From the NCBI RefSeq assembly GCF_000152745.1, contig NZ_CH672428.1:75718-139717 (forward strand): 64,000 bases of DNA, written 5' to 3'. Both the position numbers and the translations under genes were made by a program. The DNA is from Oceanicaulis sp. HTCC2633 (lineage in GTDB: Bacteria > Pseudomonadota > Alphaproteobacteria > Caulobacterales > Maricaulaceae). The notes beneath the pieces are model-generated. The model was given only the letters and a program-made list of their open reading frames with translations. It was not told the origin of the DNA and made no database searches. Below, piece after piece: positions 1 to 64,000 of the stretch (the stretch's first letter is position 1; each line of letters begins with the position of its first letter).

Positions 1-1002
1 GAACGCCTCTTCCTTGAGACGCCATTTGCTGTCGGGACGGCGCCGCCAGGTGCCCGAACCCGAGCACGGCGCATCCATGAACACGCAATCAAGCTTGCCT
101 TCGAGATCGCCCAGCGTTTCCGCTTCCTTGCCGTCGCGCACCTGTACATTGCGCGCGCCCGAGCGTTGCAGACGCGGCCAGATCGCGCGCAGGCGGCGTC
201 CGTCATAATCCCAGGCGTAGAGCTGGCCGGTGTTTTCCATCAGCGCCGAAAGAGCCAAAGTCTTGCCGCCCGCGCCGGCGCAATAGTCAAGCACCTGCGC
301 GCCCTTGATATCGCCCGCCGCCAGCGCGGCGAGTTGGGAGCCGATATCCTGCACCTCGACCCAGCCCTTGCCGAAAGCGGGGATGCTTTCCGCCCCCGGC
401 GCCTTGGCGCGCGGATCGGTTTCGGGGATGCGCAAGCCATCAAGCGTCAGGTCCGAGACTTCAATGGTTTTGATCTTGGAGGACACCGCGCCGAAGGCCT
501 TGTCCGGCTCGGCTTTCAGACGGTTGACCCTGAGATCCACCGGCGCCCGACCCGCCATGGCCTGACCTTCGGCGGCGGCATCCGCGCCATAGGCGCGCTC
601 AAAACTCGGCCCCAGCCATTCAGGCACATCGGCGAGGATGTGAAGCGGCGTATCCTCAGGCGCGCCGTTTGACAGGCCCGCAATCTCGGCCTCGGTCAGC
701 GGATCGGGCGCATGCTCATCGCCCTCAAAAGTCGCAGAGATGGCAGTTGCATCCATGCCCCAGGCATAGCTGAGCGCGCCCAGCACCAGCGCGCGCGGCG
801 TATCCTCGCCCATCACATGGCGCAGAAAGCCCCGGCGGCGCAGCGCGTCCAGCACCAGGCCCGACATCCAGGCGCGATCGCCCGACCCCGCAAAGCGGTG
901 CGCCTTGCCCCAGTCACGCAGGGCGTCCTTCACCGGCTGGTGCCGGTTCATGACCGCGTCGAGCACTTCAATGGCGCCGGCGATCCGTCCTGCGTCACGC
1001 AT
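1..1002 (-). CDS. RsmB/NOP-family rRNA m5C methyltransferase (3' end outside window)
   Basis: Only the first 334 residues lie in the window; the gene runs off the left edge. The N-terminal ~140 residues look like the NusB-like RNA-binding region of RsmB proteins. The SAM-binding motif DYCAGAGGKT is near residues 239-248, preceded by VQDIGSQ, which is typical of RsmB/RsmF. The motif DAPCSGSGTWRRRPD near residue 310 carries the conserved Pro-Cys of motif IV. By family the enzyme makes 5-methylcytosine in rRNA using S-adenosylmethionine. The second catalytic Cys (motif VI) is not decidable from the visible part. The start is the ATG at 1002. RsmB itself is likely, but RsmF or a paralogue cannot be excluded. 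Confidence 0.85.
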   Translation of the reverse strand, partial: MRDAGRIAGAIEVLDAVMNRHQPVKDALRDWGKAHRFAGSGDRAWMSGLVLDALRRRGFLRHVMGEDTPRALVLGALSYAWGMDATAISATFEGDEHAPDPLTEAEIAGLSNGAPEDTPLHILADVPEWLGPSFERAYGADAAAEGQAMAGRAPVDLRVNRLKAEPDKAFGAVSSKIKTIEVSDLTLDGLRIPETDPRAKAPGAESIPAFGKGWVEVQDIGSQLAALAAGDIKGAQVLDYCAGAGGKTLALSALMENTGQLYAWDYDGRRLRAIWPRLQRSGARNVQVRDGKEAETLGDLEGKLDCVFMDAPCSGSGTWRRRPDSKWRLKEEAF

Positions 1003-1290
1003 AGGGTAGTCTCTCTTTTCTTTGGCCCTGCGGGCCGTTGTCAGTTCGGCCTCGTCGGCCGGCGCGCGGTCGCGCTTGCGGAGCAAAGCTCCGGGGGAGC
1101 GCCCTGATACACAGGCGCGGCGCAAGTTTCACGCGCTTCCCTCATCACGTCAAAAGCCCGACGGCAAGGCCCGGCACGATCCCAAGGGAAGCTTTAACGC
1201 TGAACCTGTTCAAATTCAGACCTGAAAGACACATAATCGAGCGTGCCCGCCCCTCCCCCTGGCGAACGCGCTCAGGACGGAGACGAGACA

Positions 1291-2046
1291 ATGCCCAAAT
1301 ACGCCGCCTTCGCCGCCCTCCACGCCCCCGGCTCTCCGCTTGTGCTGTTCAATGCCTGGGATGCAGGCAGCGCCCTCGCCATCGAGCGCTCCGGCGCCAA
1401 GGCCATCGCCACATCGAGCTGGGCGGTCGCCGCCGCGCTTGGTTTCGAGGACGGGGAATCCCTGCCGCTCGAATGGCTGGAACGGATCACCCGCCGCATG
1501 GCCAAGACCATCTCCGTACCGCTGACCGTCGACATCGAGACCGGCTATTCGGAAAACCCTGCCGAGGTGGCCGACCACGCCTTGCGCGTGCGCAATACCG
1601 GGGCTGTCGGCATCAATATCGAGGACCGGGATCGCAAGACCTCCAGCCCGGTTCTGATCGAGAAATTCACCGCCAAGCTGCGCGCCATTGTCAGCGCCCA
1701 GGCCTCAGAAGGCGAACCACTCTTCATCAACGCCCGCAGCGAAGTCTTCTTTGATCCAGAAGACCCCAGCCATCACAGCGAACGGATCCATCATGCGGTG
1801 GAGCGCGCCCACGCCTATGTGGATGCGGGCGCGGACGGGATTTTCTTCCCCGGTCTCAAGGATCCCGACCTCGTCGCGAAACTGGTCGAGCGGATCGGCG
1901 CGCCCATCAATGTCATGGTGGGCGATATGGATCAGCTCCGGATCATGAAAGAGGCCGGCGCGCGGCGCCTGAGCTTCGGCCCCGCCCCCTATATCGCGGC
2001 CATGGAGATGCTGACCGAGCGCTCTCGCACGGCGCTGGCGCTCTGA
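1291..2046 (+). CDS. Isocitrate lyase/PEP mutase superfamily enzyme
   Basis: 251 residues. VDIETGYSENP and GINIEDR match the metal- and phosphate-binding segments of the ICL/PEP-mutase barrel fold. The KKCGH signature of true isocitrate lyase is absent, and a genuine aceA lies at 52685. The family includes 2-methylisocitrate lyase, oxaloacetate hydrolase, PEP mutase and carboxyvinyl-carboxyphosphonate phosphorylmutase-like proteins; the sequence does not decide which reaction applies. The ATG at 1291 is preferred over an upstream in-frame GTG/TTG because a purine-rich GGACGGAG sits just upstream and the conserved N-terminus begins here. It is convergent with guaB across a shared terminator. 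Confidence 0.8.
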   Translation: MPKYAAFAALHAPGSPLVLFNAWDAGSALAIERSGAKAIATSSWAVAAALGFEDGESLPLEWLERITRRMAKTISVPLTVDIETGYSENPAEVADHALRVRNTGAVGINIEDRDRKTSSPVLIEKFTAKLRAIVSAQASEGEPLFINARSEVFFDPEDPSHHSERIHHAVERAHAYVDAGADGIFFPGLKDPDLVAKLVERIGAPINVMVGDMDQLRIMKEAGARRLSFGPAPYIAAMEMLTERSRTALAL

Positions 2047-2055
2047 GCCCGAAAC

Positions 2056-2086
2056 AAAAAAGCCCGGCGAACGCGCCGGGCTTTTT
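2056..2086. terminator. Bidirectional Rho-independent terminator
   Basis: A perfect 8-bp stem GCCCGGCG/CGCCGGGC (2062-2069 and 2074-2081) with loop AACG has an A run on its left and a T run on its right. It can therefore end both the ICL-family gene (+) and guaB (-), which converge on it. Confidence 0.85.
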
Positions 2087-2107
2087 CGTTCGGGACCAGT
2101 CCCATGC

Positions 2108-3580
2108 CTAGGACGGCGTGGGATAGTTCGGCGCTTCGCGAGTAATCGTCACGTCATGCACGTGGCTTTCCTTCAGACCCGCATTGGTGATGCGCACGAA
2201 CTCGGCCTTCTGCTGGAAGTCCTTGATCGTCCTGGCGCCGGTATAGCCCATGGCCGCGCGCAGACCGCCCACCATCTGGTGCAGGATCGGCGCGACAGGG
2301 CCCTTGTACGGCACCTGGCCTTCAATGCCTTCGGGCACCAGCTTCATGCGATCGGTGACTTCCTTCTGGAAATACCGGTCCGCCGAGCCGCGCGCCATGG
2401 CGCCGACAGAGCCCATGCCGCGATAGGATTTGTAGGCCCGCCCCTTGTAGAGGAACGTCTCGCCGGGCGCTTCCTCGGTGCCCGCGAGCATCGAGCCCAT
2501 CATCACGCAATCGGCGCCCGCCGCGATGGCCTTGGCCAGGTCCCCGGAATACTTGATCCCGCCATCCGCGATGATCGAGCCGTCAAACCCGTCGGCTGCG
2601 CGGCGGCATTCCATGATCGCGGTCAGTTGGGGCACGCCCACGCCCGCGACAATGCGGGTGGTGCAGATCGAGCCCGGGCCGATGCCCACTTTCACCGTGT
2701 CCGCACCCACATCAAACAGGGCGCGCGCGCCGTCATAGGTGGCCACATTGCCCGCCACGACCTGGGTCGAGTTCGACGCGGCCTTGATGCGCCGAACCTG
2801 CTCGAGCACCGAGGCGGACATGCCATGCGCCGTGTCGATGACGACCGCGTCCACCCCCGCATCGATCAGCGCCTGGGCGCGTTCAAAGCCGGCGTCGCCG
2901 ACCGTGGTGGCCGCGGCGACGCGCAGACGGCCGTGCTCGTCCTTGGCGGCGTTGGGATAGGCTTCGGCCTTGACCATGTCCTTGACGGTCATCAGACCGA
3001 CGCAATGGCCCTCATCGTCCACAACCAGCAGGCGCTCGATGCGGTGCTTGTGCAGGAGACGACGGGCTTCGCCCTGATCCACGCCCGGCTTCACCGTCAC
3101 CAGACCCTCATGGGTCATCAGCGAGGAGACCGGTTGGTTCATGTCATCGGCGAAGCGGACATCGCGGTTGGTGATGATGCCCACCAGCTTGCCGTTCACG
3201 CCCTCGCCGCCCTCGACGACCGGGATGCCGGAAATCTTGTGATGGTTCATCAGCGCCTGAAGCTCGGCCAGGGTCGCCTTGGGCGAGATGGTGATCGGAT
3301 TGACCACCATGCCGCTTTCATACCGTTTGACCCGGCGGACTTCTTCGGCCTGCTCTTCATTGGTCAGATTGCGGTGGATCACGCCGAGACCGCCATCCTG
3401 GGCCATGGCGATCGCCAGACCGGCTTCGGTCACCGTATCCATGGCGGCCGAGAGGATGGGAATGTTCAGGGTGATGGACGGCGTCAGCCGGGTCTGCACC
3501 AAAGCGTCAGCGGGCAAAACCTCAGACGAACCGGGCTGCAAGAGCACGTCGTCAAAGGTAAGCCCCTCGCGAATCTGCAT
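2108..3580 (-). CDS. guaB: Inosine-5'-monophosphate dehydrogenase
   Basis: 490 residues, the usual IMPDH size. It oxidises IMP to XMP with NAD+, the committed step of guanine nucleotide synthesis, in the cytoplasm. The N-terminus [13 protein letters not shown] is typical. Two CBS motifs occupy roughly residues 93-205. The catalytic loop GPGSICTTR puts the active-site Cys at residue 306, and the flap region has [10 protein letters not shown]. The start at 3580 was chosen because AGGAGG lies about 7 bases upstream; a longer frame upstream has no such site. It stands alone as a transcription unit and ends at the shared terminator. Confidence 0.97.
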
Positions 3581-3749
3581 GGGGAGGCCTCCTTGTCTCT
3601 TGCGGGGCCGCTTTAGCAGGTTTGAGCCTGAGCGCAAGGCTGTTTAGCCGCATCCCACCATGGATTGCTCCATATCGCGCACGGCGTTATGGTAAACCAA
3701 CCTGAGCGCGAAATTCGCGCATTCCCCTGTCAGGTATAAGGAATTTTGC

Positions 3750-4127
3750 ATGCGACGCGTTGCGGTGATTGACGATGACCCGGTCGAGATGACAATTCTG
3801 TCAGGTCTCGCCGAGCACGTCCCCGGTTCTTTCGAGTTTGACCATTACAGTTCAGTCAACGCCTTCTGCGAAGACAGCAAGGCCTCCGGATACGACCTTG
3901 TCTTCCTGGACCGACGGGTTCCGCCCCATAGCGACTATGTGGAAAGCCTGCCGGTTCTGGAAGGGTGCGGCTTTGAAGGCATCGTGGTGATGCTCACCGC
4001 CCGTCGCCTCGGCCCGGGAAAGCCCAAAAGTCGGCTGCGCCTTCTGGGCCCCTATGAGAAGCTCGACATCCAGGACCCCGAGGTCATGGAATACCTGCTG
4101 AACGGTCGTCCGGCGCCAGGTCTGTAG
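3750..4127 (+). CDS. Stand-alone CheY-like receiver domain protein
   Basis: 125 residues forming a single receiver domain without an output domain. The acidic cluster is D8-D10, the probable phospho-acceptor is D54 in LVFLDRRVPP, T83 lies in MLTAR, and the conserved Lys is probably K104 in PYEKLDI. The C-terminus is short compared with CheY. By family it is phosphorylated by a histidine kinase and acts through protein contact; no partner kinase lies next to it. A ribosome site AAGGA lies 7 bases before the ATG. The 3' end is one base away from the stop of coq4 on the other strand. Confidence 0.75.
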   Translation: MRRVAVIDDDPVEMTILSGLAEHVPGSFEFDHYSSVNAFCEDSKASGYDLVFLDRRVPPHSDYVESLPVLEGCGFEGIVVMLTARRLGPGKPKSRLRLLGPYEKLDIQDPEVMEYLLNGRPAPGL

Positions 4128-4128
4128 A

Positions 4129-4899
4129 CTAGGCTTTCGCGCTGACCGGTTCCGGCCCGGTCCACGTATCGCGCACCTCGCGATAGAGCGGGTCCGGCAC
4201 AAGGTTCAGACGCGCCCGCGCCTCTTCCAGCGGCAGATGCAGATACTGGGTCAGGTCCGTGGTCACCAGGTCCCGGCTTTCCCGCGCCATGCGCCTGGCG
4301 TTTGCCATCATGCGCCCCACGGGCCATTGCCAGATCTCCGAGCGGATTCGCAACCCCGCGAACATGCCCAGAAGGCGGGAACCGCGTGTGCCGTTCTGAT
4401 TGCCGTTGAAGGTCAGCAAGAGCGCTTCGCCCAGCGGGTCCCGACCATAGCCTGTGAGAACATGGTGCAGGTCATGCGCCAGATGCAGCGTGTAGGTCAT
4501 CGACGCAAACTCGGGATACTCCGCCTCAAGCTGGGCATAGAGCTCCGGCGCATTCTCGACCGCCGCCTCGTGCACGCCGAGCGGATTGAGATTCTCGGTA
4601 TCGAGATAATGCAGATAGGCAGCAGCAAACGTGCCGCGCCCATGGGATTCCAGCATCTTGCGATCCAGCATCACATCGGCGAACCGGGTCCGGTCCTCGA
4701 TCTGGCTGCGACCGAAATCGGAATTGGCGAACCGGTTGACGATATGGCCCATGGAGCGCCCGTTCACCGCCCGGAAAAAGGCGAAGACATAGCGCGTGTC
4801 ATCCCGGTCCCCGACCAGCCCCCAGAAGGCCTTCCAGGCGCGGATCGGGTTGAAGGGCTCCCACGGATAGGGCGGGCATGCCGTCTGCTGGTCTGTCAT
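4129..4899 (-). CDS. coq4: Ubiquinone biosynthesis protein Coq4
   Basis: 256 residues. Contains the Coq4 metal motif HDxxHx(11)E, read as HDLHHVLTGYGRDPLGE with H142, D143, H146 and E158. In eukaryotes Coq4 organises the coenzyme Q complex, and Coq4 proteins have been linked to removal of the C1 carboxyl group of the Q precursor; bacterial homologues are inferred to act in ubiquinone synthesis. The start at 4899 has GGGAGGATCGAC just upstream. The frame stays open further upstream but that part overlaps rlmE and lacks Coq4 character. No other ubi gene is nearby. Confidence 0.88.
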   Translation of the reverse strand: MTDQQTACPPYPWEPFNPIRAWKAFWGLVGDRDDTRYVFAFFRAVNGRSMGHIVNRFANSDFGRSQIEDRTRFADVMLDRKMLESHGRGTFAAAYLHYLDTENLNPLGVHEAAVENAPELYAQLEAEYPEFASMTYTLHLAHDLHHVLTGYGRDPLGEALLLTFNGNQNGTRGSRLLGMFAGLRIRSEIWQWPVGRMMANARRMARESRDLVTTDLTQYLHLPLEEARARLNLVPDPLYREVRDTWTGPEPVSAKA

Positions 4900-4987
4900 G
4901 TCGATCCTCCCGGCGGTCTTTTCCATACCGCCCTGCATGGGAGTATCCACATATGAATGAAAACGCCAAGTCAAAAGTGAACGGCGT

Positions 4988-5749
4988 TTACCTTTGTTCG
5001 GGCGCACCCTTGGTCTCAGGTCTGAAACCGGTGGCGAGCAGGAAGGTTTCCGCACTTTCCGACCGGCTGGCCGGCGGCTTGTAATGGCGCACCTTCTCGA
5101 ACCGGTGCTTGAGAAGGTCCAGCAATTCACCCGTCGCGCCGCCCTGAAAGACCTTGGCGATGAACCCGCCGCCAGGCTTGAGCACATCCAGGGCGAAATA
5201 CGCCGCCGTCTCCACCAGCGCGACAATGCGCAAATGGTCCGTGGACTTGTGCCCGGTCGTCCAGGGCGCAAGGTCGGAGATCACCAGATCGGCCGGCCCG
5301 CCCAGCGCGGCCTTCAGCTTGTCCTCGGCGCCCTCTTCGGTGAAATCGAGCTGCATCAGGATGGCGCCCGCGATCGGTTCGATCTCCAGAAGGTCAACGC
5401 CGGCGACATGTTCGGCGCCGCGCTTGAGCGCGACCTGAGTCCAGCCGCCCGGGGCCGCGCCCAGATCCGCCACCCGCATGCCGGGCTTGATGAGGCCGAA
5501 CTTGTCATCGAGCTCGATCAGCTTGTAGGCCGCACGAGAGCGATACCCCTCCTGCTTGGCGCGCGCCACATAGGGGTCATTGAGCTGTCGCTCCAGCCAG
5601 AGCTTGGAGGAGTATTTGCGGCCCCTCGCGGTTTTTACGCGCGTTCGGAACTGCTTGGCCGAGCGGGCGTCCCCGCCCTTTGTGACAGGGCCGGACCGGC
5701 GGCGGCGACGTTCGGGTTCGCCCTCGCCGTTTTCGTCATCCTTGCTCAT
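4988..5749 (-). CDS. rlmE: 23S rRNA 2'-O-methyltransferase RlmE (FtsJ/RrmJ)
   Basis: 253 residues. After a basic N-terminal tail of ~45 residues come the FtsJ features: [14 protein letters not shown], the SAM motif [13 protein letters not shown], the catalytic Asp segment [11 protein letters not shown], and the C-terminal [10 protein letters not shown] with conserved Lys and Glu of the K-D-K-E set. It methylates the 2'-OH of U2552 (E. coli numbering) in 23S rRNA of the large subunit. Its first 14 bases overlap the end of the ppx/gppA-family gene, so the two are probably translated together. Confidence 0.95.
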
Positions 5750-6884
5750 GGCCGTCTCTCTTCCCGGTTTCAGATGTGGCGGCGTCCGCCCGTTTGCCGG
5801 CGCCCCGGCGTCCGCGGCGACGCTTGGGACGCATCAGGTTCAGCAGCATGCCTTCGCGCAGTCCCCTGTCGCCCACCCGGACGCGTTCTGTGGGCCAGGC
5901 TTCCATCACCGCTTCATAGATGGCGCAGCCTGCGAGCACCAGATCAGCGCGGTCATGCCCGATGCAGCCCTCCCGCGAGCGGCCGGCGCGATCCTGCGTG
6001 GCGAGGCGCTGACAGGCGGCGTGGGCCTCTTCAGTGGTCATCCACATCCCGTCGACCCTGTCGCGCATATAGCGCGTCAGGTTCAGATGCACCCCCGCCA
6101 CCGACGTGACCGTGCCGGACGTGCCCACCATGTGGGCGCGCCCTGCCTCGAAGACCGGCCGCAAGCGCCGCGCGCCCTTGGGCGGCTTGAGATGCTTGCG
6201 CGCATACGCCTTCATCTGGCCGTACCATTCAGCCCGGGCGGCGTCATCGGCCTTCCTGGGTTCGGGGAAGCGTTCAGACAGCGTCACCACGCCCAGCGGC
6301 ATGGAGGACCAGCCGCGCAGCGGCGGACGTCCGCCGCTGTCATAGCCGCCTCGATTGCGCCACTCCGCCAGATCCACCCAGCACAGCTCGGTGGATCCGC
6401 CGCCAATATCGACGACGACGGCCGCATCCATGCTTTCATCAAGCAGGTCCAGACTGCCCTGGACTGCAAGACGCGCCTCTTCCTCCGGCCCGATGATCTC
6501 CATATCAAGACCGGTCTGGGACTTCACGCGCTCCAGGAAAAGCTCGCCATTCTTGGCCTGTCGACAGGCCTCGGTGGCGATGGCTCGCATCTTGGTGACA
6601 TTGCGCCGCTTGATGCGTTCGGCGCAGACGCCCAGCGCCTCCACGGCGCGATCCATCGCCGCTTCGGAAAGCTCGCCTGACGCCGTGATCCCCTCGCCCA
6701 GACGGACAATGCGGGAATAGGCGTCAACGACGCGGAACCCGCCCCGCGTCCGCCGCGCCAACAACATGCGGCAATTATTCGTGCCCAGATCGATGGCCCC
6801 GTAGATCGGGTCCTGGCGGGCGGATTTCCGGCCTCGATTCGGGCGCTGGCGCGCTGGCTCCGAGCCGGCCGCGTCCTTCGCCAT
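5736..6884 (-). CDS. Ppx/GppA family phosphatase
   Basis: 382 residues. Shows the actin-like ASKHA phosphatase pattern: [14 protein letters not shown] (phosphate 1), TEACRQAKN, and [14 protein letters not shown] (phosphate 2). Family members hydrolyse polyphosphate (Ppx) or pppGpp (GppA). This short two-domain form does not distinguish them, though in alphaproteobacteria it commonly pairs with rlmE. A basic C-terminal tail ([12 protein letters not shown]) may bind RNA or polyphosphate. The ATG at 6884 is preferred over one at 6899 because GAGGA lies 8 bases before it. It overlaps rlmE by 14 bases. Confidence 0.88.
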
Positions 6885-7097
6885 GGTTTTCGTCCTCATC
6901 GCGCCCGCGGCGATCCTGCAGCGCGCCGGTATGGGCGCCGGCTGACAGGCCTGAGGCGGGCGATACTTCAGTTTGACGTTAAGGATAGCTCGCCTTTCAC
7001 GCTTGTGAAAGCGCAGAACCCGGCTCTGACAGCGTCAGGCACTGGAATTGCATGTGCTGGCTACTACATTGACGGTCCCGAATTCAGGAGGTCCGGC

Positions 7098-7427
7098 TTG
7101 CGTGAGGCCAAGTTCACAATCGGCGATGTGGTGCGCCACCGTCTGTTCCCGTTCCGGGGCGTGATATTTGACGTCGACCCGGTGTTTGCGAACACCGAGG
7201 ACTGGTGGCTGTCGATCCCTGAATCGCTGCGACCGGACAAGGACCAGCCCTTCTATCACCTGCTGGCGGAAAACGAGGACGGCCATTACGAGGCCTATGT
7301 CTCTGAAGGCAATCTGCTGCCCGACGCCGAGAACGGCGCAGTGGGCCATCCTGACACGGTAGAGATCTTTGAAGGGTTCGACGGCCAGCGCTACACGCTG
7401 AAAACCGGCGGCTTCGCGCCCAACTGA
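7098..7427 (+). CDS. hspQ: Heat shock protein HspQ (hemimethylated-DNA-binding-like fold), TTG start
   Basis: 109 residues. AKFTIGDVVRHRLFPFRGV, FDVDPVFANTEDWW and PFYHLLAENED are the HspQ/YccV hallmarks. In E. coli HspQ is a heat-induced protein that binds hemimethylated oriC and DnaA promoter DNA and acts as a specificity factor for Lon. I place the start at the TTG of 7098-7100: a perfect AGGAGG (7086-7091) stands 6 bases upstream, and the product then matches the family length (~105). A longer frame from a GTG at 7005 would add 31 non-conserved residues. Confidence 0.9.
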   Translation: MREAKFTIGDVVRHRLFPFRGVIFDVDPVFANTEDWWLSIPESLRPDKDQPFYHLLAENEDGHYEAYVSEGNLLPDAENGAVGHPDTVEIFEGFDGQRYTLKTGGFAPN

Positions 7428-7460
7428 TCATGCCGCGGCCCATCGAAGGCGCGCGCGGCT

Positions 7461-7499
7461 CAAGAAAAAGGGGCGCCTGACAGCTCAGGCGCCCCTTCT
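7461..7499. terminator. Bidirectional Rho-independent terminator
   Basis: An 11-bp perfect stem GGGGCGCCTGA/TCAGGCGCCCC (7470-7480 and 7485-7495) with loop CAGC, flanked by AAGAAAAA on the left and TTCTT on the right. It serves hspQ (+) and the tricorn-like gene (-), which converge here. Confidence 0.85.
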
Positions 7500-7516
7500 T
7501 GCGTCGAGGTCGGGAC

Positions 7517-10500
7517 CTACTGCCCGACGGTCTCGGGCGCGGCCGGCGCAGTCAGCGGGACCGACGGCGTGGTCTGGGCCGCCATCATGCGCTCCAGCTC
7601 GGCCAGCGCGCGCTCCAGCTGGTTGTCCCGTCCGGCATTGGTCGCCACCGGGTCGAGATGAATCTCGATATCCGGGGCAACGCCTTCATTCTCCACGCGC
7701 CACTCGCCGTCAGGCGTGTAGAAGCGGAAGTAAGGCACCACCAGCGAGCCGCCATCCACAAGGCCCGGATTGGTGGAGATGCCGATCAGGCCGCCCCAGG
7801 TCCGGGTGCCGATGAGCGGCCCGATCTCGCGACGGCGGAAGGAATACGGCAGGAAATCCCCGCCCGAACCCGCGTCCTGGTCGATCATCATGACCTTCGG
7901 GCCATAGTGAGCGCCGAACGGCGTGTTGTAGGGCAGTTGATCGCCCCGGCTGAGCCAGCCCGCCAGATGGAAGGGTGACAGCACGTCGGTGATGTAATCC
8001 GCCGCCTGGCCGCCGCCATTGGAGCGCTCATCAAAGATCAGCGCCTGCTTGTTGGCCTGGGCGTAGTACATGCGGTTGAAGAAGTCATAGCCGGCGCCTG
8101 CCGTATTGGGCAGGTAGATGTAGCCGACACGACCATCGGTCGCTTCGTCCACGGCCTGGCGGTTGGCCTCGATCCAGCCCCACAGACGCAGGGCGTTCTC
8201 GTTGCCCACCGGTTCGACAATGATGTCGCGCGCACTTCGACCATTCGCCGTATCCGCAACGGTCAGGGTGATCTGGTTATCCACCGTGCCTTGCAGCAGG
8301 GCATGAATGTTGTCCGACGCGGTCAGATCCTGTCCGTTGATGGCCAGGATGAAATCACCGGCCGAGACATCCAGACCCGGAGACGCCAGAGGCGCAGTCA
8401 GGAACGGATTCCAGGATTCGCCGGAATAGATCCGCGCAATGCGATACCGTCCGCCTTCCAACGTGAAATCAGCGCCGAGAAGTCCGCCGGGAACGCCCTG
8501 CTCACGATGGACGTCGCCGCCGCCGGTCCGGTTATGGCCAACCTGGAATTCGCCGATCATGTCGACCATCAGCGCGTTCAGGTCCTCACGACGGCCCACA
8601 TGGGCCAGGAGCGGCTCATAGCGTTCGCGCACGCCCTGCCAGTCAAGACCGTGCAGGTCCGGATCGTAGAAATAGGCCGCTTCCATGCGCCAGACTTCAT
8701 CGAAGATATGCGCCCATTCCGCGCGCGGATCGATGCGAAGACGCATACCCGAGGTGTTCAGCCCCTTCAGCTCGAGGCTCGCTCCGGTTTCAGAATGCGC
8801 CCAGCCGCCCTCATTGCGGTCGACCAGAATCGTGGAGCCATCCTGGCTGAGAATGAACTGGTTGACGCCGCTAGCGAGTTCGGAAGCTTCCTTTTCCTCG
8901 AAATCGAACCGCATCAGACGGTTCTGCGCGTTCGGGCTTTCTCCGGGCGGCGTGTATTCCGCACCCGGCTGGGCCAGATCGAGGAACAGCAGCGAGCCAT
9001 CCTTGGCGACGCCGAGATTGGCGTAATTGCGCTCGGCCACCGGCAGCGCCACGATCCGGTCCGACAGGCCGGCCGCATCCACGCGCGTTGCGGCGGCGGC
9101 GTCCGAATCCTCGTCATCAGACCCGTTCGAGCCGTCATCGGCGTTTTCATCGCCCGTGCCCGGCAGGAGCGGCGAGTCGCCGTTCGCTGCAAGGACCGCC
9201 GCGTAGAGGCCGTAACGCACCGGGCGTTCGCGGGTTTGCATGTTCAGCCCGACCTGTTGCGGGCCCACATTCGTGGAGGCCGCGAAGTACAGATAGGCGC
9301 CATCGCGGGAGAAGGCCGGCGCGCCGACATCCGCCATGCCGTCAGACACGGTGATCCGGGTTCCGTCTTCCAGATTGTACAGCATGAGGTCGCGCAGGAA
9401 GTTGGCCTGCTCGAGCGTGTAGGCGAGCCAGCGCCCGTCCGGGCTGACGGCCGTCTCGAAGCCGGACCGGCGCACCTCGGTGGCCACTCGCGTCGAGCGA
9501 CCGGTCTCAAGGTTCAGGACATAGAGGTTGAGCAGATGGTCGGTGTAGACAATCCGGTTCGTCTCCGGCGTCCATGACTGCAGGAAGTAGAAGGAATCCT
9601 CTGCACCGCCGAGCGAGAGCGTTCGCGGGCTCTCAAAGCCCCGCTGATCGACAACCGTGAGCTGCTGGGCGCCGCCGGCATCCGTGATGTACGCCACGCG
9701 ATTGCCGTCCGGAGACCAGATGGCGGTGTATTCGCGTACGCCGGACGTGCTTGACACATTGCGGGTGGAGCCTTCGTCCAGCGGCACCGAGAACACCTCG
9801 CCGCGCGCCGTGATCAGCGCACGCTGACCGGTCGGCGACAGGGCTGCGGACTGGATGGTGCTGGCGGCGTTTTCCCAACGCGGCGCCAGCTGGGGCAGAT
9901 CGGCGTTCAGGGATACGCGAATCTCGCTGACCTGACCGGTGGCGACATCATAGCGCTTGAGACGGCCGCCCGCCTCGAAGACCAGGGTCTGGCCGTCAGA
10001 ATCCATCCAGCGGATGTCCCAGGGCGCCTCGTCATGCAGACGGGTGCGCTCACCGGTTTCGGGATCATAGCTGTAGAGAGCGAGCTGTTCGCCATCCACA
10101 TCCGAGAGATAATAGACCAGGTCGCCGACCCAGATCGGGTAGAATTCATTGATCCGGTCGCTCTCCAGAAGCGTCGAGCTTTCCCGGTCGGCGGAGAGGA
10201 TGCGGATGGTGCCGGTGGAGCCGCCGCGGTGGATCCGCCAGCCCGAGCCGCCATCTGTGAAGAAGGAATGGGCCAGACGCGTCGGGTGATAGGCCAGGCG
10301 GCCATCTGCGCTCATGTCGCCGATCACGAAACGGGCGTCCATTTCCTTGCGCGGATAGCCTTCGCCCGGCGCGATCGACCAGAGCTGGTCGGAGCGTCCG
10401 TGATTGACCTCGCGATGGGAGGCGAACAGGACGCGTCCGTCAGGCGACCAGCCCGTGACCTGGTCATTTCCCGGATGCCAGGTGAGCCGCTGGGGCTGAC

Positions 10501-10798
10501 CGCCCGTGATCGGCATCACATAGACGTCCTGATTGTTCTCATAGTCGGCGGTGAACGCCACCATCGTCCCGTCGGGGGAGATGTGCGGCGAGCGCTCGTC
10601 GGCCGCATGGGAGGTCAGACGAACCGGATCACGTCCGTCCAGCCCGGATCGCCACAGATCGCCGGCGTAGACGAAGACCAGCGTGTCTCCGTGAACAGCT
10701 GGCATGCGCAGCATCAAGGTCTGATCGTCCTGGGCCGAGGCGGCGGACGCCGCAAGGCCCAGAGCAGCGGCGGCAACCCCGCCGATAAGATGTTTCAT
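7517..10798 (-). CDS. Tricorn-like protease: TolB/WD-type propeller, PDZ and S41 domains, exported
   Basis: 1093 residues. A Sec signal peptide ends near ASAASAQ (residue ~23). Repeated propeller blades (SPDGRVLFASH, SPDGNRVAYIT, SPDGRWLAYTL) fill the first ~650 residues, with an acidic linker rich in D/E/N/S near 575-600. A PDZ segment (DFILAINGQDLTASD) follows, then an S41 protease domain with QVGHNRTGGG (His), DAGSGGDFLPYSFRR (nucleophile Ser) and VENEGVAPD (Glu). Tricorn proteins trim oligopeptides; this exported version probably works in the periplasm. Compared with archaeal tricorn, the Ser before the His is Gly and the residue after the nucleophile is Gly. The start has GGGGAGACC just upstream. 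Confidence 0.88.
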   Translation of the reverse strand: MKHLIGGVAAAALGLAASAASAQDDQTLMLRMPAVHGDTLVFVYAGDLWRSGLDGRDPVRLTSHAADERSPHISPDGTMVAFTADYENNQDVYVMPITGGQPQRLTWHPGNDQVTGWSPDGRVLFASHREVNHGRSDQLWSIAPGEGYPRKEMDARFVIGDMSADGRLAYHPTRLAHSFFTDGGSGWRIHRGGSTGTIRILSADRESSTLLESDRINEFYPIWVGDLVYYLSDVDGEQLALYSYDPETGERTRLHDEAPWDIRWMDSDGQTLVFEAGGRLKRYDVATGQVSEIRVSLNADLPQLAPRWENAASTIQSAALSPTGQRALITARGEVFSVPLDEGSTRNVSSTSGVREYTAIWSPDGNRVAYITDAGGAQQLTVVDQRGFESPRTLSLGGAEDSFYFLQSWTPETNRIVYTDHLLNLYVLNLETGRSTRVATEVRRSGFETAVSPDGRWLAYTLEQANFLRDLMLYNLEDGTRITVSDGMADVGAPAFSRDGAYLYFAASTNVGPQQVGLNMQTRERPVRYGLYAAVLAANGDSPLLPGTGDENADDGSNGSDDEDSDAAAATRVDAAGLSDRIVALPVAERNYANLGVAKDGSLLFLDLAQPGAEYTPPGESPNAQNRLMRFDFEEKEASELASGVNQFILSQDGSTILVDRNEGGWAHSETGASLELKGLNTSGMRLRIDPRAEWAHIFDEVWRMEAAYFYDPDLHGLDWQGVRERYEPLLAHVGRREDLNALMVDMIGEFQVGHNRTGGGDVHREQGVPGGLLGADFTLEGGRYRIARIYSGESWNPFLTAPLASPGLDVSAGDFILAINGQDLTASDNIHALLQGTVDNQITLTVADTANGRSARDIIVEPVGNENALRLWGWIEANRQAVDEATDGRVGYIYLPNTAGAGYDFFNRMYYAQANKQALIFDERSNGGGQAADYITDVLSPFHLAGWLSRGDQLPYNTPFGAHYGPKVMMIDQDAGSGGDFLPYSFRRREIGPLIGTRTWGGLIGISTNPGLVDGGSLVVPYFRFYTPDGEWRVENEGVAPDIEIHLDPVATNAGRDNQLERALAELERMMAAQTTPSVPLTAPAAPETVGQ

Positions 10799-11106
10799 GG
10801 TGGTCTCCCCTAGCGCATATCGTTGGATGCACGCGATGCGCCGCCCTCTCAAGGCAGCCTTATGCGGCAAGTTTGCCCACGCCAATGGGGGACGCAAGGA
10901 AAGAAAGATGACCAAACAGAAAGGAAAAAAGTCCGTACAAGGCGCTGTCTTTCAGGATCGCGAACTCTGCAAACCCGCCCCTCAACCGCTGTGAATCCGG
11001 TGAAGACCGCCAAGGCCCGCTGCCGCAAGCCCATGCAAGAAGGGCCGCGCGCGAGCGTTCGCGGCGGCCCTGATCCTCACGACGTTCAGACTCGCGCCCG
11101 TCGCTT
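10799..11106. other. Intergenic region between tricorn-like gene and FAH gene
   Basis: 308 bases with no credible gene. The right part (11041-11071) can fold into a stem AGGGCCGC/GCGGCCCT downstream of the FAH gene but has no T run, so its role as a terminator is doubtful. The left part (about 10880-10950) is A-rich and may hold the promoter of the minus-strand tricorn-like gene. No clear -35/-10 pair was identified. Confidence 0.4.
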
Positions 11107-12120
11107 CTAGCCCTCGTAACGGACCACTTTCTGCTCGATCGCGCCGAAGATGGACTTGCCGTCCTTGTCCAGCATCTCGATGCGCACGGTGTCGCCCGGG
11201 GTCATGAACGGGGTCTTCGCGGCGCCGTCATAGATCGTCTCGATCATGCGGATCTCGGCAATGCAGGAATAGCCCTTGCCGCCTTCCGCGACCGGCTTGC
11301 CGGGACCGTCGTCCAGCTTGTTGGAGATGGTGCCCGACCCGACGATGGAGCCCGCCGACAGCGGACGGGTTTTCGCGGCGTGTGCGACCAGCTGGGCGAA
11401 GTCGAAGGTCATGTCGACGGCGCATTCGGGTTCACCGAACTTGTTTCCGTTCAGCCAGGAATGAAGCGGCAGGTGCACCTTGCGGCCATCCCAGGCGTCA
11501 CCGAGCTCGTCCGGCGTCACCGCGACCGGGGAAAAGGCGCTCGGCGGCTTGGACTGGAAGAAACCAAAGCCCTTGGCGAGCTCGCCCGGGATCAGCCCGC
11601 GCAGGGACACGTCATTGACCAGCATGATCAGACGGATCTGCTTGGCGGCGTCGTCCGCGCTCAGCCCCGTCGGGCCGTCGCCGGTGATGACCGCGACTTC
11701 GGCTTCAAAGTCACAGCCCCAGCTGTCATCGCCCAGCGGAATATCCTGACGGGGCGCCAGGAACTTGTCCGAGCCGCCCTGATACATTAGCGGATCGGTC
11801 CAGAAGCTGTCGGGCAGCTCCGCGCCGCGCGCCTTGCGCACGAGTTCCACGTGATTGACGTAGGCCGAGCCGTCCGCCCACTGGAACGCCCGCGGCAGGG
11901 GCGACAGAGCTTCGCGCTCATGGAAGCGCTCGCGCGGGATGGATTCGCGCTCCAGCTCATCGGCCAGCGAGCGCAGGGCCGGCTCCTTGGTCTCCCACTC
12001 ATCGAGCGCCGCCTGCAGGGTCGGCGCAATATGGCTGGCGTCCGCGCACCAGGCGAGGTCCTTGGAGACGACCACCAGGCGGCCGTCGCGTTTTCCATTG
12101 TTCAGCGTGGCGAGTTTCAT
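11107..12120 (-). CDS. Fumarylacetoacetate hydrolase family protein
   Basis: 337 residues. DFEAEVAVITG supplies acidic metal ligands, LVNDVSLR and QSKPPSAFSPVAVTPDELG are typical of FAH-fold hydrolases, and GSGTISN is the conserved core loop. Known members cleave fumarylacetoacetate to fumarate and acetoacetate at the end of tyrosine/homogentisate breakdown. It lies 82 bases after the HGD-family dioxygenase in the same direction, which supports that role. No maleylacetoacetate isomerase gene is seen in the window. The start ATG at 12120 has GGAGAG upstream. Confidence 0.88.
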   Translation of the reverse strand: MKLATLNNGKRDGRLVVVSKDLAWCADASHIAPTLQAALDEWETKEPALRSLADELERESIPRERFHEREALSPLPRAFQWADGSAYVNHVELVRKARGAELPDSFWTDPLMYQGGSDKFLAPRQDIPLGDDSWGCDFEAEVAVITGDGPTGLSADDAAKQIRLIMLVNDVSLRGLIPGELAKGFGFFQSKPPSAFSPVAVTPDELGDAWDGRKVHLPLHSWLNGNKFGEPECAVDMTFDFAQLVAHAAKTRPLSAGSIVGSGTISNKLDDGPGKPVAEGGKGYSCIAEIRMIETIYDGAAKTPFMTPGDTVRIEMLDKDGKSIFGAIEQKVVRYEG

Positions 12121-12202
12121 GAGGGGAGCTCTCCGCTAGTGTTGCCGGCGACGCCACAGCGCCACCGGATGCAGTCATTCAGGTCAGGCCGGTGCGCGAA
12201 GC

Positions 12203-13342
12203 TTATTTCGCCTTCGGCTTCCAGCTGTTCACATAGTCCAGATTCTCGACACGCGATGCGCCCTCGCCCACATCCAGCGGGTCACGAGTGTCGATCATCA
12301 CGGCGTATTCGTCGGTCGCCGGCTTCTTCTGCTCGAGCATGTTGGCCAGCGCCTTGGGGTGCGGGCCATGGGTGAAGCCCGCCGGGTGGAAGGTCATCAT
12401 GCCCGCATCGATATTGTCGCGGCTGAAGAAGTCGCCGGCATGGTAGAACAGCACTTCATCATAATCGTCATTATTGTGGAAGAACGGCACTTTCAGCGCG
12501 CCCGGATCGGTCTCGAACGGACGCGGGGCGAAGGTGCAGACCACGAAGCGATCGGACAGGAAGGTGGTGTGCGCGCTCGGCGGCAGATGGTAGCGATGGC
12601 TCATCAGCGGCCGGATATGACGCACATTCAGGCGCACCGGATGCAATTCGCCATGCCAGCCCACCGCATCAAGCGGATTGTAGGGATAGGTGATGGTGGA
12701 GACCTGACCGCGTTTCTTGATCAGCACCTTCCACTCATGGTCCTCATCGGACTGTTGCGCCTTGAAGGCGTCATCCATGGCGGGCACGTCGAACATGGCC
12801 GGGTCGAACACGGCGTGCGGACCGACAAGGCCCTTGTCCGGCAGGGTGTAGTGGGTGTTGGTGGCTTCCACCATCAGCACCAGGGTCGGCTCTGACGGGG
12901 ACAGGCGCCACAGCGTGCCGCGCGGCAGCACGATGTAATCGCCCGCCTCATACTCGAGATGACCGAAATCGCAGAACAGCGAGCCCGCGCCGCGATGGAT
13001 GAACAGAAGCTGGTCGCCATCGGCGTTGCGCGCCAACGTGGTCATCGGCTCGGCAAGCGACCAGAACCGGATGTCCGTAGCGTTGTTGAACAGCACGGAG
13101 GCGGACTCCCACGGCGTGTTCTGCGCCGCGCCCAGCTTGTTCAGGTCAAAGGCGCGCGGCTGCAGCGGGCCCTCGAAATTGACCCAACCGGTGGGCGGAC
13201 GCTTGTGGTGCAGGAAGGCGGCGGGGCCGAAGAACCCCTCCTTGCTCATCTCCCGCTCATAGGTGCCTTCGGGCATGTCGGCGTGAGCCTGACGCGAGGC
13301 GTTGCCTTCCACACGAGATGCGTAAATCCATTTGCGAGCCAT
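12203..13342 (-). CDS. Homogentisate 1,2-dioxygenase family protein (short form)
   Basis: 379 residues, about 55 fewer than standard HmgA. The cupin-like features are recognisable: a segment around RPLMSHRYHLPP, NNDDYDEVLFYHAGDFFSRD and FHPAGFTHGPHP. The usual HRNxMSE metal signature reads HRYHLPP, so the Glu iron ligand of standard homogentisate dioxygenase is not evident. By family it opens the homogentisate ring with O2 and Fe(II). The pairing with an FAH-family gene supports this, but another substrate is possible. The start at 13342 is preceded by GGGAGCG. In-frame sequence further upstream is read through from antisense of the next gene and was not included. Confidence 0.72.
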   Translation of the reverse strand: MARKWIYASRVEGNASRQAHADMPEGTYEREMSKEGFFGPAAFLHHKRPPTGWVNFEGPLQPRAFDLNKLGAAQNTPWESASVLFNNATDIRFWSLAEPMTTLARNADGDQLLFIHRGAGSLFCDFGHLEYEAGDYIVLPRGTLWRLSPSEPTLVLMVEATNTHYTLPDKGLVGPHAVFDPAMFDVPAMDDAFKAQQSDEDHEWKVLIKKRGQVSTITYPYNPLDAVGWHGELHPVRLNVRHIRPLMSHRYHLPPSAHTTFLSDRFVVCTFAPRPFETDPGALKVPFFHNNDDYDEVLFYHAGDFFSRDNIDAGMMTFHPAGFTHGPHPKALANMLEQKKPATDEYAVMIDTRDPLDVGEGASRVENLDYVNSWKPKAK

Positions 13343-13398
13343 GAGGCGCTCCCTGACTGGCGAAAACCGTATCTCCGACAAGATAGTTACATTTGAAA

Positions 13399-13800
13399 CT
13401 AAATGGAAGGCGTTCGGCGGAGCTGAATCCATGGAAACAGTGCAAACAGGATTTGCCCGAACAGTCCGAGCGCTCCGGCCAGGCTTGTCCAACGGATCAC
13501 CTGGTCGGTCAGGCTGCGGTCGAACGCCAGCTTGCCCAGAGCCAACTCCGCGATCATGAGACAGGTGAAGGCCACCGCGCCCATGACAAGACCTGCCGCC
13601 GGAGTGGCGGAAGGCATGCGCCGGGTCAGGGCATGTGAAGTCAGCCAGCACGCGCCAAGCATGACCGGCAGCTCGAGCAGCACCGCGCCCAGCTCACCCA
13701 GAACGGGGGAGACCAGAAGAACGCGGAGACTGCCCAGACCGAACCCGATCGCAAAGACGATCACAAAATAGACAAGACCGGCACGGACGGCCTGTCCCAT
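13399..13800 (-). CDS. Small integral membrane protein of unknown function
   Basis: 133 residues with four predicted membrane helices (about 9-29, 37-56, 68-90 and 105-124) separated by short loops. I do not recognise the family. It starts 5 bases after the stop of the isoaspartyl peptidase gene, so the two are very likely co-transcribed. Nothing in it suggests catalysis. Confidence 0.6.
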   Translation of the reverse strand: MGQAVRAGLVYFVIVFAIGFGLGSLRVLLVSPVLGELGAVLLELPVMLGACWLTSHALTRRMPSATPAAGLVMGAVAFTCLMIAELALGKLAFDRSLTDQVIRWTSLAGALGLFGQILFALFPWIQLRRTPSI

Positions 13801-13805
13801 CGCGC

Positions 13806-14855
13806 CTAGTCCTCATCCCCATAGACCGAGACCACGGGATCAGACCCGGGGGTCCAGCTGGCGCGATACATGCCGGACGTGTTGAAGGCCCAATGCGGGC
13901 CGTCATTGGCGAGGATCACCACCCCGCCATCACCACCCATGGCGGTCAGGTCCTGCATGATGACCGAATCGAGGGCGTCGTCCGCATCCTGCCCGCTCTC
14001 GATATAGGTGCAGATGCGGGCCGCCACATTCAGGCGGATGAAGTATTCGCCCGTACCGGTGGCCGAAACGCCGCACTGGGGCGTGGCGTAGGTGCCGGCG
14101 CCAATGATCGGGCTGTCGCCCACCCGGCCCCAGCGCTTGGCGGTGGTGCCGCCCGTGGACGTGCCCGCCACGATCTCGCCGGTCGCATCGCGCGCGACAA
14201 CGCCCACAGTGCCGAAAGCGTGCTCACGCTCCATCAGATCAAGCGCGCCTTCCCGAATGGGTTCGGGATCCGGGGCGCCTTCGGGGCGGGGCGGAACAGG
14301 CAAGCCCAGCTGACGCACTGCGCGCACCATCGAGGCCCAGCGGCGCTCGGTGAAGAAATAGGAATTGTCGACCAGTTCGAGATCCTGGTCCGCGGCGAAG
14401 GCCTCTGCGCCCTCGCTCTGCAGCATCACATGCGGGCTGTTCTCGAGCACCGCACGGGCCAGCGAGATCGGGTGGCGCACATTGGTGACGCCAGCCACCG
14501 CGCCAGCCTGCATGTCCGAGCCGCGCATGATGGAGGAATCAAGTTCGTTGCGACCGCCGGATGTGAACACCGCGCCACGCCCGGCATTGAACTTGGGATC
14601 ATCCTCAAGGGTATGGATGACCGCTTCGACCGCATCCATGGCGCTGGCGCCGTCAGCCAGCATCTCTCCGCCCAGCCGGATGGCCGCATCCAGCGCTTCG
14701 CGATAGGCGGCTTCGGTCTCTGCATCCATGTCGCCGCGCTCAATGACGCCAGCGCCGCCATGCAGCACGATCGCCCAGTCTTCCGCCTGGTCCTGCGCCA
14801 TCGCCGCTCCGCTCGCCAGAACCCCAGCACATACGCTCATCAAAAGACGCCGCAT
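13806..14855 (-). CDS. Isoaspartyl peptidase / plant-type L-asparaginase (Ntn hydrolase), exported
   Basis: 349 residues with a signal peptide ending near GAAMAQ (residue ~20). WAIVLHGGAG at the mature N-terminus, FNAGRGAVFT, and the autoprocessing site HAFGTVGVVA mark the type-2 asparaginase family; the Thr of GTVG becomes the N-terminal nucleophile after self-cleavage. GGTTAKRWGRVGDSPIIGAGTYA completes the active-site region. It removes beta-aspartyl residues from isopeptides or hydrolyses asparagine. The start at 14855 has GGGGAGAG upstream. It forms a probable operon with the small membrane protein that follows. Confidence 0.92.
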   Translation of the reverse strand: MRRLLMSVCAGVLASGAAMAQDQAEDWAIVLHGGAGVIERGDMDAETEAAYREALDAAIRLGGEMLADGASAMDAVEAVIHTLEDDPKFNAGRGAVFTSGGRNELDSSIMRGSDMQAGAVAGVTNVRHPISLARAVLENSPHVMLQSEGAEAFAADQDLELVDNSYFFTERRWASMVRAVRQLGLPVPPRPEGAPDPEPIREGALDLMEREHAFGTVGVVARDATGEIVAGTSTGGTTAKRWGRVGDSPIIGAGTYATPQCGVSATGTGEYFIRLNVAARICTYIESGQDADDALDSVIMQDLTAMGGDGGVVILANDGPHWAFNTSGMYRASWTPGSDPVVSVYGDED

Positions 14856-14943
14856 CAGTCTCTCCCCGGTCTGTTTGACGCTGAGAGGACCAGCTTGTCT
14901 GACCGATGGCAAGCATTCTGCGCGCAAGCCGGGCTCAAAATAC

Positions 14944-14973
14944 GAAAGGCGAGGTCCCCCGACCTCGCCTTTC
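14944..14973. terminator. Long perfect hairpin, probable terminator
   Basis: A 13-bp perfect stem GAAAGGCGAGGTC/GACCTCGCCTTTC (14944-14956 and 14961-14973) with a CCCC loop. It lies 25 bases beyond the stop of the minus-strand isochorismatase-fold operon; in that direction the hairpin is followed by GTATTTTG, so it most likely ends that operon. Confidence 0.7.
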
Positions 14974-14997
14974 TCCGCACGATCAAGCTGCTGCAGT

Positions 14998-15582
14998 CTA
15001 GCTTAGTCGTGGCTGGGTCAGCATGTTGATGCGGCCAAGCGCATACTGGGATTTCTCACCGAAGAGCGCGCTGCGCGAGACAAGGCGATTGAGCTTGGCC
15101 GCCGTATCCATGCACAGGGCGCGGGCGTGATCGGCGGACCATTCGCCGACTTCAGCCGACCCGACGGCTTCCTCGATCAGATTGAGTGGATGCATGCGCT
15201 CCTCGGCGTCATACATCGTGGCGGTCAGCGAGGTCGGTGCAGAGAAGCCCATCAGATAGGCGGGCGCGCCCATGGCGCCCTCGAGAATGCCTGCGAGATC
15301 GGGATGCGCGTAGGCGGACACGCCCGCACGTCGCAGCAGAATCTCGCCCGGACGCGGTTCGCAGCCCGGCGCCGGCTGGTGCAAGCCGTTATCGGACATG
15401 ATCGGTCCGCCCGGATGAAGCTGGACATGCACGATCGACCAGTTCGCCGCGCGGGCTTCAGACAGGATGGATGCGCTGACCTGGGCAATGCGTTCACCCT
15501 GCGGATCCGTCCAGGGACGGCCCTCGGCCACGAACTCCATTTGCAAATCCAGGCAGACCAGTACGGGAACACCCAGGCTCAT
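14998..15582 (-). CDS. Isochorismatase-fold protein lacking Cys and Lys of the catalytic triad
   Basis: 194 residues. The fold is recognisable from VLVCLDLQMEF (Asp present) and the Gly-rich strand before APTSLTATMYDA. In cysteine hydrolases of this superfamily the triad is Asp-Lys-Cys. Here the Lys position in LLRRAGVSAYAHPDL is Arg, and the Cys position in GFSAPTSLTATMYDA is Ser. It is therefore probably not a standard amidase and may be a binding protein or have a changed mechanism. It overlaps the GNAT gene upstream by 4 bases (ATGA). GGAGACGGAG supports the start at 15582. Confidence 0.7.
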   Translation of the reverse strand: MSLGVPVLVCLDLQMEFVAEGRPWTDPQGERIAQVSASILSEARAANWSIVHVQLHPGGPIMSDNGLHQPAPGCEPRPGEILLRRAGVSAYAHPDLAGILEGAMGAPAYLMGFSAPTSLTATMYDAEERMHPLNLIEEAVGSAEVGEWSADHARALCMDTAAKLNRLVSRSALFGEKSQYALGRINMLTQPRLS

Positions 15583-16232
15583 TTTGCTTTCTCCGTCTCC
15601 TTGAGCGCAGCCGCAGCCTTGGCGCCGCGTGCCGGCTCCCTCCCCTGTAGCGGCGACGCGCCGCGTTTCACCGATTTGTCGAGCGGACCGGGACGATCCC
15701 AATCCCCTTCCGGCCGATCCAGGATCAGCGGATCGGTATCAATGTGCAGCGCTTGGGGGTGAGGCGCCGGGCGCCCCTCCATTTCCGCATACGCCCTATC
15801 TGAAAATACGAAGACCCCGCGGTGCTCGCGATGTATGAAGCCGTAGCGCTTCCAGTACGGGATCAGGTGCTCCTGCACATGGCCCACGAATTTGCGGTAG
15901 CCCTTGCGCCGGATGATCTCCATGGCCTCGGTCATCATCTGTCGCGCGACCCGGCCCGAGCGGTGCCCCTTGCGCACGCAGACGCGTTCAATCTTGGCGA
16001 AATCCGCAAACCAGCGAATACGCAGGCAGCCCAGCGGCTCTCCGCCCGCCTCGCCCAGAAAATGGGTGGCGCCGGCGAGATCGTTGCCGTCAAACTCCTC
16101 GTCATACGGGCAGTCCTGTTCCGCCATGTAGACCAGGGCGCGAACCACAGCGATCCGCTGCATGTCTTCCAGGTTTCGCGCCACGCGAATGATCACGGGC
16201 GGTTCGAATTCCTCTACGCGTGTTCCGTCCAT
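15579..16232 (-). CDS. GNAT family N-acetyltransferase
   Basis: 217 residues. The acetyl-CoA-binding motif A region is RVCVRKGHRSGRVARQMM, followed by HVQEHLIPYWKRYGF, matching GNAT motifs A and B. The last ~65 residues are charged and low in predicted structure. The acceptor substrate is unknown. It is the middle gene of a three-gene operon: 14 bases after the upstream hypothetical gene, and its stop overlaps the start of the isochorismatase-fold gene. Confidence 0.82.
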   Translation of the reverse strand: MDGTRVEEFEPPVIIRVARNLEDMQRIAVVRALVYMAEQDCPYDEEFDGNDLAGATHFLGEAGGEPLGCLRIRWFADFAKIERVCVRKGHRSGRVARQMMTEAMEIIRRKGYRKFVGHVQEHLIPYWKRYGFIHREHRGVFVFSDRAYAEMEGRPAPHPQALHIDTDPLILDRPEGDWDRPGPLDKSVKRGASPLQGREPARGAKAAAALKETEKAK

Positions 16233-16246
16233 AGCCCCCTCCGACC

Positions 16247-16831
16247 CTAAGACTTGTTGCTATCGGCAGCCTGGGGCACCCACCCCAGCCAGGCTGCGCC
16301 TGACGACGGCGCATCGAGCGCCGCGGTCATCATGCGTCCCTCCCGGCTCATGGGCCGGGCGAACAAGGCCACGTGCGGGAAGGCCCGGCGTCGCGCTTCG
16401 GTCACGGCACGCACGACGGCGCGCTTGTCCGCTTCGCTGACGCCGGCCAGGCACCACACGTAAATCGCCGACGCGCGCTCATCGGGCGCGGTCAGCTGAT
16501 CAAGGTCGGGATTGTCGGGCGACAGGCGCCCGTACATCAGCGCCTCAAAGCCCAGAGCGTTCAGGAACAGCAGGGCGATAAAGCCGCTGGCTTCGCCCGC
16601 TTCATTACGGCGGATGAAGAAACAGCGCCCAGTGCGCGCCTGACATCCCAGCACGATTTCGGCCGAGGCCAGCGCCCCGCCCAGTGCGGTGACGGCGACT
16701 GCAGAGGCGTCTGCTACATCCGAGGGCTCTTCAGAAGATGTAAAGCCATGCCGGGCGAAGATGCGCATGAGTTCAGCGGTCGCTGGCGCATCTGGCCCTT
16801 CCAGCCGGTGTTGCTTATCCTGATCGCGCAT
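16247..16831 (-). CDS. Hypothetical protein, first gene of the GNAT operon
   Basis: 194 residues, soluble, not recognised. The middle part (FIALLFLNALGFEALMYGRLSP) and a later YVWCLAGVSEADKRAVVRAV look like an alternating beta-alpha fold that could itself be GNAT-like, but no CoA loop is clear. The ATG at 16831 has GAGGGG upstream; an ATG at 16843 has none. It is divergent from the LysR gene with about 100 bases between them, so LysR may control this operon. Confidence 0.65.
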   Translation of the reverse strand: MRDQDKQHRLEGPDAPATAELMRIFARHGFTSSEEPSDVADASAVAVTALGGALASAEIVLGCQARTGRCFFIRRNEAGEASGFIALLFLNALGFEALMYGRLSPDNPDLDQLTAPDERASAIYVWCLAGVSEADKRAVVRAVTEARRRAFPHVALFARPMSREGRMMTAALDAPSSGAAWLGWVPQAADSNKS

Positions 16832-16932
16832 GAAGCCCCTCATCCAATATCAGGAATGTTACCGGTTCCCCTCCCTCCTGCGCTTCAGCGAAGACGACAT
16901 GCCCCCTATTCATCCGCAAAGCGGACGCGTTC

Positions 16933-17922
16933 ATGAGCACTAAGCCGCAACTGTTTGACTGGGACGATCTGCGTATTTTCCATGCGCTGGTCTCCTCGGG
17001 GTCCATGAGCAGCGCCGCTCGCAAGCTCGGCATCGGACAGCCAACCGTGAGTCGGCGTCTGGAGCAGCTTGAAACCCGGATCGGCGCCCGCCTTGTGACC
17101 CGTGGCGCGGAAGGCGTGGAGCTGACCGCCATCGGCGAGCGCATCTGGGCCCAGGTCCAGATCATGCAATCCACCGCCGGCGACATCGAACGCATCGCCC
17201 ACCAGGCTGACCGCGCGGACGCTGGCACCGTTCACCTGGCCGCGCCCGAGGGGGTGGCGGGCTACTGGATCGCACGGCAACTGCCCAGCTTTGTCGAGGC
17301 GAACCCGGCCATCAATCTGGAGATCAACACGCGGGTGGATGGCGAGCTGGCGCTCGACCAGAGCGACATCTGCCTGCAGATGACCGAATCCAAGCGCATG
17401 AGCCATGTGGCGACCGAGCTGGGCACGCTGCATTATGTGCCGTTCGCGGCGCGGGCGTATCTGGACACCTATGGCGCGCCCAAGAGCGTGGCGGACGTGC
17501 TTAACCACCGCATCGCCGATCTGGTCAGTTATAGCGCCCAGCAAACGCACTGGCCCAAGGAAGCCAGCGCCATCAAGCAGATGATGAATCCGTCCCTGAC
17601 GACGGACAACTCACTGGCGCTGGTGGAGGCCGTACGCGCCGGCACCGCGATCTCGATGATCCCGACCTATGCCGCCAAGGTGCAGCCCGAGCTGGTGCAT
17701 GTGGATCTGGGGCTCGAGGTCCCGATCACCCTGTGGATGGTCTACCATCCCGACCAGCGTCGGGTGACGCGGGTGCGCAAGGTGCTCGACTGGCTGCGCG
17801 AGATTTTCGACGGCACGCGTTATCCCTGGTTCCGCAAGGACTATCTGCCGCCCAGCACCTTTTCCGATGTGGACGTCGTACATGTGCGTGGCGAACGCCC
17901 GCGGCCCAAGGCTCTGGACTAG
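16933..17922 (+). CDS. LysR-family transcriptional regulator
   Basis: 329 residues. The N-terminal winged helix-turn-helix covers about residues 10-67 (LRIFHALVSSGSMSSAARKL, QPTVSRRLEQLE). The rest is a LysR substrate-binding domain with an extra ~25-residue C-terminal tail containing RYPWFRKDYLPP. The effector is unknown. Divergent placement with the hypothetical-GNAT-isochorismatase operon suggests that operon as target. Its TAG stop shares a palindromic CTAG with the stop of the serine hydrolase gene on the other strand. No strong ribosome site is visible. Confidence 0.88.
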   Translation: MSTKPQLFDWDDLRIFHALVSSGSMSSAARKLGIGQPTVSRRLEQLETRIGARLVTRGAEGVELTAIGERIWAQVQIMQSTAGDIERIAHQADRADAGTVHLAAPEGVAGYWIARQLPSFVEANPAINLEINTRVDGELALDQSDICLQMTESKRMSHVATELGTLHYVPFAARAYLDTYGAPKSVADVLNHRIADLVSYSAQQTHWPKEASAIKQMMNPSLTTDNSLALVEAVRAGTAISMIPTYAAKVQPELVHVDLGLEVPITLWMVYHPDQRRVTRVRKVLDWLREIFDGTRYPWFRKDYLPPSTFSDVDVVHVRGERPRPKALD

Positions 17923-19307
17923 GGTCTTGGCCCCGTATGCGCGATCACCAGGCGAAGCAACGCCCAGATCGCGCTGGTGATCACGCTGGCGTAGAGCAGG
18001 ATCACCAGATCAGGCTGGTAGAGCGCCAGACCGCCCAGCGTCGTGCCGAACAGGCCGGGCACGACCCACAGCAGCACCAGCGCCAGCACGCCGGACATGG
18101 CCAGCGGCAGCCACAGGCTGATCTGGCCGAAAAGCCCGGATTTGGCCCGCAAACCGTCGCGCTGGACAAAGGCGCCAATGCTGGCCGCGAGATAGGCCGC
18201 CGGCATGAGCAGGAAGAGCAGATAGAGCGATTTCGCGCCCCAGTCCGCGCCAGCCCCCTCATAAGGCTCGCCCAGGGCCAGATTGGTGACGCCATAGAGC
18301 AGCGGATAGACTTCGCTGAACCCCATTCCGCCCGACGCATTGACGAGCACGACAACGCCGCGTTGTTGCGCAGGCTCCAGAACCGCAATCGCCTCAAAGC
18401 CCGGCGTGAGCCCCGTATGCAGCGCATAGCCGCCCTCGGGATCCAGCGCCCAGCCCAGTCCGTAATAGGGCGAAGCGTCGCTGGCCGGGCGCAGCATGTC
18501 GGCTTTCGCAGCCGCCGAGATTACATCGTCCTGACCGTTCAGCATCATCGACAGGTAAAGCGCCATGTCCCCGGCGCTTGAGATCACGCCGCCAGAGGGG
18601 GCGCTCGCCGCCTCGCCGCCGCTTGTCTGCACGGCGCGACGTCCGAAGAAGAAAGGCTGATGTCCGGTCGCCAGCCCTTCCACCGGCGCGTCGGTCTGGA
18701 CACGGGTGCTGGTCATTCCGAGCGGGGACAGGATGTACGTGGTGACATAGTCGGCATACGCCTCCCCGCTGACCGCCTCGATCACCGCGCCGAGGATCTG
18801 ATAGTTCGCATTGGAGTAGGCCCAGCCGGATCCGGGCGTCTGCGCCGGGCCGTCGGCGGCCAGCCGGGCTGCGCGCTGCGCCAGCGTCAGGCCATGGGCG
18901 GCCGAATTGCCCTGAACGGTGGAGTATCCGCTGGTATGGCTGAGCAGCTGGCGCAGCGAGATCGGCGCCTGACCCTCAAACGCAGACAGATGCACGGACA
19001 CCGGGTCATCAAGGTCCAGCGCGCCTCGTTCTCCCAGCTGCACGATCGCGAGGGCAGTGAAGCTTTTCGAGACAGAGCCAATGCGGAACAGGGTCTGCGC
19101 GGTGACAGGCGTCTCGCCCCCGCTGCGCGTCATTCCGGCGCCCTCGGAGCGGCTTTCCGCACCGTCCACAACAGCATAGGCGAGCCCCGGCGCGTTCGAA
19201 CGCTCCATCTGTCGCATGATGAAGCTGTCCAGCGCATCGGAAGTTTGCGCATGCGCTGTCATGCCCAGCGTCAGGACCGCCAGAACCGCCGTCAGAATAT
19301 GCCGCAT
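17919..19307 (-). CDS. Beta-lactamase-family serine hydrolase with C-terminal membrane helices
   Basis: 462 residues. Signal peptide (~1-20), then a class C beta-lactamase/PBP4-type domain: SVSK at 78-81 (SxxK), YSN at 164-166, and HTGLTPG as the third motif. After about residue 350 come four hydrophobic helices, so the hydrolase is held at the inner membrane facing the periplasm. The natural substrate may be peptidoglycan peptides, D-amino-acid esters or others. The start at 19307 has AGGGGGAT upstream. It ends convergent with LysR on a shared CTAG. Confidence 0.85.
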   Translation of the reverse strand: MRHILTAVLAVLTLGMTAHAQTSDALDSFIMRQMERSNAPGLAYAVVDGAESRSEGAGMTRSGGETPVTAQTLFRIGSVSKSFTALAIVQLGERGALDLDDPVSVHLSAFEGQAPISLRQLLSHTSGYSTVQGNSAAHGLTLAQRAARLAADGPAQTPGSGWAYSNANYQILGAVIEAVSGEAYADYVTTYILSPLGMTSTRVQTDAPVEGLATGHQPFFFGRRAVQTSGGEAASAPSGGVISSAGDMALYLSMMLNGQDDVISAAAKADMLRPASDASPYYGLGWALDPEGGYALHTGLTPGFEAIAVLEPAQQRGVVVLVNASGGMGFSEVYPLLYGVTNLALGEPYEGAGADWGAKSLYLLFLLMPAAYLAASIGAFVQRDGLRAKSGLFGQISLWLPLAMSGVLALVLLWVVPGLFGTTLGGLALYQPDLVILLYASVITSAIWALLRLVIAHTGPRP

Positions 19308-19376
19308 TACATCCCCCTGTCCGGCGTCATACTGCACCGCGTCGCCCCAATGGCCAATATCCGGGCGCCGATCATG

Positions 19377-19410
19377 AAAAACCCCCGGCCAGGGTCTCAG
19401 CCGGGGGTTT
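19377..19410 (-). terminator. Rho-independent terminator of the quinone oxidoreductase gene
   Basis: A 10-bp stem AACCCCCGGC/GCCGGGGGTT (19380-19389, 19400-19409) with a 10-base loop. Read on the minus strand, the hairpin runs into TTTTT, placing it 27 bases after the stop of the quinone oxidoreductase gene. Confidence 0.8.
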
Positions 19411-19436
19411 CAGGATCTAAGTCACACGATGTCGCC

Positions 19437-20411
19437 TTACGGCGTCAGGACGACCTTGCCCTTCACCCGGCGCTCGAGAAGATCCTCGAACGCCTTGGCG
19501 TAATCTTCCAGCTTGTAGCTGGCGGACACTTGCGGCTTGATCTTGCCCGCCTCGTAGAAGTCAAAGATTTCCTTGAGGTTCTTGGCATTGTCGCGCGGAT
19601 TTTGTCCCGCCCAGGCGCCCCAGAAGACGCCCTGGATGTTGCGGCTGTTCAGCAGCGCGAGATTGAGCGGGATTTTCGGTATGGGGCCGGAGGCGAAGCC
19701 GATCACGAGATAGCGGCCATCCCAACCCGTCGCCCGCAGCGCGGGTTCGGCGTAATCACCGCCCACCGGGTCATACACCACGTCCACGCCCTTGCCGCCG
19801 GTCAGCTCCTTGACGCGCGCCTTGAGGTCTTCGGTCGTGTAGTTGATCGTCTCGTCCGCGCCATTGTCGCGACAGAACTGAAGCTTCTCGTCCGAGCTCG
19901 CCGCAGCGATCACCTTGGCGCCCATGGCCTTGGCAAGCTGCACGGTGGCGATGCCCACGCCACCGGCGGCGCCCAGCACCAGAACGGTCTCGCCTTCCTT
20001 CAGACGGGCGCGGTCCTTGAGCGCGTGATAGCTGGTGCCATAGATGGTGGTCAGCGCCGCGCCTTCCTCAAAGCTCATGCTTTCAGGCATGGGCACCACC
20101 TGGCTGAAATGCACCGGCACTTTTTCGGCGAAGGCGCCCAGCATGGTGGCGGCGATGACGCGATCGCCCTCCTTGACGCCCTGCACCTTCTCGCCGAGGC
20201 CGGAAATCACGCCGGCCGCTTCCATGCCCGGCACGAAAGGCGTCGGCGGCTTCATCTGGTAATTGCCCTCGACCAGCAGGATATCGGGGAAGTTCACCCC
20301 GGCCGCCTTCACGTCGAGCATCACCATGCCCTCGCCCAGAGGCGGTTCGGGCGCCTCTTCCACCGTGAGGTTCTTGTAAGGTGCGAAATCCTTGCAGACC
20401 AATGCGCGCAT
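19437..20411 (-). CDS. NADPH:quinone oxidoreductase family (MDR) protein
   Basis: 324 residues. GroES-like N-terminal domain with AAGVNFPDILLVEGNYQ, then a Rossmann fold with VLVLGAAGGVGIATVQLAKA for NAD(P)H binding. No zinc-binding Cys set is present, as expected for the quinone oxidoreductase branch of medium-chain dehydrogenases. It probably reduces quinones or activated alkenes. The ATG at 20411 has GGGAGGAG upstream. Single-gene unit with its own terminator. Confidence 0.9.
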   Translation of the reverse strand: MRALVCKDFAPYKNLTVEEAPEPPLGEGMVMLDVKAAGVNFPDILLVEGNYQMKPPTPFVPGMEAAGVISGLGEKVQGVKEGDRVIAATMLGAFAEKVPVHFSQVVPMPESMSFEEGAALTTIYGTSYHALKDRARLKEGETVLVLGAAGGVGIATVQLAKAMGAKVIAAASSDEKLQFCRDNGADETINYTTEDLKARVKELTGGKGVDVVYDPVGGDYAEPALRATGWDGRYLVIGFASGPIPKIPLNLALLNSRNIQGVFWGAWAGQNPRDNAKNLKEIFDFYEAGKIKPQVSASYKLEDYAKAFEDLLERRVKGKVVLTP

Positions 20412-20581
20412 GAACGGCTCCTCCCTGACTCGTCTGTCTGTTCGAGGGCACGATAGAGCAGCAAGCGTGAGGCGCAAGCAACTCCTTAACCGCTAAAGCG
20501 ACTGAGACATGTGCGGACCGCCCCATGCAGCGGCCCGCACACCGGCCTCAGACACACCCCCTCATGCGCGCTGAGGTCTGT

Positions 20582-21355
20582 CTAGAAGCTGTACCGCACG
20601 CCCAGCTCGAGGATATGGCTAGAATTCTCGACATCCAGAGAGGCCGGGATCAGCACAGAATCCGTCTCGGCATCCTTGTAGGCGCGATAGCGGTACCCGG
20701 CGTAGAAAGCGGTCGTATCGCTGATTGCGTAGGAGCCGCCCGCCATGGCCTGGAAGAAGGCGGACATTTCCTTGTCATCGACAATGGCGACGCCAGACGG
20801 CGAATAATCCACCTTCACTTCAGCAATGCCGACGCCGGCGCCCGCATAAAGCGCGAAGGGCGAGTTCTCGATCGGCAGATCATAATAGCCGTTGATGGCC
20901 AGACCGGTGGAGGTCAGGTCGCCCTGGCCGTCCGCCACCAGATCGGAGACGGTCACGCCCAGCGGGGACGAGCCCGTGATCAGCACGGCGGCGTCAGCCG
21001 CGCCCAGCGCGGAACCGCCGGCCTGGACGTCCGTGTGCGTGTCCACATCCGCGCCCTGATAGGACAGCTCGGCCTCCACGCGGAACATCTCGTTCAGGCG
21101 ATAGCCGTATGCGGCGGAGACGAACAGGCCGGAATCAAACTCGGTCGTCCAGCCGACGCCCGTCCCGGCGGGCAGCACCGCGCCGGGCGGAACCGCAACG
21201 CCGTCGCCCGTGACGAAGTCACGCGAGAACGCGCCTTCATTATCGCTGTCGGTCTGCATGTTCAGACCAACAGAGCCAGACACGTATTGCTGGGCTGCGG
21301 CAGGCGCGGAGAGCGCAGCCAGGGCGGCGAATGACAGAAGCAGAGATTTGGTCAT
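20582..21355 (-). CDS. Outer-membrane beta-barrel protein (porin-like)
   Basis: 257 residues. Signal peptide ends at PAAAQQ (about residue 22). The mature part has alternating short beta strands with aromatic girdles (GYYDLPIENSPFALYAGAGVG, YAGYRYRAY) and ends in VRYSF, the terminal Phe needed for outer-membrane insertion. This resembles the Omp25/OprF N-terminal barrel type with eight strands. Ligand unknown. It is divergent from the TetR gene; a 23-bp palindrome lies 53 bases upstream of its start. Confidence 0.85.
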   Translation of the reverse strand: MTKSLLLSFAALAALSAPAAAQQYVSGSVGLNMQTDSDNEGAFSRDFVTGDGVAVPPGAVLPAGTGVGWTTEFDSGLFVSAAYGYRLNEMFRVEAELSYQGADVDTHTDVQAGGSALGAADAAVLITGSSPLGVTVSDLVADGQGDLTSTGLAINGYYDLPIENSPFALYAGAGVGIAEVKVDYSPSGVAIVDDKEMSAFFQAMAGGSYAISDTTAFYAGYRYRAYKDAETDSVLIPASLDVENSSHILELGVRYSF

Positions 21356-21407
21356 GGGTCATATCCTGTGTTGCGAGTGCCGATGCGATACCCGCAATGA
21401 GCTTTAG

Positions 21408-21430
21408 TATCGCATATACTATATACGATA
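21408..21430. promoter_or_regulatory. 23-bp imperfect palindrome, candidate TetR operator
   Basis: Arms TATCGCATATA and TATATACGATA around a central C; 10 of 11 positions pair. It lies between the divergent outer-membrane barrel gene and the TetR gene, 53 and 90 bases from their starts. Length and symmetry suit a TetR dimer. The AT-rich core may also contain a -10 element. Confidence 0.6.
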
Positions 21431-21519
21431 GCGCTTGGGATTGGATCACACGGCGGTCTAAGGTTTCCGCAACCTGACTCGCGTCTTCTGGGCGCGGACG
21501 CCCTGAGTGAGACCTGCCT

Positions 21520-22131
21520 ATGCCTGCCGCCGTGAAAGACCGCCGCCACGAATTGCTAAGCCTGCTGGCGCCCACAGCCATCGCCGAGCGTTCGGCCCCT
21601 GTGAGTCTGCGCCAGTTCGCCATCAAGGCGGGCGTATCCGAACCGACCCTGCGCCATTTCTTCACCGATCGTCAGGGCGTGGTGACAGCGTTGATCGGAT
21701 TTTTCGCCGAGGGCGCGAAACACTTTCTGGAACAGAGCAGCCAGCCTGAAGCCTCCCTGCACGAGGCCGTGTCCGGCTATGGCCATCTGGCGCTGGCCGG
21801 CGCGCAAAGCCGCCTGTTCGCCCAGGCCCATGCCTTCGCCCTTGTGGAATCCATCCATGATCCGGAGGTGGCGCGCACCTATCTGCAGACGATCATCGAA
21901 CCGTCCCTGCAGGCCCTGGAGCACCGTCTCGCTCCCAGCGTCGACCCTGAAGGCTCCAATCCCGACCGCGTCCGCCACGCCGCTCTGGCCCTGTACGGAC
22001 CGACCCTGATTGCGATCCTGCACCAGCAGCTGCTCAAAGGGGATGAGATCCGGCCGCTCGACATGTCGGCCTTTGTCGCAGACCTGACAGCCCTTTTCAC
22101 TGACGGCATGAAACCAGAGGCCAAGCCATGA
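21520..22131 (+). CDS. TetR-family transcriptional regulator
   Basis: 203 residues. N-terminal helix-turn-helix with VSLRQFAIKAGVSEPTLRHFFTDRQGVV (about 28-55), which is TetR-like, followed by a helical ligand-binding domain. Its stop overlaps the start of the aminotransferase gene (ATGA), so it is translated together with it. It probably represses its own operon and possibly the divergent barrel gene through the palindrome at 21408-21430. The inducer is unknown. Confidence 0.85.
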   Translation: MPAAVKDRRHELLSLLAPTAIAERSAPVSLRQFAIKAGVSEPTLRHFFTDRQGVVTALIGFFAEGAKHFLEQSSQPEASLHEAVSGYGHLALAGAQSRLFAQAHAFALVESIHDPEVARTYLQTIIEPSLQALEHRLAPSVDPEGSNPDRVRHAALALYGPTLIAILHQQLLKGDEIRPLDMSAFVADLTALFTDGMKPEAKP

Positions 22132-23432
22132 GCCCCAGAGACATCCAGGCGCCCGAGATCTTCGCCCCCTCCGTCCAGCTCAATCTCAATATCCGGGGGC
22201 TGGGCCTGTCGGCCACGCTGGCCATCAATGAACGCTCCGCCGCCCTCATGAAGCAGGGGCGCAAGGTCTCGAAACTGGGGCTGGGCCAGTCTCCTTTCCC
22301 TGTTCCGGACGTGATGCAGAAAGCGCTGCGCGACAACGCTTTCCAGAAGGACTACCTGCCGGTTCAGGGCCTTTACGGGCTGCGCGAAAAGATCTGCGGC
22401 TATCTCAAGCGCACCCAGGGCCTCGATTTCGATCCCGAGGACATCCTCATCGGTCCGGGCAGCAAGGAGCTGATGTTCCTGCTGCAGCTTGTCTATTACG
22501 GCGACCTGCTGATCCCGACCCCGTCCTGGGTCAGCTATGCGCCGCAGGCCCAGATCATCGGCCGACCCATTCGCTGGCTGCCCACCGCGCCCGAAACCGG
22601 GCTGGGAGTCACGCCCGAGGTGCTGCACAAGGCCTGCCAACACGATCCCGACCGCCCGCGCCTTCTGATCCTGAACTCGCCGGGCAATCCCACGGGCACC
22701 GCCTACACGCCCGACCAGATGCTGGCCATCGCTGAAGCCGCGCGCGCGCATCGCCTTTTGCTTCTGTCGGACGAAATCTATGGCGGGGTGCAGTTTGATG
22801 GCCGACACCAGTCCGCGGCCCGCTATTACCGGGGCGGCACCATCATCTCCGACGGCATCTCCAAATGGGCGGGCGCCGGGGGCTGGCGGCTGGGCTTCTT
22901 CGCCTTCCCCAAATCCCTGAGCTGGCTCAAGGACGCCATGGCGGCGGCCGCGAGCGAGACCTACACCTCCGTGTCCGCGCCCATCCAGCACGCCGCCAAG
23001 GTCGCGTTCGAGGGCGGGCCGGAGATGGAGCTGTATCTGCACCGCTCGCGTCAGGTGCTCGAAGCGCTGGCGAACTTCGTCACGGAGCAGCTGACCGACG
23101 CCGGCGCCCGGGTCAATCCGATCCGGGGCGGCTTCTACGCCTTTCCCAATTTCGACCCGATCGCAGACGCCCTTCATGCTCGCGGCATCACCACCAGCAG
23201 CGAATTGTGCGAGCGCCTGCTGGAAGACACGGGCGTCGCCACCCTGCCCGGCTCCGCTTTCGGGCGCCCGGAGAGCGAATTGTCTCTGCGCCTCGCCTTC
23301 GTTGACTTTGATGGCGAGCTGGCCCTGCGCGCCCTGTCAGAGGGCGAAACGCTCGACGAAGCCTTCCTGAACCGGCATTGTTCCCGGGTAATGGAGGGGA
23401 TCAGGGCCATGGCGCAATGGGCGCGCGGCTGA
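22128..23432 (+). CDS. Class I/II pyridoxal-phosphate aminotransferase
   Basis: 434 residues. Fold-type I aminotransferase: NSPGNPTG (Asn near 187), LLLSDEIYGG (Asp215, Tyr218) and SDGISKWAGAGGWRLG with the PLP Schiff-base Lys at 246. It transfers amino groups between amino and keto acids; the substrate cannot be read from sequence. It follows the TetR gene with a 4-base overlap and is followed after 18 bases by a small membrane protein. Confidence 0.9.
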   Translation: MSPRDIQAPEIFAPSVQLNLNIRGLGLSATLAINERSAALMKQGRKVSKLGLGQSPFPVPDVMQKALRDNAFQKDYLPVQGLYGLREKICGYLKRTQGLDFDPEDILIGPGSKELMFLLQLVYYGDLLIPTPSWVSYAPQAQIIGRPIRWLPTAPETGLGVTPEVLHKACQHDPDRPRLLILNSPGNPTGTAYTPDQMLAIAEAARAHRLLLLSDEIYGGVQFDGRHQSAARYYRGGTIISDGISKWAGAGGWRLGFFAFPKSLSWLKDAMAAAASETYTSVSAPIQHAAKVAFEGGPEMELYLHRSRQVLEALANFVTEQLTDAGARVNPIRGGFYAFPNFDPIADALHARGITTSSELCERLLEDTGVATLPGSAFGRPESELSLRLAFVDFDGELALRALSEGETLDEAFLNRHCSRVMEGIRAMAQWARG

Positions 23433-23450
23433 TCCTGCGCTGGGCGGTCT

Positions 23451-23765
23451 ATGGATCTCGACTGGAATGCGGTGATGGCCGCGGAAGGGTTCTCCACCTG
23501 GATCCGGATCATGGTCTGGGTTGGAGTGGCCTGCGCCTTCTGGGTTTTCGCCATGCTGTTGCGCGGCGGCTTTGACGACATGCTCGACGTGATCCGCTCG
23601 CCCTACGCCACGGCCGGCGAGCGCGGACGCATGATGATGCGTCTGCCCACGCGCTTTCTTCTGCTGGTGGTCGCGGCGCTGTTCGGCGCTGTGAGTTTCG
23701 CCATCCCGCTATTCCTTCAGGGCGCGGTCGTACTGTTCCTCTGGCGACAGGCGACAGGCGGCTAG
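23451..23765 (+). CDS. Small membrane protein
   Basis: 104 residues with two predicted membrane helices (about 20-41 and 70-97) and a basic cytoplasmic loop between (ATAGERGRMMMRLPTR). Not recognised. It is the last gene of the TetR-aminotransferase unit, ending 3 bases before a terminator hairpin. Confidence 0.6.
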   Translation: MDLDWNAVMAAEGFSTWIRIMVWVGVACAFWVFAMLLRGGFDDMLDVIRSPYATAGERGRMMMRLPTRFLLLVVAALFGAVSFAIPLFLQGAVVLFLWRQATGG

Positions 23766-23768
23766 ACA

Positions 23769-23795
23769 AAACCCCGCCTCTAGAAGACGGGGTTT
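23769..23795. terminator. Bidirectional terminator between membrane protein gene and msrA
   Basis: Stem AAACCCCG/CGGGGTTT (23769-23776, 23788-23795) with an 11-base loop, flanked by As and Ts. It separates the plus-strand TetR operon from the minus-strand msrB-msrA operon. Confidence 0.75.
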
Positions 23796-23819
23796 CATCA
23801 GCCTGATTGGGGTCCGCGC

Positions 23820-24350
23820 TTACGCTGCGCCGGCATTGCGCTTGGGCAGCACCCAGTCGGGGCGCGGGAAATGGCAGGTATAGCCGTTGGGATAGCGCTC
23901 GAGATAATCCTGATGGAAGTCCTCGGCGTCCCAGAACTCACCCGCCGGGGTCACCTCGGTGACCACCCTGCCCGGCCACAGGCCCGACGCATCCACATCC
24001 TGGATGGTGTCTTCGGCGACGGCCTTCTGGGTATCGTCCAAATAAAAGATCGCCGAGCGGTATTGCGTGCCGATATCATTGCCCTGACGGTCCAGGGTCG
24101 TGGGATCGTGGATCTGGAAGAACAGCTCCAGCATCTCGCGATAGCTCGTCACGGACGGATCAAAGACGATCTCGATGGATTCCGCATGGCCGGTCTTGCC
24201 GGTCTTCACCTGCTCATAGGTCGGGTTCTCGGTCGTCCCGCCGCTATAGCCCACACGGGTGGAGATGACGCCGGGACGGCGCCGGATCAGATCCTGCATG
24301 CCCCAGAAACAGCCGCCCGCCAGAAGGGCGCGTTCGGTCGTCTCACTCAT
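23820..24350 (-). CDS. msrA: Peptide-methionine (S)-S-oxide reductase
   Basis: 176 residues. GGCFWGMQ carries the catalytic Cys14; [27 protein letters not shown] and [10 protein letters not shown] complete the MsrA pattern. It reduces the S epimer of methionine sulfoxide in proteins with thioredoxin as electron source. There is no signal peptide, so it acts in the cytoplasm. Its start overlaps the msrB stop by 4 bases, so the pair is one operon repairing both epimers. Confidence 0.97.
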
Positions 24351-24820
24351 TTTACGGCCTCCTTACGGCCTGCCTTCACGAAGTCGATATAGTCGCCATA
24401 ACCTTCCGCCTCCATCTCTTCCAGCGGAATGAACCGCAAGGCGGCGGAGTTGATGCAATAGCGCAAACCGCCCTGATCGGGCGGCCCGTCCGGAAAGACA
24501 TGACCCAGATGACTGTCGGCATGAGAGGAGCGGACCTCGGTGCGCACCATGCCATGGCTGTCATCGCGCAGTTCGGCCAGCGCCTCTTTCGTGATCGGGC
24601 GGGTAAAGCTGGGCCAGCCGCAGCCGGATTCATACTTGTCCGCCGAAGCGAACAAGGGTTCGCCCGACACCACGTCAACGAAGATGCCGTCGCGCTTTTC
24701 CTCGAGAAGCGCGCCCGTGAACGGACGTTCGGTGCCGTTCTCCTGGGTGACATAGCGCTCTTGGGGGCTGAGCCGGGCCAGCGCCTCGGGCGTACGCGCC
24801 CATTTGGGATCGGTGCTCAT
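24347..24820 (-). CDS. msrB: Peptide-methionine (R)-S-oxide reductase
   Basis: 157 residues. Catalytic Cys122 in [12 protein letters not shown] and probable resolving Cys67 in SGCGWPSF. The zinc CxxC pairs of many MsrB proteins are absent ([11 protein letters not shown] at the usual place), so this is the zinc-free type. It reduces the R epimer of methionine sulfoxide. The ATG at 24820 is chosen because AGGAGG stands 6 bases upstream. First gene of the msrB-msrA operon. Confidence 0.97.
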
Positions 24821-24929
24821 CTCGGCCTCCTTGCCTGTCACATCCATATGGGCCGGCAAGCGATATGCGCCAGTCCGCTCTCCTCAATGTGAGGCGACTA
24901 GGCGCTGAGACAAGGGCTGAAGGCGGGGC

Positions 24930-25370
24930 TCAGAGCGCGCCGATGGCTTCCCACGGGAACTCCACCCACTCGCCGGCCGGCGTCTGTTTGCCGGCGATGA
25001 CGCCCGAGACGCCGCCGGTCTTGTCGATCAGCGCAGCGACAATGGCGTCGGGATAACGGGCGCGCACCTCTTCCAGCGTGCGCCCTGAATCGATGATGTC
25101 ATCAATGACGATCGCAGCAGCGTCCGGCGCCGCGCCATAGGCCTGCATCCGTCCCTGCGCGCCCTCCACGCCGTCCGCATAGGACATCAGCCCCAGCGAG
25201 GTCATCTTGCGCAGGCCCAGCCGGTGCGCCACCAGGGCCGCCGGGATCAGCCCGCCTCGCGCCACGCCCACCAGCACCGTATCCGGATCAATCGGCCCAT
25301 GCCGCTGCGCGACCTGGTCCGCGATCGAGGCGGAGAGGGTTTCGATATCCGTCCAGCTGAGTTTGAGCAT
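24930..25370 (-). CDS. Purine phosphoribosyltransferase, xanthine/guanine type
   Basis: 146 residues. The PRPP-binding signature AAIVIDDIIDSGRTLEE lies near 85-101 and VGVARGGLIPAALVA is the early phosphate loop. Length and order resemble Gpt-type xanthine-guanine phosphoribosyltransferases, which salvage purine bases to nucleotides with PRPP. The exact base preference is inferred. The start has GGAGATCGCC before the ATG. It stands 29 bases upstream of the end of the next minus-strand gene and may be expressed from its own promoter or by read-through. Confidence 0.8.
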   Translation of the reverse strand: MLKLSWTDIETLSASIADQVAQRHGPIDPDTVLVGVARGGLIPAALVAHRLGLRKMTSLGLMSYADGVEGAQGRMQAYGAAPDAAAIVIDDIIDSGRTLEEVRARYPDAIVAALIDKTGGVSGVIAGKQTPAGEWVEFPWEAIGAL

Positions 25371-25399
25371 GGCGATCTCCGTGTGTTGTCACGGCCAGT

Positions 25400-26897
25400 C
25401 TAGTTCAACCGCTCCAGCCCTGCACGGGCATTGGCGCACCAGTGACAGTCGGTTTGCGCTTCGCCCAGCGTGAGCGCGCGTTGATACTGCAAGCGCGCCA
25501 GATCGCTCCGCCCTGTAATTTCATAAGCATGAGCCAGGCTGTCAGCCAGATTGCCGTCATCAGGATAGAATTGCGCATTCAGCTCCAGCAGCGCGAGCGC
25601 CCAGTCCGGCTGACCGGCGTCAAGCTGATAGAGGCCCACCCGGTTCAGAACCCAGGGCGCGGGCCGCTCGCCCAGATGCGTCTCCAGATAAGCCGGGAGC
25701 GCATCTGCATCCTCGACCGGATGAACAGCCAAGAACCGCGAAACCAAGGGCACGGCGGGGCTGCGGGCGATAGGCCGGATCATCCATCATCCGCGCCACT
25801 TCATAGCCCATGCGGCCCACGTGTCCCCGCGCTGCATTCGTCATGTGCAGAATCAGCGTGTCGGACTGCGGGCCATACTGAACGCTGGTGAAGAACAAAC
25901 CATTGCTGCCCGCATGGCTGATCCAGCGCTCGCCGAACGGACGCGCGCCCACGCCCCAGCCATAACTGTAATGGGTGAAGGTCGGCGGATAGAGACCATC
26001 AAGCGCCATGAGCGGCTGATAGAGCCTGACCAATGTGTCAGACCGTAGCACCTCTCCCCGGCTCAGCGCCGCCATCCAGCGCGCCATGTCTGCCGGCGTC
26101 GCATGCACACCGCCATTGCCCAGAAGGCGATAGGACACAGGCTCATCGCGCCAGCGCTCAAGATAGAACAGGCCCTGATCCGCGCGGTCGGGCGCGATCT
26201 GGCGGTCGTCATAGCCATGGGCGGCCTGCTCGGGCATCCAGTCCATCAGGCGGTAGCCCGTGGTGTGAAGCCCGGCCCGGTCCAGCGCCAGACGGCGCAG
26301 CGCCACTTCAAACGGCTCACCCGTCACCCGCTCGACGATGATGGCGAGAACCGAATAGCCTGCATTGGAATACTCATAGCCGCTGCCCGGTGTACGACTG
26401 AGCGGGCTCGTCCAGAGCGGCGCGAGAAACGCCTCGGCCGACACAAACGGATCCGCATCACGCCCCTCGAACCCGCCGGTTTCATCGGACAAGCCAGAGC
26501 TGTGGGTCAGCAGCTGCTCGATCGTGATGCCCGCCTTGTCCTCGGGGATGTCCTCGAAATTGGACGCTAGCGCGTCATCAAGGCTCAGCGCGCTCTCTTC
26601 CACGAGACGCAGCACGGTCGTCGCTGTGAACGACTTCGTCACCGAGCCGAGATCAAATAGGGTTTCAGCGTCAAATGAGCGGCCCGTTTTGCGGTCCGCC
26701 GCGCCCCGATAGCCCTCATAGACCACAACGCCGCCCTGAATGACCATGAGGACGCCGGGCGTGGCGCCGATCTCTTGCGAAGCACGGGCATAGGCGTCGA
26801 TCCGCTCCGGCAGAGGCGGCGGCGCATAGCTGACGGACTGCGCGGCGGGGGCGAACATCAGCACGCACGCCGTCATGAGCCATTTCCACAGGACCAT
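25400..26897 (-). pseudogene. Secreted serine hydrolase with C-terminal TPR region, frameshifted
   Basis: The first frame (start ATG 26897, GGAG 6 bases upstream) encodes a signal peptide and a beta-lactamase-family domain with SVTK at 85-88 and YSN near 176. It runs normally to DDPAYRPQP. It then leaves frame; a second frame takes up PAVPLVSRFLAV and continues with two TPR-like helix pairs (NRVGLYQLDAGQPDWAL, NLADSLAHAYEITGR) to a stop at 25400. Removing one base from the GGGG run at 25757-25760 joins them into a 498-residue protein. The total length, 1498 bases, is one over a multiple of three. Either a true frameshift or a sequencing/assembly error. Confidence 0.8.
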
Positions 26898-26940
26898 GGC
26901 GATCTCCAAGAATTTGAAATGTCAGAAAGAAGGCGTGCGG

Positions 26941-27663
26941 CTACTTCCAGCGGAAGCTGATGAAGAAGCAGCCCAGAGCACCCAGAAGGAACATCACCGC
27001 CGGCGCCAGGAACCAGCGCAATGGCGAGCGCTCCGTCACCAGTTCAGAATCCACCGGCTCGAAAAACCGGCGCCCGCCCTCTACCTGCTCCAAGAAGCCA
27101 TTGGCGTGCATGTCGCGAGTGACCCGGGTTTGAGGATCAGCGCGTTCCATCATGGCGACCTGAAGGGCGCGCACGGCGGCCTCTTGAGGACGATCCTCGC
27201 CCAGATCGGGCCGCAAGCTGGCCTGCAGGACAGCGTAGGCGTTCAGGTCTTCGCCCGGCGCCAGCACGCCGGGGGAGGTGTAGTGGTAGACGGTGTATTC
27301 CTCATCCTCAGCCAGCGCATGCAGCCCGAGGCTCGCGCCGCCCAACATCAGACAGCCCAGCCCTGCGGCCAGCCAGCCACGCGTCAGCCGGGTGGCCTGC
27401 GCCTTCAGTGTCAGCACCGCCGCACGGACCTGGCCGATCTCGCGCAGCGCCGTGAGGTCATCTCCGCTGAGCGACCCGGCGACGGTTTCAGCGTCAAAGC
27501 CATAGGCCTCGGCCAGCCTCTCGAAGACCTCTTCAGAGGGAAAGGACTTCCCAGTCTCCAGCTTGGACAAATAGGATTGTTCGATCCGGGCCTTCGCCGC
27601 CGCCTCGGGCTGGGTCCAGCCCAGCGCCTCACGCCGGGCCTTCAGGAATGCGCCAAAACTCAT
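26941..27663 (-). CDS. Membrane-anchored XRE-type transcriptional regulator
   Basis: 240 residues. XRE helix-turn-helix at about 3-55 (LKARREALGWTQPEAAAKA, EQSYLSKLETGKSFPSEE), a first membrane helix near 96-115, about 100 residues probably in the periplasm, and a last membrane helix near 218-236 ending in a short basic tail. This layout fits a one-component sensor that reads an envelope signal and binds DNA directly. It lies 43 bases upstream of the frameshifted serine hydrolase gene in the same direction, so that gene is the likely partner. Confidence 0.75.
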   Translation of the reverse strand: MSFGAFLKARREALGWTQPEAAAKARIEQSYLSKLETGKSFPSEEVFERLAEAYGFDAETVAGSLSGDDLTALREIGQVRAAVLTLKAQATRLTRGWLAAGLGCLMLGGASLGLHALAEDEEYTVYHYTSPGVLAPGEDLNAYAVLQASLRPDLGEDRPQEAAVRALQVAMMERADPQTRVTRDMHANGFLEQVEGGRRFFEPVDSELVTERSPLRWFLAPAVMFLLGALGCFFISFRWK

Positions 27664-27932
27664 CTGCTCTCTCCGCCTTCACCGCACGCCAATGTGCGAT
27701 CCGGCGCCCAGTCTTTGAAAGTCGGGCGGCGACTGACAGATGAATATCAAGGACTGGGACAGGAATAACAGCCCATCCGCGCGAAAAGACGCCGCCACAA
27801 TGATGACTGGCCCGAGCCGCCCCCAATCCCCCCACCCCGAACCCAAAGGGTTCGCAAGGGCGAACGCCCATCCGCAGCATCAGCGAGGATCGACCAAGCG
27901 GAGCGAGAGAGAACCAGCAAGAACGGGGAAAA

Positions 27933-28008
27933 TGGTGCCCGGGGGCGGATTCGAACCACCGACACGCGGATTTTCAATCCGCTGCTCTACCAACTGAGCT
28001 ACCCGGGC
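27933..28008 (-). tRNA. tRNA-Phe (GAA)
   Basis: The minus strand folds as a full cloverleaf: acceptor GCCCGGG paired to CCCGGGC, D-arm GCTCAGTTGGTAGAGC, anticodon loop TTGAAAA with anticodon GAA, and TPsiC loop GGTTCGAATCC. The CCA tail is encoded (27933-27935). Confidence 0.97.
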
Positions 28009-28211
28009 GAGCGGGGCGATCTGCAAGGTTCGCCGCGCTGAGGACGCGGTTTATAGGCAAGCGCGCGGAGGCTGTCCATGCCCTCAAATCAGTCTTGTGC
28101 AGTCCGATTGCAATTTGTCCGGTCTGCCTTCGGACTTGCCCGGGTATACAGAGGCCTGCTAACCGCTTCTGCGTTATATTCTCAAAACCTCCCCAACCTC
28201 CGAGGACTGCA

Positions 28212-30878
28212 ATGAACCCCAAAGTCTGCGTCAGCGCCCTGGCCCTTCTGGCCATGCTGGGTGAAGGCGGTCTGGCGTCCGCCCAGACCGTTCAGGATGA
28301 TGTCATCACCATCACCGCAGGCCGCGCGCCCGGCGCGCAATCGGGAGACCGCCCCGTGGTCACGCTGGATGCAGAAGCGCTCAGGGCGAGCGGCCTCTCG
28401 GACCTTGGGGATGCGCTGGCCTTCAGCCCCGCCATTGTCGGCTCGGAATTCAATGACGATCCGGGCACCCAGAACGACACTTCGGGCACCTCGAGCGTCA
28501 ATCTGCGGGGGCTGGGGCTGGGAGCGACCCTGGTGCTGGTGAACGGCGTGCGTCAGGCGCCCGCCTCGGTGGCGTCCGATGATGGCGCGAGCTTTGTCGA
28601 CATGAACGCGCTTGTGCCCGACATCGCCATCAGCCGGGTGGAGATCCTCAAGGACGGCGCTTCTCCGCTGCATGGATCGGATGCGGTCGCCGGCGTTGTG
28701 AACGTGATCACGGACGATCTGTTCGAAGGGGTCGAGGTCGCGCTCGAGGCGCGCGGTCCTGACGGATTCGAGGGCGCCGGCTTCACGTCGATCCTGTCCG
28801 CCCGCGCGGGCGAGACCTTCGGCGCATGGAGCGTCATGGGAGCGGTCAGCTATCGCGACACCGACGGCGTGGAAGGGTTCGAGACCGACTTCATCCCCGG
28901 CACCGGCCTGTCGGCGCTGGGCCAGCCCGGCGCCTATTACATCCAGGCGCCAGGCGGCGGGTTCGAGGTGACGACGCCGTCCGGCGGTCCGCAGGTCATC
29001 ATTGATCGCGATTGCGCGGCCGCTGGCGGCCAGCCGCTGGTGCTGGGCGCCGACACCGCCTTCGGCACGCCGGGTTATTGCCGGCTCGATTACGGCCAGT
29101 TCTTCTCCCTGGTCCCGGATGAGACGCGGTTGAACGCCTATGGCGCGCTGACCGGCGATTTCGGCGATACGCGCGTGACCCTGCGCGCGGCCTGGGCCGA
29201 TACGCAACTGACTCGCGGCAATTCCCCCTCCCTGCCCGCGCTTAGCTTTCCGACCATTCCGGTCGACAATCCGGGCAATTACTTCAATCGCGACGTGACC
29301 TGGAACGGACGCCCGCGCGGCGTATCCGCCGGGGCGGCGCGACGCAGCTTTGATCATGACACGTTGCGGCTCGAGGCCGGGCTGGCGCATGATTTTGACG
29401 CCTTCGGTCGCGACTGGACGGCGGAGGGCGTGCTGGCCTTTTCGCGCAACGAACTCGAAGCCACCATCACGGATCATATCGGCGACCGCCTCGACGCCGC
29501 GCTCAACGGGTTTGGCGGCGCGAACTGCCAGCCGGGCGCCAGCGCGGGCGATCAGAGCGCGGGGTGCTACTGGTTCAACCCGTTCGGCTCGGGCAGTCTC
29601 GTCACCGATCCCAATGACCCGCGTTACAATGATCCCGCCCTGCTCGCCTGGATGCTGGGCGAGGATGTGCGCACCTCGAGCTCGGAGCTGAGCAGCCTAG
29701 ACGCCAGCCTGACGACGGCGCATCTGTTTGCCTTGCCTGCTGGCTCGGTTTCGCTGACCGTGGGCGCGCATCTGCGCAATGAGCGCCTCGACGTCGATCA
29801 CGGCCAGACCTTCAATGATGACGCCTTCCTGTTCATCGTCGGCGGGCCGGACTATGCGGGCGAGCGCGATGTGGCGAGCCTTTATGCCGAGAGCGTCATT
29901 CCGCTGCACGCGCGTGCGCGGCTGACGCTGGCGGCCCGCCATGAGGATCTGGAAGACTTCTCCTCCACCGATCCCAAGGTCGGCCTCGCCGTAGATCTGA
30001 CCGATGCGCTGACCCTGTCTGCGAACTGGGCGCAATCCTTCCGCGCGCCCTCACTGCATCAGCAGGTGAGCGCCACCACGACGCTGCAATCGCTGACCAT
30101 CGGCAATCAGAGCCTGTTCCGCCCGGTGCGTACGGTCGGCTCACAAGATCTCGAGCCGGAAACCTCTGACAGCTACTCGCTGGGCCTGAGCTGGCGCCAC
30201 GAAGGCTGGACCGCCCGTGTGGACGCCTGGCGGCTGGAAGTCGAGGATCTGATCATCGAGGAAAGCGCCAACGCCATTCTCGCCGCCGATATCGCCGATG
30301 ACGGCCTCTACAATGATCCGCGCGTTGAGCTGTCCCAGGCGGGCGACGTGGTGCTGGTGCGCGCCAATTTCGTCAATGCGCCCCGCGTCGAGGCGCAGGG
30401 CGTGGACATCGCCTTTGGCCACGACAATATCGATCTGGGCCGGTTCGGCGTGATGACCGCCGGGCTCGAGACCGTCTATATCGACGAATTCACCCTCTAC
30501 GATCCGGTGCTGAACACCGAGATCGACGCGGCGGGCAATCGCAACTTCACCAATTTTGCGCGCTCGCTGCCGCAATGGCGCACAAGCGTCCGCGCCGGCT
30601 GGATGAACGGGCCATGGAGCGTCAACGCCCAGGCGCGCTACATCTCGCCCTATGACGATGACGAGAACGCCGGCGCCGAGATCGACAGTTGGACCGCCTA
30701 TGACCTTCAGGCGGGCTGGACGTCGAATGTGCGCGGCCACGCCCTCACGGCCAGCGTCGGCGCGCTCAACCTCTTCGATGAAGAGGCGCCGTTCGTGAAC
30801 ACGCCTCTGGGCTATGACACCAAGGTGCATGACGCCCGCAGCCGGGTGCTCTACGCGCGGATCAGCGTCCAGCGCTAA
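28212..30878 (+). CDS. TonB-dependent outer-membrane receptor
   Basis: 888 residues. Signal peptide ends near ASAQ (residue ~25), then a plug domain (NLRGLGLGATLVLVNGVRQ, EILKDGASPLHGSDAVAGVVNVIT) and a 22-strand-type barrel with late strands NLFDEEAPFVNTPLGYD and a C-terminal YARISVQR. The Ton box is probably within DDVITITAG near residue 30. It imports a large nutrient or metal complex using TonB energy; the ligand is unknown. It differs from the tandem pair at 56-62 kb. The ATG at 28212 is preceded by GAGGA. It is transcribed opposite to the housekeeping genes on either side. Confidence 0.93.
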   Translation: MNPKVCVSALALLAMLGEGGLASAQTVQDDVITITAGRAPGAQSGDRPVVTLDAEALRASGLSDLGDALAFSPAIVGSEFNDDPGTQNDTSGTSSVNLRGLGLGATLVLVNGVRQAPASVASDDGASFVDMNALVPDIAISRVEILKDGASPLHGSDAVAGVVNVITDDLFEGVEVALEARGPDGFEGAGFTSILSARAGETFGAWSVMGAVSYRDTDGVEGFETDFIPGTGLSALGQPGAYYIQAPGGGFEVTTPSGGPQVIIDRDCAAAGGQPLVLGADTAFGTPGYCRLDYGQFFSLVPDETRLNAYGALTGDFGDTRVTLRAAWADTQLTRGNSPSLPALSFPTIPVDNPGNYFNRDVTWNGRPRGVSAGAARRSFDHDTLRLEAGLAHDFDAFGRDWTAEGVLAFSRNELEATITDHIGDRLDAALNGFGGANCQPGASAGDQSAGCYWFNPFGSGSLVTDPNDPRYNDPALLAWMLGEDVRTSSSELSSLDASLTTAHLFALPAGSVSLTVGAHLRNERLDVDHGQTFNDDAFLFIVGGPDYAGERDVASLYAESVIPLHARARLTLAARHEDLEDFSSTDPKVGLAVDLTDALTLSANWAQSFRAPSLHQQVSATTTLQSLTIGNQSLFRPVRTVGSQDLEPETSDSYSLGLSWRHEGWTARVDAWRLEVEDLIIEESANAILAADIADDGLYNDPRVELSQAGDVVLVRANFVNAPRVEAQGVDIAFGHDNIDLGRFGVMTAGLETVYIDEFTLYDPVLNTEIDAAGNRNFTNFARSLPQWRTSVRAGWMNGPWSVNAQARYISPYDDDENAGAEIDSWTAYDLQAGWTSNVRGHALTASVGALNLFDEEAPFVNTPLGYDTKVHDARSRVLYARISVQR

Positions 30879-30882
30879 AGAC

Positions 30883-30915
30883 AAAGCCCCGCAGCTAGAC
30901 TGCGGGGCTTTTTTT
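30883..30915. terminator. Strong bidirectional terminator
   Basis: An 11-bp stem AAAGCCCCGCA/TGCGGGGCTTT (30883-30893, 30901-30911) with loop GCTAGAC, followed by T to 30915. The T run on the plus side ends the TonB receptor gene. The stop codon of the minus-strand orphan gene begins in the same T run. Confidence 0.9.
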
Positions 30916-31544
30916 CAATGTAAGACCCAGCGCCCGCCGCGGAGCATTAAATAATTGTCGAGAACTCTAAAGCCGAAAGCAGTATCAGGCAAACCCCTGC
31001 TTAAAGGAAGGGTCCGCCTTGACATTTCATCCCTTATGAAACTGCCAACATTGCTGCTCCAGCAATCAAATATGCGCAACATGTAATCACTGTATGTAGA
31101 AGCCTTAGGCTTGCCATCCCATGCTGCTAGCCCCTTAGATGCAAATTTATCATAAGCAACAAAGCGATCAGGGGCCACTATAGCGCAAACCTTCGACAAG
31201 CAAGATATAGATAATTTATAGGGAGCCTCAGCACTGATCGCCGCATCATCAATAGAATCATACCTTGAGTCAGATATAATAAGTGGAATTATTTTTGATA
31301 TATAATTAAACCACTCATCTCGCGTCGCATACTTCTTATTTCTACTTTCAGATTCATTTTTCTCATTTAAACTGTGCCTCGCCAAGCCGTACCCCTTTAA
31401 AAAACGATCGAATGCTTGGCGGTCATTGAGCAGTTGAATCTTAGTCAAATCATCCTGTTCATAATCGCTTTGCAAAGCAGCCCAGTTGAGGCCAGCGGAG
31501 TGGAAGCAAAAATCAAATTCGCGCTTTCCAATAAGGCAAGTCAT
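30915..31544 (-). CDS. AT-rich orphan protein of unknown function
   Basis: 209 residues beginning MTCLIGKREFDFCF. The start at 31544 has GGGAGGAT 6 bases upstream, although the frame stays open further up through yacG. Base composition and codon use differ sharply from every neighbour: many AAA, ATA, TTA and AGA/AGC codons. This suggests recent transfer. The protein is soluble, with the segment SKVCAIVAPDRFVAYDKFASKGL and a late FGFRVLDNYLMLRGGRW; I cannot name a family. It sits 53 bases after yacG, at the end of the infA-maf-rng-yacG run, and ends on the terminator at 30883-30915. Confidence 0.7.
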   Translation of the reverse strand: MTCLIGKREFDFCFHSAGLNWAALQSDYEQDDLTKIQLLNDRQAFDRFLKGYGLARHSLNEKNESESRNKKYATRDEWFNYISKIIPLIISDSRYDSIDDAAISAEAPYKLSISCLSKVCAIVAPDRFVAYDKFASKGLAAWDGKPKASTYSDYMLRIFDCWSSNVGSFIRDEMSRRTLPLSRGLPDTAFGFRVLDNYLMLRGGRWVLH

Positions 31545-31597
31545 TCGAATCCTCCCAAAGGCCACAATCAAACGTACCATTTGGAAGCAGATTATGA

Positions 31598-31795
31598 CTA
31601 GCGCTCGTCCTCGCCGCCCTCGCCGCGCGCTTCTGGCGGCAGGGCTTCGGGCGGGACAGGCTCGCCCGGCACGGCATAGGCGCCCGAGAACCAGCGACCC
31701 AGATCGGCGTCCGCGCAGCGGGCCGAGCAGAACGGCCTGTATCTGGGATCGACAGGCTTCTTGCAGATCGGACAACCGGGCTTGGATTTGCTCAT
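31598..31795 (-). CDS. yacG: DNA gyrase inhibitor YacG, zinc-binding
   Basis: 65 residues. Zinc ligands C8, C11, C23 and C27 in CPIC and CSARC, followed by ADADLGRWFSGAYAVPGEP, the YacG signature. In E. coli YacG binds GyrB and blocks DNA binding by gyrase. Its start overlaps the stop of the RNase E/G gene by 4 bases (ATGA). Confidence 0.95.
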   Translation of the reverse strand: MSKSKPGCPICKKPVDPRYRPFCSARCADADLGRWFSGAYAVPGEPVPPEALPPEARGEGGEDER

Positions 31796-32856
31796 AGCGG
31801 ACGCACCTCGAAGTCGCGCGCGCCCCGGGCTTCATCCAGCACCAGTTCAAAGCGATCTCCGAGACGCGATTTCATCGCCTTGGACCATCCGATGGGATCT
31901 TTTTCAAGCCAGGCGTGAACCTCGGCCCCCGCCAGCAGGGCAAGACGCCCGCCGCGCTTCGCCTTGCCTTCCGCTTCAAGACGACGCAAGGCCGCCAAAG
32001 CGCGGGTTTCCACGCTCTCAACGCCGAAACGCTCCCAGCAGATTTCATGCAGGGCGCGGCCCAGACGCTGGCGGGAGAGTTCGACGATGGCGAAGCGGCT
32101 GGCCGGCGCCACATCGATCTTGGCCGGATCGCGCTTGAACGCGCCTTTCAGGCTCTGATCAAGCTGGCTCTGGTCCTGCTTTTTCTTCAGCGGCAGGAAG
32201 TCGATGGCGACCACGCCGCCAATGCCGCGCAACCGGATCTGGCGCGCGGTCTCACGCGCTGCGGTCTTGTTGAGATCAAGGGCCATTTTCGGCGAGCCGC
32301 CCTGGGACTGACGCCCGGCGGAGTCCACATCGATCACCGTCATCGCGGTGACCGGCTCGATCACCAGACGCCCGCCGCCCGGCAGCGACACAACGGCTTC
32401 CAGCGCCTCGTCGAACAATTGATCAAGTTCGACCTCCGCCTCCTTGGGCGTACGAACCGGCGCCTCGTACATCATGGACAGGCGCTCGGCGATCGGCGGC
32501 GCAGCCACCACGATTTCGGGCGCCTCGCCAGGTTCCACGTCAAACAGCGCGAGCGTCGGCCCCTTTTCCTGGAATTGTTCGCGCGCAATCTGCACGCCAA
32601 TGGCCGCGCCCTCATGCAAGCCGTCCGGACGCCCGGCCTTGCCGAAGGGCAGAAAGCCTGCAGGTCCGCGACCGATATCGCAGAACGCGCCATTGATCGC
32701 ATGGTCGATCTTGGTCACCCGGGCGCGATAGACCTCGCCGCGCCAGGCGCGTTTTCCGCGTTCGGACCAGCGCTCCACATGCAGCTCGACGGCGCGGTCG
32801 CCATCGATGACAGCGGCGCGGGTTTCCCCCACATGCTCAGCAGCGACGATTCTCAA
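31792..32856 (-). CDS. Short ribonuclease E/G family protein, TTG start
   Basis: 354 residues. S1-like N-terminal part (YRARVTKIDHAINGAFCDIG, GFLPFG), then the RNase E/G nuclease core with VIDVDSAG (D176, D178) and GGVVAIDFLPLK (D219). It lacks the CPxCxG zinc link and the C-terminal scaffold of full RNase E. Relative to E. coli RNase E the active-site Asn305 position is Asp178. It probably cuts single-stranded RNA in rRNA/mRNA maturation. The start is a TTG whose last two bases lie in the TGA stop of maf (TTGA), so translation is coupled to maf. Confidence 0.85.
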   Translation of the reverse strand: MRIVAAEHVGETRAAVIDGDRAVELHVERWSERGKRAWRGEVYRARVTKIDHAINGAFCDIGRGPAGFLPFGKAGRPDGLHEGAAIGVQIAREQFQEKGPTLALFDVEPGEAPEIVVAAPPIAERLSMMYEAPVRTPKEAEVELDQLFDEALEAVVSLPGGGRLVIEPVTAMTVIDVDSAGRQSQGGSPKMALDLNKTAARETARQIRLRGIGGVVAIDFLPLKKKQDQSQLDQSLKGAFKRDPAKIDVAPASRFAIVELSRQRLGRALHEICWERFGVESVETRALAALRRLEAEGKAKRGGRLALLAGAEVHAWLEKDPIGWSKAMKSRLGDRFELVLDEARGARDFEVRPL

Positions 32857-33443
32857 AACACATATCCCAATCCGACCAGAAGCTGCCGCGCTTCATAGAC
32901 CGGCAGTCCCATGACGCCGGTATACGAACCGATCAGCTTGCTGATGTAAGAGCCGGCCCGGCCCTGAATGCCATAGCCGCCCGCCTTGCCGTTCCATTCA
33001 CCGCTCTCAAGATAGGCGGTGATCTCGTCCTCGCTCAGACGCTTGAAGGCGACGCGAGTTTCAACCACACGGCTCGCCTCGCGCCCGTCCGGCGCACGCA
33101 CCGCGACACCGGTATAGACCCGGTGATTGCGACCGCTCAGAAGCCTCAGACAGGCGTCGGCGGTCTCGCGATCTTCCGATTTGGGCAGGATGCGACGTCC
33201 CACGCCGACCACCGTATCGCTCGCCAGCACATAGCAGCCAGGATGATTGGCCGCGGCCAGCTTCTCGACCGCCAGACGCAGCGCCAGATCACGCGGCAAT
33301 TCGCCGGGGCGCTCGGTCTCGTCGATATCGGTCGGGGCGACCAGATCAGGCGGCGCGCCGATCCCGGTCAACAGGTCCCGGCGGCGCGGCGACGCGCTCG
33401 CCAGCACAAAGGGCGCGCGCGCAGCGTTCGGCGACACGCTCAC
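32853..33443 (-). CDS. maf: Maf-family nucleotide pyrophosphatase, GTG start
   Basis: 196 residues. LASASPRRRDLLTGIG at the N-terminus, DTDIDETE-like metal segment, ASDTVVGVGRRILPKSED and GGYGIQGRAGSYISKLIGSYTGVMGLP are all Maf signatures. Family members remove non-canonical or modified NTPs (dTTP/UTP or m7GTP types) as house-cleaning enzymes. The GTG at 33443 follows the infA stop by one base, and its stop overlaps the RNase E/G start. Confidence 0.93.
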   Translation of the reverse strand: MSVSPNAARAPFVLASASPRRRDLLTGIGAPPDLVAPTDIDETERPGELPRDLALRLAVEKLAAANHPGCYVLASDTVVGVGRRILPKSEDRETADACLRLLSGRNHRVYTGVAVRAPDGREASRVVETRVAFKRLSEDEITAYLESGEWNGKAGGYGIQGRAGSYISKLIGSYTGVMGLPVYEARQLLVGLGYVF

Positions 33444-33444
33444 C

Positions 33445-33663
33445 TTACTTGAAGCGATATGTGATGCGCCCCTTGGTCAGGTCGTAAGGCGTCATCTCGA
33501 CCAGGACCTTGTCGCCCGCCAGCACGCGGATGCGGTTCTTGCGCATCTTGCCCGCGGTGTGCGCGATGATTTCGTGATCATTTTCCAGTTTGACCTTGAA
33601 GGTCGCGTTGGGCAGCAGTTCCACGACTTCGCCGGGAAACTCCAGCAGTTCTTCCTTCGCCAT
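33445..33663 (-). CDS. infA: Translation initiation factor IF-1
   Basis: 72 residues, the exact usual length. [40 protein letters not shown] and [18 protein letters not shown] form the single S1/OB fold. IF-1 occupies the ribosomal A site during initiation. The ATG at 33663 has AAGAGGAG just upstream. It begins the infA-maf-RNase E/G-yacG run, with 155 bases before it that may hold its promoter. Confidence 0.98.
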
Positions 33664-33818
33664 GCAGCTCCTCTTGATCAATGGCGTAAATTCAGACGCA
33701 TAGACGTCAAAACGCAAAAACCCCGTACGCTTCGCGCATGAAGACTCATGCCAGCGTCGGGTGGTGTCGGGCGCTATATAAGCGTGATCGCCGCAATCGT
33801 CGAGCGTGGTTGTAAGGA

Positions 33819-34241
33819 CTAGTCCGGATTATACGCCGAAATGCGGGCTTTTATGGCGTCCCGCGCCGTCCGGTAGGCGTCCAGACGCGCCTCCCGGCTG
33901 CCTTCCGCCTCCGCCGGATCGGGAATCGCCCAGAGCTGGTATTCGGCATCCCGCGCTTCTGCGAAGGCGCTCGCGGACGGATCCGCATCCGCCGCAAGAC
34001 ACACCACCAGCTCGACCGGATCATCAGCGGTGTCGGCCAGATCGCGGCACTCGAAATTCGACAGGTCGATGCCGGTCTCGTTCATCACCGAGATCATGAA
34101 GCCGTCCGGCCAGGGCGCGGGCTCGACCCCGCACGACCGCGCCAGACAGTCTGCACCGAAGCGATGCTTCCAGAAGGCTTCCGCCATGGGCGACCGCACC
34201 GCATTGCGGCCGCAGACAAAGACGACGGAGGGCGCGGCCAT
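33819..34241 (-). CDS. Low-molecular-weight phosphotyrosine phosphatase family protein
   Basis: 140 residues. CX5R phosphate loop at C10-R16 ([15 protein letters not shown]) and the general-acid Asp in AIPDPAE. Such proteins dephosphorylate phosphotyrosine or act as arsenate-reductase-like enzymes; the substrate is unknown. In alphaproteobacteria it commonly follows UPF0262 and precedes infA, as here. It starts 2 bases after the UPF0262 stop. Confidence 0.88.
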
Positions 34242-34243
34242 GA

Positions 34244-34717
34244 TCAGGCGCCCCGCCGGTGCAGCGCGCAGATCAGGGTGAACAGGCGTCGCGCCGTGTC
34301 AAAATCCACCTCGATCTTGCCGTGAAGCCGTTCGCGCAGCAGTTCCGAACCTTCGTTATGGACCCCGCGCCGGCCCATATCGATCGCCTCGATCTGGCCC
34401 AGCGGCGCATTGCGCACGGCCGCGTAATAGCTTTCGCACATCAGGAAATAGTCCTTGATGATGCGGCGCAGCGGGCCCAGCGAGAACACGAACATGCGCA
34501 CCGGGTCGCCATTCTCGCGCTTGATGTCGAACACCAGGCGCTGGTCCTCGATGGCCAGACGCAGGGCGTAGGGGCCGGCCTCGGAATCAGCCGGGACGAA
34601 GGTGTTGGAATCCAGAAGATCAGCAATGGCCACGCGGCGCTCATGCTCCACGGCCTCATCGGCCTTGCCGATGGTCAGTTGGTCAAGCTCGACCGCGACC
34701 AGTCGCTGATCGGTCAT
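34244..34717 (-). CDS. UPF0262 family protein
   Basis: 157 residues. Sequence such as [54 protein letters not shown] and [18 protein letters not shown] matches UPF0262, a conserved alphaproteobacterial family of unknown function. GGAG lies 6 bases before the ATG. It normally lies near hisD and the LMW phosphatase; hisD is not present here. Confidence 0.9.
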
Positions 34718-34745
34718 AAGGAACTCCAGTCAACCCGAATCCGGG

Positions 34746-35192
34746 TCATGCCTCGTCGTCTTCAGGATGGCTGGGTCGCGCCGCCGCCCGCCAGGGCTCG
34801 GACACGTCCGCAAACGCCATGTCGATGCATTCCACCTCAAGACGGAGCTCCCCGCCACCGGAAAAGGTGAAGCTGAGCACGCCGCCCGGCGCCTCGCCCG
34901 GCTCGAACGCCATCGTGAGCAGGCTGATCACCCCGTCCTCATGGCCCTGCTTGAGGCGTTTGGATTGCGCCTTCAGAACTGAGCCCACCTGCAGCGCGGC
35001 GCGCACGCGCTCGCCCTGCCCCCGGCTGGGGCCCTCCCAGCGGAACCGATTGAGCGCCAGGGTGAATTGTTGCGCCTTCGGTTCATACTGGAAATCGCCC
35101 AGCAGCCCCACGGCGTCCTGCAATGCGGCGGACAGAACCGCCAGATCCTCAGGCGATTGCGCCAGAAGGCGCATAGGCGTGTATCCGGCCAT
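34746..35192 (-). CDS. DUF2948 family protein
   Basis: 148 residues. MRLLAQSPEDLAVLSAALQDAV, FQYEPKAQQFTLALNRFRWE and LRLEVECIDMAFADVSEPW match DUF2948, which follows murA in many alphaproteobacteria. Function unknown. Its ATG directly abuts the murA stop (TGA-ATG), so it is co-translated with murA. Confidence 0.9.
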   Translation of the reverse strand: MAGYTPMRLLAQSPEDLAVLSAALQDAVGLLGDFQYEPKAQQFTLALNRFRWEGPSRGQGERVRAALQVGSVLKAQSKRLKQGHEDGVISLLTMAFEPGEAPGGVLSFTFSGGGELRLEVECIDMAFADVSEPWRAAARPSHPEDDEA

Positions 35193-36470
35193 TCAGCCCT
35201 CCGCTTGTTCCGGAACGCGGCGAATATCGGCGCCACAGGCGGACAGCTTGTCCTCCAGGCGCTCAAAACCGCGATCAAGATGATAGATTCGGCTCACCCG
35301 GGTCTCACCTTCCGCGGCGAGACCGGCGATGACAAGGCTGACCGATGCGCGCAGGTCGGTCGCCATCACAGGCGCCCCCTTGAGCGCGCACGGACCGCGC
35401 ACCACCGCCTCATTGCCGCGCACATCGATGCGCGCGCCCAGACGCGACAGCTCGGGCGCGTGCATGAAGCGGTTCTCGAAAATCGTCTCCCGGATCACCG
35501 ACGCGCCGTCCGCCAGACTCATCAACGCCATGAATTGCGCCTGCAGATCGGTGGGAAAGCCCGGGAAGGGCGCCGTCTGCATATCGACCGCCTTGAGCGC
35601 GCCATTGCGTTTCACGCGCACGCCGCCAGTCTCGGCCTCGACCTCCACGCCGGCTTTTCTCAGGAGCGACCACAGGGCGCCGTTATGATCAAAGATCGCG
35701 TCTTTGAGCAGCACATCCCCGCCCGCAACGGCTGCAGCGGCCATGGCGTAGGTGCCCGTCTCGATCCGGTCAGGCACGACGGACCAGTCCGCGCCATGCA
35801 GCGTGTCCACGCCCTCAATGGTGATGGTGGCGGTCCCCGCCCCTTCCACCTTCGCGCCCATGGCGTTCAGGCAGCCGGCGAGGTCGGCGATCTCGGGCTC
35901 TCGGGCGCAATTCTCAAGCACGGTCTGCCCCTTGGCCAGAACCGCCGCCAGCATGGCGTGCTCGGTCGCGCCGACCGACACCATCGGAAAGGTGATGCGC
36001 GCGCCTTTCAGGCCGCCCGCCGGCGCCTTGGCGTTCACATAGCCTTCGGACAGCTCGATCTCCGCCCCCAGCGCTTCCAGCGCCTGAAGGTGCAGATCCA
36101 CCGGACGCGCGCCTATGGCGCAGCCGCCGGGCAGTGACACGCGAGCATGGCCCACACGGGCGATCAGCGGGCCCAGCACATTGAAGCTCGCGCGCATTTT
36201 ACGCACCAGGTCATAGGGCGCGAACGGCTCGCCCAGCCTGTCAGCCTGCATGAAGAGTTTGGCGCCCGCGCGCTCTTCCACAACGACGCCCAGACGCGCC
36301 AGCAAATGGCCCAGAAAGCGCGTATCGGCGAGGCGCGGCATGCGCGACAGCTCCAGCGGCCCGTCCGTCAGCAGGCAGGCGGCCATCAGTTTGAGCGCAG
36401 AATTTTTCGCGCCTGAAATCTCGATCTCGCCAACAAGCGGCGAGCCGCCGCGAATTAGAATGCTGTCCAT
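35193..36470 (-). CDS. murA: UDP-N-acetylglucosamine 1-carboxyvinyltransferase
   Basis: 425 residues. [13 protein letters not shown] carries Lys22 and Asn23; the catalytic loop [16 protein letters not shown] has Cys117, the residue attacked by fosfomycin; PDRIETGTY and [11 protein letters not shown] near the end are also typical. It transfers enolpyruvate from PEP to UDP-GlcNAc, the first committed step of peptidoglycan synthesis. GAGGGCAG stands before the ATG. It heads the run murA-DUF2948-UPF0262-phosphatase. Confidence 0.98.
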
Positions 36471-36623
36471 ACTGCCCTCATGGTCCTATTCAGCGCGCGC
36501 CGACGCCCAGCGCCCCACCCTTCAACGCCCACCTGTAAGGGCATTCGCACGATGACGAAATGAGGGCGTCACAGAGGCCATGATTTGTGGGTCTGTGCGC
36601 TCAGGCGCAAGACCGGCCCGGTC

Positions 36624-36773
36624 TCAGGACTCATCCTTGCCGGCAGACGTCTCGTCCTTGCGCGCGGCGGCCTTGCGTCGACGCAGATTGGCGCGCAGCG
36701 CCTGCGCCAGGCGCTGTTCGCGGTCGGACTGGGGGCTCTGGCCCTTTGCGGGCTTGCGATCTTGCGTGCTCAT
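36624..36773 (-). CDS. Small basic conserved protein (49 aa)
   Basis: A 49-residue frame beginning MSTQDRKPAKGQ with a core EQRLAQALRANLRRRKAAAR, highly basic and helical. Similar short proteins are found upstream of murA in related alphaproteobacteria as I recall; function unknown. The ribosome site (AAGG) is weak. It lies 153 bases before murA in the same direction. No competing gene covers this stretch. Confidence 0.6.
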   Translation of the reverse strand: MSTQDRKPAKGQSPQSDREQRLAQALRANLRRRKAAARKDETSAGKDES

Positions 36774-36889
36774 GAGCGTTCAACTGCCTTATATCTGCAA
36801 AAGAGGTCAAGCCCGGTCTTGGCGCGAGCAGAATCAGGCGCTATAAGCCCGGCTCCGACGACGCGAGAGCATGCTTTCGCACACCGGAC

Positions 36890-36964
36890 GCCGCTATAGC
36901 TCAGGGGTAGAGCGTTCCCTTGGTAAGGGAGAGGTCGAGTGTTCAATTCACTCTAGCGGCACCA
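36890..36964 (+). tRNA. tRNA-Thr (GGT)
   Basis: Acceptor GCCGCTA pairs with TAGCGGC. D-arm GCTCAGGGGTAGAGC, anticodon loop TTGGTAA with anticodon GGT between stem halves TTCCC and GGGAG, and T-loop GTTCAATTC are all present, with encoded CCA at 36962-36964. Confidence 0.96.
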
Positions 36965-37118
36965 TTCCTCATTCCAGACTGTCAGACCAGCAGAGCCGTG
37001 AGAGTTCGACGCGGGCCCATACCCGCCTTGAGCGCGTATGTGATTGCCCTACACTTGACCGGCGAGTCGCAACACAGTCGGCTGTCCTCGAACCAGCGGC
37101 TGGACGTCTGGGGGAAGC

Positions 37119-38501
37119 ATGCACCGCAAGAAGGTCTTCGCGACCGCTCTGGTCGGACTTGTCGCGATCTCTGCGGCCGACATCTGGGTCAGCCATCAGG
37201 TCCGCCAGGAACGCAACACCCTGCTGGACACCGTCTCCTCGGCCCGACATGAAACAGCGAAGCTCTATGACGAGCTGGGCTTCGGCGGCCTGATCCACAG
37301 CTTCAAGAACTATGTCATACGCGGTGACGAAGCGTACCGGGACAGGGTTCGCACGACCGCCCACTCCATCCATATCCGGCTTGAACGCCTGGACGCCCAT
37401 GGTCGCGCGCTCGGTCTCGAGCCGGACCTGAGCGCCGTTCGCGACACGGTCAGCGCCTATGAGGACCGCCTGGACACCGTCCGGCTCGGTTGGGCGGATT
37501 CGCTGCCGGTATCGGACATCGACGCCCTGGTGCGAGTGGATGATGCGCCAGCGCTTGAACAGCTGGCCGCAATCGAGGCGGGATTCGAATCCGTCACCCG
37601 CCAGCGGATGGCCCGTCTCAATCGGCTGAGCGGTTTTCAGAGCGTCCTTACCCCCACGTTACAGGCCCTGATGCTGGGCTTCATCATCTTCATCTGGATG
37701 CGCATGTACAAAACGCGCATCCAGGCGGGTCGGGAAGCGCGCGCCCAGATCCGCAACCTCAATGCCTCCCTCAGGGCCCAGACCCTCACCCTAGAGCGCA
37801 TGCGCGAGAGCCACGCCGCGCTGGAAAACTTCACCTCCATGGTCGCTCATGATCTCAAGGCGCCGCTGCGGCAAGCCAGCATGTTGCTGCATCTGGCCAA
37901 ACGTGCAGAGACGGAGGCCGACAGGGATGCGCACTGCGACAAGGTCAGGGAGAGCATCGAACGCGCCAACACCATTGTGGAAGGCTTCCTCAACCTGGCC
38001 CAGCTTGATGATCAGCCGCCGGAAACCTCGCTCGAGGATATCGGCGAGATTTTCAGACAGGCCGTCGATGAGCTGGCCCTTCTGCACCGCAAGGCCCCAC
38101 GGCACATCCGGATTGATCCGCTCGGCGAAGCCTATTGTGATCGCGACCTGATCCGGCAGGTGGCGATCAATCTGCTGACCAACGCCTTGAAATACGCCCG
38201 CCCCGAGAAGACGCTCGACATCAGGGTCCGCGCCGTCCGCGGCGACACCATGCTGACCGTCTATGTCGAGGATAATGGCGTGGGGATTCCGCAGGAGCTG
38301 GCCGAACGCATATTCAGCCCGCATGTGCGCGGGGAGAGCCCTGAGCCGTCGGGAGCGGACGGTCGCGGACTGGGGCTGGCGCTATGCCGCACGATCATTG
38401 CGGCCCATGGCGGAGACATCCGGATGGCGCCCGGACGCTCGACCGGCGCCAGCATTCGCTTCACCCTTCCGCTGGCCCAGCCTGCCGCAAACACCCTCTA
38501 G
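37119..38501 (+). CDS. Membrane sensor histidine kinase
   Basis: 460 residues. Two membrane helices (about 6-24 and 181-196) enclose a ~155-residue helical periplasmic sensor (CHASE3-like in size and helix content). A coiled linker leads to the H-box with His244 in MVAHDLKAPLR. The ATPase domain has NLLTNALKYA (N-box), DNGVGIP (G1) and GRGLGLAL (G2). The signal is unknown. GGGGAAG precedes the ATG. It faces a response regulator gene with a shared CTAG at their stops, a likely partner. Confidence 0.9.
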   Translation: MHRKKVFATALVGLVAISAADIWVSHQVRQERNTLLDTVSSARHETAKLYDELGFGGLIHSFKNYVIRGDEAYRDRVRTTAHSIHIRLERLDAHGRALGLEPDLSAVRDTVSAYEDRLDTVRLGWADSLPVSDIDALVRVDDAPALEQLAAIEAGFESVTRQRMARLNRLSGFQSVLTPTLQALMLGFIIFIWMRMYKTRIQAGREARAQIRNLNASLRAQTLTLERMRESHAALENFTSMVAHDLKAPLRQASMLLHLAKRAETEADRDAHCDKVRESIERANTIVEGFLNLAQLDDQPPETSLEDIGEIFRQAVDELALLHRKAPRHIRIDPLGEAYCDRDLIRQVAINLLTNALKYARPEKTLDIRVRAVRGDTMLTVYVEDNGVGIPQELAERIFSPHVRGESPEPSGADGRGLGLALCRTIIAAHGGDIRMAPGRSTGASIRFTLPLAQPAANTL

Positions 38502-38902
38502 GCGCCGCTTTCAGCCACGCTGAACCAGAAGCGCGAGATCTCGCTCAGCACCATCTGATAGCCATCAGGCGAATCCGGCTTGCGAATATATGCATTGCCC
38601 GCCTTGCCGTAGAACCGGCGCACATCCGAGCGATTGTTGGATGTGGAGAGCATCAGCACAGGAATGCCGCAATAGGATTCATCTGATTTGAGGGTTTGCG
38701 TCAGCTCCACCCCATCCATGCCTGGCATGGACAGGTCCGTCACGATCAGGTCAGGGGGCTCATGGGACCTGAGATACTCGAGCGCCTGCACTCCGTCTTC
38801 ACAATAGGAGGCCTCAACATCCAGATTGCTGTCATCAAGACTGAGCTTGAGAAACATCCGATCAGTCGCATCGTCTTCCACAAACAGGATGGATTGCGTC
38901 AT
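38498..38902 (-). CDS. Single-domain response regulator
   Basis: 134 residues. Receiver of the Rcp1/CheY-like type: E9-D10-D11 acidic cluster, phospho-acceptor D56 in LIVTDLSMPGMDG, S86/T87 in LMLSTSNN, and K108 in AYIRKPDS. There is no output domain. By family it relays phosphate or acts through protein contacts. Its stop overlaps that of the histidine kinase on the opposite strand, so expression is from a separate promoter to the right (AT-rich stretch 38903-38990). Confidence 0.88.
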   Translation of the reverse strand: MTQSILFVEDDATDRMFLKLSLDDSNLDVEASYCEDGVQALEYLRSHEPPDLIVTDLSMPGMDGVELTQTLKSDESYCGIPVLMLSTSNNRSDVRRFYGKAGNAYIRKPDSPDGYQMVLSEISRFWFSVAESGA

Positions 38903-39147
38903 AGTGGACCTTACACCTGTGCCCGAAACTCATTTATACATATTTTGTACGCACTTTTCAGACTAGTCGAGAGTCCCGCCCCAAGCGCCAGCAATTCAAA
39001 GCTGTGGTTAACGATAGGTCAGAACGAACGCACGCGTCTACGATAAGCGTGTTGTTTTTTCGTCGCTTGGCGCGCAACCAGAGAATCCTAGTTTCCAAGG
39101 AACGCATCCTGTTCCCGACTTTCAATACCCAAATCCGGTCTCGCCGA

Positions 39148-40170
39148 ATGCCCTTGATGACGCCCCTGTTTCCCGCTCTTGAGCCTTATGCGAGCGCGAC
39201 CTTTTTCTCGGCTGAGGGGTATCGGATCTTCTATGAATGCTCGGGCAACGCCCAGTCGCCGACGGTCCTGTTCATCCATGGCGGCCCCGGCTCCGGCGCC
39301 AGTGCGCGTCACCGCCGCTATTTTAATCCTGGCAAGTGGAACATTGTCCTCTTTGATCAACGCGGTTGCGGTCGCTCGACACCCCTGTTCGAGCTGGAAA
39401 CCAATACGCTGACCGCCCAGATCGATGACATGGAGCGCCTGCGTGAGGAGCTGGGCCTTGAGCGCTGGACCCTGTTCGGTCCTTCCTGGGGGTCGACGCT
39501 GGCGCTGGCCTACGCCCAGGCCTATCCCGAACGCGTGGACACCCTTGTCGTTGAGGGCGTCCTGCTGGGCGAACGCGAAGAGATCGACTGGTTTCACGAT
39601 TGCGCGGGCGCCGGCGGGATATGGCCAGACGCGCAGCACAGGCTGATGATGGACACGCCCGAGGCGTTCAGGCGCCCCCCGGCGTTTCGCCAATGGGCGC
39701 TGGAGCGCATGCGCGAAGAGTTGGCGGAGGGGCGCCCCCATCTGGAGGGGCTTGAGGACCCGGACACGCCGATTGAAAGCCTGCGCCAGTCGATAATCTA
39801 TCGCTGGAGCGAATATGAGGAAACCCTCGCCTGGCTGGACAAGTCCCCGGAAGATATCCGCGAGGATTTCGCCGAAAGGGGACGCGACTGGCTGACGGGA
39901 CACTCCCTGCTCGAGGCCTGGTATTTCAGCCATGACTGTTTTCTCGAGCCTGGCCAGTTGTTGCGCGACGCCCACAGGCTGACCATGCCCATGCATGTGA
40001 TCCAGAGCCGCTATGACCTGGTCTGCCCCGGCCGGGCCGCCTACAGGCTCGCCGAAGCGGCGCCCGATGCACGCCTGCACTGGGTGGAGCGCTCGGGCCA
40101 TATCATGACCGCGCCGGTCCATCGTGAAGTGCGCACCTTGTTTGAGGCGCTGGCGGCCTCGCGCCGCTGA
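39148..40170 (+). CDS. pip: Prolyl aminopeptidase (alpha/beta hydrolase, S33)
   Basis: 340 residues from the ATG at 39148. FIHGGPGSGASARHRRYFNP, LFDQRGCGRSTP and the nucleophile elbow LFGPSWGSTLALAYAQ are typical of proline iminopeptidase; usual elbows read GGSWGS, here GPSWGS. The catalytic Asp lies in QSRYDLVCP and the His in ERSGHIM. It releases N-terminal proline from peptides in the cytoplasm. The exact start is uncertain: an ATG at 39157 and an upstream open frame exist, and no strong ribosome site is visible. Confidence 0.88.
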   Translation: MPLMTPLFPALEPYASATFFSAEGYRIFYECSGNAQSPTVLFIHGGPGSGASARHRRYFNPGKWNIVLFDQRGCGRSTPLFELETNTLTAQIDDMERLREELGLERWTLFGPSWGSTLALAYAQAYPERVDTLVVEGVLLGEREEIDWFHDCAGAGGIWPDAQHRLMMDTPEAFRRPPAFRQWALERMREELAEGRPHLEGLEDPDTPIESLRQSIIYRWSEYEETLAWLDKSPEDIREDFAERGRDWLTGHSLLEAWYFSHDCFLEPGQLLRDAHRLTMPMHVIQSRYDLVCPGRAAYRLAEAAPDARLHWVERSGHIMTAPVHREVRTLFEALAASRR

Positions 40171-40206
40171 CTTCGCCGCCCGGGCCATGAGGCGTGACTC
40201 ACGACC

Positions 40207-41028
40207 TCACCAGTCGGCCAGTGCAGCGCGCCGCCATTGGTCGGGCGCAACGCAGATATAGACATGATCGGAATCCCAGCCCATCTGCCCGACCTGGCCC
40301 GGCGCGGACGCGCTCGCAGGCGTCAGGCTCCGGGTGAGCGTCAGGCGGTCGGAGCGCACGCTCAGTCCTTCAACCCGGATCTCGCCATCAAGCGGGTCCA
40401 CGCGCATAGCTTCGCGCCAGGTGTTTCCATCTTCAGACACTTTGACGGTCAGGGCATCCTCGCCGGCCAGTCCGATCTCGGCGCGACCGGACCAGTCGGA
40501 CTGGAACAACAGGCTAGCGGTGGCCGCGCTCCCCGCCTTGTTCATCGCAAGCCGCAGATCACCCGTCCCGCTTTCTTCCGCCGTCATCAGAACGCCCGAC
40601 GACTTGATCACGACGCGGTTATAGGCGTCAGAAGCCGCGCCCACACCCAGCCCCTGTTGATGGTCAAGCTGGCGAATCTGGTCGTGAAGCGGCCCCCAGC
40701 CCGCCCCGTCATGGACAAGACTGACCCCTTCATCACGAACATATACGCCCAGCCCCGCCCAGGGCGGGATCGCCGTCCAGACGCCTTCGTGAAACACCAT
40801 GAGCGTTCCCAACGGACGCGTTGACCAGTCCGCCCCCGTCGCATTCGACGGCAGGATGTACCCGTCCCCTTCTGAAGGCGTATCCGGCTGGTCGCCCAGC
40901 GCCCGGCTCAGCACGGCGGCCTGGACCAGAATATCGAGCCGGGCCAGCGCTTCGTTGACGGTGACATGCTTCTGCGCCTGGGCGGGCATCAGAAACGGCA
41001 GATCCAGGCGGGGCGTGCGTTCAGACAT
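40207..41028 (-). CDS. DUF2793 protein (phage / gene-transfer-agent tail type)
   Basis: 273 residues. The N-terminus LPFLMPAQAQKHVTVNEALARLD is the DUF2793 hallmark, followed by GDGYILPSNATGADW. Such domains occur, as I recall, in tail-fibre or adhesin proteins of alphaproteobacterial gene transfer agents and phages. The C-terminal half is beta-rich with repeats of VKVSEDGNTWREAMRVD type, like a fibre. AAGGGAT precedes the ATG at 41028. No other phage or GTA gene is near, so it is an isolated copy. Confidence 0.8.
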   Translation of the reverse strand: MSERTPRLDLPFLMPAQAQKHVTVNEALARLDILVQAAVLSRALGDQPDTPSEGDGYILPSNATGADWSTRPLGTLMVFHEGVWTAIPPWAGLGVYVRDEGVSLVHDGAGWGPLHDQIRQLDHQQGLGVGAASDAYNRVVIKSSGVLMTAEESGTGDLRLAMNKAGSAATASLLFQSDWSGRAEIGLAGEDALTVKVSEDGNTWREAMRVDPLDGEIRVEGLSVRSDRLTLTRSLTPASASAPGQVGQMGWDSDHVYICVAPDQWRRAALADW

Positions 41029-41170
41029 GAGATATCCCTTGCGCGTTTTGTGACTGTCAGAGCCTAGGGGCCGCCCTGGCGCAGGCGGATAGCGCAACCG
41101 GACTTCCGCACTGGCGAAACCGAGCAAAGGGCGGGTTTTCTAATCCGCGCGGGCGGTGTACCCACTGCGC

Positions 41171-43138
41171 ATGACAGACTCTATCCGCTCCCTGGCCGAG
41201 GGATTTGAGGCCATAAGCGACGCGCAATGGCGCGCCCTGGCTGAAACCGCCCTCAAAGGCGCCCCGCTGGACCGGCTGGTGCGCAAGACGCTCGACGGCG
41301 TTGCGCGCGGCCCCCTGTTCACCCGTTCGGACCTTGAGAAGGTCGGCCCTCTGCCCGCGCCGGGCGCTGCGCCCTATCTGCGCGGCCTTGCGGCGGAGCG
41401 CGACCCGTACCTGCCCTGGGGCATCCGTCAGATCATCGACGACCCCGACCCCAAGGTCGCGAATGAAGCGCTGCGCGCGGATCTGTCCGGCGGGGTCAGC
41501 GAAGTGGCGCTGGCGCTGGATCCGACCGGCGCCAATGGCGTCGCCGTGCGCACGCTGGATGAGCTGAAGACCGTGCTGGACGGGGTCATGCTCGATCTCG
41601 CGCCGGTCTATCTGCAACCCTCGCGCATGGCGCCCCAATACGCCGCCCTCGCCCTCACCTACATGCAGGACCAAGGCCTGGACCTCAAAGCGCTCAGAGG
41701 CGGACTGGGCCTGTCCCCCATCGGCCAGAAATCCATGGCGGGCGGCGGGGCTGTGAACCTGCCCGAGCGCCTGCAGCGCACGGCCGAGGCCGCCAGCTGG
41801 TGCGCCGAGCATGCGCCGGGAATCAAGGTCGTCTCCATCACCGCAAACGCGCCGCATGAAGCGGGGGGCTCGGCAGTGCATGAACTGGCGTTCGCTTGCG
41901 CCGGCGGGGCGAGCTATATGCGCGCCTTCATTGATCACGGGCTAACGCCCGATCAGGCCGCCAATGCGCTGGAATTCAGCTTCGCCGCCGATGCGGACGT
42001 TCACCTGACCATCGCCAAGCTGCGCGCAGCGCGGCGGGTCTGGGCGCGGGTGGCGGACGCCTTCGGCTGTTCGCCCGAAGCGCAGGGCATGCGCATCTGC
42101 GCCATCACTTCGTCGCGCATGCTGACGGCGAGAGACGCCTGGAACAACCTGATCCGCAATGCCTGCGCCGGTCTGGGCGCGGCGGCGGGCGGCGCGGATT
42201 CGATAACCGTGTGCGCCTTCAACGAACCGCTGGGCGCCGCCACGCCCTTCGCCCGGCGCCTCGGCCGCAATCTGCAGATCATGCTGATGGAAGAGAGCCA
42301 TCTGGGCGTGACGGCCGATCCGGCAGGCGGCAGCTATCTTCACGAGACGCTCGGCCATCGCCTGGCCCAGGCGGGCTGGGAGCTGTTCCAGCAGATCGAA
42401 CGTCGCGGCGGCCTGTTTGAAACCGTCAAGGCGGGCTGGCTGCAGAATGAGGTCGGCAAGACGCGGGACGCCTATGTGGCGCAATACGCCGAAGGCCGCG
42501 AGGCGCTGATCGGGGTGACCCAGTTCGCCAATCTCGAGGAGCGTCCCGTCGAGGCCGGCAAGCGCGACTACACGCCGTCCAAGCTCGACGCCCCGACGCT
42601 GGAGCCCCAACCCTTCACCGGCAAACTTGAAGCCGCCAGAGCCGGGCACGCCATCCGCCTGCTCGATCTGCCCGAACAGGACTGGACGCCCTTGCGCTAT
42701 ATGCGCCTCGCCCAGCCATTCGAAGCGCTGCGGGATGCGGCGGACGCCCATGCGAAGAAGACCGGCAAGGCGCCGACCGCCTTTCTCGCCACGCTGGGCG
42801 CGCTCGCGGACTTCAACGCCCGCGCCAGCTTCGCCTCCAACCGCCTTGCGGTTGCGGGCGTGGAGACTGATCAGGCCAGCGAATACGCCGATATCGACGC
42901 CTGCGCGGACGCCTTCGCCCGATCAGGTTCGAAACTCGCCGTGATCTGCGGCACCGACGACGCCTATTCGGACATGGCCGAAGAGCTGGCCGAAGCCCTC
43001 AAGCAGGCCGGCGCCAGCGAGGTCTGGATCGCGGGCAAGCCGGGCCTCATCACCGGCGTGGACCACTTCATCCATATTCGCAGCCATAGTCTCGAAGATG
43101 GCGAACGCGCCCATAAGATTCTGGGAGTGAGCGCATGA
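41171..43138 (+). CDS. mutA: Methylmalonyl-CoA mutase, small (beta) subunit
   Basis: 655 residues. A mutase TIM-barrel domain with [36 protein letters not shown] and [13 protein letters not shown], then a C-terminal domain of the cobalamin-binding fold without the DxHxxG motif, as expected for the non-catalytic subunit. With MutB it forms the heterodimer that interconverts methylmalonyl-CoA and succinyl-CoA. Its stop overlaps the mutB start (ATGA). The ATG at 41171 is chosen over an upstream GTG at 41156; neither has a good ribosome site. Confidence 0.92.
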
Positions 43139-45276
43139 GCAAGCATCCTGATTTCACCCAGATCGGCCTCGGCCAGCCCGACATCCAGCCCGGCCCCAGG
43201 GCCGAGCGTCCGCCCTTCATGACAGCCGAAGAGCTGCCGATCCAACCCGCCTATACCGCCGAGGATGTGGCCGGGCTCGATTTCATCGACGGCTATCCCG
43301 GCGCCGCGCCCTATCATCGCGGCCCCTACCCCACCATGTTCGTCCAGCGTCCCTGGACGATCCGGCAATATGCGGGCTTCTCCACGGCGGCGGAATCCAA
43401 CGCCTTCTATCGCCGCAATCTCAAGGCCGGCCAGAAAGGCCTGTCGGTGGCGTTCGATCTGGCCACCCATCGTGGCTATGACAGCGACAATCCGCGCGTC
43501 ATCGGCGATGTGGGCATGGCGGGCGTCGCCATCGATTCCATCCTGGACATGCGTCAGCTCTTTGATGGCATTCCGCTTGATCAGATGAGCGTGTCCATGA
43601 CCATGAACGGCGCCGTGCTGCCGGTTCTGGCGCTCTATATCGTCGCCGCCGAGGAACAGGGCGTTTCGCACAAACAGCTTTCAGGAACGATCCAGAACGA
43701 CATCCTGAAAGAGTTCATGGTGCGCAACACCTATATCTATCCGCCGCGCCCCTCCATGCGGATCATCTCCGACATTTTCGCTTTTACGGCCAGCGAGATG
43801 CCGCGTTTCAACTCTATCTCGATCTCCGGCTATCACATGCAGGAGGCGGGCGCCCCCGCCGATCTCGAGCTGGCCTACACCATCGCCGACGGGCTGGAAT
43901 ACATCCGCTCGGGCGTCGAGGCGGGGCTGGATGTGGACGCCTTCGCGCCGCGTCTGAGCTTCTTCTGGGGCGTGTCCATGAACTATTTCATGGAAGTGGC
44001 GAAGATGCGCGCCGCGCGCCTGATCTGGGCCAGCCTCGTCAAGGCGCGGTTCAACCCGAAAAACGCCAAATCCCTCGCCCTGCGCACGCACAGCCAGACC
44101 TCGGGCTGGTCCCTGACGGCTCAGGACGTGTTCAACAATGTGGGCCGCACGGCGGTCGAGGCGATGGCGGCGGTGGATGGCCACACCCAGTCGCTGCACA
44201 CCAACTCGCTTGATGAAGCGCTGGCCTTGCCGACCGACTTCTCGGCCCGCATTGCGCGGAACACCCAGCTGGTGCTCGAGACCGAGGCGCATCTGACCGA
44301 CGCCATCGATCCGTGGGGCGGCAGCTATTATGTCGAGCGGCTGACCCATGATCTGGCGGCCCGCGCGCTCGATCACATCGCCGAGGTGGACGAGCTGGGC
44401 GGCATGGCGAAAGCCATCGAGGAAGGCCTGCCCAAGCTGCGCATCGAGGAAGCGGCCGCCAAGACCCAGGCCAAGATCGATTCCGGCCTACAGACGATTG
44501 TCGGCGTGAACAAGTTCCGCCTCAACGAGCCCGAAGACATTCCGGTTCTGAAGGTGGACAACTCAAAAGTCCGCGCCGAACAGCTCGCCAAGCTCGAAAC
44601 CCTGCGCAAAAATCGCGATCCCAAGGCGGTGGAAAGCGCGCTCGAAGCGCTGACCAACGCCGCCGAGCGCGGCGGCAACCTTCTGGAGCTGTCGGTGAAG
44701 GCCGCCCGCGCGCAGGCGACGGTCGGGGAAATCTCGGACGCCATGGAAAAGGTGTTCGGCCGTCACAAGGCGGAAATCAAATCGGTTCAGGGGGTGTTCT
44801 TGAAAGCCTCAGGAGATGACGCCAAGGTCAAGAAGGCGCTTCAAGCCTCTGACGCCTTTGCCGAAAACGAAGGGCGCCGCCCGCGCATCCTGATCGCGAA
44901 AATGGGCCAGGACGGTCATGATCGCGGTCAGAAGGTCGTCGCCTCCGCCTTCGCCGATCTGGGTTGGGACGTGGATATCGGCCCGCTCTTCCAGACGCCC
45001 GAGGAAGCCGCACGTCAGGCGGTGGAGAACGACGTCCATGTCGTCGCCGCGTCATCGCTCGCCGCCGGTCACCTCACCCTGGTGCCCGAGCTCAAGAAAC
45101 AGCTCGCCGAAATGGGTCGCCCCGACATCACCATCATTGTCGGCGGCGTCATCCCGCCCGAAGACGTCCCGATCCTGAAGGATATGGGCGCCGCCGCGGT
45201 CTACCCGCCCGGCACGGTGATTGCGGACAGCGCGGTGGAGCTGATCGACATCGTCTCAAAGGCGAGCGCGGCCTAA
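43135..45276 (+). CDS. mutB: Methylmalonyl-CoA mutase, large (alpha) subunit
   Basis: 713 residues, the normal size. The barrel begins [20 protein letters not shown] and contains the active-site segment [15 protein letters not shown]. The C-terminal B12 domain has DGHDRG with the axial His595 and the [12 protein letters not shown] and PPGTVI loops. It uses adenosylcobalamin to convert methylmalonyl-CoA to succinyl-CoA, channelling propionyl-CoA into the TCA cycle. Translated in tandem with mutA; the GTPase chaperone meaB lies 2.8 kb downstream. Confidence 0.97.
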
Positions 45277-45351
45277 CCGGACCGTAAGGTGACATCCATG
45301 GTGTGAGGCTCCACGCTTGGTCTCAAAGACTTTAAGCGAAGGAGCCTCCCC

Positions 45352-45672
45352 ATGATCGTCACTACCACCCCGTCCGTCGAAGGCCGTCATATCCACGACT
45401 ACAAGGGCGTCGTCACCGGCGAAGCCATACTGGGCGCGCACCTGTTCCGCGATCTGTTTGCGGGCATTCGCGACATTGTCGGCGGCCGGTCGGGCTCCTA
45501 CGAGAAATCCCTGCGCGAGGCGCGCCAGATCGCCCTGTCCGAACTGGAAGACGAAGCGCGCAAGCTCGGCGCGAACGCCGTTGTGGGCGTCGATCTCGAC
45601 TATGAAGTGATCGGCGAGCAAGGCTCCATGCTGATGGTGTCAGCGTCCGGCACGGCGGTGGTTCTGGGCTGA
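45352..45672 (+). CDS. YbjQ/UPF0145 family protein
   Basis: 106 residues. [41 protein letters not shown] and [14 protein letters not shown] match the YbjQ (DUF74) family, which forms pentameric rings of unknown role, sometimes called putative heavy-metal-binding. AAGGAGCC stands before the ATG. Possibly co-transcribed with mutAB (75-base gap), but no functional link is known. Confidence 0.88.
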
Positions 45673-45760
45673 TCGCTTTCTGAAGCCCTGGAACAGCATC
45701 ACCCGACCGGCATGGGTTCGCCGGACAAACCGTCGAATGACAATCTTGAACCCAAACACT

Positions 45761-45795
45761 TGTCATCCCCCGCTTTATGCGGGGGACCCATGCCG
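45761..45795 (+). repeat. Left palindromic repeat of the GIY-YIG unit
   Basis: Begins TGTCATCCCCCGC and ends CCATGCCG. It contains a perfect 7-bp hairpin CCCCCGC/GCGGGGG (45767-45773, 45779-45785) with loop TTTAT. It matches the reverse complement of 46128-46162 at 32 of 35 positions. Confidence 0.85.
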
Positions 45796-45835
45796 TGACA
45801 TTGCCGAAAAACCCATCGGCGGCCATGCTGGCGAC

Positions 45836-46078
45836 ATGTACTTCGTCTATCTCATGGCCAGTCAGAGAAACGGTACGCTCTATTGCGGCGTCACCAACGA
45901 TCTGCTGCGCCGGGCGTATGAGCACCGCGAAGGACTGGTTGAGGGCTTCACAGAGCGCCATGGCGTCAAACGGCTCGTCTGGTTCGAGCCTCATGACAGT
46001 ATTGAACACGCCATTCAGCGCGAGAAACGCATCAAGAATTATCCACGTCAGTGGAAGGTCAATCTGATTGAGGCTTAA
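45836..46078 (+). CDS. GIY-YIG nuclease, C-terminally truncated by an in-frame stop
   Basis: 80 residues of a single-domain URI-type GIY-YIG nuclease: MYFVYLMASQRNGTLYCGVTN is the GIY...YIG region, LLRRAYEHR has the conserved Arg, and EGFTERHGVKRLVWFEPHD and AIQREKRIKNYPRQWK follow. Relatives usually continue after LIE(E/R) with NPxWxDLY-like residues. Here, directly after LIEA and a TAA stop, the same frame reads NPEWADLWN before a TGA at 46118, so a sense codon appears to have become TAA. The loss removes only the last ~14 residues; activity is uncertain. Flanked by inverted palindromic repeats. Confidence 0.8.
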   Translation: MYFVYLMASQRNGTLYCGVTNDLLRRAYEHREGLVEGFTERHGVKRLVWFEPHDSIEHAIQREKRIKNYPRQWKVNLIEA

Positions 46079-46127
46079 AATCCTGAATGGGCGGATCTCT
46101 GGAACTGTCTCTCCCTCTGAAAGCGAC

Positions 46128-46162
46128 CGGCATGGATCCCCCGATTAAAGCGGGGGATGACA
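46128..46162 (-). repeat. Right palindromic repeat of the GIY-YIG unit (inverted copy)
   Basis: On the plus strand it reads CGGCATGGAT, then a hairpin CCCCCG/CGGGGG (46138-46143, 46151-46156), then ATGACA. In reverse complement it begins TGTCATCCCCCGCTTTA like the left copy, with three differences in 35 bases. Confidence 0.85.
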
Positions 46163-46354
46163 GGTTGAGAAGAACACACTTCGCCCAACCCCCTATGATT
46201 AACGTGAAATTTTCGTTGATTGCCGGAAATGCTCACCTTGCGTTCATGTTTGATGCCCCATGGTGCCCGGGCTGGGCGCATCCCCAATTCCAGGGATGTT
46301 CACGCAAACAGAACCGTTCTACTGAACCGTCTGCAACATCCTTTGGGGGACATC

Positions 46355-46786
46355 ATGATCCGCACTCTTCTCACCGCTTCCGCGATCGCTGCGATCGCCA
46401 GCACCGCTTCTTTCGCTCAGGACTATTCCCTGAACCCGACCTACGGCACCTATTCGCTGAACGCCGGCTTCCTGCCGGACCCGTCCGAGCTGCAGATCAC
46501 CGCAGGCGGCTCGCTTGACGCCTCCAGCGTCGGCTGCGCCGGCGCCATCGCCAACGCACCGGACGCGCGTCTGATGTGGGGCGGCGGCCGGATGACCATT
46601 GGCGCCACCTCCAACTCCGACACCACCCTGGTGGTGAACGGTCCGGACGGCCAGTGGTACTGCTCTGACGACGTGAACGGTCTGAACCCGGCCCTCGTCT
46701 TCAACCAGGCCGGTCAATACGACATCTGGGTCGGCGTCTATGCGGGCAGCACCGCCCCGGCGACCCTGTACGTCACCGAATACTAG
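46355..46786 (+). CDS. Small secreted protein with PPC-like beta domain
   Basis: 143 residues. Signal peptide ends near ASFAQ (~22). The mature part reads PDPSELQITAGGSLDASSVG, CAGAIANAPDARLMW, DTTLVVNGPDGQWYCSDDV and YDIWVGVYAGSTAPATLYVTE, a pattern seen in many exported alphaproteobacterial proteins, often next to or within peptidases. Two Cys residues (CAGA and WYCS) may form a disulfide. Function unknown. GGGGGA precedes the ATG, and a strong terminator follows, so it is a single-gene unit. Confidence 0.75.
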   Translation: MIRTLLTASAIAAIASTASFAQDYSLNPTYGTYSLNAGFLPDPSELQITAGGSLDASSVGCAGAIANAPDARLMWGGGRMTIGATSNSDTTLVVNGPDGQWYCSDDVNGLNPALVFNQAGQYDIWVGVYAGSTAPATLYVTEY

Positions 46787-46812
46787 AGTCCGGCCTCAGG
46801 CCTGACGGAAGA

Positions 46813-46838
46813 GCGGCGCCTTCGGGCGCCGCTTTTTT
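46813..46838 (+). terminator. Rho-independent terminator with UUCG loop
   Basis: Perfect stem GCGGCGCC/GGCGCCGC (46813-46820, 46825-46832), loop TTCG, then TTTTTT. It ends the secreted-protein gene. Confidence 0.92.
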
Positions 46839-46918
46839 GTTGGCGCGATGAGACCGCCCCTGTTTCGCCACGCGTTTCAGGTTACCTTGTGCTGAAGCAG
46901 CTATTGGAGGCCTCCCAC

Positions 46919-47434
46919 ATGCGACGCGCCCTTCTTCTCAGCCTGACCGCCCTGAGCCTCGCAGCCTGCGCCTCCGGTCCGGGACCCGTCTACGGTCCGG
47001 CGAGCAGCTATTCGAACGGGACGGGCTATTCCGACTACCGGATCGAGAATGACCGCTGGCGCGTGCGCTATACCGGCGCCAACGGTCAGGATGAGGACGA
47101 TGTGGAGCGGCTCGCCCTGCGTCGGGCGGGCGAGATCGCCCTGACCCACGGCTTTGACTGGTTCACGGTAGTCCACCGCCAGGTCGACACCGAAGGCGAT
47201 GCGAACGAACGCCCGGTGCGGGTTGGCGGCTCGCTGGGCCAGACCTTCGGCTCGAGCGGTTTCCGCGGCTCCAGCGTCGGGGTCGGCATTGCGATCAATC
47301 CGGGCGCCGGCAAGACCCGGACAGAGATCAGCCTCGAAGTCATCGCGGGACGCGGAGAGCCGCGCCCGGATGGCGCCTATGACGCCGCCCGCATGGCCAA
47401 CCCTGCAGGGGCTTACGCCGCCGGCACGCTCTAG
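46919..47434 (+). CDS. CC0125/CC1285-family lipoprotein
   Basis: 171 residues. Lipobox LSLAACASG with the lipidated Cys at 17. The mature part contains PVYGPASSYSNGTGYSDYRIENDRWRVRYTG and an LALRRAGEIALTHGFDWFTV segment, the pattern of the CC0125/CC1285 lipoproteins named from Caulobacter. Function unknown; envelope location. The ATG at 46919 has TTGGAGG about 8 bases upstream. A related gene follows at 47501. Confidence 0.8.
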   Translation: MRRALLLSLTALSLAACASGPGPVYGPASSYSNGTGYSDYRIENDRWRVRYTGANGQDEDDVERLALRRAGEIALTHGFDWFTVVHRQVDTEGDANERPVRVGGSLGQTFGSSGFRGSSVGVGIAINPGAGKTRTEISLEVIAGRGEPRPDGAYDAARMANPAGAYAAGTL

Positions 47435-47500
47435 TCCGGCTTGCAGCGCGGCGCGAACGGGGCGAGTCTCAGGGCTGTGGTATTCAGCAACGAGGCGGGC

Positions 47501-48019
47501 ATGCGCGCGCACCTACTCACCGGATCAATGGCGCTCACCCTGCTCGCGGGCTGCGGGATCTCGACAACGACCTCCTTTGTCAGCCCGCCCCTGAGCGCTT
47601 ACGGCCCCTCCAGCGCCAGCATGAGCGGCATGGGGTATGACGCGCTGCAGGTCGGTCCGCAGCAATGGCGCGTCTGGTATACCGGTCATGCCGGCGCCAG
47701 CGAACTACTGGTGGAGCAATACGCCTTGCGCCATGCCGCCGAAGTGGCCGCGACTGCAGGCTATGACTGGTTCCGCGTCACCTATGATGACAACACCCGG
47801 CATGCCAACGGCTATCGCCCCGTCAGCCGGACGGGTGAAATCACCCCCGCCTATATGGAGGAGGTCGAGCGCACCGGTCCGATGGGGATCGTTCGCAACT
47901 GGGTGTTCCGGGAAGGTCCGCAGGGGCAAATCACCGCCATTCTCGATATTGAAGCCGGACGGGGATCCCGTCCGGGCGGCGCCTATGATCCCGTCGCCAT
48001 CCTCAGCTCCTACCCCTGA
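47501..48019 (+). CDS. Second CC0125/CC1285-type lipoprotein
   Basis: 172 residues. Lipobox TLLAGCG. It shares with its upstream neighbour the order AYGP..., GMGYDALQVGPQQWRVWYTGH, YALRHAAEVAATAGYDWFRV and a final EAGRGSRPGGAYD block, so the two are old tandem duplicates. They are much diverged in the middle. Function unknown. GAGGCGGG precedes the ATG. Confidence 0.75.
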   Translation: MRAHLLTGSMALTLLAGCGISTTTSFVSPPLSAYGPSSASMSGMGYDALQVGPQQWRVWYTGHAGASELLVEQYALRHAAEVAATAGYDWFRVTYDDNTRHANGYRPVSRTGEITPAYMEEVERTGPMGIVRNWVFREGPQGQITAILDIEAGRGSRPGGAYDPVAILSSYP

Positions 48020-48078
48020 TCTGATGATCGAGAACAAATCCGCTTGCCCCGCGCGCCGGCTCGCGTTTGAACACTGCC

Positions 48079-49059
48079 ATGACTGATGCGCTCGCAGACA
48101 AGCTGATCGACGGGGACCGCGCCGCGCTCGCCCGCGGAATCACCCTGGTGGAGTCCACCCGCGCCGACCATCAGGCTCGGGCGCGCGAGCTGTTGACCGC
48201 GGTGATGGACCGGACCGGAAAGGCCTGGCGCATCGGGCTGACGGGCGTGCCGGGCGTGGGCAAGTCCACCCTGATCGAGCGCTTGGGCGGGCATCTGACC
48301 GATGCAGGCCGCAAGGTCGCCGTGCTGGCGGTAGACCCATCATCCTCGCGCACCAAGGGGTCGATCCTCGGGGACAAGACCCGCATGGGCGCCCTGGCGG
48401 TGGACCGCAACGCCTTCATCCGCCCCTCCCCCAGCGCCGGTTCGCTGGGCGGGGTCGCGCGCAAGACCCGCGAATCCATGCTGCTGTGTGAAGCGGCGGG
48501 CTATGACGTGGTGATCGTGGAGACCGTGGGCGTGGGCCAGTCCGAAACCGTGGTCGCGGACATGGTGGATGTCTTCGTCGCGCTGATGCTGCCCGGCGCC
48601 GGGGACGAGCTGCAGGGCATCAAGAAGGGCCTTCTGGAGCTGGCCGAGATTCTGTTCGTGAACAAGGCCGATGGCGAGAACGAGACCCGCGCCCGCCGCG
48701 CCCAGCGCGATCTGGAAGCCGCGCTGCATCTGTTCGCGCCCGTCAGTCCGCACTGGAACCCGGCTGTCCTGCGCGGTTCCGGCCTCACCGGTGAAGGCAT
48801 CGAAGCGTTGTGGGATACGGTGATGAAACACCGCAAGGCGCTGGAGAGCGCGGGCGCGCTCGAGCAGAAGCGCTCCGGCCAGCAGGTGCGCTGGTTGTGG
48901 TCCATGGTGGAAGAGCGCGTCCTGCAGAGCTTCCACGCCGATCCCGAGATCCGGAAACTGGCGCCAGAGCTCGAACGCGCCGTGTCAGACGGGCGGCTGC
49001 CCGCCAGTGAAGCCGCAGAGCGGCTCTGGCGGGCCAATCGCCCGGCCAAGACCGACTAG
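48079..49059 (+). CDS. meaB: Methylmalonyl-CoA mutase-associated GTPase MeaB
   Basis: 326 residues. P-loop GLTGVPGVGKST near 53-64, DPSSSRTKGSILGDKTRM, RPSPSAGSLGGVARKTRE and VIVETVGVGQSE are signatures of the G3E family member MeaB/ArgK. It guards loading of adenosylcobalamin into methylmalonyl-CoA mutase and ejects damaged cofactor, so it belongs with mutAB upstream. Start taken at the ATG 48079; a TTG lies 12 bases before it. Its TAG stop shares CTAG with the stop of the opposing gene. Confidence 0.95.
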   Translation: MTDALADKLIDGDRAALARGITLVESTRADHQARARELLTAVMDRTGKAWRIGLTGVPGVGKSTLIERLGGHLTDAGRKVAVLAVDPSSSRTKGSILGDKTRMGALAVDRNAFIRPSPSAGSLGGVARKTRESMLLCEAAGYDVVIVETVGVGQSETVVADMVDVFVALMLPGAGDELQGIKKGLLELAEILFVNKADGENETRARRAQRDLEAALHLFAPVSPHWNPAVLRGSGLTGEGIEALWDTVMKHRKALESAGALEQKRSGQQVRWLWSMVEERVLQSFHADPEIRKLAPELERAVSDGRLPASEAAERLWRANRPAKTD

Positions 49060-49631
49060 TTCGACAGGGCTTTCGCCTGCTTCACCCACTCATCGCGCTC
49101 GATGCGGCCGCGGCCATTGATGGCCGCGTCCATGCGCGCCACGTCTTCATCACTCCAGTTGGCGATCTGCGCCAGAGACGTCACGCCCAGCTCGGCCAGG
49201 CTGGCCGCAGCCTTCGGGCCCAGCCCCTTGATCTTGGTCAGATCATCACTGACCGGCGCCGTCTCAGTTTCAGGCTCGGCCAAAGGCTCCTTGGGAGCCG
49301 CACTCGCCTTGGGCTTTGGCGCGGCTTTCTTCTCGACCTTCTCGGCCTTTGCAGGCGCCTCTGCCGGAGTCACAAGTTCCGGCGCCGCTTCCTGCAACAG
49401 ATCCGCCGCACGCTTTTTCGGCGCAGCCGATTCCGCCTTGGGCTCAGCCTCGGCATCGACATCCAGGGTCGTGGTGGCGTGCGAGTGCGGCCCCTTGGCC
49501 GGCTCCAACAGCCCCTTGGGCCCGGATTTGGGCGCCTCGTCGGACTTGCCGTGCAGAATCCAGCCCGTCACGACGCCGCCAATGAAGGCCAGCAGCAACA
49601 GGATCCACATATTCCAGATCAGCCACATCAT
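49056..49631 (-). CDS. Membrane-anchored protein with C-terminal helix-hairpin-helix
   Basis: 191 residues. One membrane helix at about 4-26, a long Ala/Pro/Lys/Glu-rich linker (about 45-130), then a helix-hairpin-helix segment LTKIKGLGPKAAASLAELGVTSLAQIANW and a basic tail. HhH_5-like ends of this kind occur in proteins of unknown role. Its start overlaps the stop of the upstream envelope gene by one base (TGATG), showing coupled translation. The stop is convergent with meaB on CTAG. Confidence 0.75.
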   Translation of the reverse strand: MMWLIWNMWILLLLAFIGGVVTGWILHGKSDEAPKSGPKGLLEPAKGPHSHATTTLDVDAEAEPKAESAAPKKRAADLLQEAAPELVTPAEAPAKAEKVEKKAAPKPKASAAPKEPLAEPETETAPVSDDLTKIKGLGPKAAASLAELGVTSLAQIANWSDEDVARMDAAINGRGRIERDEWVKQAKALSN

Positions 49632-50713
49632 CAGCCTTGTTCCTCTTCAGTATCGGTCGTCGCAAGGTCCGGGACAGAGACCGGCGTCAGGGTGAATTGG
49701 ATCGCCTCGGGCGCGCCCAGCGGCGCCGCCTGGGCCAGAAAACGCGCGCGTTCAACGCCGGCTTCCGCCATGGCGCTGGCGGCGGCCTCGCCGCGCATCA
49801 GGGCCAGGCTGGCGCCTTCATCGCCGGGCTCGTCCGCCCGCACCGCGATGATCAGATCGCCCGCCTCGACACAGGCGGCGTAGACTTCGCCCGCACGGCG
49901 CAACGCCGCCCGACTCTCCCCGGTCAGAATGCTGCGCCCCGGAGCAAAGGCGATCGGACGGCGTCCCAGCGCGCCCTTGATCAGAAGTTCGCACAGGCGC
50001 GGATCGGAGAGGCTCGCCTCATAGCTTTCGCCATCCGCCCGCACCAGCGCCGCCGCCGCGAAGCCGTCCGGCGCGGTTTCAAACATGCGGCGCACATCCC
50101 GCGCCGCCGCCGAGCTGGGCGCCAGTCCGGTCAGAGCCGCCCGGTCGCGGGTCACAAGGCCTGCGCCCGCATCCAGCTCGCCCAGCGCACGGATGGTTTC
50201 GGTCACCATGACCTCCCAGCCTGCGGGGGCGGCGCCAGGCGCCAGTCGGAAATCCGTATCCACGCGCCCCGAGCTGACATCCCCCGCCAGCCCGGCCAGG
50301 CGCTCACCGGTTTCCGCATCCGGAACAAGCCCACTCAGGCGCATCCGTCCGCCCGTCAGGTCCAGACGCAAGGCGAAGCTTTCCGCCTCGCCCGGCAAGC
50401 GGGTCTGATCGGTCACCCGGGTCACCCCGCCGGCCACGACGCCGCCCGCCCAGCTGGCGGTGGACACGGCCTGAAGCGCGCTTTGTCGCGCTTGCCGCGA
50501 CGGGGCGAGCCCGCTCAGCGTCGCGGTCTGACCATTCATCTCCACACGAGCCCACTCATCCGCCCGGAGAGCGTAAAGCGCATCATCCGCCGCGCCCTGC
50601 AGCCGATCCTCCAGAACGCTGGCGGACATGGGGCTGGCGTGAATCGCGACGCCCCCCAGCACCAGGAAGACGGCGCCCGCTATGAGAGCGGTTTTTCGGC
50701 GTGGAGACAGCAT
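49631..50713 (-). CDS. Envelope protein with BON-like region and degenerate OmpA-like C-terminus
   Basis: 360 residues from the ATG at 50713 (GGGATC upstream). A signal anchor is near residues 8-28. Next comes a region like a BON lipid-binding domain (VEMNGQTATLSGLAPSRQARQSALQAV), a second similar module (LTGGRMRLSGLVPDAETGERLAGLA), and a C-terminal stretch (RPIAFAPGRSILTGESRAALRRAGEV) resembling OmpA peptidoglycan-binding domains without all usual motifs. It probably spans the periplasm. Coupled to the following HhH membrane protein by a TGATG overlap. Confidence 0.7.
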   Translation of the reverse strand: MLSPRRKTALIAGAVFLVLGGVAIHASPMSASVLEDRLQGAADDALYALRADEWARVEMNGQTATLSGLAPSRQARQSALQAVSTASWAGGVVAGGVTRVTDQTRLPGEAESFALRLDLTGGRMRLSGLVPDAETGERLAGLAGDVSSGRVDTDFRLAPGAAPAGWEVMVTETIRALGELDAGAGLVTRDRAALTGLAPSSAAARDVRRMFETAPDGFAAAALVRADGESYEASLSDPRLCELLIKGALGRRPIAFAPGRSILTGESRAALRRAGEVYAACVEAGDLIIAVRADEPGDEGASLALMRGEAAASAMAEAGVERARFLAQAAPLGAPEAIQFTLTPVSVPDLATTDTEEEQG

Positions 50714-50860
50714 GATCTGATCCCGTGAATCGGCGAATTCATCCGCCTCATCATACGCAATCGCGCGAAGCGGTCGAACTGGAAACTGCGCAGTTGCACA
50801 ATCAGTTCCATACAGGGAGAGGATCATGGCGCTTTTATGCGCCACGATGGCGCCCCGCCC

Positions 50861-51118
50861 TCAATCGCTGAACGGACGCCCTGTCCTCTGCATCAGCGCG
50901 CGGCGTTCATCATAGGCCTGGCGCGCCGCATCCTCATCGTCAAAGGCGTACAGCTCGAACCGGTCATCCAGATCACAGCTCAGCCCCAGAACATAGAAGT
51001 CGGGCCATCGCTTGAGCGCCACCGCAGACTGTGTCGCGTCCCATTCGGCCTTGGCAAGCAGCGGCGGCTCTTCATCCCCCGCCGTAGTCCAGGCTTCGTC
51101 TTCACTGATCCTGCGCAT
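50861..51118 (-). CDS. Hypothetical 85-residue protein
   Basis: Small acidic soluble protein with ALKRWPDFYVLGLSCDLDDRFELYAFDDEDAARQAYDERRAL. Not recognised. It starts 17 bases after the stop of the ScfR-type regulator in the same direction, so it is probably co-transcribed with it and may serve the same response. Confidence 0.65.
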   Translation of the reverse strand: MRRISEDEAWTTAGDEEPPLLAKAEWDATQSAVALKRWPDFYVLGLSCDLDDRFELYAFDDEDAARQAYDERRALMQRTGRPFSD

Positions 51119-51135
51119 CTGACGCCCCCGTCATT

Positions 51136-52539
51136 TCACTCATCCCCAAAGCTGAAGGGGGCCGCGCCCCGCAAGTGCGGATCGACCCGCAGGCTGCGCT
51201 GCATGGGCGGGAAAGCCCGCACGGGGCAGTCATTGCGGTCGCACAGGCGGCATGACAAGCCGATCGGCGTGAAGCGCTCGCCCGGATCATAGACAATGCG
51301 CTCCTGCGCGCTCACCTCGCATCCGACGGCCACGGCGTTGAGCGCCGCCGAACCATCCGCCAGGGGCCGCGTGACGGCGCGGGAAATGGAAATGAAGCGG
51401 CTGCCATCAGTCAGCTCCAGCCCCTGCACATGCAGGGTCTCGGGCGCGCGGAACACGTCATAGAGCCGCCAGCGGGCGCAACCGCCGCCCGAACGGGCGA
51501 ACGCCAGCACCCCGCCCCCGAAGCGCTTGGTCACATTGCCCGCCTGGTCCGTGCGGATCATGAAGAAGGGCACGCCGCGGGCGCCGGGGCGATGCAGCGT
51601 GGTCAGCCTGTGGCAGACCTGCTCAAAGCTCACCTCGAACTTCCGGCGCAGGGCGTCGATATCGTATTTCGACCGCTCCGCCGCCTCGAAGAAGGGCTGA
51701 TAGGGCATCATCAGCGCCGCGGCGGCGTAACTGGCGAGCGTGGAGCGCAGCATTGCCCGGGCGTCCTCACTCAATCCCGCCGCACGGTGGGCTTCCTGAT
51801 CGAGCACATCGCCGAGTTCGAGATTGACCAGGGTCACCGCCAGATGAAAGACCCGGCCCGAGGGCTCGAGCAGATCGGACAGCAAGAGCTTGCGCGCGTG
51901 AAAGTCAAAGCGCCGCAAGGCCCCGCCCATCACGGCGTCATCATAGATCCGGACCGCCGCCCCGTGTGAGGATTTCAGGCGCGCTGTCAGCGCCGCGCCC
52001 AGATCGCCATGATCCTCAAGCCCGGCGCGGAACCGGTCGCAGGCGTCTTCGATCGACGGGAAATAGTTGGAGGCCGCATCCAGGGCGTCACGCACCTCTT
52101 CGAGCGGACTGAGGATCGCCCCGCCCTCTTCCCCCGTTGCCCGCAGGGCGAGGTCGGCGGCGGCGGCATTGCTCTCGCGATAGGCCTGGTGAAGCTTGGC
52201 CAGCGCCTCGGCGGCGCGGGGATGGGCGTCGGCCAGTTCCTGCACGTCGCGGGCATCGAGATCCGTGCTCTTGAGCACCGGGTCGGCGGCGGCCTCCTTG
52301 AGGTCGGCAAGCAATTGACGGTCGCTTTCCGCCGCAAAGGCGCGCACATCCACGTCAAAGGCTTCCGCCAGCGACAGCAGCACCCGCGCCGTCACCGGGC
52401 GCTGATTGCGCTCAAGAAGATTCAGATAGCTTGGTGAGACATTGAGGCTCTCGGCGAACTGGGCCTGGGTCTGCCCGAGCTCCTTGCGCAGGCGACGCAG
52501 GCGCGCTCCCGCGAAGAGCTTTTCCTGATTGGCGCTCAT
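51136..52539 (-). CDS. ScfR/RamB-type transcriptional regulator
   Basis: 467 residues. N-terminal XRE helix-turn-helix (RLRRLRKELGQTQAQFAESLNVSPSYLNLLERNQRP, about 12-48), a central ImmA/IrrE-like region (FEAAERSKYDIDALRRKFEVSFEQVCHRL), and the DUF2083 end with CRLCDRNDCPVRAFPP. This is the family of RamB and other short-chain-fatty-acyl-responsive regulators that control acetate and glyoxylate genes in actinobacteria. It is divergent from aceA, and a perfect inverted repeat lies against its own start, both consistent with control of the glyoxylate shunt and of itself. Confidence 0.88.
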   Translation of the reverse strand: MSANQEKLFAGARLRRLRKELGQTQAQFAESLNVSPSYLNLLERNQRPVTARVLLSLAEAFDVDVRAFAAESDRQLLADLKEAAADPVLKSTDLDARDVQELADAHPRAAEALAKLHQAYRESNAAAADLALRATGEEGGAILSPLEEVRDALDAASNYFPSIEDACDRFRAGLEDHGDLGAALTARLKSSHGAAVRIYDDAVMGGALRRFDFHARKLLLSDLLEPSGRVFHLAVTLVNLELGDVLDQEAHRAAGLSEDARAMLRSTLASYAAAALMMPYQPFFEAAERSKYDIDALRRKFEVSFEQVCHRLTTLHRPGARGVPFFMIRTDQAGNVTKRFGGGVLAFARSGGGCARWRLYDVFRAPETLHVQGLELTDGSRFISISRAVTRPLADGSAALNAVAVGCEVSAQERIVYDPGERFTPIGLSCRLCDRNDCPVRAFPPMQRSLRVDPHLRGAAPFSFGDE

Positions 52540-52540
52540 T

Positions 52541-52556
52541 TGTAAATCAGTTTACA
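52541..52556. promoter_or_regulatory. Inverted repeat at the scfR-type gene start, candidate operator
   Basis: TGTAAA-TCAG-TTTACA, a perfect 6-bp inverted repeat with 4-base spacer, located 2 to 17 bases upstream of the regulator's ATG (52539). This suits autorepression. Similar T-rich/TTTRYAAA sites are reported for RamB-type proteins. Confidence 0.55.
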
Positions 52557-52653
52557 TCCATACAGACTTACAAGTATGTATCGTATACCTCGTATCCTCT
52601 TTTTATGCAATGGGGTGCTAGCCTCGCTGCAGCTGCGTTGTAAGGTCATTGAC

Positions 52654-52667
52654 AACAAAGTTTGCAA
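52654..52667. promoter_or_regulatory. RamB-like site upstream of aceA
   Basis: ACAAAGTTTGCAAT lies 18 bases before the aceA ATG. It resembles, from memory, the A/T-flanked TTTGCAAA-type core bound by RamB near aceA and aceB in Corynebacterium. Assignment is by similarity of the motif and position only. Confidence 0.4.
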
Positions 52668-52684
52668 TTAAAGGGGCAACCCCG

Positions 52685-53980
<1,296 letters not shown>

Positions 53981-53996
53981 TCCGCTCGACGGAGCT

Positions 53997-54028
53997 CAGG
54001 GCTTGCGTTGGTGGACACGCGAGCCCTG
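53997..54028 (+). promoter_or_regulatory. Intercistronic hairpin after aceA
   Basis: Stem CAGGGCT/AGCCCTG (53997-54003, 54022-54028) extended inside by GCGT/ACGC. There is no T run, so it is not a standard terminator. It may protect the 3' end of aceA mRNA or reduce read-through into the RraA-like gene and aceB. Confidence 0.5.
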
Positions 54029-54132
54029 ACTGAGGGCGCTGAGGCGGACCGCTGGATGTCCGCCCGGCGCTCTCAAGCGTTTCCAGACCCCACTCTCCCG
54101 CCTGATCCCGACTGACCGACCAGGAGGCCTTC

Positions 54133-54618
54133 ATGACCCCCGTTTGCGATTTGTGCGACGCGTTCCCCGAGCAGGTTCAAGTGCTCGAGCCCGTGCTGAA
54201 ATCGTATGGCGGCGAGGCTGCCTTCTACGGACAGGTGGAAACCATCCGCACCCATGAAGACAATTCGCGGGTGCGCGAAGCGGTGTCCGAACCCGGTTCG
54301 GGCCGCGTGCTCGTCGTTGACGGTGGCGGATCGCTCAAACGATCACTCCTGGGAGGAGACCTCGCCGGCAAGGCCGCCGCAAATGGCTGGGCCGGCGTGA
54401 TCGTCAACGGCGCCGTGCGCGATGTGGCCGAACTGGAAGCCGAAGCGCTGGGCGTGCTCGCCCTGGCGCTGATCCCGATGAAAACCGAAAAGCGCGACCT
54501 TGGCGTCCGCGGCGTTCCCGTCACCCTCGCAGGCGCTGTCGTGCGCCGCGGCGACTGGATCTATGCGGACCGGGACGGCGTCATCGTCTCCGCCGAGCCG
54601 CTGCACCTGCAAATCTGA
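54133..54618 (+). CDS. RraA-like protein between aceA and aceB
   Basis: 161 residues. GGGSLKRSLLGGDLAGKAAANGWAGVIVNGAVRDVAEL is the RraA/class II aldolase-like core with the conserved Arg-Asp. Known relatives either inhibit RNase E (RraA) or act as HMG/CHA aldolases and oxaloacetate decarboxylases. Length and the GDLAxxAAxNGW segment match E. coli RraA. Placement inside the glyoxylate-shunt run suggests a metabolic or co-regulatory role. AGGAGG lies a few bases before the ATG. Confidence 0.85.
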   Translation: MTPVCDLCDAFPEQVQVLEPVLKSYGGEAAFYGQVETIRTHEDNSRVREAVSEPGSGRVLVVDGGGSLKRSLLGGDLAGKAAANGWAGVIVNGAVRDVAELEAEALGVLALALIPMKTEKRDLGVRGVPVTLAGAVVRRGDWIYADRDGVIVSAEPLHLQI

Positions 54619-54636
54619 ACAAAGAAGGAGCGCCCC

Positions 54637-56235
54637 ATGAGCGACGCCCCCAAAGGCCTAGTCATCCATGGCCCGATGAAGCCCGGTTTCGAGGAAATTC
54701 TCTCTTCCGAAGCCCTGAGCCTTCTGGCCGATGTGCACCGCCGCTTTGATGGCGAGCGCAAGCGCCTTCTGCAAGAGCGTCTCGACCGGCAGGCGCGCCT
54801 GGATGCGGGCGAGGAAATCCTGGACTTCCCCAGTGAGACCCAGGCCATCCGCAATGGCGAATGGACCGTACCGCCCGCCCCAGCAGACCTTCAGGACCGC
54901 CGCGTGGAGATTACCGGCCCGGTGGATCGCAAGATGGTCATCAATGCGCTCAATTCCGGCGCGAAATGCTTCATGGCCGATTTCGAGGACGCCTCCACCC
55001 CGTCCTGGGAGAACATGGTCGAGGGACAGATCAATCTGCGTGACGCCAATGCCCGCACGATCAACTTCACCGATGAGAAATCGGGCAAGTCCTACACACT
55101 CAGCGACACGCCCGCGACCCTGATCGCACGCGCCCGCGGCCTGCATCTGGATGAAGCCCATGTCACGGTCGATGGCGCGCCGGTGTCCGGCGGTTTCTTC
55201 GACTTCGTGCTCTACCTCTTCCACAATCACGCCAGCACGGCGAAGAACGGCTCCGGTCCGTATTTCTACATCCCGAAGCTCGAGACCCGGTTTGAAGCGC
55301 GGCTCTGGTCGCTGGTGATCCGTCATTGCGAAGAGGCGCTCGGCCTGAAACGCGGCACGGTGCGCATCACCGTGCTGATCGAGACCCTGCCCGCCACCTT
55401 CGAGCTCGATGAAATGCTCTACGAGCTGCGCGAGAACATCACGGCGTTCAACGCGGGCCGCTGGGACTATATTTTCAGCTTCATCAAGCGGCAGAAGACC
55501 GACGGCTCCAAAGTCCTGCCCGACCGCGCCCAGGTGACCATGACCGCCCCGTTCATGGCGGCCTATGCTGAGCGCGTGATTGCGGTCTGCCATCGTCGCG
55601 GAGCGCACGCCATGGGCGGCATGTCCGCCTTCATCCCGGTCAAGGGCGATGACGCGGCGAACGAAGCGGCCGTGGAAAAGGTGAAAGCGGACAAGACCCG
55701 CGAAGCCAGCATCGGCCATGACGGCGCCTGGGTGGCGCACCCGGCCCTGGTCCCGGTGGCGATCGAGGCGTTTGACAAGGTCATGCCGGGCCCGAACCAG
55801 CTCGACAAGAAGCCCGCCGTCAAGGAAGACCGCGAGGTGCTCACCTCGGCCTGCGAGGGCACGATCACCGAGGACGGTCTGTACGGCAACGCCGATGTGG
55901 CGATCCGCTATATCGCGAGCTGGCTGCAAGGCCGCGGCGCCGCGCCGATCCACAATCTGATGGAGGACGCGGCCACCGCCGAGATCTCCCGCGCCCAGCT
56001 CTGGCAATGGCGCACCCATGGCGCGAAGACCGATGATGGCCAGCTCATCGATGCGGATCGCGTGAAAGCGGTCATCGCCAAGGCGGCGGGCGCCATAAAG
56101 GCGGAAGTCGGCGACAATGCCTGGGCGGGCGGACGCTTCTCCGAAGCCGCCGACATCCTGACCGAGCTGGCGCTCAGCGAGAGCTTCGAGGAATTCCTGA
56201 CCCTGCCCGCCTACGGCAAAATCCAGTCCCGATAG
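54637..56235 (+). CDS. aceB: Malate synthase A
   Basis: 532 residues, typical of malate synthase A. GAKCFMADFEDASTPSWENM, YFYIPKLETRFEARLW and GMSAFIPVKGD are family hallmarks. It condenses glyoxylate with acetyl-CoA to malate, completing the shunt begun by AceA. AAGGAG precedes the ATG; the gap to the RraA-like gene is 18 bases. A strong terminator follows. Confidence 0.97.
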   Translation: MSDAPKGLVIHGPMKPGFEEILSSEALSLLADVHRRFDGERKRLLQERLDRQARLDAGEEILDFPSETQAIRNGEWTVPPAPADLQDRRVEITGPVDRKMVINALNSGAKCFMADFEDASTPSWENMVEGQINLRDANARTINFTDEKSGKSYTLSDTPATLIARARGLHLDEAHVTVDGAPVSGGFFDFVLYLFHNHASTAKNGSGPYFYIPKLETRFEARLWSLVIRHCEEALGLKRGTVRITVLIETLPATFELDEMLYELRENITAFNAGRWDYIFSFIKRQKTDGSKVLPDRAQVTMTAPFMAAYAERVIAVCHRRGAHAMGGMSAFIPVKGDDAANEAAVEKVKADKTREASIGHDGAWVAHPALVPVAIEAFDKVMPGPNQLDKKPAVKEDREVLTSACEGTITEDGLYGNADVAIRYIASWLQGRGAAPIHNLMEDAATAEISRAQLWQWRTHGAKTDDGQLIDADRVKAVIAKAAGAIKAEVGDNAWAGGRFSEAADILTELALSESFEEFLTLPAYGKIQSR

Positions 56236-56256
56236 GGCAGATCGATTCTGATCAGG

Positions 56257-56281
56257 GGGCGGCCTTCGGGCCGCCCTTTTT
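56257..56281 (+). terminator. Rho-independent terminator after aceB
   Basis: Perfect stem GGGCGGCC/GGCCGCCC (56257-56264, 56269-56276), loop TTCG, then TTTTT. Confidence 0.92.
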
Positions 56282-56314
56282 ATTGTCGGCTGAAGCAAGC
56301 AGTTGAAAAGACAA

Positions 56315-56338
56315 GGGCCGGAGCTTTCGCTCCGGCCC
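56315..56338 (-). terminator. Terminator of the first tandem TonB receptor gene
   Basis: Perfect 10-bp stem GGGCCGGAGC/GCTCCGGCCC (56315-56324, 56329-56338) with a 4-base loop. On the minus strand it is followed by TTGTCTTTT, 48 bases beyond the receptor's stop. Confidence 0.8.
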
Positions 56339-56385
56339 TCGCCATCCTCCCTGACTGGTCGTAGCGCCAATCAGTTTTTTGTAGT

Positions 56386-58932
<2,547 letters not shown>

Positions 58933-59328
58933 GAATTAGTCTCCTCCCTACTCAGCGTGCCCGGTTGTCCCGGTTGACGGTCATGAAGCCGCCGGCCCCA
59001 TGCATCACTGACTAATGTCCATACAAAGGTGACTTATTTTGCGGGCGCGTAAAGCACCCAATAGCGCTTAAGCATTCCCGGAATGCCCAAATCCGCTCAT
59101 TTTGCGAATTTTGGTATACAACTGTTGCGAAGCTGTCACGATTACGTGCGCGTCAATCTATGCTGCATTTGCACAGTAGAATACGCATATTTCAAGAATT
59201 CACGCGCTGCAGTCGCAGCATGACTGCGCGAACAGCGCCCCTCCCGAATCGATTAAGCGCATAAAAGAAAAGGCCGCTTCCTGACGGAAGCGGCCTTTCG
59301 CAAGTGCAGCTAAGCTGTGGAGATCAGC
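58933..59328. other. Intergenic region between the tandem TonB receptors
   Basis: 396 bases with no gene. The right end holds the terminator of the upstream receptor (59269-59298). The middle, about 59030-59210, is AT-rich compared with the surroundings and probably contains the promoter and control sites of tandem copy 1. No clear palindrome was found. Confidence 0.5.
59269..59298 (-). terminator. Terminator of the second tandem TonB receptor gene
   Basis: Perfect 13-bp stem AAAGGCCGCTTCC/GGAAGCGGCCTTT (59269-59281, 59286-59298), loop TGAC. On the minus strand it runs into TTTTCTTTTAT, 30 bases past the stop at 59329. Confidence 0.92.
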
Positions 59329-61881
<2,553 letters not shown>

Positions 61882-62207
61882 GAAAACTCTCCCTGAAATG
61901 GCGCAGCCTTTGATCTGACTGCTTGTGTTGTTGGTTCGGTCCGGGGACCGGTTGCGCGGACCATGACCGATTTGCGACGCAATATAAAGATGCTGCATGC
62001 GCGACATTCAAATCAGAATGCGGCGAAAAGCCCATTTTCTTTGAATAATTTATAACAGGTGCGGCGCAGCAACACACCGCAGCAACCCGCCCTGTCAGAC
62101 GCCGGTGAATGCTCGCTCGACGCATCCGCTGAGACCGCGAAATCAGAGTTACGCTCTGACAACGCCTTCAGGGTTAAGATCAGGCCGGAGTGAGGAGGCG
62201 CACGCGC
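61882..62207. other. Divergent intergenic region upstream of TonB receptor copy 2
   Basis: 326 bases without a gene. An AT-rich stretch (62036-62056, around GAATAATTTATAAC) may hold a -10 element for either direction. The last 15 bases carry AGGAGG for the plus-strand gene. No repeat or strong hairpin was seen. Confidence 0.45.
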
Positions 62208-63377
62208 GTGAACGATGACGTAATGATTCAGCTCAAGCGCCATTTGGCGAGCGCTGAGCAGATTGACGTAAGCCGGTACCAGTTCTTGAACATGGACCGG
62301 GTCCGCGAAGCTGCGGGCCCGCGCTGGCCTGAACTGCGAGAGCGCGCCTTCATCGCGTCCCGCTCCATCATCGAACGCCGTGTGGCCGAGGATGATCTGA
62401 TCATCCAGTGCGAGAGCGGCTATCTGGTGATCTTCAAGGCGCTCTCCGGGCGCCAGGCCCAGGCGCTGACCAACAAGGTCCGCAGCGAGCTCGAGGAGTT
62501 CTTCCTGGGCGAGGCTTTCATCAACCAGCTCGGCGTGGAGGCCAAGAGCGAGCAATTGAGCGTCGAGGAATTCGCCGCCACGCTCGCCTCCGCCGATGTG
62601 GACGAGCCGCGCCAGGCCAGGACCGTTCAGACCGAGCCGGATCAGAACAAGGCGTTCTCCCTGTTCTATCAACCGCTCTGGGACCAGAAGCGGGAAGCGG
62701 TGGCGAGCTATATCGTGCGCGCCGTCAATGCCGGCGTTGATCAGCCCTTTCAGGCGCGCAACACAGACCTCATGCTGACCGATCTCAAGCCTGACGCCCG
62801 GTGCGCTGTCGATCAGGCCGTCCTGGAAAGCGCAACCGAGGCGCTTGAAGAGCTCGTCCGCTCCGGCAGCCGGTGCGCCCTGATCGTGCCCGCGGGCTAT
62901 ACCTCGCTGAGCAATCCGCGCACGCGATCCACCTATGTCACCGCGCTGGCCGCCCTGCCCGCCCATTTGCGCCAGCTGATCTGGGTGCAGATCAAGGACG
63001 CGCCCTCCGATACGCCCCCCAACGTGCTGGACGAGACCTTGCGCATCCTGCATGCGCAATCGCCCAAGCTGTTCGTTCATGTCCGCACGGACTGGCCCTA
63101 TTGGAGCCGCTTCGAGCATTCCGGCGTGGACGCGATCGGCGCCGATTTTCCCCAGCGCCTGACAGAATCCGACCGGCTGGATATCGAGCGGTTCATGGCC
63201 AGCGCGAAGCGTGGCGGCAGTCTTGTCTATTTCAACCGGGTTGAAACCTGGGAGAGCTTCCGGGCGGCGAGCCAGACCAGCGCCCACCTGTTCTCGGGCA
63301 AGGCCGTCGGACAGCTGCCCCACCCGGCTCCGCCCTACAGGTTGTCGCGGGCGCGCCTGTTGAACGGCGCCCTCTAA
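62208..63377 (+). CDS. Degenerate GGDEF-EAL-like protein
   Basis: 389 residues. The first ~110 residues resemble the second half of a GGDEF domain: EDDLIIQCESGYLVIFKALSG sits where RxGGDEF would be, followed by a RVRxxLE-like helix. From about 145, FSLFYQPLWDQKREAVASYIVRAV resembles the start of an EAL domain (YQPI...EALLRW) with the EAL residues lost. It is therefore probably catalytically inactive, perhaps a c-di-GMP effector or scaffold. The GTG at 62208 with AGGAGG 9 bases upstream is chosen over a GTG at 62190. Family assignment is tentative. Confidence 0.6.
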   Translation: MNDDVMIQLKRHLASAEQIDVSRYQFLNMDRVREAAGPRWPELRERAFIASRSIIERRVAEDDLIIQCESGYLVIFKALSGRQAQALTNKVRSELEEFFLGEAFINQLGVEAKSEQLSVEEFAATLASADVDEPRQARTVQTEPDQNKAFSLFYQPLWDQKREAVASYIVRAVNAGVDQPFQARNTDLMLTDLKPDARCAVDQAVLESATEALEELVRSGSRCALIVPAGYTSLSNPRTRSTYVTALAALPAHLRQLIWVQIKDAPSDTPPNVLDETLRILHAQSPKLFVHVRTDWPYWSRFEHSGVDAIGADFPQRLTESDRLDIERFMASAKRGGSLVYFNRVETWESFRAASQTSAHLFSGKAVGQLPHPAPPYRLSRARLLNGAL

Positions 63378-63443
63378 CCCCGCCCTTGCCCTTAAGCGGT
63401 TCAGGGTTCTACGCTGACAGATCAGAGATTTGGAGCGTACTGG

Positions 63444-64000
63444 ATGAACCGGATACTTTTTGCATCGCTCGCCCTGGCGATGGCGAGCCCCAGCGCCTTA
63501 GCGGCCTCCCAGGCGGAGGGCGGTCCCTTGCAGGCCGCCGATATTTTCAGCCTTGAGATGGCGCGCGATCCGCAGATCAGCCCTAATGGCCGTTGGGTCG
63601 CCTATCAACGGCGCTCCAATGACATCATGACCGACCAGACCCGGTCGGCCATCTGGACGGCGCCCTATGAGGGCGGCGCCAATCGGCCGCTGGTCACCGG
63701 CTCGGGCGATTATTCCTCACCGCGCTGGTCGCCCGATTCCAGCCAGATCGTGTTCATCGCCAACGAGAACGGCGAAAGCCTTCTGAAAAAGGTCTGGGTC
63801 GATAACGGCCGCAGCGCCACTCTGGCCCAGCTGCCCGGCGGCGCCGGAAATCTAAGCTGGTCTCCGGACGGGCGCTGGATCGCCTTCACCATGTTCATGC
63901 CCACCCCCGAACCGCAGGTGGACATCGGCATGCCCGACAAGCCGCGCGGCGCCGAGTGGGCGGCGCCCGCCCTGGTCGATGAGACCACGCGCTATGAATT
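63444..64000 (+). CDS. S9-family (prolyl oligopeptidase-type) peptidase, 5' part
   Basis: The first 185 residues; the gene runs off the right edge. Signal peptide to about ALAASQA (~22), then beta-propeller blades typical of S9 peptidases and their relatives: ARDPQISPNGRWVAYQRRS, YSSPRWSPDSSQIVFIANENG and NLSWSPDGRWIAFTMFMP. The catalytic alpha/beta-hydrolase domain lies outside the window. Such exported peptidases cleave short peptides, often near proline or acylated ends. GGAG lies about 9 bases before the ATG. Confidence 0.82.
   Translation, partial: MNRILFASLALAMASPSALAASQAEGGPLQAADIFSLEMARDPQISPNGRWVAYQRRSNDIMTDQTRSAIWTAPYEGGANRPLVTGSGDYSSPRWSPDSSQIVFIANENGESLLKKVWVDNGRSATLAQLPGGAGNLSWSPDGRWIAFTMFMPTPEPQVDIGMPDKPRGAEWAAPALVDETTRYE

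Follow-up and report, generated by a model that had tools for sequence, protein, structure and literature searches.

Which enzyme moves the short palindromic repeats that enclose a small nuclease gene in the alphaproteobacterium Oceanicaulis sp. HTCC2633, and could it be the nuclease itself? The gene lies in a 64,000-nt stretch of this genome (contig NZ_CH672428.1, positions 75,718 to 139,717), here called the window, in which an earlier note had described two near-identical inverted 35-mers, each forming a hairpin, around a single GIY-YIG gene. Repeat finding, folding and a match to the PF01541 domain confirm this description, and the locus comprises the following features:

45706-45742, minus strand: third, degenerate REP copy with a TTCGACGG-type stem, its tag facing the next REP (from repeat finding and folding)
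45761-45795, plus strand: left REP, with the tag TGTC outward, a stem with CCCCCGC, a TTTAT loop and a gene-facing tail CCATGCCG
45836-46078, plus strand: GIY-YIG nuclease gene of 80 amino acids, with TAA at 46076-46078 (PF01541, E = 3.3e-14)
46128-46162, minus strand: right REP, the inverted partner of the left REP, with its tag outward

The left and right 35-mers differ at 3 of 35 positions (32/35 identical) and are part of an extended inverted pair of 38 nt with 89% complementarity and a spacing of 332 nt. The left REP has the layout TGTC-ATCCCCCGC-TTTAT-GCGGGGGAC-CCA, then TGCCG, and 8 of its 9 stem positions pair, with A opposite C at the first and T opposite A at the second; the right REP folds into an 8-bp stem with a 7-nt loop. 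The hairpin of the left REP (-10.9 kcal/mol) was equalled in 0 of 200 shuffles, that of the right REP (-8.3 kcal/mol) in 3 of 200, and that of the third copy (-7.3 kcal/mol) in 12 of 200; a copy resembling this degenerate REP is found at the equivalent position in the sister genome G084. With the 35-base consensus of the family and at most 3 mismatches, only the left copy is matched in the window; none of 100 shuffles gave a match. Rfam at its gathering score returned no family at the window locus or in the stretch around L005, one of the gene-less loci described below. In passages of a survey by Di Nocera et al. (2013; PMC3733652), CGTC-tagged REPs are characterized by a CGTC or TGTC tag, a stem starting with AT, a loop of 4-5 nt, a CCA tail and an arrangement as inverted dimers, and they are placed mainly in Alphaproteobacteria, with the dRS3 repeat of Neisseria included as CGTC-1. 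The unpaired tag, the stem of 8-9 bp starting from AT, the loop of 4-5 nt and the CCA tail are all present at the window locus, so the term REP-like used in the earlier note was too cautious: this is more than likeness, and the repeat falls within the published definition.

The repeat is dispersed through the genome. Across the 3.17 Mb of the genome, a strict pattern matches at 9 positions, 2 at the window locus among them, and a general REP pattern gives 18 matches, with 0 matches for the reversed control in both cases; the earlier note had named a repeat occurring only here as grounds for dropping its proposal, and these matches remove that objection. At the seven loci with strict matches outside the window (L003-L009), each copy is one member of an inverted pair that spans about 90 bp and encloses no gene; the tags point outward, the spacer is of the CATGCCG...CGGCATG type and the partner stem has a different sequence. 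This dispersal mostly as inverted dimers is again a property of CGTC-tagged REPs. The 90-nt pair at L005 folds at -29.1 kcal/mol, a value equalled in 0 of 200 shuffles, and its centroid structure is branched and closed by the tags. The gene-less pairs of this genome are REPIN-like. A second REP type in the same genome (CTCTTTCCCC) flanks none of its three GIY-YIG genes as seen. Several of the pairs at L003-L009 have a second family of REP pairs (CTCTTTCCCCGCG...CCCAGAG) next to them; no nuclease of such type was seen in the window genome (G000), while the sister genomes G086, G092 and G095 do have a nuclease with repeats of this second family. A block of about 420 nt between REP pairs (L005:1638-2056) is repeated in the window genome (95%, G000:C1:1160015-1160432) and in G096, and it has no match in Rfam.

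Tagged hairpins are concentrated at the edges of nuclease genes. A profile match to the nuclease at E <= 0.001 was obtained in 117 of 137 genomes of the family, and 190 pooled loci gave 183 distinct genes after duplicate removal, the window gene included; a broader contig search retained 80 named loci out of 186. The detector recognized [CT]GTCAT hairpins with loops of up to 12 nt, or up to 40 nt in a wider setting. With loops of up to 12 nt, hairpin density within 100 nt of the 183 genes reaches 4.60 per kb on the upstream side and 4.50 on the downstream side, compared to 0-0.07 per kb at 500-3000 nt from the genes and 0.002 per kb in shuffled sequence of the first 110 loci. A tagged hairpin lies within 300 nt of 119 of the 183 genes with loops of up to 12 nt and of 143 with loops of up to 40 nt. 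Over 179 genes, and counting only flanks with a REP within 300 nt, the REP lies a median of 26 nt upstream of the start and 14 nt downstream of the stop. A later set of 29 loci (25 with a match), from which 3 overlapping the first set were dropped, has a tagged hairpin in 22 of 26, at 4.74 per kb within 150 nt versus 0.08-0.10 per kb at 500-1500 nt. The counts of 143 and 22 answer the earlier note's reservation that GIY-YIG relatives might lack flanking palindromes.

As a universal mark of these genes, the [CT]GTCAT hairpin was rejected, being absent at 40 of the 183 loci despite loops of up to 40 nt. Most of the 16 detector-negative loci inspected by eye have palindromes with other tags, and for this reason a tag-independent comparison of flanks was introduced: taking a score of 40 or more as likeness, 139 of 179 genes have flanks that resemble each other, 4 of the 183 having been dropped for short flanks, versus 1 of 333 control positions 1.1 kb away at the same loci. 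The nearest REPs have tags outward on both sides in only 44 of the 92 loci having both. Searching from the repeats, tags-out pairs with an interior of 250-700 nt hold a GIY-YIG gene in 5 of 5 cases (G000, G003, G014, G016 and G407), which were picked by eye among the matches listed, with G014 and G016 fetched solely for their pair. Across all fetched loci, a set biased towards nuclease loci, 57 of 59 tags-out pairs enclose a GIY-YIG gene, and no nuclease was seen in either of the two exceptions. We regard it as virtually certain that the association between repeat and nuclease is real.

The layout is also found in Azospirillum, Rhizobium CIAT894, Shinella, Aeromonas caviae and Neisseria gonorrhoeae, the last with its nuclease gene inside a cluster of dRS3-type repeats, as well as in Betaproteobacteria, one deltaproteobacterial MAG and one Dehalococcoidales MAG. 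In a plasmid collection, 34 records have a nuclease match; of 13 loci examined, 7 have a detector match within 600 nt and 6 have none. The detector matches at a Photobacterium plasmid locus lie no nearer than about 190 nt past the gene; by eye, hairpins with variant tags are present at the Sphingobium, Novosphingobium and S. meliloti loci of this collection, and in Rhizobium K1/93 no hairpin was seen by eye in the 150-170 nt beside the gene. Three of the listed plasmids (NZ_CP119140.1, NZ_CP119142.1 and NZ_AP026896.1) have the size of whole chromosomes and look like them (Neisseria gonorrhoeae, 2.2 Mb; Aeromonas caviae, 4.9 Mb). GTCATTCTGAG- and GTCATCC-type sequences were noticed by eye close to GIY-YIG genes of Planktothrix and Spirosoma (plasmid), at L340 and L343, and by way of such loci the association may reach other phyla.

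The enclosed gene encodes a compact nuclease of known fold. The window protein matches PF01541 with 53.4 bits against a cut-off of 22.6, and Y5, Y16, R26, H30 and E63, which we take to be the catalytic residues of the GIY-YIG domain, are invariant across 42 nuclease sequences, so that domain match and catalytic residues both identify it as GIY-YIG. Its reading frame stops at the TAA where relatives run on into a conserved NPxWxDL tail, and because this C-terminal tail is not encoded, the window copy may be impaired. A structure model was made for the L043 protein, 90% identical to the window nuclease (pLDDT 94.9). In Foldseek this model matched 1zg2 (E 5.7e-4) and 1ywl (0.033), then SLX1 chains (E 0.07-0.1, probability 0.99), and profile comparison of the nuclease with 1zg2 gave E 5.9e-9; by fold and sequence its closest kin of solved structure is UPF0213, followed by SLX1, a branched-DNA nuclease. 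The dN/dS of the nuclease is 0-0.14 over nine comparisons (one between genes of unequal length without gaps, and three with dS above 1), which indicates purifying selection. A reading as a defence system was rejected, there being a weak PADLOC match (UzuA) in 4 of the 42 sequences and a homing-endonuclease match in one, as was a phage origin, with a single weak match among 50,697 phage records. NCBIfam gave weak matches to three families, in 4, 3 and 1 of the 42 nucleases.

Within a single genome, the flanking repeat changes in step with the nuclease. Flank repeats are common to 13 of 17 same-genome nuclease pairs that are at least 70% identical, to 3 of 19 pairs at 60-70% and to 3 of 78 below 60%, in a test whose pairs are non-independent and whose score limit of 50 was chosen by us. 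The within-genome Spearman coefficient (114 pairs) is 0.58 for near flanks and 0.05 for flanks 765-1000 nt away; between genomes, in a random 35% of pairs, the relation is weaker (0.17 near, 0.08 far). Some of the close same-genome pairs are recent duplicates, which in turn points to cassette movement. Repeats with other tags, of GCGTTT, TTCCCGG, GCTGAAA and CTCTTTCCC types, lie beside some nuclease lineages, and those of the CTCTTTCCC type flank nucleases in G086, G092 and G095. The TTCCCGG...TCCGGGAYCCAT type occurs in 6 of 15 genomes of the genus and is absent from the other 9, the window genome included. With adjoining copies counted, it is present in 18, 16 and 22 copies in G085, G093 and G094, where a nuclease is flanked by this type, and in 6-7 copies in G088, G089 and G090, where no nuclease with matching flanks was seen.

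In a separate branch of GIY-YIG genes (L010 at G000:C1:794200-794409, and L234-L250), none of 18 loci carries the tagged hairpin. The use of this branch as a repeat-free control was abandoned, with 4 of the 18 passing the flank-similarity limit and most owning a different repeat by eye; these genes are therefore usable as a specificity control only. That repeat, CTTCGGCTGGGCAAGCC...CGAAGGCTGTCACGCCGTAGC...GGCGGAC, adjoins most of the 18 loci by eye, and a tRNA-like sequence lies near a few of them. Possibly, this branch and its unrelated repeat family constitute a second nuclease-repeat system.

Nuclease and repeat also co-occur at the level of whole genomes. In 385 genomes of the class, with E <= 1e-25 set by us as the limit for a strong nuclease match and 3 pattern matches as the minimum for a REP-positive genome, 71 have both, 51 the nuclease only, 32 the REP only and 231 neither (OR 10.0, p 2.3e-20), and the corresponding counts among class genomes above 3 Mb are 52, 23, 25 and 70 (OR 6.3). 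Shuffling of labels within families gives an expectation of 63.3 +/- 2.0 for the 71 observed, with 0 of 5000 shuffles as high. The pattern covers one REP class and the profile search scored no more than 12 candidates per genome, so misses of both kinds are expected in these counts; a strong nuclease match is absent in 32 of the 103 class genomes with at least 3 REP matches, and 51 of the 122 strong-nuclease genomes have fewer than 3. Three REP-rich genomes, G404, G413 and G491, have 122, 170 and 88 REP matches and no strong nuclease match, for which loss of the enzyme, another enzyme or a search miss are the alternatives. Among the 20 family genomes without a nuclease match, 4 still have REP matches, G082 with 11. 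The presence of the nuclease is patchy, at 177 of 385 class genomes at any strength and 122 with a strong match.

Footprints of movement are found at several loci. In one genome, a 426-bp repeat-gene-repeat duplicate (L192 and L193) has edges exactly at the outer palindrome ends and unrelated flanks, and thus presents one block with defined ends in two unrelated contexts, as a transposable element does; no target-site duplication, of the kind left by classical (DDE) insertion sequences, was evident by eye at the edges of these two copies. Homology between L029 and L176 (77% protein identity) is bounded by CGTCATTCCGG...GGAATGACG, and in several other close nuclease pairs it spans little beyond the gene. 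The earlier note had also counted the lack of an empty site in any strain as grounds against its proposal; occupied and empty sites do exist in other genomes, though none is established at the window locus. In Azospirillum lipoferum 4B, an arrangement of REP pair, gene and REP pair lies between sufB and sufC (617 nt), and the same gap in A. ramasamyi, A. oryzae and B510 (95-97% identical) is 91, 87 and 129 nt, with no REP seen by eye in these three relatives without the gene. At a Sphingobium site, TomMM7A and TomTYG46 have REP-gene-REP (460 and 457 nt), whereas TomTYG64 and TomTYG74 have a solo palindrome and TomTYG72 has neither; a deletion between repeats would account for the solo palindrome equally well. 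The L193 site spans about 600 nt in G025 versus about 70 nt in the sister species G024 and G027, where an identity of 67-71% leaves the exact position of the junction uncertain. The window cassette itself is inverted in G084, with its neighbours unchanged. The L005 site has a gene-less REP pair in the window genome and another repeat type with a nuclease in G096; as a case of gene-less insertion it was rejected, the pair being absent in G084 but the divergence too great for a clean empty site.

Taken together, these observations favour the reading, with a probability of roughly 0.7, that the locus is a minimal mobile element in which a GIY-YIG nuclease acts on its own repeats and drives their spread, with the gene-less pairs as its dependants. 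That the nuclease acts on the repeats is likely, that it drives their spread is reasonably probable, and a branched-DNA step in the mechanism is tentative. The earlier note's proposal of a nuclease-driven element draws support from the co-variation, the cassette edges and the lack of a RAYT-type transposase in the genus; from these we infer that the nuclease recognizes the repeats and that its cutting causes their spread. In the most economical account, the repeat-nuclease-repeat unit would be autonomous and the gene-less REP pairs non-autonomous, depending on it much as REPINs depend on RAYTs. A REP pair that is extruded or lies on single-stranded DNA would fold, with a branched base closed by the tags (TGTCAT/ATGACA), and the SLX1-like GIY-YIG domain would cut at the branch of the folded pair. 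Host repair would then copy the REP, or the whole REP-gene-REP unit, into the break, with recombination via a second REP and capture at a fresh site as the two possible routes. To our knowledge, GIY-YIG enzymes are hydrolytic, and we know of no strand-transfer step in them. This counts against the reading, as do the REP-bearing genomes without a nuclease match, the nuclease genomes with few REP matches, the second REP type of the window genome, the absence of an evident target-site duplication, the ambiguous Sphingobium palindrome, the missing tail of the window copy, the mixed tag orientation at the 92 loci and the plasmid loci without a detector match.

Several of these footprints could also result from homing, in which the nuclease would cut gene-less REP sites and repair would move the gene between existing REPs, the REPs themselves spreading otherwise. 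This is possible, if doubtful. It would account for the L005 site, with its gene-less pair in the window genome versus another REP type and nuclease in G096, for the Sphingobium site that is either a solo palindrome or REP-gene-REP, and for a cassette present in both orientations at one locus (window versus G084). GIY-YIG domains are found in homing enzymes such as I-TevI, and enzymes of the I-TevI type are a weak fold match to the nuclease model. The Azospirillum site, however, is without a visible REP in the three close relatives and the 426-bp cassette lies in two unrelated contexts, so insertion apparently also takes place where no REP was present beforehand. That the small GIY-YIG proteins serve the host in DNA repair, as UvrC/Cho-like nucleases with the repeats as passive neighbours, is unlikely. 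Passages of a study of Caulobacter crescentus do propose a repair function for COG2827 genes, of which one has an SOS box (PMC1839093), and purifying selection on the nuclease agrees with such a role, but a flanking repeat that changes with the nuclease inside one genome, close flanking across classes and a duplicated cassette ending at the repeats would be unexpected, and the patchy presence of the gene also argues against it.

Movement of the repeats by a RAYT or other transposase, with the nuclease gene as cargo, is highly improbable. According to passages of the 2013 survey (PMC3733652), RAYTs are believed to mobilize GTAG-type REPs, and Y1 transposases are present in 25 of the 137 family genomes, but Y1_Tnp (PF01797) has no match in 15 genomes of the window genus, REP-bearing ones included, and the same passages describe CGTC repeats as absent from the flanks of tyrosine transposase genes and as associated with other transposase genes in just a few, fortuitous cases. 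We would give very little credence to the hairpins as terminators or RNA-stability elements of the nuclease gene: they lie near its start and stop, and REPs are often thought to be transcribed (PMC3733652, in part), yet the repeats are also present at other places in the genome as pairs without a gene, lie upstream of the gene with about the same frequency as downstream, and form the borders of a duplicated block.

For CGTC REPs, the passages of Di Nocera et al. (2013) name no dedicated transposase and leave the mobilizer as an open question. On balance, we lean towards SLX1-like GIY-YIG nucleases as the missing mobilizers of CGTC REPs and of families with other tags, in Proteobacteria and perhaps beyond. 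They would define a class of self-spreading elements of about 400 bp with a single-domain hydrolytic nuclease as its only gene, whose dependants would include the neisserial dRS3, and the L010 branch may have repeats of its own. A widespread REP superfamily thereby gains a testable candidate enzyme, and as both enzyme and substrate are small, cleavage is directly testable. If true, this would add to the mobile elements a kind that needs no transposase-type strand-transfer enzyme; it would suggest why the repeats occur as inverted pairs, and it would provide a function for many small GIY-YIG genes that are now labelled UvrC-like or hypothetical.

Among known systems, the UPF0213/COG2827/SLX1-like proteins (YhbQ, YazA, PDB 1zg2 and 1ywl) have fold and size in common with the nuclease described here, and the literature passages on them make no mention of the repeat association. 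A link between GIY-YIG proteins and REPs was not met in the listed titles and abstract openings of open-access papers. GIY-YIG homing endonucleases (I-TevI and free-standing relatives) have the catalytic domain in common and possibly a spread via cutting and repair, whereas the nuclease here is about 95 amino acids without a separate DNA-binding domain, the repeats flank both ends, and no intron was noticed. The CGTC-tagged REP superfamily shares tag, stem, loop, tail and inverted dimers with the window repeat and differs in that a GIY-YIG gene lies between the repeats here, while passages of the paper report no enzyme (PMC3733652). REP/REPIN and RAYT systems (TnpA-REP, IS200/IS605-like Y1) likewise consist of dispersed inverted pairs with one enzyme gene inside its own repeats. 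Here the repeats belong to another superfamily, with a TGTC tag in place of GTAG, and the gene between them is a GIY-YIG nuclease in place of the non-homologous Y1 (HUH) transposase, of which the genus has no match. The locus thus appears to work like a REP/RAYT system, yet it is no member of that group because its tag and its enzyme are both of another kind.
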